DNA of 32,729 bases from Candidatus Aquitaenariimonas noxiae (GTDB lineage Bacteria > Omnitrophota > Gorgyraeia > Aquitaenariimonadales > Aquitaenariimonadaceae). The DNA is taken from assembly GCA_002780005.1 (NCBI GenBank), contig PEWV01000067.1, positions 1-32,729 on the forward strand. The letters are read 5' to 3'. A model generated the notes under the pieces. It searched no databases. It saw nothing but the letters and a program-made list of their open reading frames with translations, and was not told the origin of the DNA. Numbering within the stretch: the first letter of the stretch is position 1; the number at the start of each line of letters is the position of its first letter. A program made the position numbers and the translations under genes. Shown here in pieces: positions 1 through 32,729 of this stretch.

Positions 1-91
1 TGAAATCAAGAAAAATAGAAGCGTACGACGGGGCGGATAAAAAAATAACTGCCAGAAAAATGACTGTTACGAGGTTTATTCTTTTGATCAT
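1..91 (-). CDS. N-terminus of a secreted protein (partial)
   Basis: Only the first 30 codons lie in the window; the rest continues past position 1. The reverse strand has a GGAGG ribosome site six bases before an ATG at 91. The peptide begins MIKRINLVTVIFLAVIFLSA and continues PSYASIFLDF. This is a textbook signal peptide: basic start, long hydrophobic core and a plausible cleavage after Ser-Tyr-Ala. The product is therefore exported, but nothing more can be said about its function. It is divergent from rpoN and has a sigma-54-type promoter upstream (158-173). The reading frame and ribosome site are seen directly; export is inferred from the signal peptide. Confidence 0.75.
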   Translation of the reverse strand, partial: MIKRINLVTVIFLAVIFLSAPSYASIFLDF

Positions 92-157
92 TGCTTCCTC
101 CTTCTCGAGAAAATGCTATTGAATTAAAAAAGAACTAATGCTTCTACTAATATACCG

Positions 158-173
158 AGCACAAAGCGTGCCA
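158..173 (-). promoter_or_regulatory. Sigma-54 (-24/-12) promoter candidate
   Basis: On the minus strand the sequence reads TGGCACG, four bases, GTGCT. The family consensus is TGGCACG-N4-TTGCW, so only one core position differs, and the invariant GG and GC are correctly spaced. It would start transcription near 148, about 55 bases before the secreted-protein start at 91. The neighbouring divergent gene is rpoN, which encodes the factor that reads such promoters. No activator-binding site was identified. Confidence 0.6.
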
Positions 174-225
174 ACACTAAAAAAAACTATTTTTTCAGTG
201 TTAAGAACTATTTTTAAATCAAAAG

Positions 226-254
226 TTGCTTTTTGTTAACTTAATTAGTATAAT
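226..254 (+). promoter_or_regulatory. Sigma-70-type promoter for rpoN
   Basis: A perfect -10 hexamer TATAAT lies at 249-254, with a weak -35 TTGCTT (226-231) 17 bases upstream. The expected start of transcription is near 261, only about ten bases before the rpoN ATG at 272. No Shine-Dalgarno sequence is visible there, so the message may be nearly leaderless. A direct repeat AACTATTTTT occurs just upstream (about 186 and 207). Confidence 0.5.
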
Positions 255-271
255 GATAGCCTGTTTAGTAT

Positions 272-1594
272 ATGACAATCCAACACAGATTTTCCCAAAA
301 TCAAAAAATGCAGCAGAAGATGGCTCTTAACGCCCAGATGCGGCAGTCCATTCAACTGCTGCGCATGGCCGGCCAGGAGCTCAATGAATACATCAATGCT
401 TCCATGGAAAAAAATCCTTTCCTGCAGAGGGAAGAATTAAAGAAAAAACTTGGCCTCGGCAAGGATCACACCCACAATAGAATAGGCAGCGCCATATCGC
501 CTGATTATACGGAAAAAGAGGTCGCCCAGCCCGAAAATCCAAGATCGTCCCTTCTTTCTCAAGTCAATACGCTTGATATGGATGATAAAATCGTTGAAAT
601 AGCCGAGTACATAATTGACGAATTGGATGATAACGGCTATATACAAACAGGCCTCGAAGAGATCGCTGGTGAATTAGCGGTCGGGGTTGAAGATGCCGAG
701 AAGGCCCTCTCGATCATTCAGGCCTTGGACCCGGCAGGAATAGGCGCAAGAGACGTGCGCGAGTGCCTCCAGCTGCAGTTAAAACGGATAGGCAAGGAAA
801 GATCCCTTGAATATACAATTGTAACAGATCTCACGCTCGAGCTTGCCAAAAGCGACATTAAAAAAATAGCAAGGTCCTTGAACATAGATGAAAATGCGGT
901 TTCTGCCGCTCTTAAAAATATAAAAAAGCTCAACCCGAGGCCGGCGAGCACTTTATTAAGTAAAACTTCCGAAACGGTCATTCCTGACCTTGTAGCGAGC
1001 CTCAAAAACAAAAAACTCCGCCTGGAATTGAACAGAGAATCCGTCCCCCGCCTCAGGCTTTATAACCCCTATGAAGAAAAGCTTGATATCATAATGGATG
1101 AGGAAGTAAAAGAATTCTTAAAGAATAACATGAACGCCGCGAAGCAGCTTCTGGACGGTTTGAAACGCCGTGAAGAGACGATGTGCCGTGTGGCTAATTT
1201 TATCCTGAAATTCCAACTGGATTGTCTTGAAAACGGCCTCTCGCGCGTAAAAGGCTTAACCTTACAGGATGTCGCCAAGGCGCTAGAGCTTCATCCCTCG
1301 ACTATAAGCAGGACCGTCTCAAATAAATATATCCAGATAAATGATAAGGTAATGCCCTTAAAAAATTTCTTAAGCCACAGCGTGAGAAAAGAAAATGGCG
1401 AAACTGCTTCTAAAACATCCGTGAAACACAGGATCAAAGGCTTGATCGATAGCGAGGATAAAACAAAACCTTTAAGCGACAGCGCTATTACGGCTAGATT
1501 AAAATCTGAAGGCATTCTTATAGAAAGAAGGACTGTCGCGAAATACCGAGAGTCCTTAAAGATCCTGCCGACGCATCTTCGGAGAAAAAGATAG
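272..1594 (+). CDS. rpoN: RNA polymerase sigma-54 factor
   Basis: RpoN directs RNA polymerase to -24/-12 promoters and needs an ATP-driven activator to open them. The 440-residue product has the expected order. A Gln-rich region I lies at about residues 8-50 (NAQMRQSIQLLRM, with Leu repeats for activator contact). A short linker in place of a long acidic region II follows. The core-binding domain is at about 95-290 (MDDKIVEIAEYIIDELDDNG, DPAGIGARDVRECL). A helix-turn-helix lies near 330-355 (LTLQDVAKALELHPSTISR). The RpoN box near the C-terminus reads ERRTVAKYRE, which recognises the -24 element. Length is slightly below the usual 450-500. It is the only large plus-strand gene in the window and ends against a palindrome shared with the biosynthetic cluster. 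Confidence 0.95.
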   Translation: MTIQHRFSQNQKMQQKMALNAQMRQSIQLLRMAGQELNEYINASMEKNPFLQREELKKKLGLGKDHTHNRIGSAISPDYTEKEVAQPENPRSSLLSQVNTLDMDDKIVEIAEYIIDELDDNGYIQTGLEEIAGELAVGVEDAEKALSIIQALDPAGIGARDVRECLQLQLKRIGKERSLEYTIVTDLTLELAKSDIKKIARSLNIDENAVSAALKNIKKLNPRPASTLLSKTSETVIPDLVASLKNKKLRLELNRESVPRLRLYNPYEEKLDIIMDEEVKEFLKNNMNAAKQLLDGLKRREETMCRVANFILKFQLDCLENGLSRVKGLTLQDVAKALELHPSTISRTVSNKYIQINDKVMPLKNFLSHSVRKENGETASKTSVKHRIKGLIDSEDKTKPLSDSAITARLKSEGILIERRTVAKYRESLKILPTHLRRKR

Positions 1595-1606
1595 CGGACG
1601 ACGGGA

Positions 1607-1659
1607 TTAGGTCATAGCTCATAGGTGATAGGGCCTAAGAGCTATCAGCTAAGAGCTAA
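1607..1659. repeat. Heptad palindrome, TAGCTCA family (diverged copy)
   Basis: This imperfect inverted repeat has arms of about 26 bases built from 7-nt units (TTAGGTC, ATAGCTC, ATAGGTG / AGCTATC, AGCTAAG). It lies between the convergent ends of rpoN and the AbiE-like pair. The same family occurs at 4444-4513, 9390-9460, 11054-11122 and 12880-12948. It may act as a bidirectional hairpin terminator, but there is no clear T-tract. Confidence 0.8.
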
Positions 1660-1674
1660 ACTACTGCCGAATCT

Positions 1675-1718
1675 GGCGACGTGGTGATTTCCCGTAACCT
1701 CTCCTACTTGTGACCTGG
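1675..1718. repeat. Octad/decad repeat fragment at the 3' edge of the AbiE module
   Basis: The stretch contains GGCGACGTGGTGA (1675-1687), then CCCGTAACCT and a GTGACCTGG unit. A near-identical GGTGACGTGGTGA lies at 3710-3722 in the same orientation, and the CCCGTAACC units recur at 3820-3860. The two-gene AbiE-like module is thus bracketed by related sequence. The last four codons and stop of the 283-residue gene are read from this repeat. Confidence 0.6.
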
Positions 1719-2555
1719 TATCTTAGATTTCAAATTTTTAATTGGCACGATGATTTCTTTATTCGCAAAAACCCTTTCCAGCCCATATCGTTTAATGAGA
1801 ATATTGGCGACATCTTTTGTGCCTGACGAAGATTCATCATTGAAGTGTCGATATATCGCTTTAAAAGCATCCAGAACATCTTTGTTGCCTTTGTATTTCA
1901 ACAGCTCTTCCTTTACGGAAACCGGGCCGTCTTTAAAATTGACTATTGTATACCATATATCATACGCGTCCTTAGCGGCCCTGTTCTCTTCATCCGAATA
2001 AGCAAAGGCCTTCAGTGTTAAAAAAGGTACTATATTAGGTATTTTTATTCGAACCGATTTTTTTGTTCCAGCCACCCCAAGATCGACAGCAATAAAGTCA
2101 TTAAACACAAGATACACACCGCGGAACTTGACGGCCTCCACATTAGGCGCTATCTCCTTTAATTTATCAGCGGTAGGCTCGAACTTATCATCTGTTATCA
2201 GATCCAGCACTATAGGCTTATATCCACTTTCGTACTTGATGAAACTATGGCTCATAACATCCATGCCATCATCTGTCTTCTGTTTCTCAAAGCCCATAGA
2301 TCGCAAAATATTATACAAGTTTCTGTATTTACCTTTTTGGGAAACAACAAATTTTACAGCAAGATCTATATCCAGCGTCCCCAAATACTCTCTAAGGTAG
2401 AATAGTTTATTTTTCACCAAAAGATCGGGCACAAGGCCGCCAACTAAATACAGATTTTCTGATACATCGCCAAACGCGATATATATGTCGGCCAATACAC
2501 GCCTAAGTTTGCCTAAATGAATTGGCGAATAATATTCAAATTCCTTGTCCCTCAT
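1704..2555 (-). CDS. AbiEii-like nucleotidyltransferase (toxin candidate)
   Basis: This 283-residue protein has the nucleotidyltransferase fold signature. LVGGLVPDLL (about 37-46) is followed by GTLDIDLAVKF, giving the GG...D-x-D active-site pattern with catalytic Asp residues. KAFAYSDEENRAAKDAYDIW near residue 190 matches the Lys/Asp-rich helix typical of AbiEii and related minimal nucleotidyltransferases. In AbiE (type IV toxin-antitoxin) systems the AbiEii partner is a growth-arresting nucleotidyltransferase and AbiEi is the antitoxin and repressor. The start overlaps the upstream gene by four bases (ATGA), implying coupled translation. The family assignment rests on motifs and gene order; the substrate is unknown. 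The C-terminal residues PGHK and the stop are encoded in a dispersed repeat. Confidence 0.75.
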   Translation of the reverse strand: MRDKEFEYYSPIHLGKLRRVLADIYIAFGDVSENLYLVGGLVPDLLVKNKLFYLREYLGTLDIDLAVKFVVSQKGKYRNLYNILRSMGFEKQKTDDGMDVMSHSFIKYESGYKPIVLDLITDDKFEPTADKLKEIAPNVEAVKFRGVYLVFNDFIAVDLGVAGTKKSVRIKIPNIVPFLTLKAFAYSDEENRAAKDAYDIWYTIVNFKDGPVSVKEELLKYKGNKDVLDAFKAIYRHFNDESSSGTKDVANILIKRYGLERVFANKEIIVPIKNLKSKIPGHK

Positions 2556-3604
2556 TTTAATCCCTTTTTAAGAATCTTCAAAATATGATTGGCCTGTTTT
2601 TCGCCTCGCAAAGGATTCTTCATAAGATCCGCGTAGAGTTGCAGATTATCCACAACCATTATACCGCTCTTATTTTGAGCCTTGGTAAAGATATCTTGAT
2701 CAGGCGCTTCTATGAGCGTAAGATTGAACCCCTTGTCAATTTCGGAAGCGGATAACGCTTTTTCGGGAAATTTGTCAAGCGATTCAACATAGACCGATAC
2801 AATATCGAATATGGCGAAAGGCGCCACTAACGAGGCGCCCGCCTCCTGTGTAAAGGCATATTTGATCCTTCGGCCCGAAAGCGTGGCAGATATCATCTCC
2901 ATTAATTTCCGAGGGTTTTGAGCCCACACATAATAATGCGTCTTTCTTTCGCGGCGCTTCATTTCAGATTCAACCCATGCGGAAAACAGGTCGTCAAAGT
3001 TCGCTAACGCCAGTTTCTTATCTTTTCTCATGACATATCCGGTTTCGATCATTTTAGCTACAACGCGCGAAATGAGGCCTTTGCTTAACCCCGTATTAGA
3101 GGCAATGTCTCTCTGCATCCATCTCGCGGACGGCCGGCTAAGAAGAAGTTTAGTAATACGCGCCGACTTCGGAGAAAATATGGCCTGGCTTGCTGTTACC
3201 GCTCCCTTTGGCTGCTTGGTTCCCTGGGTGTGAACAAATACGCTTCCACACGATATTTTCGCGTTTCCGCTAAGATCAAGATAACCAATGCCATATTCAT
3301 CACATATCTTTTTTCCCTGCTCGCTTATAAGCGGGGCAACTATAAGGGGGCAATATGAAGGGTTATTTTCCACAAATTTCTTTAATGTAGCCGCGGCTGC
3401 GCGAATATACTGGGGATACCCCGCGGACTTCGCTTCAATACAGAAGCGATATATCTGATTCTTATATTTAGCGGCCGCCACTATATCAACTGTTGTTTGC
3501 GTGTGTTTTTTTTCAAACGACAGTTTCCAATTAGTGAGAAAAGGCATCTGTTTTTTTAGAACGTTGCCTGCTTCAGCTATGAGTTTTTTTTCTTGTATAT
3601 ACAT
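2552..3604 (-). CDS. AbiEi-like antitoxin/regulator with nuclease-like N-terminus
   Basis: The 350-residue product precedes the nucleotidyltransferase gene, as AbiEi does in AbiE pairs. The N-terminal half contains VDIVAAAKY followed by FCIEAKS, an Asp...Glu-x-Lys pattern like PD-(D/E)XK nuclease folds, and then the characteristic GIGYLDLSGNAKI. A winged helix follows (about 150-200: MQRDIASNTGLSKGLISRVV, MIETGYVMRK), suited to DNA binding. The C-terminal 150 residues are a further globular domain without a motif I recognise. A good ribosome site (AGGAGAT) precedes the ATG. The promoter region holds repeated GGTTTAC half-sites that the winged helix could bind for autorepression, as known for AbiEi. 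Nuclease activity is only a possibility. Confidence 0.7.
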   Translation of the reverse strand: MYIQEKKLIAEAGNVLKKQMPFLTNWKLSFEKKHTQTTVDIVAAAKYKNQIYRFCIEAKSAGYPQYIRAAAATLKKFVENNPSYCPLIVAPLISEQGKKICDEYGIGYLDLSGNAKISCGSVFVHTQGTKQPKGAVTASQAIFSPKSARITKLLLSRPSARWMQRDIASNTGLSKGLISRVVAKMIETGYVMRKDKKLALANFDDLFSAWVESEMKRRERKTHYYVWAQNPRKLMEMISATLSGRRIKYAFTQEAGASLVAPFAIFDIVSVYVESLDKFPEKALSASEIDKGFNLTLIEAPDQDIFTKAQNKSGIMVVDNLQLYADLMKNPLRGEKQANHILKILKKGLK

Positions 3605-3626
3605 ATTTTATCTCCTATATAGTGTA

Positions 3627-3683
3627 GTTTACCAATTAGTAAACCTTGCTATATAGTAAACCATAAATTAGTGCTTTTGTCAA
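3627..3683 (-). promoter_or_regulatory. Promoter and operator of the AbiE-like pair
   Basis: On the minus strand a consensus -35 TTGACA (3678-3683) is followed 17 bases on by a -10 TTTACT (3655-3660). GGTTTACTA occurs twice, 17 bases apart, at 3654-3662 and 3637-3645. The second copy forms an inverted repeat with GTAAAC (GTTTAC 3627-3632 / GTAAAC 3639-3644, 6-base spacer). The repeats cover the -10 and the initial transcribed region, where a repressor would block initiation. AbiEi proteins are known to bind inverted repeats in their own promoters; assignment to this protein is inference. Confidence 0.6.
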
Positions 3684-3756
3684 GTCTGCCATCTTTAATC
3701 TCTTTTTCTGGTGACGTGGTGACCTTTCTAGTTGCTATACGCTAATCATTCCGGAT

Positions 3757-3860
3757 GTTACTTAAAGTTTCTTAATGTTACTTGATGTTTCTTAAGGTTA
3801 CTAGGTTCCTTTGCAACATCCCGTAACCTCCCGTAACTTCCCGCAACCTCAAGCAACCTC
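3757..3860. repeat. Decad-unit palindrome (GTTACTTGAT / CCGTAACCTC)
   Basis: The left arm is five 10-nt units (GTTACTTAAA, GTTTCTTAAT, GTTACTTGAT, GTTTCTTAAG, GTTACTAGG). The right arm is the approximate reverse complement, again in 10-nt units (CCGTAACCTC, CCGTAACTTC, CCGCAACCTC, AAGCAACCTC). It fills most of the gap between the AbiE-like pair and aroK. A GTGACGTGGTGACC octad fragment lies just upstream (3711-3724). Confidence 0.7.
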
Positions 3861-3863
3861 CCC

Positions 3864-3892
3864 CTACTACCTACTACCTACTACCTCTACTA
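3864..3892. repeat. Heptad repeat CTACTAC overlapping the end of aroK
   Basis: At least three exact tandem CTACTAC heptamers run into the coding sequence of aroK. The final codons (Glu-Val-Val-Gly-Ser-Arg) and stop are read from them on the minus strand. The same repeat occurs at 29090-29112 between gspG and gspF. Confidence 0.75.
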
Positions 3893-4370
3893 TCTCTTTA
3901 ACTATTTCCCGGATGGATTTTTTTGATGTGTCGATTTCGTGGTCGGCCTTCTTGTAATACGGGGTGCGGAAATCAAAAAGCTCCTTTATCTTTTTCTTTG
4001 GGTCTTCTACATTTAAAAGCGGCCTGTGGGTATGACGCTTGGTCCGCTCAAAAATAACATCTATAGTCGCGGTGAGGCATATTATTTTGCCGTTATTTTT
4101 AAGATTTTTAATATTCTCTTCGTTTAAAACCACTCCACCGCCGGCATCTATTATGAGGCCGTCTTTTTCTGAAAGCTCTTTCGCGACCTCTTTTTCCACA
4201 TTCCTGAAATACGGCTCGCCCTTTTGGGCAAAAATATCGCTTATGGACTTGCCTTCTTTTTTCTCGATGACATTATCCATGGAGACGTAGTCCTTTTTTA
4301 GCTCTTTAGCGAGAGCTTTCGCAACCACTGTCTTGCCAGTGCCCATAAAACCGACGATAACTATATTCAT
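3867..4370 (-). CDS. aroK: Shikimate kinase
   Basis: AroK phosphorylates shikimate at the 3-hydroxyl using ATP, the fifth step of chorismate synthesis. The 167-residue product has the P-loop GFMGTGKT (residues 7-14). The shikimate-binding region YVSMDNVIEKKEGKSISDIF is followed by EPYFRNVE with its Arg-Glu pair. Further on come the DAGGGVV Walker-B-like loop, the lid arginines around KRHTHRPLL, and FRTPYYKKAD with the adenine-side Arg. AGGGAG precedes the ATG. Length is normal. The last six residues come from a CTACTAC repeat, so the native C-terminus may have been replaced. It is the last gene of the biosynthetic run and follows aroC across a 160-base repeat block. Confidence 0.95.
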   Translation of the reverse strand: MNIVIVGFMGTGKTVVAKALAKELKKDYVSMDNVIEKKEGKSISDIFAQKGEPYFRNVEKEVAKELSEKDGLIIDAGGGVVLNEENIKNLKNNGKIICLTATIDVIFERTKRHTHRPLLNVEDPKKKIKELFDFRTPYYKKADHEIDTSKKSIREIVKEIVEVVGSR

Positions 4371-4386
4371 AACTCCCTACTTTATA

Positions 4387-4530
4387 GTATTGCGTATTGC
4401 GTCGTGCGTATCGCGAATTATTTTAGTCGCCACGACATTAGTTTTAGCTCTTAGCTCATAGCTGATAGCTCTTAGGACTCCTATCACCTATGACCTATGA
4501 GCTATGACCTAACTACGCTATACGCAATAC
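4387..4530. repeat. Composite nested heptad palindrome (copy between aroC and aroK)
   Basis: The outer arms are TATTGCG-type heptamers (left 4388-4415; right CTATACG-CAATACG, about 4518-4531). Inside lies a GTCGCCACGAC segment. The core is ten consecutive heptamers, 4444-4513: TTAGCTC TTAGCTC ATAGCTG ATAGCTC TTAGGAC, then TCCTATC ACCTATG ACCTATG AGCTATG ACCTAAC. The core is identical to the copy at 12880-12948, and the shared sequence extends to about 95 bases. Each arm can pair with the other to give a long hairpin. Confidence 0.85.
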
Positions 4531-4534
4531 GAAT

Positions 4535-5659
4535 CTAATATTTCTTTAGCTTATTTACGTAGCATCCGTAACTGCACTTTGTCTCAGCAAGACTATCTCC
4601 TCCGAACTTTTCGAGCATTGCCCGCGCTAATTCGAACGCAACAGCGCTTTCTGCCACAACCCCTGCCGAAGGAACAGCGCAGATATCTGCCCTCTCCACT
4701 GTCGCGAGGGCTTCTTTCTTTGTCTTCACATCGACAGACTTAAGCGGTTTCATAAGCGTAGATATCGGCTTCATAACACATCGCAATACTATCGGTTCCC
4801 CGTTCGTTATGCCGCCTTCTATTCCGCCGGCGTTATTCGTCTTTCTGTAAAAAAACTTTTCTTTAGAGTAATATATCTCATCGTGGACTTCGCTCCCCCT
4901 CTTATTCCTGTATCCGAAACCCAGCCCGACTTCAAACCCTTTAATGGCCTGAATGGACATAAGCGACATAGCGAGTCTCGCGTCAAGTTTTCTATCGTAT
5001 TCCACATGGCTTCCGAGCCCTGCAGGCGCATTTACCGCGATAACCTCAAACATGCCGCCGAGCGAATCCTTATCGTCTCTTGCCTTGTCTATTTCCTTTA
5101 TCATCTGCTCTTCGGCATTCTTGTCAGCGCAGCTAAGCGAAGACTTTAAAGAAAGCTGTTTTATCGCGCTAAAGGAAAGCCCTTCTGTCTCGGCATAAGC
5201 TTTTCCGATCCTTCTTGTGTGGCTTATTATATCGATCCCGAATTCTTTTAAGAATAATTTGCACGCGCTACCTATCGCTACCCTAACGACTGTTTCTCTC
5301 GCCGAGGAACGCTCCAGGATCTCGCGCATGTCGTATGTCCCGTATTTCAGGGCGCCGGCGAGATCCGCGTGCCCGGGCCTCGGGCATCTGACAACAGGAA
5401 GCTCGTTGATAGAGGCGTCTTTATTTTTCACTAAAATGGTTATAGGGCTTCCGATGGTCTTCCCGCCTTTAACTCCTGTAAGGATCTCAGCAGTATCCTT
5501 TTCGATCTTCATCCTCGCCCCGCGCCCATATCCTTTTTGCCGCCTCGCGAGCTCATTATTGATGAATTTCATATCCATTTTAAGCGCGGAAACCATACCT
5601 TCTAATATTCCGACCAGAGAAGTTCCGTGAGATTCTCCAGAAGTTAAGTATCTAAGCAT
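4535..5659 (-). CDS. aroC: Chorismate synthase
   Basis: AroC converts 5-enolpyruvylshikimate-3-phosphate to chorismate with reduced FMN, the last common step to aromatic amino acids. I start it at the ATG at 5659, which has a perfect GGAGG five bases upstream and gives MLRYLTSGESHG. An in-frame extension to 5710 would add 17 residues read largely from repeat DNA and is rejected. The 374-residue product has the family signatures TSGESHG, GYGRGARM, the GHADLAGALKYG region, ERSSARETVVRVAIG with the flavin-site Ser-Arg, and GIEGGITNGEPI. The stop codon lies directly beside the composite palindrome. Confidence 0.96.
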   Translation of the reverse strand: MLRYLTSGESHGTSLVGILEGMVSALKMDMKFINNELARRQKGYGRGARMKIEKDTAEILTGVKGGKTIGSPITILVKNKDASINELPVVRCPRPGHADLAGALKYGTYDMREILERSSARETVVRVAIGSACKLFLKEFGIDIISHTRRIGKAYAETEGLSFSAIKQLSLKSSLSCADKNAEEQMIKEIDKARDDKDSLGGMFEVIAVNAPAGLGSHVEYDRKLDARLAMSLMSIQAIKGFEVGLGFGYRNKRGSEVHDEIYYSKEKFFYRKTNNAGGIEGGITNGEPIVLRCVMKPISTLMKPLKSVDVKTKKEALATVERADICAVPSAGVVAESAVAFELARAMLEKFGGDSLAETKCSYGCYVNKLKKY

Positions 5660-5692
5660 AAAAACCTCCATGTTTATCGAACGGCGTACAGC

Positions 5693-5729
5693 AGTTAGTC
5701 CACCGTCCACAGTCCATAGTCCATAGTTA
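5693..5729 (+). repeat. Left arm of heptad palindrome flanking the four-helix-bundle gene
   Basis: The units are CACCGTC, CACAGTC, CATAGTC and CATAGTT, an exact 7-nt period, lying between the aroC promoter side and the stop of the four-helix-bundle gene. The stop codon abuts the repeat. The arm at 6091-6127 carries the same units in inverted orientation (TGTGGTC, TGTGGAC, TGTCGTC, TGTGGTC), so the gene sits in the loop of a large palindrome. Confidence 0.75.
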
Positions 5730-6080
5730 AGACGAAGACTTACGCAATGCTTGAAGCATCTTTATAATACTTTCTGCTTCAGTATATAATTTTTGAAATT
5801 TTTCTTCGCCTATTAACTCTCTTTTTTTACCTATATACAAACATGAAACAACCTCAATCCCTGATCTAATAGCATAACCTATAAACTGTTTGAATTCAGG
5901 ATTACTCTGACCTGTAGAGCCTTCAGCTATATTCAAGACTATTGAATCAGCCGCTCTTTTCACCTGAGAAGTTAGAATATATACTTCTTCTTTTGGGAAA
6001 TCTCTGGTTAACTGATGAATTTCATAACTGAGATCTACCGCTTTCTTCCAAACCTCTAATTTTTCAAATTTAAAACCCAT
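5727..6080 (-). CDS. Four-helix-bundle (S23/IVP-type) protein
   Basis: This 117-residue all-helical protein matches the 23S rRNA intervening-sequence protein family. The pattern is FEKLEVWKKAVDLSYEIHQL at the start, then TSQVKRAADSIVLNIAEG and a final helix ending in Leu-rich sequence. Members form four-helix bundles and usually pentamers; their biochemical role is unresolved. In some bacteria they are encoded inside rRNA insertions whose ends pair into a stem. Here the gene lies between aroC and pilD, which it has nothing obvious to do with, and is flanked on both sides by inverted GTCCACA/GTCCATA heptamers. No strong ribosome site is seen. The family call is confident; a mobile-cassette role is inference. 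Confidence 0.9.
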   Translation of the reverse strand: MGFKFEKLEVWKKAVDLSYEIHQLTRDFPKEEVYILTSQVKRAADSIVLNIAEGSTGQSNPEFKQFIGYAIRSGIEVVSCLYIGKKRELIGEEKFQKLYTEAESIIKMLQALRKSSS

Positions 6081-6090
6081 AAATTTCTTT

Positions 6091-6127
6091 GCTGTGGTCT
6101 GTGGACTGTCGTCTGTGGTCTAAACTT
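6091..6127 (-). repeat. Right arm of heptad palindrome flanking the four-helix-bundle gene
   Basis: TGTGGTC, TGTGGAC, TGTCGTC, TGTGGTC and TAAACTT follow one another with no gaps. Their reverse complement resembles the arm at 5693-5729. It lies just upstream of the four-helix-bundle start and downstream of pilD. Confidence 0.75.
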
Positions 6128-6161
6128 ACAATCGGCACTCTATGCCAGCTTAATCTCAGCG

Positions 6162-6950
6162 TCACCACACGTATCCTCCAAATAAGTAACTTAATATATG
6201 ATTTCCCAACAATAGCGCCGCTAAACTTGCAAGCGACAGGAATGGGCCGTATGGTATAAGGCTGTCCCCTGTCTTTATCTTAAGGCCTATCCCGACGACG
6301 CTTCCGAAGAAAGGCGCTAAGAAAAATGTAAGTATCGTCAATTTCCAGCCTAAAAACGCCCCTATCATAGCCATAAGCTTAACATCCCCAAACCCCATCG
6401 CTTCTTTCCTGAAAAGAATGTATCCGAATACGCCAAGCGCGTATATGCTTCCCCCTCCAGCCAAAGCGCCTTTTAGCGAACTCAATAACCCCGCGACATT
6501 AGAACTGGCGCCGTGGAGGACAGGAAACACAAAACTTAATATAATACCTATAAAAATGCCGGGGATGCTCAGCCTGTCCGGTATCTCTTTATGCTTCATA
6601 TCAATGAATGTGACAACAACCAGACATGCGAATAACGCCGAGTAGATAAAGAATTCAGGGCTCACTCCGTAAAACTTAAATAGCAACAATAATAATAGCC
6701 CTGTCAAAAGCTCGACGATAAAATACTGAAAAGAGATCTTAGTTTTACAGAACCTGCACTTCCTGCCAAGCAATATAAAACTCAAAAGCGGGATGTTGTC
6801 ATACCACGGGATCATATGCTTGCATCCCGGGCATCTCGAGCGGGGGCGGACTACGGATTCGCCTTCCGGCATTCTATAGATGCAAACGTTCAAGAAACTG
6901 CCTATGCACAGGCCAAATAGAAAAACAAAAATACTTAAGATGGTTTCCAT
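6162..6950 (-). CDS. pilD: Prepilin peptidase / N-methyltransferase
   Basis: This inner-membrane aspartic protease cleaves the leader of type IV pilin-like proteins after Gly and methylates the new Phe. It is the enzyme the Gsp pseudopilins of this window need. The 262-residue product begins with a membrane helix and the conserved GSFLNVCIYRMP. It has the zinc-binding pair CPGC/CRFC (about residues 40 and 66) of the methylase domain, then several membrane helices. The two catalytic aspartates lie in FIDMKHKEIPD and GFGDVK. Length is typical. It starts two bases after the aroE stop and so is co-transcribed with the amino-acid genes, far from the gsp clusters (gspO is the equivalent name). Confidence 0.95.
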   Translation of the reverse strand: METILSIFVFLFGLCIGSFLNVCIYRMPEGESVVRPRSRCPGCKHMIPWYDNIPLLSFILLGRKCRFCKTKISFQYFIVELLTGLLLLLLFKFYGVSPEFFIYSALFACLVVVTFIDMKHKEIPDRLSIPGIFIGIILSFVFPVLHGASSNVAGLLSSLKGALAGGGSIYALGVFGYILFRKEAMGFGDVKLMAMIGAFLGWKLTILTFFLAPFFGSVVGIGLKIKTGDSLIPYGPFLSLASLAALLLGNHILSYLFGGYVW

Positions 6951-6952
6951 AT

Positions 6953-7813
6953 TTATTTATGCAAACGCGTAATTTGCGCTTCGAGCGCTTTCTTCATAAC
7001 TCCGACAGGCGCCTGCCGCGCCGTCCAGAACTTGAAGGCAGCGGCACCCTGATAGAGCAGCATGCCCAGGCCGTTCATGGTCTTTAAACCCATCCGTTTG
7101 GCGTCTTTTAAAAGAGGCGTTTCAGGCGGGTTATATATAACGTCGCAGACTACCAGGCCCTTGTGCAAAAGTTTTTTATCCAAAAGCTTCGGGTCGTCTT
7201 TTTTCATGCCGCAGGGGCTCGCGTTTATCAATACATCGGCTTTTAATATCTCTTCGGCCATTGCCTCCTTATCTTTCGAAGAGACCGCTTTCACGAATGA
7301 GCTCGTATTTTTGGCTATACGGCAGGCAAGCGCTTTTGCCTTGTCCTCAAAAATGTCGTATATCACAAGCGATCTTGCGCCGCTAAAAGCCATTTCAAAT
7401 CCTACTGACTTCGCCGCGCCTCCGGCTCCGAACATGAATATATTTTTACCTTTAGGGGTCTTACCGGTGACAAGCTTAAAAGATTTAACAAAACCTTTTC
7501 CGTCGGTATTTTCGCCGAAAAGTTTTCCGTTTTTTACGACAACGGTATTCACTGCCCCGATGAGCTTGGCGCTTTCACTTATTTTATCGAGGTATTCCAT
7601 CACTCTTTCCTTGTACGGGATAGTGACATTAAGCCCCGAGGCCCCGCGCGCTATAATATTCGCGAAGCCTTCCTTGAATTTTTCGGGTTGTACAGGGAAT
7701 AAAACATACTCGGCATTTATTCCGAGCTGCTTAAAAGCCGCGTTATGCATGGCTGGAGAGTAGGAATGGCTTACGGGATATCCGATTAGGCCATATAGGC
7801 GGATCTCATCCAT
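6953..7813 (-). CDS. aroE: Shikimate 5-dehydrogenase
   Basis: AroE reduces 3-dehydroshikimate to shikimate with NADPH. The 286-residue product has the substrate pocket YPVSHSYSPAMHNAAF and the catalytic Lys in NVTIPYKE. The catalytic Asp lies in NTDGKGF, and the nucleotide loop reads GAGGAAKSVGFE. A C-terminal GLGMLLYQGAAAFKFWTA completes the fold. I use the ATG at 7813; a TTG at 7816 would add one residue. No Shine-Dalgarno sequence is visible, but leuA ends only ten bases upstream, so translation is probably coupled. Confidence 0.95.
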   Translation of the reverse strand: MDEIRLYGLIGYPVSHSYSPAMHNAAFKQLGINAEYVLFPVQPEKFKEGFANIIARGASGLNVTIPYKERVMEYLDKISESAKLIGAVNTVVVKNGKLFGENTDGKGFVKSFKLVTGKTPKGKNIFMFGAGGAAKSVGFEMAFSGARSLVIYDIFEDKAKALACRIAKNTSSFVKAVSSKDKEAMAEEILKADVLINASPCGMKKDDPKLLDKKLLHKGLVVCDVIYNPPETPLLKDAKRMGLKTMNGLGMLLYQGAAAFKFWTARQAPVGVMKKALEAQITRLHK

Positions 7814-7823
7814 CAAAGGATTA

Positions 7824-9344
7824 TTATTTCTTTCTCTTTTTAAATGCTACCTTATTTATAGCATTGACGTAGGCCTTGACGCTGGCTTCGACGATATCGG
7901 TACTCGCACCCCTTCCGGATACAACATCTTTCCCGAATCGCGCCAGGACTGTAACTTCGCCCACGGCATCTTTTCCGCTTGTAACTGCCTTCAATGAATA
8001 ATCTAGAAGCTTACCTTTTATCTTAGTAATTTTATCGATAGCTTTATAGCAGGCGTCGACAGGGCCGTCCCCGTTTGAGGCGCCCTGGACAATGCTGCCT
8101 TTATATTTAAGTTTGACCGCGCCTGTCGGAATAGTCTTGGTCCCGCTTGTTATGTGCATATACTCAAGCTTGTAAGTTTCCGGGATCTCCGTGATCTCGT
8201 CTTCTACGATCGCGACTATATCTTCGTCATAAACCTGTTTTTTCTTATCAGCCAGGGATTTAAACCGGTTAAACGCCTTTTCGATGGATTCTTGCTTCAA
8301 GTCGTAACCCAAAGAAGCAAGCCTGGATGAGAAGGCGTGCCTTCCTGAATGTTTGCCGAGCACAAGATTCGAGCCCTTGATGCCGATGTCCTCGGGTTTC
8401 ATTATTTCATACGTTGTCCTTTTCTTCATTACGCCGTCCTGGTGTATGCCGGCTTCATGCGCGAACGCGTTACTTCCGACAATGGCCTTATTCGGCTGGA
8501 CATTGACACCCGTGAGTTTGCTCACAAGCCTGCTTGTCTTGTAGATCTCTTTTGTATTAATGGATGTAACAGCCTGGAAATAATCTTTCCTTGTGGCAAT
8601 GGCCATAACTATTTCTTCAAGCGACGCGTTCCCGGCCCTCTCGCCCAGGCCATTTATAGTGCATTCAACTTGTCCGGCACCGTTTTTAACCGCTGACAGT
8701 GAATTCGCTACGGCAAGGCCAAGGTCATTATGGCAATGGACACTTATCATCGCTTTATCTATATTCGTGACATTTTCTCTTATGTCTTTTATCAACTTGC
8801 CGAATTCATAAGGGGTCATGTATCCGACCGTATCGGGTATATTAACTATAGTGGCGCCCGCGTCAATTACGGTCTCCACAACTTTGTAGAGAAACTCTTT
8901 TTCGCTCCGACCGGCATCTTCAGCCGAAAACTCGACTTCCCTTATTTTCTTCCTGGCATACTTAACCGCCCATTCCGCGATCTTCAAGACTTCAGCAGGC
9001 GTTTTCTTCAGCTTGTACTTCATATGTATAGGCGAAGTCGCCAAAAATACGTGAACCCTATTGTGTCTCGCGTATTTCACGGCGTTAAACGCCGCGTCAA
9101 TATCTTTAGGCATGCAGCGCGCCAAGCCGCATATTGTGGCCTTCTTCATAAGTTTGGCGATAGCCTTCACTGCCTCGAAATCCCCGGGGCTCGAGATGGG
9201 AAACCCTGCCTCCATGACATTCACGCCGAGGCTTTCCAGCTGTTTGGCTATCTCTATTTTTTCCTTTACGGTAAGAGAGCATCCCGGAGCTTGCTCGCCA
9301 TCGCGGAGCGTTGTGTCGAATATGATTATCTTGTTGTCATTCAT
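7824..9344 (-). CDS. leuA: 2-isopropylmalate synthase
   Basis: LeuA condenses acetyl-CoA with 2-oxoisovalerate, the first step specific to leucine. The 506-residue length is normal for the bacterial long form. The N-terminal TIM barrel starts [16 protein letters not shown], with the metal-binding Asp and the catalytic Arg. [14 protein letters not shown] carries the metal His pair, and [14 protein letters not shown] and [10 protein letters not shown] follow. The C-terminal 120 residues form the regulatory leucine-sensing domain ([34 protein letters not shown]). This implies feedback inhibition by leucine, known for the family. GAGGTGG precedes the ATG. Citramalate synthase is a related alternative, but the motifs and the ilv neighbours favour LeuA. 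leuB, leuC and leuD are not in the window. Confidence 0.93.
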
Positions 9345-9389
9345 TTTTTACCACCTCATAAATATATCAACCAAATAATAGCAACTGTC

Positions 9390-9460
9390 TTAGCTCATAG
9401 CTCTTAGCTGATAGCTCTTAGGCATTTTCTATGAGCTATGACCTATCAGCTATCACCTAA
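9390..9460. repeat. Heptad palindrome, TAGCTCA family (leuA-ilvC gap)
   Basis: This is a diverged copy of the palindrome at 4444-4513. The left arm is TTAGCTC-ATAGCTC-TTAGCTG-ATAGCTC-TTAGG and the right arm is CTATGAG-CTATGAC-CTATCAG-CTATCAC-CTAA. It nearly fills the 129-base gap between leuA and ilvC. The unit order differs from the other copies although the overall shape is kept. Confidence 0.85.
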
Positions 9461-9473
9461 ACGTGGGTAGCTT

Positions 9474-10466
<993 letters not shown>

Positions 10467-10471
10467 TTTGC

Positions 10472-11011
10472 TTACTCCTTCTTTTTAGGTTTTAGGTTCT
10501 TGGTTTTAGGTTCTTTATTATTTCCCAAAGTTATTTCCTGCTCTGTACCGATCGCGATCCTGCCCGTCCTCACGAGCTCCCTAATACCGAAAGGTTTTAA
10601 TAATTTGATCAGGGCCTCTATCTGGATCTCGTCTCCGGTTGCTTCGATGGTCAACATCTTGGAACCGGCGTTGGCAATTTTGCCTCCTGACGATTCGACT
10701 ATTTCTATTATCTCCTTACGCGTCTTTGGGGTTATATTGACCTTAAGCAATAGAAGTTCCTTCTCTATAAAGCTCTTTCCGACATAATCGTGGACTTTTA
10801 TGACGTCTATGAGCTTATTGAGCTGCTTCTTGATCTGCTCCAGTGTCTTTTCGTCGCCTTCGGAGACGATAGTCATCCTGGAAACTGTCGGGTCTTCTGT
10901 CTCACCGACGGCTAAAGAATCTATATTAAACCCTCTCGCGCTAAACAAGCCGGACACGCGGGCCAGGACACCGAATTTGTTCTCGACTAGGACTGATATT
11001 GTGTGTTTCAT
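10472..11011 (-). CDS. ilvH: Acetolactate synthase small (regulatory) subunit
   Basis: IlvH binds the large subunit IlvB, raises its activity and confers valine feedback inhibition. An N-terminal ACT domain is clear ([36 protein letters not shown], with the valine-site Gly-Phe-Asn-Ile). The conserved C-terminal region has ELLLLKVNI...[18 protein letters not shown]. Family members usually end near residue 160. This one has about 18 extra basic residues, ending [11 protein letters not shown], which are read from a GGTTTTAG heptad repeat (10482-10516). The repeat has therefore probably extended the C-terminus. The gene ends five bases before ilvC. Confidence 0.95.
10482..10516. repeat. Heptad repeat GTTTTAG inside the 3' end of ilvH
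   Basis: Five gapless 7-nt units occur on the plus strand: TTTTTAG, GTTTTAG, GTTCTTG, GTTTTAG, GTTCTTT. They encode the Pro/Lys/Asn-rich tail of IlvH on the minus strand. Confidence 0.7.
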
Positions 11012-11053
11012 GCTGATTACTCCACTTTATACAGCGTATCGTGAATCATACGG

Positions 11054-11122
11054 TTAGCTCGTAGCTCATAGCTGATAGCTCTTAGGACTCCTATCACCTA
11101 TGACCTATGAGCTATGACCTAA
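11054..11122. repeat. Heptad palindrome, TAGCTCA family (ilvH-ilvB gap)
   Basis: This copy differs at only one position (GTAGCTC for TTAGCTC) from the 69-base cores at 4444 and 12880. It is preceded by a GCGTATCGTGAATC remnant of the outer TATTGCG family. It occupies half of the 134-base gap between ilvH and ilvB. Confidence 0.85.
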
Positions 11123-11145
11123 CTCAGCAGTTCTCCGTACGTCCG

Positions 11146-12822
11146 TCATGCCATGCCCTCTATCATCCTGTTGATCGCTTCGCCTGCGGGCGCCATAGGA
11201 TAAACATTCTCTTCATTTTCGACGATAAAATCTATTAACACAACATTATCAATAGATAAAGCCTTATCTATCGCTTTTCTCACATCTTTCTTTTCCTTAA
11301 CGCGAATACCTGCCGCGCCATAACTCTCGGCAAGTTTAACAAAATCAGGGCAGGCGTTATCCTTAAGGCACGTGTAGGAATATCTTTTCTTATAAAAGAG
11401 TTCCTGCCACTGCCTCACCATTCCCAGACAGCCATTATTCAGGATCATTATTTTAACGGGTATTTTATTGCTGACCGCGGTCGCCAACTCCTGAATGTTC
11501 ATTTGTATAGAACCGTCACCCGCAATATCTATAACTGTCTTATCAGGCCTGCCGAATTTTGCGCCTATCGCAGCCGGAAAACCGTAACCCATCGTGCCAA
11601 GCCCCCCGCTCGATATAAAAGTGCGCGGCTCGTCATATTTGTACCACTGCGCTGACCACATCTGGTTCTGTCCAACCTCAGTGCAGATTATAGCCTTCCC
11701 TTTGGTCGCTTCATAAATTTGCTCAATAACATATTGCGGACGCAATTTCTCATCCTTCTTGTAGTAAAGAGGATGCTTATCGCGCCACTTCTCTATTTTG
11801 TCCGCCCATTCGCTCGCATTGACCTTTTTGACAAACTTATTTAGTTCCTTTAAAACGCATTTGCAATCGCCGACTATTGGAATATCCACATCAACATTTT
11901 TGCTGACATTGGCCGGATCTATATCTATATGAATTATCTTCGCGTGCGGGGCAAACGCGTCAAGCTTCCCGGTAACCCTGTCGTCAAATCTCGCGCCTAT
12001 GGCGACTATAAGATCTGATTCCATGATAGCGTGGTTAGCGTAAGCTGTCCCGTGCATACCCAGCATGCCCAAAGAAAGTTCATGAGTCCCGGGAAATGCG
12101 CCCATGCCCAGCAAGGTAGTGGTAACAGGTATATGGGTCTTCGTGGCTAACTCATAGAGTTCTTTTGCCGCGTTCGAAATAATAACCCCTCCGCCGGCGT
12201 ATATTATCGGCCGCTTACTTGATAGTATTGCTTTTGCCGCTTTTTTTATCTGGCCTATATGCCCTTCGTAAGTCGGCTTGTAACCCCTAATATTAACTTC
12301 TTTCGGATAATTAAATTCTACCTGTTGCAGCTGAACGTCGCTCGGTATATCTATAAGCACAGGCCCGGGCCTTCCGGTCCTTGCAATATGGAACGCTTCT
12401 TTTATAACGCGGGCTAAGTCTTTGGCGTCTCTCACCAGGTAATTGTGCTTAGTGATAGGACGCGTTATCCCAACCATATCCGCTTCCTGAAACGCGTCAT
12501 TCCCTATTAAAAATGTTTTTACCTGGCCTGTAAGCGCAACCATAGGTATAGAATCCATATAAGCATTGGCTATCCCTGTAACAAGATTGGTCGCGCCCGG
12601 CCCGCTTGTCGCAAGGCAGACTCCGACTTTTCCGGTTGCCCTCGCGTAACCGTCAGCGGCATGCGCGGCTCCCTGTTCGTGACGCGTCAAAATAAACTTC
12701 ACCGGGGCGTCGTAGAGCTTGTCAAAAATAGGAAGCACAGCTCCGCCCGGATAGCCGAAGATTATATCGACCTTTTCCATCTTAAGGGACTCCAGTAATA
12801 TTTCCGCACCGCTTAACTTCAT
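11146..12822 (-). CDS. ilvB: Acetolactate synthase large (catalytic) subunit
   Basis: IlvB is the thiamine-diphosphate enzyme that condenses two pyruvates to acetolactate, or pyruvate with 2-oxobutyrate to acetohydroxybutyrate. The 558-residue product has the N-terminal domain with the catalytic Glu region [15 protein letters not shown]...[19 protein letters not shown]. The central FAD domain follows ([27 protein letters not shown]). The C-terminal thiamine-diphosphate motif [15 protein letters not shown] ends with Asn-Asn. The residues at the usual herbicide and quinone pocket look standard. GGAG precedes the ATG. The subunit gene ilvH follows, separated by a palindrome. Confidence 0.96.
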
Positions 12823-12841
12823 TGTTATTGCTCCATACTTT

Positions 12842-12960
12842 GCGTATTGCGAATCGTATTAGTCACCACGACATTAGTTTTAGCTCTTAGCTCATAGCTG
12901 ATAGCTCTTAGGACTCCTATCACCTATGACCTATGAGCTATGACCTAACTACACTATACG
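12842..12960. repeat. Composite nested heptad palindrome (copy between ilvB and ilvD)
   Basis: The outer arms are GCGTATTGCGAAT (12842-12854) and CTATACG (12954-12960). Between them come AGTCACCACGAC and then the ten-heptamer TAGCTCA core (12880-12948), identical to the core at 4444-4513. The right outer arm supplies the last codon and stop of ilvD. Confidence 0.85.
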
Positions 12961-14609
12961 CTGAAAACTGCGCCTTTGCTCGCCGAAGTGACAAACTTCG
13001 CGTATCTCGCGAGATATCCGTCTTTCACTTTAGGCTCTGGCGCTCTCCATTTACTTAATCTTTGCTTGATCTCCAGATCCGACAGCTTAACGTCAAGCGT
13101 TCGCTTCGGAATATCCATAGAAATAATATCCCCGTCCTGCACAATGGCTATAGGGCCGCCTGCCGCTGCTTCGGGAGAAATGTGCCCGATACATGGACCT
13201 CTCGTCCCGCCGCTGAACCTTCCGTCAGTAACGAGCGCAACGCTTTCGCCAAGCCCCATCCCCACGATAGCGGAAGTGACTGAAAGCATCTCCCTCATGC
13301 CGGGCCCGCCTTTCGGGCCTTCGTACCTTATAACCACAATGTCACCTGCTTTTATCTGCTTATTCATAACGGCTTCCATAGCCTTTTCTTCCGCGTCGAA
13401 AACTCTCGCCGTTCCTGTAAACGTCATCATCTTGCTCGAGACAGCGGCCTGTTTCACGACAGCGCCCTCAGGGGCAAGTGAACCTTTAAGAATAGCTATT
13501 CCGCCTTCATGGGCATATGGTTTATTCATAGGCCGTATAATTTCATCTTCGTACGGCTTAGCTTCCCTTGCGATCTGATTAATTGTTTTGCCGCTAAGCG
13601 TAGTGCAATTTTTTAGGATCGACTGCAGCCTGTTCAAAATAACAGGAACTCCTCCGGCCCATTCAATATCTTCCATGAGATAGTCTCCGGACGGTTCAAT
13701 ACTTGTGATACGCGGCGTATGCCTGCTTATATTATCGAATAGATCGATAGGCAATTCTATTCCTGCCTCATGCGCCATAGCTATCAGATGAAGTACCGTG
13801 TTGCTTGAACCACCCATAGCCATGTCGACCATGATCGCGTTCTCGAACGCCTCTCTTGTCAAAATAGTTCTCGGTAAAACTTCGCGCCGCACAAGATTGA
13901 CGATCAACTCTCCGCTCTCAAGCGCGATCCTGTCTTTATTAGCGAAACCTGCCAAAGCCGTGCCGCAACCGGGCAAACTCAAGCCTAAGACTTCCACAAG
14001 ACAGCTTTGCGTGTTCGCTGTATAAAGCCCCTGGCATGACCCCTGCCCGGGACAGGCGCACATCTCTATTTCTCCTGCTTCTTCAGCCGAAATTTCTCCA
14101 TTTTTAATTTTCCCGACAAGTTCAAATGTATCCCTCACCAAGGAAAGCTTCTTACCTCTGTATCTCCCTGAGATCATAGGGCCTGCCGTAACAATGATAG
14201 AAGGAATGTTGAGCCTGGCGATAGCCATAACCATGCCCGGTGTAATTTTATCGCAATCTGTAAGACAGACCAATCCATCGAAACAATTCGACTTAACAAC
14301 GCTCTCCACGGCATCGGCAATAAGTTCCCTGGTAGGCAGGGAATATCTCATTCCTGAATGCCCCATAGCTATACCGTCGCAAACTCCAGGTATCCCAAAG
14401 AAAAAAGGAACTCCGCCGCCGCTGGCTATGCCGCGCTCAATAAAGCGTTCCAGCCGCCTCATGCCTATATGACCCGGTATAATGTCAGAAAAAGACGTAG
14501 CTACACCTATAAACGGCTTTGCCATATCCCGCTTACAAATACCGGTAGCGTACAAAAGCGCCCTATGCGGCGTTCTTTCCGGACCTCTCTTTATGCGATC
14601 GCTTCTCAT
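12954..14609 (-). CDS. ilvD: Dihydroxy-acid dehydratase
   Basis: IlvD dehydrates 2,3-dihydroxy-isovalerate or -methylvalerate to the 2-oxo acids, using an iron-sulfur cluster. The 551-residue product shows the cluster cysteines in [16 protein letters not shown] and CACPGQGSC. It also has the family block [18 protein letters not shown], the [14 protein letters not shown] loop and [29 protein letters not shown] precedes the ATG. It is the first gene of the biosynthetic transcription unit, downstream of a consensus sigma-70 promoter and a 75-base leader hairpin. The stop codon and last codon lie in the edge of a composite palindrome. Confidence 0.97.
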
Positions 14610-14629
14610 ATATCCTCTCCATATATAGT

Positions 14630-14704
14630 ATGATTACAGTGATGAAGAAATGATTACAGTGATAACCTCATCACTGTCATCAATCTTTTTATCACTGTCA
14701 TCAT
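14630..14704. repeat. Leader hairpin GATTACAGTGAT (ilvD leader)
   Basis: Each arm of this palindrome holds two copies of a 12-14-base unit (ATGATTACAGTGAT / ATCACTGTCATCAT). It lies in the transcribed leader between the ilvD promoter and start. A second copy of the family is in the leader of the unrelated gene at 18932-19531 (19567-19640). The hairpin is therefore a repeat rather than a branched-chain attenuator; I see no leader peptide rich in Leu, Val or Ile codons. Confidence 0.75.
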
Positions 14705-14742
14705 AATTAATCTTTCCTATCCTCTAAATTAAGGTGCTGATT

Positions 14743-14771
14743 ATTATATAAAATATGACCTATATTGTCAA
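14743..14771 (-). promoter_or_regulatory. Consensus sigma-70 promoter of the ilv-leu-aro run
   Basis: On the minus strand a perfect TTGACA (14766-14771) stands 17 bases from a perfect TATAAT (14743-14748). Transcription should start near 14736 and give a leader of about 127 bases with the GATTACAGTGAT hairpin before ilvD. No other strong promoter was found in the gaps down to aroK, so this may drive the whole run. Confidence 0.8.
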
Positions 14772-14827
14772 ATGAATTAGGATGGGCATGGCAGTAATAG
14801 AGGCGAACAGCGTACGGCGAACTGAGA

Positions 14828-15070
14828 AGTCACCACGTCACAAGGTCACAACGTCACCAGCAAAAGATAGTAGATGATAGAGTACCAAATCACAATATAC
14901 AAATCACAAATTACAAACAATAAACAATATACAATGACCAAAATTACAAAAAAGAAATTTTGTTTATTGTGATTTTGGATTTGTAATTTGTTTGTGATTT
15001 GGTGCTTGTAATTTGGAATGTATACAAAACCTTTTAACTGGTGACTTGGTGTCGTGGTGACTTGGTGACT
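14828..15070. repeat. Nested palindromes filling the ilvD upstream gap
   Basis: The outer arms are octad units: GTCACCAC GTCACAAG GTCACAAC GTCACCAG (about 14829-14860), answered by GGTGACTT GGTGTCGT GGTGACTT GGTGACTT (15040-15071). Inside lie CAAATCA/CAATATA/CAAATTA heptads (14884-14950) and their inverted partners (14955-15015). A short GCGAACA-GCGTACG-GCGAACT heptad run precedes the block at 14803-14824. No coding sequence is visible between 14772 and 15080. Confidence 0.75.
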
Positions 15071-15080
15071 TTGCTACAGG

Positions 15081-17915
15081 CTAGGGCTTCATTTTCTTGT
15101 AAACTTCGTAGTAGTGAACGGCTATACCTAATAAATTGGGGGTATTGAAGTAGTTCCTGAATTTGGCCAGTTCCGCTTCCATATACGCTTCGCCTTCCTC
15201 ATAGAATGAAACGCGGTCGGCATAAGGATCGGGACTGTTATCCTGCACTTCTACGGCAACCCAGGTAGGCCCATAATTTATTTCATTTTCTGCATTATCT
15301 ATCATACCGTTAGTCCCTTCCGCAAAATCTCTGTAATCCATAATACATACTGAATCCGCTATATCACTTACATATTGGTTGAGCGGCCTGGCTGTTTTAT
15401 CACCGTTCCACGTATCAGTCATCCCGTCAAACCAAAACGGAATAACGCTTATAAATGGGTATCTAGCCGCAATTATATTCTTACAACCCTGAACCCAGTC
15501 TATATACCACTGAACCCTCATGTAAATATTGCTTTGCCATCCGGTCTGATCTATGGCATAAGGTTCCGTATCGTCTATGATGCCGTCGAATTGCCCATAA
15601 GCCTCTACGGCTCTTACATAATCCCAGCCTTCTTCGCTCGAAAGCATCTGGCCTTGGACATTGGCGCTTTGAGGAACCGCCCACCAGGGCCTGCCCTGAA
15701 GGCCATAGACTTTTATATTCTTTAAATGTGCTTCATTTATAAAAGCTGTATAAAAACCCTTGTCAATATCGGTCCCGCAAACCACACCTTGGCTGTTTAA
15801 AAATATAGTACTTATGCCTTTTACATAGCAGAAATCGAGAAGCTCTTTTCTTTTTACGGGATTATTAACAATGCCTTTACCGCCAGGATTGAATTCCCAT
15901 CTGAAATCTTCGGACGAGACGCCTTCGTTTTCAGTGACCCTTATAAAATCTATCCAGGCGTGGCCTTTCGCGCCCGTAGTAGGATAAAATCTCAGCTGTA
16001 CGACTTTATCAGACCAGTTGGCATTTGCCGAAAGGTCAAAAGAATAAGTATGAAGATCCCCGTCATTATTAATAGCGAAATTCACGGAATTTTCAGGCTT
16101 GTACTCGGTATCGCCTACTTTCTTCCAGACAAATTTCGCTTCGTTAAAATCCGTATCTATAATTTTGTAAGATATGCTCACTTTTTTAAGTATAGAAGTA
16201 TCGATAATAAGTCTCGGGCTTTCCATCGATGAATCCGAGTTTTTTAGTGCAGTGTTTATAAAACCATCACCAATGATATCAAAATTTCCAAGATCTCCTT
16301 GCGGCTTCCACCCCTCTGAGCCACCCGCGTCCCACGCATACCAAACAAAAATTGCCCTGTCACCTAAATTGCTGGGCTGGGCGTCGTTGAAAACTCTTAT
16401 CGACGCGGCCGCTTCTGAAACGTAATTACTATCAGATGCCTGGAGCGTTACATTATAATCGCCCGGGGTATCATAAATATGCGTAGTAACCGGACCTACT
16501 GCCTGCGTGCCGTCCCCTAAATTCCACACGCAACCCGGCGTCCATATAGGATTGTAGATAGTTTTAAAATCGATCTGCAGAGGTGCGATGCCTGTCTCGG
16601 GGGCAGCGTCTATGGATACGGCATGCAGCGGTTTTTGCACCGTTATTAAAACAGGTGCCGCGGAAGCCGTAATTCCGTCTTTATCCCTGATGGTTAATCT
16701 TACCGTATATAAGCTTGACGGGTTGAAGGTATGAGAAATCGAAGTCACATCAGTGGCTGTTGTGCCATCATCAAAATCCCACCAATATTTTCTTATAGGA
16801 ACGGGGCCGCTGGCTACAGCCTCAAAGTCAACCTTTAGCGGCGCTTCGCCTTCGATCACAGACGCATTAATAGAGCATGTCGGGAAATCACCCGGTGATT
16901 TAATAATTATAGTTATAGTTTCGGAATTGGTTAGTTGGCCGTCTGAAGCGGTAAATGTAACCGCATATCTGCCGACTTTTACAAATTTATCCAACCAACG
17001 AAGTTTATACACGACATATCCGGGCTCTGAAGATTCCTGGAAAAATCTCGCGCCTGCCGGCAAATTAACCGCTGTTATGGTAAGGGCATCCCCGTCATTA
17101 TCCGTGGCGGTGATCGCCTTTATAACAAACGTCTCGCCTTCTTTGCCCTGCTGGTTGCCTATCGGATTAAGCCTCGGAGGCAGATTGACATCGTCTATTG
17201 TTATAGTTATGGCCTCGGAATCCGTGAGTTTCCCGTCAGAAACCGTAAAGGTGACATTGTACACCCCCGGCTTGACAAATCTATCAAGCCAGCGGAGTTT
17301 GTATTCTATATACCCGGGCCGTGAAGCTACCTGGAAGAATCTCGCGCCTGCCGGCAGGTTTTCTGCCGTTAGCGTAAGCATATCCCCGTCAGGGTCCGAG
17401 GCCTTAATAGCCTTTATAGCGAAAAGCGTGCCTTCTGTTCCATGCTGGTTGCCTATCGGATACAGTTCCGGAGCATCATTAAGGCTATGTATCGTTATAG
17501 TTATAGTTTCGGAATCTGTCAACTGCCCGTCAGAGGCCGTAAACGTAACCGAGTACACGCCCGGAATGACAAATCTGTCGGGCCAACTAAGTTTGTATTC
17601 TACATATCCGGGTTGCGAAGTTACCTGGAAGAACCGCGCGCCGCTAGGCAGGTTATCGGCTGTTATCGTTAATGTATCGTTGTCCGGATCCATCGCTACG
17701 ATCTTCGGTATAACGAACGTTTGGTTCTCATTCCCTTCCTGGCCGCCTATAGGCTCTAGGACGGGCGGGTTATTCGAACTGACAACATTTACAGTGACAA
17801 GCACCATATCAAAAGTTTCCGAGTAGGCAAAATTAGAAAAGATCATCCCGCCTATTATCGCAAGGGCGATAACCGCGATGACCTTCCCGGCATGTACACT
17901 ATTCAAGCTAAACAT
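15081..17915 (-). CDS. Giant secreted Ig/PKD protein with TIM-barrel-like C-terminus
   Basis: This 944-residue exported protein has a signal peptide of about 33 residues ending in FAYS. Three Ig-like repeats of about 95 residues follow (about 50-340), each with NPP...LxPIGxQ, DxDxDxLTITAxNLPxGARFF and YxVTFTASDGxLTxSETITI. Two PKD domains come next (about 345-510; YWWDFDDGT, CVWNLGDGTQ), then a beta-sandwich that may bind carbohydrate (about 520-660; WSDKVVQLRFYP). The C-terminal 280 residues alternate strands and helices. They carry FDGIIDDTEPYAID, VIPFWFDGM and SVCIMDYRDF, resembling a glycoside-hydrolase-type TIM barrel with acidic residues at strand ends. The substrate is unknown. It follows the chaperone-like gene by seven bases and is probably surface-exposed. 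Confidence 0.7.
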   Translation of the reverse strand: MFSLNSVHAGKVIAVIALAIIGGMIFSNFAYSETFDMVLVTVNVVSSNNPPVLEPIGGQEGNENQTFVIPKIVAMDPDNDTLTITADNLPSGARFFQVTSQPGYVEYKLSWPDRFVIPGVYSVTFTASDGQLTDSETITITIHSLNDAPELYPIGNQHGTEGTLFAIKAIKASDPDGDMLTLTAENLPAGARFFQVASRPGYIEYKLRWLDRFVKPGVYNVTFTVSDGKLTDSEAITITIDDVNLPPRLNPIGNQQGKEGETFVIKAITATDNDGDALTITAVNLPAGARFFQESSEPGYVVYKLRWLDKFVKVGRYAVTFTASDGQLTNSETITIIIKSPGDFPTCSINASVIEGEAPLKVDFEAVASGPVPIRKYWWDFDDGTTATDVTSISHTFNPSSLYTVRLTIRDKDGITASAAPVLITVQKPLHAVSIDAAPETGIAPLQIDFKTIYNPIWTPGCVWNLGDGTQAVGPVTTHIYDTPGDYNVTLQASDSNYVSEAAASIRVFNDAQPSNLGDRAIFVWYAWDAGGSEGWKPQGDLGNFDIIGDGFINTALKNSDSSMESPRLIIDTSILKKVSISYKIIDTDFNEAKFVWKKVGDTEYKPENSVNFAINNDGDLHTYSFDLSANANWSDKVVQLRFYPTTGAKGHAWIDFIRVTENEGVSSEDFRWEFNPGGKGIVNNPVKRKELLDFCYVKGISTIFLNSQGVVCGTDIDKGFYTAFINEAHLKNIKVYGLQGRPWWAVPQSANVQGQMLSSEEGWDYVRAVEAYGQFDGIIDDTEPYAIDQTGWQSNIYMRVQWYIDWVQGCKNIIAARYPFISVIPFWFDGMTDTWNGDKTARPLNQYVSDIADSVCIMDYRDFAEGTNGMIDNAENEINYGPTWVAVEVQDNSPDPYADRVSFYEEGEAYMEAELAKFRNYFNTPNLLGIAVHYYEVYKKMKP

Positions 17916-17922
17916 AATCCGC

Positions 17923-18762
17923 CTATTTTGCCTTTCCCTTTTCTTCTTTTATACTTGCCTTGCCTTTAGCGTCAACTATAAATTCAAATTTCTTATCAAA
18001 ACTCTCTTCGCCGAATTTCATATTAAGTTGGCAGCTATACAAACCTGGGCTGATCTTCTTTTTTGACCAAGCCTCAAAAATATAAGTCTGGCCCGGAAGA
18101 ACCGGGAAACCTGCGTCATTCAAAGAAAGCTCTACAGGTTTTTTCCCTCTCTTTTGTATGAGCAGCTTGCCCTTCGGCCTGACATGGACATTACCAGCAT
18201 TCTTAACCGCTACGTCCGCTTTTAAAGGATTTGTTTTACTAATTATGATATCTATAAGTTCGCCTTTTACAATCTCTGTACCCTTCGCTATGACATATAA
18301 AGCGTTCCCGACGCGGCTAACCACCGATACAGAACCGCCCATAGGGGCCGGGCCCGTTCCGAAATAGATCATTGCCGAAAGCTCGCCCTTTGTTTCTTTT
18401 GGTAAAGTTGCTTTATAATTAATTATTCCTGTCTCGCTTGGTCCTAATTTTAATACTTTTGGGCTAATCTCAAGCCAGGCAAGAAACGGCGTTTCGCCTG
18501 CAGCTGTTTTCCCGACATCTTTTGCTGAAGACCAATCCTCAGCGCTCACTTTAATTTCTACGGCTGAACTATCGGGATTGGCGACATTGAAACTGCCCTC
18601 GTAACTTTCGCCCGCCGGGATCGTCACCTCTACCCTGCCGGGAGTAACAGTAAAAGCCATGGCCTCGGGACTAAAAAATATTATTACCGCCACTACTGGC
18701 AGAATAATCAGCCCTGCAGAAAATATTTTACGCATATATTTTAATAGATAGACTTCGGCCAC
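17923..18762 (-). CDS. Periplasmic chaperone-like Ig protein
   Basis: I start this at the GTG at 18762, four bases after a strong AAGGAGG. Longer in-frame starts at 18783 and 18810 have poorer sites. The 279-residue product has a signal peptide (KIFSAGLIILPVVAVIIFF, cleaved after AMA). The first beta-sandwich opens FTVTPGRVEVTIPAGESYEGSF and continues with AWLEISPKVLKLGPSETGII, resembling the first domain of pilus-assembly chaperones and of DUF916-type proteins. A second beta-sandwich (about 170-260) and a Lys/Glu-rich tail follow. Its place between a small exported subunit-like protein and a giant secreted protein suggests help in assembling a surface structure. The exact family is uncertain. 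Confidence 0.55.
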   Translation of the reverse strand: MAEVYLLKYMRKIFSAGLIILPVVAVIIFFSPEAMAFTVTPGRVEVTIPAGESYEGSFNVANPDSSAVEIKVSAEDWSSAKDVGKTAAGETPFLAWLEISPKVLKLGPSETGIINYKATLPKETKGELSAMIYFGTGPAPMGGSVSVVSRVGNALYVIAKGTEIVKGELIDIIISKTNPLKADVAVKNAGNVHVRPKGKLLIQKRGKKPVELSLNDAGFPVLPGQTYIFEAWSKKKISPGLYSCQLNMKFGEESFDKKFEFIVDAKGKASIKEEKGKAK

Positions 18763-18813
18763 GACCCCTCCTTGTCTGGGCATAATCCGTCCTTCAGTTA
18801 TTATTGCCAAGCT

Positions 18814-18864
18814 AAAACAAAATTACGCAGATAACCATTGGATACACCACGGCTATCTGCGTAA
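18814..18864 (-). terminator. Intrinsic terminator inside the surface-protein operon
   Basis: On the minus strand TTACGCAGATAGCC pairs with GGTTATCTGCGTAA (one G-T pair) around a 14-base loop, followed by TTTTGTTTT. It lies about 70 bases after the stop of the small secreted gene and before the chaperone-like gene. No new promoter is evident in between, so it probably lets only part of the transcripts pass. Expression of the first product would then exceed that of the next two. Confidence 0.8.
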
Positions 18865-18931
18865 GAATGTTTTATAAAATAATCCGCTTGCGATCTTAAC
18901 CATTTGTTCTCTAGAAATATCAACCTTGAAA

Positions 18932-19531
18932 TTATTGGTTGATTATTTCTACTGTCAGCGTTGTAGTATAAGCTTGCGCCTTTACGCTTGAAACATCGAT
19001 TCCAAGATAGTTCGCAAACCCTCCCGGAGCTAGCTCTGCGCCTTTATAGCACAGCCTCCTCCAAGTACCCGGATCAGTAGTATGCTCATCCTTTTCCGGT
19101 ATGCGTAACCATACTGCGTCTGCGCCTGCCCAGTTAGCATCACTCTCTTCGTTAGGTGGTATACCCGTTCCGCCAAAATTCGCATTCCATGCTTTTAATG
19201 GCATATACGTAGTACCGTCGGCTCCCTTTAAACCGGCCTTCTCAGGCTCTGCGCCGTTCAACGGAGAGTTATCAGTAAATGTCCTGATCGTCCAAGCATC
19301 AGTACCCGCGTAGTAAGTAACCGTCATCGGGCCAGCGTGAAAACGATGGTTTGTCTGTGTTCCTGCTACTGTTCCGAAAGCGATAGCTGTCTGCGTAATG
19401 GCTACTGAAGACGTACCTGCGCCTACAGTCGCTGTTACACTAACTGTATCACTAGTAGCGGCGAATGCTGCCGACGCTACACAAGCGACACCAAGAACTA
19501 ACACTGCTATGATTTTCAATGCATTTCTCAT
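18932..19531 (-). CDS. Small secreted subunit-like protein
   Basis: The 199-residue product has a clear signal peptide (MRNALKIIAVLVLGVACVAS, cleaved after AFA). A Thr/Val/Ala-rich beta segment follows (TSDTVSVTATVGAGTSSVAI), then a mixed middle with TWRRLCYKGAELAPGG, and a final strand TTTLTVEIINQ. Short beta strands at both ends and a partner chaperone-like gene suggest a pilin- or fibre-type subunit, but I do not recognise the family. Expression should be high: the ribosome site is a perfect AAAGGAGGTGAT, the promoter is an extended -10 type, and a terminator follows the gene. The signal and expression elements are seen; the fibre role is inference. Confidence 0.6.
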   Translation of the reverse strand: MRNALKIIAVLVLGVACVASAAFAATSDTVSVTATVGAGTSSVAITQTAIAFGTVAGTQTNHRFHAGPMTVTYYAGTDAWTIRTFTDNSPLNGAEPEKAGLKGADGTTYMPLKAWNANFGGTGIPPNEESDANWAGADAVWLRIPEKDEHTTDPGTWRRLCYKGAELAPGGFANYLGIDVSSVKAQAYTTTLTVEIINQ

Positions 19532-19566
19532 CTATTATCACCTCCTTTCGATTTTATATTTAAAAT

Positions 19567-19640
19567 TGATTACAGCGATGGAAAAAAGATTACAATGATA
19601 TGCTTATCACTGTAATCAGTCTTTCATCACTGTCATCATA
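19567..19640. repeat. Leader hairpin GATTACAGTGAT (second copy)
   Basis: The units TGATTACAGCGATG, GATTACAATGAT / ATCACTGTAATC and ATCACTGTCATCAT form an imperfect palindrome. It has the same architecture as the hairpin at 14630-14704 in the ilvD leader, and like it lies between a promoter and the first gene of a transcript. Confidence 0.75.
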
Positions 19641-19717
19641 CATATAAAAGTTTTAATTATAATTAGAGTGATATACCTAACAACACTTTTGATACACTTT
19701 TTTTAAGTTTACACTAT

Positions 19718-19746
19718 AGTATAGCATAATTTAAAGCCAATAGCAA
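19718..19746 (-). promoter_or_regulatory. Extended -10 promoter for the surface-protein operon
   Basis: On the minus strand TTGCTA (19741-19746) is 17 bases from TATACT (19718-19723), which is preceded by TGC (an extended -10). The start would be near 19711, giving a leader of about 180 bases that includes the hairpin at 19567-19640. Apart from these elements the 19532-19858 gap is A+T-rich, and I see no gene in it. Confidence 0.65.
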
Positions 19747-19829
19747 CTATAAATTATAACTTTTTTAACTTTTAACATATTTATGCAATTATTTATAAAA
19801 TAATGAGTTACGCTTGCGGCATTATATTA

Positions 19830-19858
19830 AAAAAGGCGTATTTTTTTGGATACCTTTG
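19830..19858 (-). terminator. Weak terminator after gspD
   Basis: On the minus strand AAAGG (after the gspD stop) can pair with CCTTT across an A-rich loop, followed by a run of six T. The stem is short, so this is only a candidate. Confidence 0.3.
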
Positions 19859-21973
19859 TTATTGGTAGGAAATTAGTATTTTGAAAGTCTGGGCTTCGCT
19901 AGAGACCTCTTCCTGAAAAGGCGGGAAAGGAGAAGCGTCCTTGACGCATTTTAGGACTAATTTTTTAAATTTATCGTTGCTGGATTCCAAAATTTTTGGC
20001 TCCTTCTTCAATTTTCCGTCCGGCAATATGCTAAATTCGACATACACCTTGCCTTTTATGGACGGATTGAGATTTTGATTTACTAACTCGTGTATTTTAC
20101 TTTTAACGAATTCTCTATACGCCTCGGGCGTCTTTAGGTTCTGCGCGGCTGGGGTAATCGGCTCAAGTTGGATCGGCTCCATTAGTGTTTGTTTATTCTC
20201 ATTTTTTTCTTTCAGTTCTGTAACTTTAACGCTTCCCAAGCTCGGCTCGCCGGGAACAGATCCTTCTTTTTTTTCTTTCTTAAGAGATTCTTTGTTCTTC
20301 CCCCTTATCTTAAAAAATTCTTGATCATTATATAAATTTTCTAAGTCACTTATAAATGTACTGTAATTAGTCTTATCGCTTACATCAGTATCACCTGTTA
20401 TTATGTGTGGTGTAATAAATATGACGAGTTCAGTTTTTTCGGGAGAATCTGTCGAGCCTGTGGTTCTACTTCTAAATAAACTTCCTATCAGCGGAATGTC
20501 GCCGGCTATCGGAACCTTATTGACATCTTCTTCATCCCTGGTTTCCATGAGCCCGGCTATAACTATCGTCGTCCCATCTTTTACCACAACGGTCGTCTCT
20601 GCCTGTGATGTTTTGACGATAGGCACTGTATCGTTAAATTCCCCGTATGTTAAATCATCTGTTTTTGAACTTACCTCAGGCTTTATTTTCATAGTTATAA
20701 AGTTATCTTCGTTAATTGTGGGGGTAACGTAAAGCTTTACACCTAGATCAAGGTATGTTATTTGGTAAGATCTTACCTGCGTTCCTGTGCTTGGTATACT
20801 CGTAGTAGAGGTAGCATAAGGCTGATTTGTCCCCACTAATATTTTAGCTTCCTGATTATTGGCTGTAACAATTCTCGGCGATGATAAAATATTTGTCCGC
20901 CCGAGAGTTTCAAGCGCCTTTAAAGTTACCTGGTAATTCTTACTGTCTAGATTTCCTGCAGAAAACGCGATCCCCGAAGCAGTGCTTGTCGTGGTCGGGA
21001 CAATAGCGCCAGTAATAGCCTTGAAATTACTTCCCAGTTGTCCGCTTATACCGGCAAAAACCGCGTCCCAGTTCACGCCTAATTTGTATTCGTCGTTCAA
21101 ATCTATCTGGATTATCTTGGCTTCTATCAACACCTGTTTTGTTTTTTCGTCAAACGCGGCTATCAATTTATCTAATTCTTTTATCCTCTCCGGCGAGTCG
21201 GTAACAACCACCTTATTGGTCCTCTCGTCGATATCGACAGTCCCGAGCTTGCTTATGGTATTGGTCAATTTCTCCTTTAGTTTCTCTGCGGTCGCGTAGT
21301 TCAGGCTATATACCTTTGTCTGGGTCGGGGCATCCAATTCTTTTACAGCCTCAACCATACTGAGCATGGCATCGGGCGTATCTTTGATAATAAGCGTGTT
21401 CGTGCCTTCGTCGACCGCTATCAGCCCTATTTTAGTTTTGATCTGATTAAGGGTTTTGCTGGCTTCTATTGCCTTGGCGTAGCGAAGCTTTATAGCCTTG
21501 GCCTTGATCCGTTCATTGAATTTTTCACCGTATAATAATTCGTAGTCACGCCCGGACATTACCGTTATAATGTCGCCCTTTTTCTCGTACGCGAGATCAT
21601 TGGCTGCCAAAATGATCTCAAAAGCATTCCACGGGTCTACATCTTTTACAAACAGGGTAACTCTCCCTTTTACATTGTTGCCGGCAACTATATTTAATCC
21701 GGCCTGTTTGGACAGAAGTTTTAAGACGTCGATCATATCCATGCCTTTTATGTCTAAAGATATCTTCCCGGGCTTACCAGTTACGGCAATAGGCCTCTCA
21801 GGCTGTACATTGGTTGCGCCCACTTCTGCGGCCTCTACGAAAGGTTGCGCATCATTCATACCCCCCTCTTGGACCTCTTCCATCGGTGGATTTGGCCCCA
21901 CATCCTCTTCGGGAAAAGCCGGCGCCCATATTAATAAGCAGACCAGAAAAATTAAAACTGTTTTGTATCTCAT
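19859..21973 (-). CDS. gspD: Type II secretin GspD with C-terminal TonB-like domain
   Basis: GspD forms the outer-membrane gate of the type II secretion system. The 704-residue product has a signal peptide and an N0/STN domain (about 70-140; MDMIDVLKLLSKQAGLNIV). N1-type repeats follow (IKLRYAKAIEASKTLNQI, VYSLNYATAEKLKEKL), then the secretin core (about 285-520). The core has VLIEAKIIQIDLND, LGRTNILSSPRIVTANNQEA, the VPIAGDIPLIGSLFR family signature and ELVIFITPHII. After a Lys/Glu-rich linker the last 85 residues look like the TonB C-terminal fold (GKVYVEFSILPDGKLKKEP, ILESSNDKFKKLVLKCV, PFPPFQ). That fusion is unusual for a secretin. AAGGAGAG precedes the ATG. PilQ is the main alternative name. 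Confidence 0.9.
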   Translation of the reverse strand: MRYKTVLIFLVCLLIWAPAFPEEDVGPNPPMEEVQEGGMNDAQPFVEAAEVGATNVQPERPIAVTGKPGKISLDIKGMDMIDVLKLLSKQAGLNIVAGNNVKGRVTLFVKDVDPWNAFEIILAANDLAYEKKGDIITVMSGRDYELLYGEKFNERIKAKAIKLRYAKAIEASKTLNQIKTKIGLIAVDEGTNTLIIKDTPDAMLSMVEAVKELDAPTQTKVYSLNYATAEKLKEKLTNTISKLGTVDIDERTNKVVVTDSPERIKELDKLIAAFDEKTKQVLIEAKIIQIDLNDEYKLGVNWDAVFAGISGQLGSNFKAITGAIVPTTTSTASGIAFSAGNLDSKNYQVTLKALETLGRTNILSSPRIVTANNQEAKILVGTNQPYATSTTSIPSTGTQVRSYQITYLDLGVKLYVTPTINEDNFITMKIKPEVSSKTDDLTYGEFNDTVPIVKTSQAETTVVVKDGTTIVIAGLMETRDEEDVNKVPIAGDIPLIGSLFRSRTTGSTDSPEKTELVIFITPHIITGDTDVSDKTNYSTFISDLENLYNDQEFFKIRGKNKESLKKEKKEGSVPGEPSLGSVKVTELKEKNENKQTLMEPIQLEPITPAAQNLKTPEAYREFVKSKIHELVNQNLNPSIKGKVYVEFSILPDGKLKKEPKILESSNDKFKKLVLKCVKDASPFPPFQEEVSSEAQTFKILISYQ

Positions 21974-22001
21974 TATCTCTCCTTTTGAATATTTTAAAAG
22001 T

Positions 22002-22658
22002 TTACATTGTGAGTTCGAACTTCTCTCCTTTATAGTTCAATATAACCTTATTCTCCAATATATCTTCAACAGACACGTCGTTAAGACTGTCTCCTTTGTA
22101 AACAAAATGTGTTTTGTTACCTTTCTTATCTTCTATGGCAGCCTGCAATTTATCCCCTTCTATAATGCCTATCAAGCTTAAATTCTCTTTTACGTCCTTT
22201 AAGTTATCACCTACAGCCCTCTGCTCTTCTTGGACCAAGGGCCTGAATATGTCCCTATTTTCCATATCCTTAGAGTAATAGGAATACGGTTTTGCCGTTT
22301 CGGCTATCATTTGCTTTGCGGTGCTTTCTTCCTGTTTTACCTCAGCGGCGGCATTCTTTTCATCGGTTGTTTTATCTGTTTCGATGACGCCGGAATCGCC
22401 GGCAACTATTTTATGCCTGTAGAACGGCGTTAAGAGCGCCGAATCTACTACGAAATAAACAATTATTCCTATTAATAAAAATACGAATATTTTCGATAAA
22501 TTAGCCGTAAGGGCTTCTTTAACCTTAGCGATATTAAATGAAGCGAACAGGTCCTTTACGCCTGGTTTGCTTTCTTTTTTAATAACCTTGTCGTTGAATA
22601 CCCTTTTCTTTTTTATAAGCTGCAAAAGTTTCTCTTCCGGCGTGATGTGAAGTTTCAT
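22002..22658 (-). CDS. gspC: GspC/PilP-like inner-membrane linker protein
   Basis: GspC-type proteins connect the inner-membrane platform to the secretin. I start this at the ATG at 22658, which shares one base with the gspA stop (TAATG). A longer frame to 22754 lies wholly inside gspA. The 218-residue product has a basic cytoplasmic start and one membrane helix (about 65-85; IFVFLLIGIIVYFVV). A periplasmic linker is followed by the homology-region-type domain (ENRDIFRPLV, NLSLIGIIEGDKLQAAIED, LENKVILNYKGEKFEL). No PDZ domain is present, so it resembles short GspC or PilP forms. It is directly followed by gspD. Confidence 0.75.
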   Translation of the reverse strand: MKLHITPEEKLLQLIKKKRVFNDKVIKKESKPGVKDLFASFNIAKVKEALTANLSKIFVFLLIGIIVYFVVDSALLTPFYRHKIVAGDSGVIETDKTTDEKNAAAEVKQEESTAKQMIAETAKPYSYYSKDMENRDIFRPLVQEEQRAVGDNLKDVKENLSLIGIIEGDKLQAAIEDKKGNKTHFVYKGDSLNDVSVEDILENKVILNYKGEKFELTM

Positions 22659-23476
22659 TAAATATCCTTTTCCCTTTCTATAATTTTTCCTATTATATCT
22701 TTGTCTACCTTGTCTTTGTCGTGCATCACTATCTGTTCTAGGGCATTGTGGCATATCAAAGCTATACGCCTCGGATAACCCTGGCTGGCCTCATAAACCA
22801 TATCTACAGCGTCATCAGTAAAAAGTACGCGCCCGGAATTGAAGCCTGCCTGCCGCAATCTAAACTCGATCAAGCTTTTTGTTTCCGAACGGTCAAGGGG
22901 ATTTATTATGTATTTCAAGCTTACCCTGTCGATGAAGTTTCTTATTCTCTTTATCTTAGGCAGGATCTCCATCTGCGCCATCAGGACTAACTGGAGCAAT
23001 TTGTAATCGTTTGTTTCATAATTCATAAGAGTGCGCAATAATTCAATGTTCGCGGGCGTAAGTTTTTGGGCCTCATCTATAAATAAAACTATTGTCTTAT
23101 TAAGGTCCACCCCGTTCCTGAAAAGGTACTTTTCTATTTCCTCTTTATAATCCATAGTTGACCTGAAATTAGGGTTAATGCCGAATATTTTTACAAGGCT
23201 TGAGAGAAACTGGAACTCGGATTGGTAAGTAGGGTCCAAGATCATGTGCAATATGAATTCTTCATCCTGCCCCAGATTCTGAAGTAATGTCCTTAAGAGG
23301 GTCGTTTTTCCTGTCCCCACGTCTCCCAAAATTAAATTAAGCCCCCTTCTTAGCCGTATGTTTATTTCAAGCCTGGTAAGCGCCGTTTTATGAGGGCTTG
23401 ATTCGTAGAAGAAATCCGGGTCCGGACTCGTTGAAAAAGGTTCCTTTTTTAATTTTAGAATTTCATAGTAACCCAA
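22658..23476 (-). CDS. gspA: ExeA/GspA-type AAA+ ATPase
   Basis: GspA ATPases help insert or assemble the secretin through the cell wall. The start is a TTG at 23476, six bases after AAGGAG; this gives the standard family opening (YYEILKLKKEPFSTSPDPDFFY). The 272-residue product has Walker A GDVGTGKTT (about 52-60), Walker B IVLFIDEAQ, and a C-terminal lid with RRIALICHNAL. The peptidoglycan-binding C-terminal domain of full ExeA is absent, so this is the short form. It lies between a MerR-like regulator (stop at 23477) and gspC (TAATG overlap). Confidence 0.88.
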   Translation of the reverse strand: MGYYEILKLKKEPFSTSPDPDFFYESSPHKTALTRLEINIRLRRGLNLILGDVGTGKTTLLRTLLQNLGQDEEFILHMILDPTYQSEFQFLSSLVKIFGINPNFRSTMDYKEEIEKYLFRNGVDLNKTIVLFIDEAQKLTPANIELLRTLMNYETNDYKLLQLVLMAQMEILPKIKRIRNFIDRVSLKYIINPLDRSETKSLIEFRLRQAGFNSGRVLFTDDAVDMVYEASQGYPRRIALICHNALEQIVMHDKDKVDKDIIGKIIEREKDI

Positions 23477-23713
23477 TTATTGCTCCTTTGTGAGGATTTG
23501 CTTTATTTCCTTAAGCGATTTTGCCTCGTGGCGCAATTCCCTAATGCGTTTTAAGCTTTTTATTGTGGTATCGTCAAAATACCTAAAATTAGTGCCGAAA
23601 CTTCTTCCTACTTCCTTGATCAAACCTAACTTTGAATAATACTTAAGAGTGTATATTGAATAACCGCTTAGTTGCGCTAAGTCCTTTATTAGATATACAT
23701 TACGATTTTGCAT
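23477..23713 (-). CDS. MerR-type HTH protein heading the gspA-C-D operon
   Basis: The 78-residue product is essentially a MerR-family DNA-binding domain. It has YLIKDLAQLSGYSIYTLKYYSKLGLI (helix-turn-helix), the wing TNFRYFDDTTIKSLKRIREL, and a short helix KSLKEIKQILTKEQ. There is no ligand-binding domain. I choose the ATG at 23713; a GTG at 23722 lies inside the operator dyad. A perfect 18-base palindrome and a near-consensus promoter lie directly upstream. This suggests the protein regulates its own operon and so the supply of secretin and its assembly ATPase. Confidence 0.75.
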   Translation of the reverse strand: MQNRNVYLIKDLAQLSGYSIYTLKYYSKLGLIKEVGRSFGTNFRYFDDTTIKSLKRIRELRHEAKSLKEIKQILTKEQ

Positions 23714-23720
23714 GATGACC

Positions 23721-23764
23721 ACTCTCTAGGTAGAGAGTATACGTGATTTTTAAATCTTTGTCAA
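23721..23764 (-). promoter_or_regulatory. Promoter with MerR-like operator dyad
   Basis: On the minus strand TTGACA (23759-23764), 17 bases and TATACT (23736-23741) form a strong sigma-70 promoter. A perfect palindrome of ACTCTCTA and TAGAGAGT arms around CC (23721-23738) overlaps the end of the -10 and the expected start near 23729. Spacing is already optimal and the dyad lies downstream of the spacer. The arrangement therefore fits repression rather than classical MerR untwisting activation. Confidence 0.7.
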
Positions 23765-23799
23765 GGCGTATTTGAAATTATTGCTATAAATTGGCTTGA

Positions 23800-24348
23800 T
23801 TAAGGCAGGATTCTCACTACTACCATTTGCCCTTTTAGAAGATCGCTTGAGGCGCCCTTTGTGGTCAGTGAAAGCTTCTCTACATCCAAGAACTGGCGTG
23901 AATTTTGAATTCCGTATAAAAATTTGCTGAATCCCGAGATATTGCCTTCCGACTCTACTTCCACTACATATTTTTTATAATATCCGGATTCTCTTGATTG
24001 CCGCGGTTTTATATTTGTAATACGCACGCTTGACGAGCTGGCCAATTTTTCCAGTTCGTCCAATAGCATGGCCATCTCTTCTTCTTCCGAGGCATTGTCT
24101 AGTTTTATAAAAGACGATACGCTTTTATATTGATCCATTATATCGCGCTGCCTTTTTACAACTTCAGCGCTTCTCTTTAATTTCAGCCGCATAATTTCTA
24201 TTTCGCTATTGAACCCTATCCATTTTTTCGCAATAGGCTCCAGGATAAAGTTATAAAGAACACTTAATATTATCAACCCTACGCATAAAAATAATACCGC
24301 CTTCTCGCGTTTCGATAATTTTGGAATTAGCATTAGGATGCTTTTCAT
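23800..24348 (-). CDS. gspM: GspM/PilO-like inner-membrane platform protein
   Basis: The 182-residue product has a short cytoplasmic start, one membrane helix (about 18-38; AVLFLCVGLIILSVLYNFIL), a coiled-coil segment (NSEIEIMRLKLKRSAEVVKR) and a periplasmic ferredoxin-like domain (LEKLASSSSVRITNI, GNISGFSKFLYGIQNSRQFL). This is the GspM/PilO layout; such proteins pair with GspL/PilN in the inner-membrane platform. It begins three bases after gspL. Sequence identity in this family is low, so the call rests on topology and position. Confidence 0.75.
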   Translation of the reverse strand: MKSILMLIPKLSKREKAVLFLCVGLIILSVLYNFILEPIAKKWIGFNSEIEIMRLKLKRSAEVVKRQRDIMDQYKSVSSFIKLDNASEEEEMAMLLDELEKLASSSSVRITNIKPRQSRESGYYKKYVVEVESEGNISGFSKFLYGIQNSRQFLDVEKLSLTTKGASSDLLKGQMVVVRILP

Positions 24349-24351
24349 ATT

Positions 24352-25845
24352 TTAAAAACTCTCCAATGGCGAATATACTTCAAAATCGGTAAGGTCGGAA
24401 TTCTTTGTCTTCCTTTTTGACGCGTACCTGAGCTGCACATCTTTAAAATATTTTGACTTTTCTAATGTGGAGATATATCCGAAGACCTGGGCCATGCCGG
24501 GTGAACTGCCTTTCAACGTGACCCCTTTGCCCCGATCAAATATAACTTGGGTTAGATAAATATTTGACGGCGTCACGGCATATACTTCCCTTATGATATC
24601 CAGGCAGGACCCCTCAGCCTTTAACTTCTGCACCACCATTCTTGACATTTTAGATTTTTTGTCCAGATTATCGGCTTCCGGGGCTATAACCTGTAATTTT
24701 TGCTTCAATATTTTTAAATAAACCTCTTTGTCGTGGAGTTTTTTGAAAAAGAGCCCGACTATAACAAGCAACAGACAGCCAGATAATATGGCGATCTTGG
24801 CCAGGTTTCTATATTTAGTCTTTTTCTTCTGGATCGATTGGATAGAGGCCGGTAAAAGATTTATCTGAAGTTTTTTGTAATCCGATGCCAGCGCTAGCAC
24901 GCTTGAAAAAGATAATGGATGACCGGAATTCTCAAATTTCGCTTTGGCATTCGCGCTTATTTTTATATTTACCAACTGAGGCACAACTTTTACCGGAAGC
25001 TTCAGTTCTTTTTCTAAAATTTCCTTTATATCGGATTCGTCTTTACCTGCGCCTCCCGTTACTATTACTTCACTTATATCCTTTGGATCTTCTTCGTGCT
25101 CATAAGTATTAAGGCTTAATTTTATCTCATCTATCCAGTCCCTTATCTTTGCCTTATCTTCAATACTTTGCAAGCCATGCCCAAGGCTCCTTGAAAAAAT
25201 AAGGCTGCCGTCATGATGGATCTGCAGCTCGGTAAAGAATAGATCAATATCCAATAATACGGAAACGTCATCCGTAGGGCCTGCAGCCACAGCCTTCGTA
25301 ATAACTGAATATTCGCCTATTGCCTCTGAGCTGAGCGCTATAAATTCCGGCTCCAGTCCGTTTATCTTCAAAGGGGCAAGATATTTATTCAGCATGTCTT
25401 TATTAAGGACTACCAGCATGACTTTTGAGTAGCCGTCGTTTTCTTTTTTAAGTATTTTATAGGAAATTACGAGCTCGTCTTGAGGATAAGGAATTTGCTT
25501 AACCGCTTGGAGCCTCACCATCTTCTCTATTTCATTCGGGTCTGTAGACGGCAATTTTTGGTATCTAAGTGTCACGGAATGCCGAGGCAAAGAAACGAGC
25601 AGGGTAAATCTGTTTGATCGGTGAGGGGTTATAAGTTTTTTTATTGCTTCTGCCGTTGAGCTTTCGCTTTCTGGATCCACTCTTTCGGCGGATATGTCTA
25701 TAATTTCGTACTTTTCTTTCTGCCTTTTCGAAAGAGCTGATTTTATCCAACCCTTGTTTATTTCCAAGGCAAAAATCACGTCCTTCTCAGTTCCAAAAAT
25801 ATCCTTAAGCGATTCTAGATCTATCTTTAAATTTTTAGTATTCAT
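24352..25845 (-). CDS. gspL: GspL-like protein (PilM plus PilN in one chain)
   Basis: The 497-residue product joins an actin-like cytoplasmic domain (about 20-320) to a membrane helix (about 350-370; IAILSGCLLLVIVGLFF) and a periplasmic ferredoxin-like domain (about 400-490; GVTLKGSSPGMAQVFGYIST). The cytoplasmic part is PilM-like (EIEKMVRLQAVKQIPYPQDEL, SVLLDIDLFFTELQIHHDGSLIFSR, EVIVTGGAGK). INLLPASIQ before the helix is the PilN-type motif. In type II secretion GspL has this architecture and recruits the GspE ATPase. The start overlaps the gspK end by 11 bases, indicating coupled translation. Confidence 0.85.
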   Translation of the reverse strand: MNTKNLKIDLESLKDIFGTEKDVIFALEINKGWIKSALSKRQKEKYEIIDISAERVDPESESSTAEAIKKLITPHRSNRFTLLVSLPRHSVTLRYQKLPSTDPNEIEKMVRLQAVKQIPYPQDELVISYKILKKENDGYSKVMLVVLNKDMLNKYLAPLKINGLEPEFIALSSEAIGEYSVITKAVAAGPTDDVSVLLDIDLFFTELQIHHDGSLIFSRSLGHGLQSIEDKAKIRDWIDEIKLSLNTYEHEEDPKDISEVIVTGGAGKDESDIKEILEKELKLPVKVVPQLVNIKISANAKAKFENSGHPLSFSSVLALASDYKKLQINLLPASIQSIQKKKTKYRNLAKIAILSGCLLLVIVGLFFKKLHDKEVYLKILKQKLQVIAPEADNLDKKSKMSRMVVQKLKAEGSCLDIIREVYAVTPSNIYLTQVIFDRGKGVTLKGSSPGMAQVFGYISTLEKSKYFKDVQLRYASKRKTKNSDLTDFEVYSPLESF

Positions 25846-26800
25846 ACCAGGATTTTATCTCATTATTTTTATCAGAACGAAAAAGTATAGCATCTGTTCT
25901 TTTCAATATCTTGCCGTTCTTGGTTTTGGCCGTCACGCAAACCCTGAAATTACTTGAGGCCGAACCAAGCAAGAAGACGCTGTTCAAATTGCCTATCTCT
26001 GAAGCCTCCGCGGCCGACAAATCTAAAGCTTCTGTCAGGTTCGCGATATTATTGAAAGCATTGTCATCGTCTGTACCCTCTTCGCCGTCATCGCCGGCCC
26101 TGTATTTCAAGATCTTCTGTATAACGATTTCGCTTAAACCGAGCGCTTGCATTACGCGAGAGTCGGCGGTATTAAGGTTAACTTTTCCATCGCCGTAGAC
26201 CGTGATCAAGTCTTTTATATTATTAAAAATTTCGGGCGTAACGCCTTTAACCAGCAACAATTCCTCCGCGGTCTGGAGCGGGCCGTTCTTGCATGAGTAT
26301 GGAAAATCTAACGAGAGATAATAAGCACTCTCAGCTCCATCCGCGTGCGGGATATCGTCCTCATCCCTCCAGTCCAGAATTGAGTCGGAGATCTCGTCTG
26401 TCACGCTTGGTAAATTCAATAAAATTTCCTTCGGAGCTCTATTTATATTTATTCTTGACTGCTCATCCATAGCGCCATAAAATATCTTCTCGGAATTTTC
26501 GGTTTTACGGATATAATTTATCGTAAAAGACTCATTCCCAAAGGCAACATCTTTAAAAAACTCCTCGCTGTTGCTCCAGCTCTCATTGAGCGAATCGCAG
26601 TCCGCGGACTCGTCTTTTGCAAGTTCTACGCCAAGCCTCGCCACGGCGCCTTTTGTCAAATAGAGCAGTTTTAATAATCTTACGTTATAATCGGTCAACC
26701 TTGTATCGATGGACATCCTGAACCCCATGCCTAAAGCAAAGGCTATCAATATTGCCAATATCCAAATAGTGACAAAAAGAACGACACCTCGCGAATTCAT
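25835..26800 (-). CDS. gspK: Minor pseudopilin GspK
   Basis: GspK caps the pseudopilus tip with GspI and GspJ. The 321-residue product begins MNSRGVVLFVTIWILAILIA, a short leader with Gly before the hydrophobic helix and no Glu at position 5, as usual for GspK. The large globular domain includes DEQSRININRAPKEILLNLP, VTDEISDSILDWRDEDD and a KVNLNTADSRVMQALGL segment, the paired helix-hairpin motifs of the family. An acidic DDGEEGTDDDN stretch could bind calcium. It is five bases from the end of gspJ. Confidence 0.92.
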   Translation of the reverse strand: MNSRGVVLFVTIWILAILIAFALGMGFRMSIDTRLTDYNVRLLKLLYLTKGAVARLGVELAKDESADCDSLNESWSNSEEFFKDVAFGNESFTINYIRKTENSEKIFYGAMDEQSRININRAPKEILLNLPSVTDEISDSILDWRDEDDIPHADGAESAYYLSLDFPYSCKNGPLQTAEELLLVKGVTPEIFNNIKDLITVYGDGKVNLNTADSRVMQALGLSEIVIQKILKYRAGDDGEEGTDDDNAFNNIANLTEALDLSAAEASEIGNLNSVFLLGSASSNFRVCVTAKTKNGKILKRTDAILFRSDKNNEIKSWYEY

Positions 26801-26804
26801 TTCT

Positions 26805-27419
26805 TCATTCCGTCCCTAAAACAATAAGTTTCCCTGCAGGGATCGATATATACTTTACCAGATTCATTCCTCCGACGGAAAGTGTGATCCTTACGGCTTT
26901 CGGCATATTATCCGGATTGTCCCAAGTTTCAGACCACGCAATATCTCCTTCGGCACTTTTGTAAACATATTCGATCTTAAAATTATCTAACGCCGTTATA
27001 AGCTCCCGCCCTTCTTTTTCGTCTATATTAAACCCACCTTTAGCGACAGACGATTCCTTCTTGAACAGGTCGAATTTACCGGCTTCTTTATTTGATGGAT
27101 CCAGGTAATAACAAACCCTGTAGATCTCTCTGTAAGCAATATCTTTGGTCACGGTATTAGACAGATAGCAGAAATATAGCTTGTTTTTTTCTCCTGTGAA
27201 ATTTAGGCCTTTGTAAGGGACCACACATCGCAAATCCTTATTTAAATGCTCCAGGATAGAATTCATATTCGTAGAAACTTGCGCGACTGACCTTGTCCTC
27301 TTCCACACGGAAAGTCCGGTCGAAAATGTGGAATAGATAACCGATGCTATTATAGAAAAGATCAAAATTGCTACGAGCAGTTCTATAAGAGTGAACCCCT
27401 TTAAATTATGTTTGTTCAT
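26805..27419 (-). CDS. gspJ: Minor pseudopilin GspJ
   Basis: The 204-residue product starts MNKHNLKG-FTLIELLVAILIFS, an intact prepilin leader with Gly-Phe cleavage and Glu at position 5. A beta-rich domain containing RCVVPYKGLNF and NFKIEYVYKSAEGDIAWSETW follows, as in GspJ. It overlaps gspI by 14 bases. Its leader codons (GGG TTC ACT) are uninterrupted, unlike those of gspG and gspH, and show what the uninserted site looks like. Confidence 0.85.
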   Translation of the reverse strand: MNKHNLKGFTLIELLVAILIFSIIASVIYSTFSTGLSVWKRTRSVAQVSTNMNSILEHLNKDLRCVVPYKGLNFTGEKNKLYFCYLSNTVTKDIAYREIYRVCYYLDPSNKEAGKFDLFKKESSVAKGGFNIDEKEGRELITALDNFKIEYVYKSAEGDIAWSETWDNPDNMPKAVRITLSVGGMNLVKYISIPAGKLIVLGTE

Positions 27420-27783
27420 CTTCGGGCATTAGTGTGAATATTGTTAACTTATAATCCTCGTTACGTTCTTTCCAATTTATATTTACCTCTACATCCCTCA
27501 ATCTGGCGTCTTCCGTTTTTGTAACTTCGACATTCCAGCTGAATGCCGGATATCCTTCGAACGTCCCTTTTTCGGGCCAGATATCCTGAGGCGTGTTTTC
27601 CAGAGTGAAAAATACTTCATCCGCCAGGAAACTTGCCGCATTATAATATTTTGTATTTTCCAATGCCTTAAGACATGTCGAAAATGAGCGGGATACTGTT
27701 GTAAGTCCTACGGCCAAGATAGCTACCGCTATTATTACTTCAAATAATAAGATCCCTTTACTATTTTTCGGTATCGATCGCAT
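27406..27783 (-). CDS. gspI: Minor pseudopilin GspI
   Basis: The 125-residue product begins MRSIPKNSKG-ILLFEVIIAVAILAVGLT, a prepilin leader with Glu at position 5 and Ile instead of Phe at position 1. The short C-terminal domain (FLADEVFFTLENTPQDIWPEKGTF, RDVEVNINWKE) fits GspI. It overlaps the end of the gspH frame by 23 bases and the gspJ start by 14. Confidence 0.85.
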   Translation of the reverse strand: MRSIPKNSKGILLFEVIIAVAILAVGLTTVSRSFSTCLKALENTKYYNAASFLADEVFFTLENTPQDIWPEKGTFEGYPAFSWNVEVTKTEDARLRDVEVNINWKERNEDYKLTIFTLMPEDEQT

Positions 27784-28522
27784 TAGCCTGGCCTGTTTCT
27801 TCCTTTACCCTTACAAGTTTTACCCTGCCGTTTTGATTCTTCAAGGAAATCTTAAAATCTTCGCTTCTCCCGCTTGGATAAAAAACCAGGGTTGAAGCAG
27901 CGCCTTCTAGGTCGATTCCGCGCGGCGTTGAAAAAACTCTTCCAAGCCTTCCTGTTACCCGAGTAAAATAATCCGGCTTTGATGGGTCATTGTTTTCGGT
28001 CAGCCAATATATGTTTTTTTCAAAGTCAAAATAAATTTTTGTAGTAACTATTTCGGCAACAGCCTTAGCTTGGGCGTAATTCATAAATTTGGCTATATTA
28101 TACGAAGCTTCATCAAGCTCTATATCAGAAAAAGTTTTTCTGAACAAAGGAGTTGAAATGCCCACCAATACAACAATAATAAGCGCGACTAACGCGAGCT
28201 CTATGAGCGTAAACCCCGTTACAGATAGGAAACGCTTCATACGATTTTTGAGATACCGTTTCCCCATACCCGATTTCAAATATTTTTCCCTTGCTGAAGC
28301 ATCTTGTTTGTCTACGCAAGCCCCGTTAGAAATAAGATGCCAGCGGTATCTGTCATTTCTAACGGGGCAAGCTTCATAATATATTAATTCAAAAGGACCT
28401 CTGCCTTTTGTAGAAAATACTCTACCGTTATTATGCTCCTCAAAGCGTTTCCGTAAATTATTGGTAAAACCCGTATACAGTTTACCATCTTTTTTACTTT
28501 TAATTACATAAGTATAAAACAT
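27761..28522 (-). CDS. gspH: GspH pseudopilin now fused to a transposed GIY-YIG domain
   Basis: The open frame gives 253 residues in two unrelated halves. Residues 1 to about 95 are a small GIY-YIG endonuclease (YTYVIKSKKDGKLYTGFTNNLRKRFEEHN, later SAREKYLKSGMGKRYLKNR). They are interrupted by 17 residues from a nested palindrome (PVRNDRYRWHLISNGAC). From about residue 103 the chain is a complete pseudopilin, G-FTLIELALVALIIVVLVGI, with a GspH-type domain. The nuclease half belongs to a mobile element (28214-28549) that split the native gspH. An internal ATG at 28240 would give a 159-residue product with the leader MKRFLSVTG-FTLIEL, which prepilin peptidase should process. Its ribosome site is poor. 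Which product is made is unknown. Confidence 0.85.
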   Translation of the reverse strand: MFYTYVIKSKKDGKLYTGFTNNLRKRFEEHNNGRVFSTKGRGPFELIYYEACPVRNDRYRWHLISNGACVDKQDASAREKYLKSGMGKRYLKNRMKRFLSVTGFTLIELALVALIIVVLVGISTPLFRKTFSDIELDEASYNIAKFMNYAQAKAVAEIVTTKIYFDFEKNIYWLTENNDPSKPDYFTRVTGRLGRVFSTPRGIDLEGAASTLVFYPSGRSEDFKISLKNQNGRVKLVRVKEETGQANAIDTEK

Positions 28523-28549
28523 AATTTGTAATTTGTATCTGTAACGGGG
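28214..28549 (-). mobile_element. GIY-YIG element with 14-bp inverted ends inserted in gspH
   Basis: The ends are perfect inverted repeats CCCCGTTACAGATA (28214-28227) and TATCTGTAACGGGG (28536-28549). TAAA (TTTA on the coding strand) flanks both sides (28210-28213 and 28550-28553); the duplication could be five bases. The element is 336 bp, or 289 bp without the nested palindrome at 28321-28367 and its duplication. It encodes one small GIY-YIG nuclease, starting at 28522, whose frame has no stop inside the element and runs out through the right end. Removing the element and one TTTA restores a standard pseudopilin start (MRFLRKNKKG-FTLIEL). CAAATTA heptads precede the nuclease ATG. I know no named family with these ends. 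Confidence 0.85.
28321..28367. mobile_element. 47-bp palindromic element nested in the GIY-YIG gene
   Basis: Perfect 13-base inverted ends (CCCCGTTAGAAAT / ATTTCTAACGGGG) surround 21 bases. CAAG is duplicated on either side (28317-28320, 28368-28371; up to GCAAGC if counted generously). Insertion plus duplication adds 51 bases, 17 codons without a stop, so the nuclease frame stays open. The ends match those of the larger element in 11 of 13 positions, with the eight outermost bases CCCCGTTA identical. It looks like a short non-autonomous relative. Confidence 0.8.
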
Positions 28550-28583
28550 TAAATCCCTTTTTGTTCTTTCTTAGAAACCTCAT
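28500..28583 (-). pseudogene. gspH: Original start of gspH, cut off by the insertion
   Basis: An ATG at 28583 shares one base with the gspG stop (TAATG), the same coupling seen at gspA-gspC. It reads MRFLRKNKKGFT and then enters the element (PLQIQITNYV...) and stops at 28500. The first 12 codons are a normal prepilin leader. Joined to sequence after the element they give GFTLIEL in frame. This shows the uninterrupted ancestral gene and dates the insertion after the operon formed. Confidence 0.8.
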
Positions 28584-29065
28584 TATTTTTCCCAATTGAC
28601 GATATCATCTTCGCTTTCTACGCCGTCAGGCCCGTAACTTGATAGGTCATAGTCATGCGGATTGTGGACTCCCGGGCAAGCGTATTTATAAGAATTACCC
28701 CACGGGTCCATGGGCTTCTTTTTAAGATAAGGGCCTTTCCAATCTTCAGGCGCGCCAGAACCTGTCGGCTTTGACCTTAGAGATTCGAGCCCCTGTTCGG
28801 TCGTAGGGTAAGTGCCGCCGTCAACTTCATACAGGTCCAGCGCCAAGGCAATATTTGCCTCTATATCCGCTTTCGCGGCTGCAATTTTCGCTTCCTTGGT
28901 TCTTCCTGCCAGGCGCGGCACAACCATTGACACCAGGACTCCTATTATTATCACTACGAGCATGAGTTCGATTAAAGTAAACCCCGTTAGAGATTTACGT
29001 TTGCAATCCCCATTAGACATCTCTAACGGGGTAAAACCTCTTGTCCTCCTCGCAAAATGGAACAT
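28583..29065 (-). CDS. gspG: Major pseudopilin GspG with a palindromic insertion in its leader
   Basis: GspG is the main subunit of the type II secretion pseudopilus. The 160-residue product has the typical helix FTLIELMLVVIIIGVLVSMV, the GspG core (KADIEANIALALDLYEVDGG, YPTTEQGLESL) and the C-terminal signature GPYLKKKPMDPWGNSYKYACPG...GPDGVESEDDI. The leader is abnormal: MFHFARRTRG-FTPLE, then 13 residues from a 50-bp palindrome, then SLTG-FTLIEL. Two Gly-Phe sites result, but only the second is followed by a hydrophobic helix. The leader before that site is 28 residues, long but still basic. GGGGG precedes the ATG. A second in-frame ATG inside the palindrome (MSNGDCKRKSLTG) could give a shorter leader. 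Confidence 0.92.
   Translation of the reverse strand: MFHFARRTRGFTPLEMSNGDCKRKSLTGFTLIELMLVVIIIGVLVSMVVPRLAGRTKEAKIAAAKADIEANIALALDLYEVDGGTYPTTEQGLESLRSKPTGSGAPEDWKGPYLKKKPMDPWGNSYKYACPGVHNPHDYDLSSYGPDGVESEDDIVNWEK
28982..29031. mobile_element. 50-bp palindromic element in the gspG leader
   Basis: Inverted ends CCCCGTTAGAGAT / ATCTCTAACGGGG (13 bases, perfect) are flanked by TAAA on both sides (28978-28981, 29032-29035), read TTTA on the coding strand. Insertion plus duplication is 54 bases, 18 codons, no stop. It sits at the same Phe-Thr codons as the GIY-YIG element in gspH. Internally CCCCATTAGA (29008-29017) and TCTAACGGGG form a second, smaller hairpin that repeats the end sequence. Confidence 0.85.
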
Positions 29066-29089
29066 TATTTTCCCCCTTTTATTTTTTTC

Positions 29090-29112
29090 CTACCTACTAC
29101 CTACTACCTACT
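29090..29112. repeat. Heptad repeat CTACCTA between gspG and gspF
   Basis: Three gapless CTACCTA units fill part of the gap between the gspF stop and the gspG ribosome site. The same units overlap the end of aroK at 3864-3892. Confidence 0.7.
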
Positions 29113-29129
29113 GATCGATTCCTACAAAT

Positions 29130-30347
29130 CTACCTCACCATTATATTAAACTGGAATATAGGTAAAAGCATAGAGATAACTATAAAGCCCACTATGAGGC
29201 CCATGACTAAAATCAAAAGCGGCTCAAGCACCGTCATCAGGAGCCTTATCACCTTGTCTGACTGAGATTCGTAAGAAGAGGCAACCTTGAAAAGCACGTT
29301 TTCCAATTTTCCGCTTTCCTCTCCGACGCTGATCATGTTTATAGTATAAGGCAACAAATGTTTTGCGTCCCTCAAGCTTCTCCCGAAACTTGCGCCATCC
29401 TTAATGTCCTGGCGGGCTTTTTCTAATTCAAGCTTTATCACTTCGTTCTGGACGGTGTCTATCACCGCATCCATAGCCGGCAATATAGCTATGCCGCCAT
29501 TTAAGAGCGTGGCCAGGGTCCTTGAGAGCCTTGCGACCTCTATTTTATTTATTAAAGACCCTATTATCGGGATACGCAGTTTTATTTTATCAAATATTAA
29601 TTTACCGCTGGTTGTTTTTGTCCTGGTTTTAATCGCGAACGCAATAAAAAACACCCCTAAAATCACCATCCACCAATATCTCACTAAAAGATTGCTTACT
29701 GTTATCAGGATCAATGTCGGTATTGGCAGGGCCTGCTCCATATCTTTGAACATGGCAACCATTCTTGGTATTACGACCGTCATCAATATCAAAATAGTAC
29801 CGAGGCCAACCGTGCACATAAGCGCCGGGTAAGCCAACGCCTGCTGGACTCGCGAGATCATCTCCTCTTCTTTATCAAGAAACTCCGATAAGCGGATCAA
29901 CGCGTCTTCCAACTTTCCGCCCAACTCTCCGGATTTGGTTATGTTAACATAAAGATTTGAGAACACGTGCGGATATTTTTCCAAGCCTCCGGATAGGCTT
30001 CCCCCGTCCCGGATTGTCTTAGACAGATCGTCTATCACGAGTCTTAGCTGTTTATTTTCTGTCTGACGGCTTAGAACCTGGAGACTTTGAAGGAGCGGAA
30101 CGCCTGCGCCCAGAAGCTCGGAGAGCTGACGGGTGAAAATGCTAAGATCGCTTAAGCGTATTTTTTTTCTTCGCAGGGGATACGATGTCTTTCCTGATAT
30201 TGAGGCGGAGCCTTCTTCTTCGACAGAGATGGGAAAATATCCCATCCGCGATAATTTATTAACCGCACCGTCGTAAGTTTCGGCGTTAATGGATCCTTCT
30301 AGAAAATCCTTAGGGCCTTTTTTAGCCTTATAAATATATTTAGGCAT
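29130..30347 (-). CDS. gspF: Type II secretion inner-membrane protein GspF
   Basis: GspF is the polytopic platform protein that works with the GspE ATPase to add pseudopilins. The 405-residue length is standard. Two homologous halves are visible. Residues about 70-195 contain LSIFTRQLSELLGAGVPLLQSL and YPALMCTVGLGTILILMTVVIP. Residues about 275-400 contain LSRTLATLLNGGIAILPAMDAV, MISVGEESGKLENVL and LLILVMGLIVGFIVISMLLPIF. The N-terminal YIYKAKKGPKDFLEGSINAE is the small cytoplasmic domain. It is the first gene of the gspF-to-gspM unit, with its own promoter and no visible Shine-Dalgarno sequence. gspE, usually adjacent, is absent. Confidence 0.94.
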   Translation of the reverse strand: MPKYIYKAKKGPKDFLEGSINAETYDGAVNKLSRMGYFPISVEEEGSASISGKTSYPLRRKKIRLSDLSIFTRQLSELLGAGVPLLQSLQVLSRQTENKQLRLVIDDLSKTIRDGGSLSGGLEKYPHVFSNLYVNITKSGELGGKLEDALIRLSEFLDKEEEMISRVQQALAYPALMCTVGLGTILILMTVVIPRMVAMFKDMEQALPIPTLILITVSNLLVRYWWMVILGVFFIAFAIKTRTKTTSGKLIFDKIKLRIPIIGSLINKIEVARLSRTLATLLNGGIAILPAMDAVIDTVQNEVIKLELEKARQDIKDGASFGRSLRDAKHLLPYTINMISVGEESGKLENVLFKVASSYESQSDKVIRLLMTVLEPLLILVMGLIVGFIVISMLLPIFQFNIMVR

Positions 30348-30370
30348 ATAATCATTATATATTTATAAGG

Positions 30371-30399
30371 AATATAGCATAAATAAGGGGAAATTTCAA
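30371..30399 (-). promoter_or_regulatory. Promoter of the gspF-GHIJKLM operon
   Basis: On the minus strand TTGAAA (30394-30399) lies 17 bases from TATATT (30371-30376), which is preceded by TGC. The start would be near 30364, about 17 bases before the gspF ATG. No operator like the MerR-type dyad of the second gsp operon is visible. Confidence 0.65.
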
Positions 30400-30482
30400 T
30401 GTGAAAACAAAAAGGGTTTGTGATAGCGATATTTTCTAATTACATGGTGAAAAAATAAGTATCCAACTTTATAATATTAAAG

Positions 30483-32729
30483 CTAAAATCTCTGTGCGTT
30501 GAAATTCACTTTAAAATCACAGCCTTTTACATCTGACGAGGTTGGGGTGCCACCAACGCTGGCTCCCGTTGGTTTAAAAAGATCTAGGTTATATAAGCCG
30601 CCAGCAGTGATAGTATAAGTAACCGGCTCGCCATACATAGACAATCTATATAAACCCGAGATTGTGTAGTTACCCGAAGCGTCGGTTACTACAGTTATGT
30701 AATGCACAGGAGGTTTTATGGAATAGACGTTGTTCTCTCCTAATGCATATGCTTCCATTTTAATACCGGCTAAGTCCTTTTTAATGCCGGTGCTGCCATA
30801 ATCGGTCACGTCGTATATTTTACCGGATACGCTATATGTAGCTTGGGTATATGTTGTCAAGCAGCCTTTAAATAATCTTGTTTTAACACCATCCATTATT
30901 AAATAAACTAAAGAGCCTATTTGCTCAAGGTCTTCATCGGAGCAGGGACTAAAAACATGGTCAGGTTTTGACATAACAACGGCATAACTTCCGGGGGCAA
31001 GTCCTGAAATCTTGAAGCATCCGTTTTCACCTGTTTTAACGGTTTTGCCTCCTGCGCTTACTGTAACGTCCGGTACCCCCCATATGCTCCCCTCCGCGCC
31101 GCGATAAACCCGGCCTTCAACACTAAGTCCGACAAAAGAGGTTTTTAATTTTTCAATATCCGAATTTTCGATTTTAACCGGAATACTCTCGGGATTAAAT
31201 GTATGCCCTGATTTATAAAAACTTAATGTATATGCCCCTTTAATAAGGCCTGAAATCGTGTAATTTCCTGAGTTATCTGTCATAGCTATTTTATTTCCTA
31301 CAGAAACTTTAACACCGCTTAGCCCTGTAACGCCATCTACATCGTACACCGTTCCTGAGATGCTGAAAGTATCTTGGCCCCCACCTGAATTTATCACAAA
31401 CTGCACATCTTCTTCCATAGCATGCGCCCACCAACCTTCAAATCCTCCTTGGCCATGGAAAGATTCCTCTGTAAGGAGGAATTTACAACTATATGTTCCT
31501 GGAGACATGCTAACATCATATGTGGGCAAACGTTCCCATTCTCCATATAAACTTATAGTTGCAGATGGATAATCAGCTCCGCCGTACGCCGCATGAGTAG
31601 GATTAACATCAAAGGCGTGGTTCCCCACTGCCCCATCATTAGAATCCGGGTTTCGTTGCGAAGTTTTCCAGAAAACGTGAAAGCAACTTTGTACTGAAAA
31701 ATCCACTGTAGCGTTACCATTTTCATCTGTTACAAAATAACCAAAGGGACGATAGCCAGTATACTTATACTTAAGCCCTGTTGGACTTGTCGGATCGGCG
31801 ATATCCTTTCGGGCCATATAGAGTACATCATTAGGATTGGGCGAAGAACCATCTCCTTTGTCATTTAGGTTCCATCCATCACTCCAATATGTCCCCTTCC
31901 ACTCTTGTTCCCACCAACGACCCTTAAAACCTATTAACTCACTTGTTTCTGTGCTGGGTTCGCCTAGCAACTTGAGTTGATAACAAAAATTAGGTTTTAA
32001 ATTCTTAGCGGTCAGTGTACCACGTAATGTTTCGCCGATTGCAATATAAGTTAACCGAACATCAGCATTATCATAAGAATAAGTATTCCTATAGCTCTCG
32101 CAATAAAGCTGATTTGCAATGTCCATCCACCTATAATTGGTTTGTCCCAATACCTTTCGAAACTTTACATAGGGCATTTCTACTATTACTTTGATTTTCT
32201 TTGTTATCGATAATCCATTGCCTTCACCTGTCATATCATCGGTGGCTGTAAATTCGAACTCATGCACATCTGATGTGTTTATATCCGATGGAACATCCCA
32301 GGTTAGATTAGGTATAAAACCAGGATCTACACTCTTCCATGTGAATACTGCCCCTTCCGGCATTACGCCTGGGTCCTGTCGTACGCCATTTAAGTACCAT
32401 CTACATACATAAGCAAGCTGTTGGTCTTCCGGATCTTTAGCCAGGACTTGGACAACAACTTTTTCTCCTATTATAACTTCTTTGTCCTGTGGCTCGATGA
32501 CCCAATAAGGAGGTTGATTTGTAGGAAGAATTGTTATAGTTATAGTTTCAGAGTCTGTCAGCTTGCCGTCCGAAGCCGTGAAAGTCACATTATAAACGCC
32601 TGGCTTAACTGATCCCGCGGCCCAGCGCACCCTATACTCTACATGACCTGGTTCTGAAGAAGCCTCAAATAACCGCATCCCTTCCGGCATGTTCTCAGCA
32701 GTCATTGTAATAACATCTCCATCGCTATC
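30483..32729 (-). CDS. Giant secreted multidomain protein (5' end outside window)
   Basis: The frame is open to the window edge; the last 749 residues are visible. The first 60 residues are an Ig-like repeat (DSDGDVITMTAENMPEGMRLF... FTASDGKLTDSETITITI) matching those in the protein at 15081-17915. A second Ig-like domain follows (EVIIGEKVVVQVLAKDPEDQQL). A central region of about 270 residues has no match I recognise (rich in Trp/Tyr; WWEQEWKGTYWSDGW, FHVFWKTSQRNPDSNDG). Three carboxypeptidase-regulatory-like beta domains follow (ISGTVYDVDG...DNSGNYTISGL; VEGRVYRG...GENGCFKISGL; VSGKIYDV...DASGNYTISGL). It is likely an adhesin, a substrate-binding protein, or a type II secretion substrate. 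No catalytic motif is seen. Confidence 0.75.
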   Translation of the reverse strand, partial: DSDGDVITMTAENMPEGMRLFEASSEPGHVEYRVRWAAGSVKPGVYNVTFTASDGKLTDSETITITILPTNQPPYWVIEPQDKEVIIGEKVVVQVLAKDPEDQQLAYVCRWYLNGVRQDPGVMPEGAVFTWKSVDPGFIPNLTWDVPSDINTSDVHEFEFTATDDMTGEGNGLSITKKIKVIVEMPYVKFRKVLGQTNYRWMDIANQLYCESYRNTYSYDNADVRLTYIAIGETLRGTLTAKNLKPNFCYQLKLLGEPSTETSELIGFKGRWWEQEWKGTYWSDGWNLNDKGDGSSPNPNDVLYMARKDIADPTSPTGLKYKYTGYRPFGYFVTDENGNATVDFSVQSCFHVFWKTSQRNPDSNDGAVGNHAFDVNPTHAAYGGADYPSATISLYGEWERLPTYDVSMSPGTYSCKFLLTEESFHGQGGFEGWWAHAMEEDVQFVINSGGGQDTFSISGTVYDVDGVTGLSGVKVSVGNKIAMTDNSGNYTISGLIKGAYTLSFYKSGHTFNPESIPVKIENSDIEKLKTSFVGLSVEGRVYRGAEGSIWGVPDVTVSAGGKTVKTGENGCFKISGLAPGSYAVVMSKPDHVFSPCSDEDLEQIGSLVYLIMDGVKTRLFKGCLTTYTQATYSVSGKIYDVTDYGSTGIKKDLAGIKMEAYALGENNVYSIKPPVHYITVVTDASGNYTISGLYRLSMYGEPVTYTITAGGLYNLDLFKPTGASVGGTPTSSDVKGCDFKVNFNAQRF

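Follow-up and report, generated by a model that had tools for sequence, protein, structure and literature searches.

The S23 (23S-IVP) proteins form a family first found in rRNA intervening sequences (IVSs), and in some groups several copies occur per genome; we know of no catalytic activity for S23. Among the described systems, the IVS in the 23S rRNA of Coxiella burnetii encodes S23, is closed by a 28-bp terminal stem, and carries tandem GACAGAT heptamers just upstream of the ATG (according to strain, two or three plus one degenerate); RNase III excises it, cutting at the first heptamer (PMC4990558). The published description treats it as a single locus and draws no connection to a wider heptad architecture or to copies without the gene. 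Heptameric repeats have been studied separately: TAACTGA heptamers were reported from Beggiatoaceae, cyanobacteria and Bacteroidetes (MacGregor 2015, PMC4679880), and the G-rich heptads of Xanthomonas and Nostoc (GGGAATC, GGGGA(T/C)T) are transcribed and lie on the sense strand, no more than 50 bp from stop codons (Rehm 2015, PMC4692102), in neither case with a link to S23. These STRR-like repeats are tandem, with about four units near the stop codons of aligned genes, and some form inverted pairs, as in the locus described below. In the open-licence PMC full texts, no paper was found that joins S23 and heptads beyond the Coxiella IVS.

We analysed a stretch of 32,729 nucleotides from the Candidatus Aquitaenariimonas noxiae genome (hereafter the window), in which an S23 element was delimited as follows.

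5695..6123, minus strand: whole element, about 429 nt, between the pilD stop (6162) and the aroC Shine-Dalgarno/ATG (about 5659); ends backed by a second copy on contig C9
5727..6080, minus strand: S23/23S-IVP four-helix-bundle gene, 117 aa, ATG to TAA (PF05635, TIGR02436)
6086..6123, minus strand: 5' arm of tandem heptads ACCACAGACGACAGTCCACAGACCACAG, ending about 12 nt upstream of the ATG (inverted repeat and TRF)
5695..5732, minus strand: 3' arm of tandem heptads CTATGGA/CTGTGGA/CGGTGGA, abutting the S23 stop (inverted repeat and TRF)

The ORF matched PF05635 (23S_rRNA_IVP) at 1e-34 and TIGR02436 at 1e-32. The 38-nt arms are inverted, 76% complementary and spaced 353 nt apart, and TRF detected a period-7 array on either side (4.4 copies at 5697-5727 and 4.3 copies at 6092-6121). 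The first-pass annotation had described a four-helix-bundle gene bracketed by inverted heptad arrays, and this was borne out, with one array at the stop and the other just before the ATG. Its view that a biosynthetic operon is interrupted stood only in part: the element sits in the pilD-aroC intercistronic gap of the cluster aroE-pilD-S23-aroC-aroK, all on the minus strand, but cuts no gene. The suggestion of an rRNA IVS-like architecture outside rRNA agreed well with the Coxiella IVS, which shares with the window element a PF05635 ORF, complementary ends forming a terminal stem, a length of about 430 nt and heptamers before the ATG (PMC4990558); the Coxiella IVS lies within 23S rRNA, from which RNase III excises it, whereas the window element lies between pilD and aroC. 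The tandem 7-nt units in few copies and the intergenic position are also those of STRR-like repeats. The arms paired in the predicted RNA fold of the cassette, while the full-cassette fold showed no significant extra stability over shuffled sequence (z -1.44); an extra-stable fold of the whole cassette was rejected on that value.

The AF2 model of the window S23 protein is all-helical (pLDDT 95), and its nearest solved folds were 2GSC (TM 0.96), an S23 protein of X. campestris, and 2RLD, with five chains each. Although an X. campestris S23 protein had been crystallised, the STRR-like repeats were reported without a link to S23. The model also resembles the four-helix bundle of the diversity-generating retroelement (DGR) protein Avd (4DWL, TM 0.79); the two differ in that identity is 4%, the source genome has no reverse transcriptase (RT), and heptad arms are not a DGR feature.

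We then examined the surroundings of other S23 genes. All five intact PF05635 copies of the source genome lie between inverted heptads, with a different unit in each. PF05635 was present in 37 of 59 same-class relatives, from which 29 S23 loci were sampled, each from a different genome; a second sample comprised 80 named loci spanning about 20 phyla, among them cyanobacteria, Bacteroidota, Patescibacteria, Planctomycetota and Methanophagales. The collection scan used the closer alignment set A2, the diverse alignment A1 having no usable stretch. The inverted-heptad build was seen in most loci of both samples, in bacteria and archaea. A strict arm test (inverted-repeat score of at least 15 plus a period of 7-9 in the arm) was passed by 96 of 148 S23 genes from about 20 phyla and failed by about one third of the homologues. 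Among 147 other complete ORFs only 3 passed, as did none of 364 windows drawn at random from these loci (Fisher p 8e-35). The first-pass annotation had asked whether homologues lie between similar arms and had named homologues lacking repeats as the finding that would make the association accidental; most S23 loci carry arms. These data confirmed that the heptad-flanked S23 cassette is real and general.

The flanks of S23 genes had autocorrelation peaks at lags 7, 14 and 21, and in two independent locus sets lag-7 autocorrelation was 0.42-0.49 against a background of 0.25-0.30; the period was 8 or 9 in a minority of loci and otherwise 7. In two independent sets, complementarity between the arms of one locus was 17-18, compared with 8 for arms paired across mismatched loci. 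The paired stem had a median of 33 nt, with 4.6 units per arm (103 loci); this number of units and the five chains of the crystal structures are together a hint, suggestive only, that S23 may bind the units. Nearly every S23 copy has its own unit, yet the two arms of each copy match, and the order of variant units was mirrored between the arms (22.2 versus 19.1 with units shuffled, p 4e-12). This suggests that the palindrome is maintained for its pairing and is more than two arrays of one unit.

The placement of the cassettes was polar. Where both neighbours point the same way, S23 was sense-oriented in 119 cases and antisense in 5. On average the upstream arm is G-rich and the downstream arm C-rich, a trend opposite to that of the window element, whose 5' arm is the C-richer one. 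Sense-only placement fits either an RNA step or selection for read-through expression.

Several palindromes of the window carry no gene:

1608..1659, plus strand: gene-less heptad palindrome TAGGTCA/CTAAGAG, 14 nt past the stop of ORF 272-1594
4443..4512, minus strand: gene-less heptad palindrome, TAGGTCA..CTAAGAG in sense, 22 nt past the aroC stop
9389..9460, minus strand: gene-less TAGGTCA/CTAAGAG-family palindrome, 13 nt past the stop of ORF 9474-10466 (ilvC-like)
11052..11123, minus strand: gene-less TAGGTCA/CTAAGAG-family palindrome, 22 nt past the stop of ORF 11146-12822 (ilvB-like)
12879..12948, minus strand: gene-less TAGGTCA/CTAAGAG-family palindrome, 5 nt past the stop of ORF 12954-14609 (ilvD-like)

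Gene-less palindromes began a median of 6 nt past a stop codon; the G-rich arm preceded the other in 16 of 17, several of these being one family (the TAGCTCA-family palindromes are not mutually independent). Gene-less copies need no expression, and their polarity leans toward a strand-specific step, on small numbers.

A further copy of the window element, with an internal deletion, lies elsewhere in the source genome (G000:C9:3416-3594); it keeps the window-element arms and both ends of the ORF, lacks the middle, and has different flanks. Since this copy has the same arms in other surroundings, it supports the boundary drawn for the window element, and since both ORF ends are kept, the gene was lost there. 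The first-pass annotation had reasoned that repeat copies with no gene inside, if found everywhere, would speak for an accidental association. Palindromes without a gene are indeed present, but the C9 copy at least is an internal-deletion derivative, and most have other units.

Other repeats were noted in passing. On contig C9 (2186-3594), many GTCCACA-family palindromes cluster with the deleted copy. At 14829-15071 of the window, in the gap downstream of ORF 15081-17915, octads GTCACAAC / TGGTGACT surround heptads CAAATCA / TTTGTAA, giving the appearance of a palindrome within a palindrome, and a 294-bp tandem repeat of about 2.3 copies (16981-17669) lies inside the same ORF (minus strand). 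The gene at 27761-28522 (minus strand) is an in-frame fusion of a type IV pseudopilin N-terminus and a GIY-YIG nuclease domain (6.6e-15), with TAATTTG heptads (28522-28537) at its start, and on contig C16 (7852-10184) heptad arrays adjoin or lie inside a pilB-like reading frame.

Arms and gene travel together. Protein pairs with at least 70% identity had shared arm sequence in 74% of cases, compared with 0.9% at 40-50% identity, and close S23 proteins had arms in common even when they came from different phyla and sat at unrelated sites; a cyanobacterial S23 gene with TTCCCTA arms, for example, was found at unrelated sites. Presence and absence could be followed at fixed junctions. At the TraM-hyp junction of Nostoc plasmids, the cassette is present in pNe_5 and pC052_D, four plasmids (including p057_A and p057_K) are empty with a spacer of about 50 nt, and pNsp_c has a gene-less element of GGGAAC units between matched flanks of 97% identity; gene-bearing and gene-less loci (L288, L331) have the same unit. 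No target-site duplication was visible at these occupied and empty Nostoc junctions, where the spacer was partly replaced and about 41 nt differed. Among 68 Flavobacterium gmk-nadD junctions, we found the S23 cassette, many different gene-less palindromes, or almost nothing, and comparison of one locus (L297) with other Flavobacterium revealed gene-bearing and gene-less palindromes of the same unit. Four gmk-nadD loci (L239, L249, L294, L317) have another small gene at the junction, seemingly DoxX-like. The expectation that junctions would exist with and without the cassette thus held for the Nostoc plasmids and for Flavobacterium gmk-nadD, aroC-pilD itself not being among them.

In 12 Flavobacterium genomes, the gene-less palindromes were mostly unlike the sampled S23 arms of the same genome and matched them only in G193; autonomous/non-autonomous pairing within Flavobacterium genomes was rejected on this match in 1 of 12. 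In Calothrix PCC 7103, seven near-identical S23 copies (L208-L214) lie in a larger repeated block with a transposase-looking upstream ORF. More than 1 kb is common to the copies, including this neighbouring ORF, and we rejected them as clean proof of transposition; because the shared sequence includes an ORF that resembles a transposase by eye, S23 appears to ride along as a passenger there. A search for phage carriage of S23 returned no match in INPHARED.

Heptads and S23 also co-occurred at the genome level. In sampled stretches, S23-positive relatives (n=20) had 47 period-7 arrays in 681 kb (69/Mb) and S23-negative relatives (n=10) had 2 in 313 kb (6/Mb), a contrast of about 10-fold (p 4e-6; per-genome p 0.007) that is not fully corrected for kinship; control periods 9-12 did not differ between the groups in the same stretches. 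The density in the source genome, of which 847 kb was sampled by stretches, was 111/Mb. The correlation could reflect a shared third factor.

Neither RT nor Y1 transposase accounted for the heptads. The source genome (97% complete) gave no PF00078 match for RT; it has five Y1_Tnp genes, and no inverted heptad arms were found at the flanks of the Y1 genes. One relative (G008) has heptads and one S23 gene, yet neither Y1_Tnp nor RT, while the S23-negative relatives lack heptads although Y1_Tnp occurs in 6 and RT in 4 of the 10. We therefore rejected RT/DGR and Y1 transposase as heptad drivers, since neither tracks the heptads, and no enzyme was identified as the mover of the palindromes. A reading in which a Y1/HUH transposase (RAYT, IS200-like) or an RT (DGR) acts on the palindromes, with S23 as an Avd-like accessory, would draw on the five Y1 genes and on the Avd-like fold; in the light of the distribution above, it is largely refuted, and we give it a negligible probability.

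A more serious competitor, which we nonetheless regard as unlikely, treats the palindromes as host intercistronic RNA elements (mRNA stabilisers, processing stems or REP-like sequences) that change in situ through slippage and gene conversion; S23 would then be an RNA-binding regulator of the host and no part of a mobile element. Their location just past stop codons, their sense polarity, the wide differences in the gmk-nadD palindrome among Flavobacterium species, and the transcribed, sense-strand heptads within 50 bp of stops (Rehm 2015, PMC4692102) speak for it. The same gene and arms at unrelated sites and across phyla, the occupied and empty junctions in Nostoc and Flavobacterium, and the second, internally deleted copy in the source genome argue against it. 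Less probable still is an RNA-processed, IVS-like cassette in which RNase III would cut the paired arms and remove the S23 segment, making the insertion harmless; the arms would serve chiefly for this, with mobility left to chance recombination. The Coxiella precedent of excision at the first heptamer (PMC4990558), the mirrored unit order, the 119:5 sense bias and the pairing of the arms in the predicted fold are consistent with it, but it leaves unexplained both the 7-9-nt tandem period kept while the sequence changes and the genome-wide excess of heptads with S23, and the fold z-score is weak. RNase III processing of cassettes outside rRNA, taken as such, carries low confidence. Homing of S23 genes into pre-existing heptad palindromes of an unrelated repeat class would account for junctions at which palindromes of one unit occur both without and with the gene (L331 versus L288; L297 versus other Flavobacterium); it appears very improbable, for close proteins carry the same unit across phyla and sites, heptads are nearly absent from relatives that lack S23, and the C9 copy, with both ORF ends, has lost its gene.

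We favour, as the probable explanation, that the window element is one copy of a widespread REPIN/MITE-like mobile family that also includes the S23-encoding rRNA IVS; that the S23 cassette is an element in its own right is held with high confidence. It resembles REPIN-RAYT systems in its short, dispersed intergenic palindromes and in a linked gene flanked by the same repeats (PMC3116915, PMC2817692). It differs in that the gene there is a Y1 HUH transposase and here S23, and in that the arms here are copy-specific tandem 7-9-mers placed only in sense. With MITEs it shares inverted ends and an internally deleted derivative (the C9 copy), but neither a transposase nor a target-site duplication was found for the S23 element.

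In the mobile-family model, the element would be a short S23 gene between inverted arrays of about four to five tandem 7-mers (8- or 9-mers in some copies), which would enter an operon gap just past a stop codon in the sense direction; being inserted in sense within an operon, it would therefore be read from the host transcript. The most likely role of the S23 pentamer is to bind its cognate tandem units, whether in RNA or in single-stranded DNA, and to bring the folded stem-loop to replication, repair or RNA machinery; the stem-loop would be the mobile form, and a host activity would copy it. Internal deletion, and probably copying in trans as well, would give rise to the gene-less palindromes, as with REPIN/RAYT and MITE/transposon pairs, and the S23-encoding rRNA IVS would be the same element located in 23S rRNA. 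That S23 drives the spread of heptad palindromes carries moderate confidence. Only tentatively, and at somewhat less than even chances, do we propose the full version, in which S23 would be the driver of a near-universal mobile class with no known transposase or RT, its pentamer reading tandem 7-9-mers at about one unit per subunit and spreading sense-strand palindromes into operon gaps.

If that version is true, the class would take in the S23 rRNA IVSs and would explain the heptameric repeats seen in cyanobacteria, Xanthomonas, Flavobacterium and others. The S23 protein, the rRNA IVS and the heptameric repeats of cyanobacteria, Xanthomonas and Beggiatoaceae, previously separate subjects, would then belong to one element family, and S23 would gain a testable job, namely, the recognition of tandem 7-9-mers of copy-specific sequence. 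With S23 and its arms, the joint change of a protein and its repeat can be followed, and they raise the question of how an element spreads without a recognisable enzyme.
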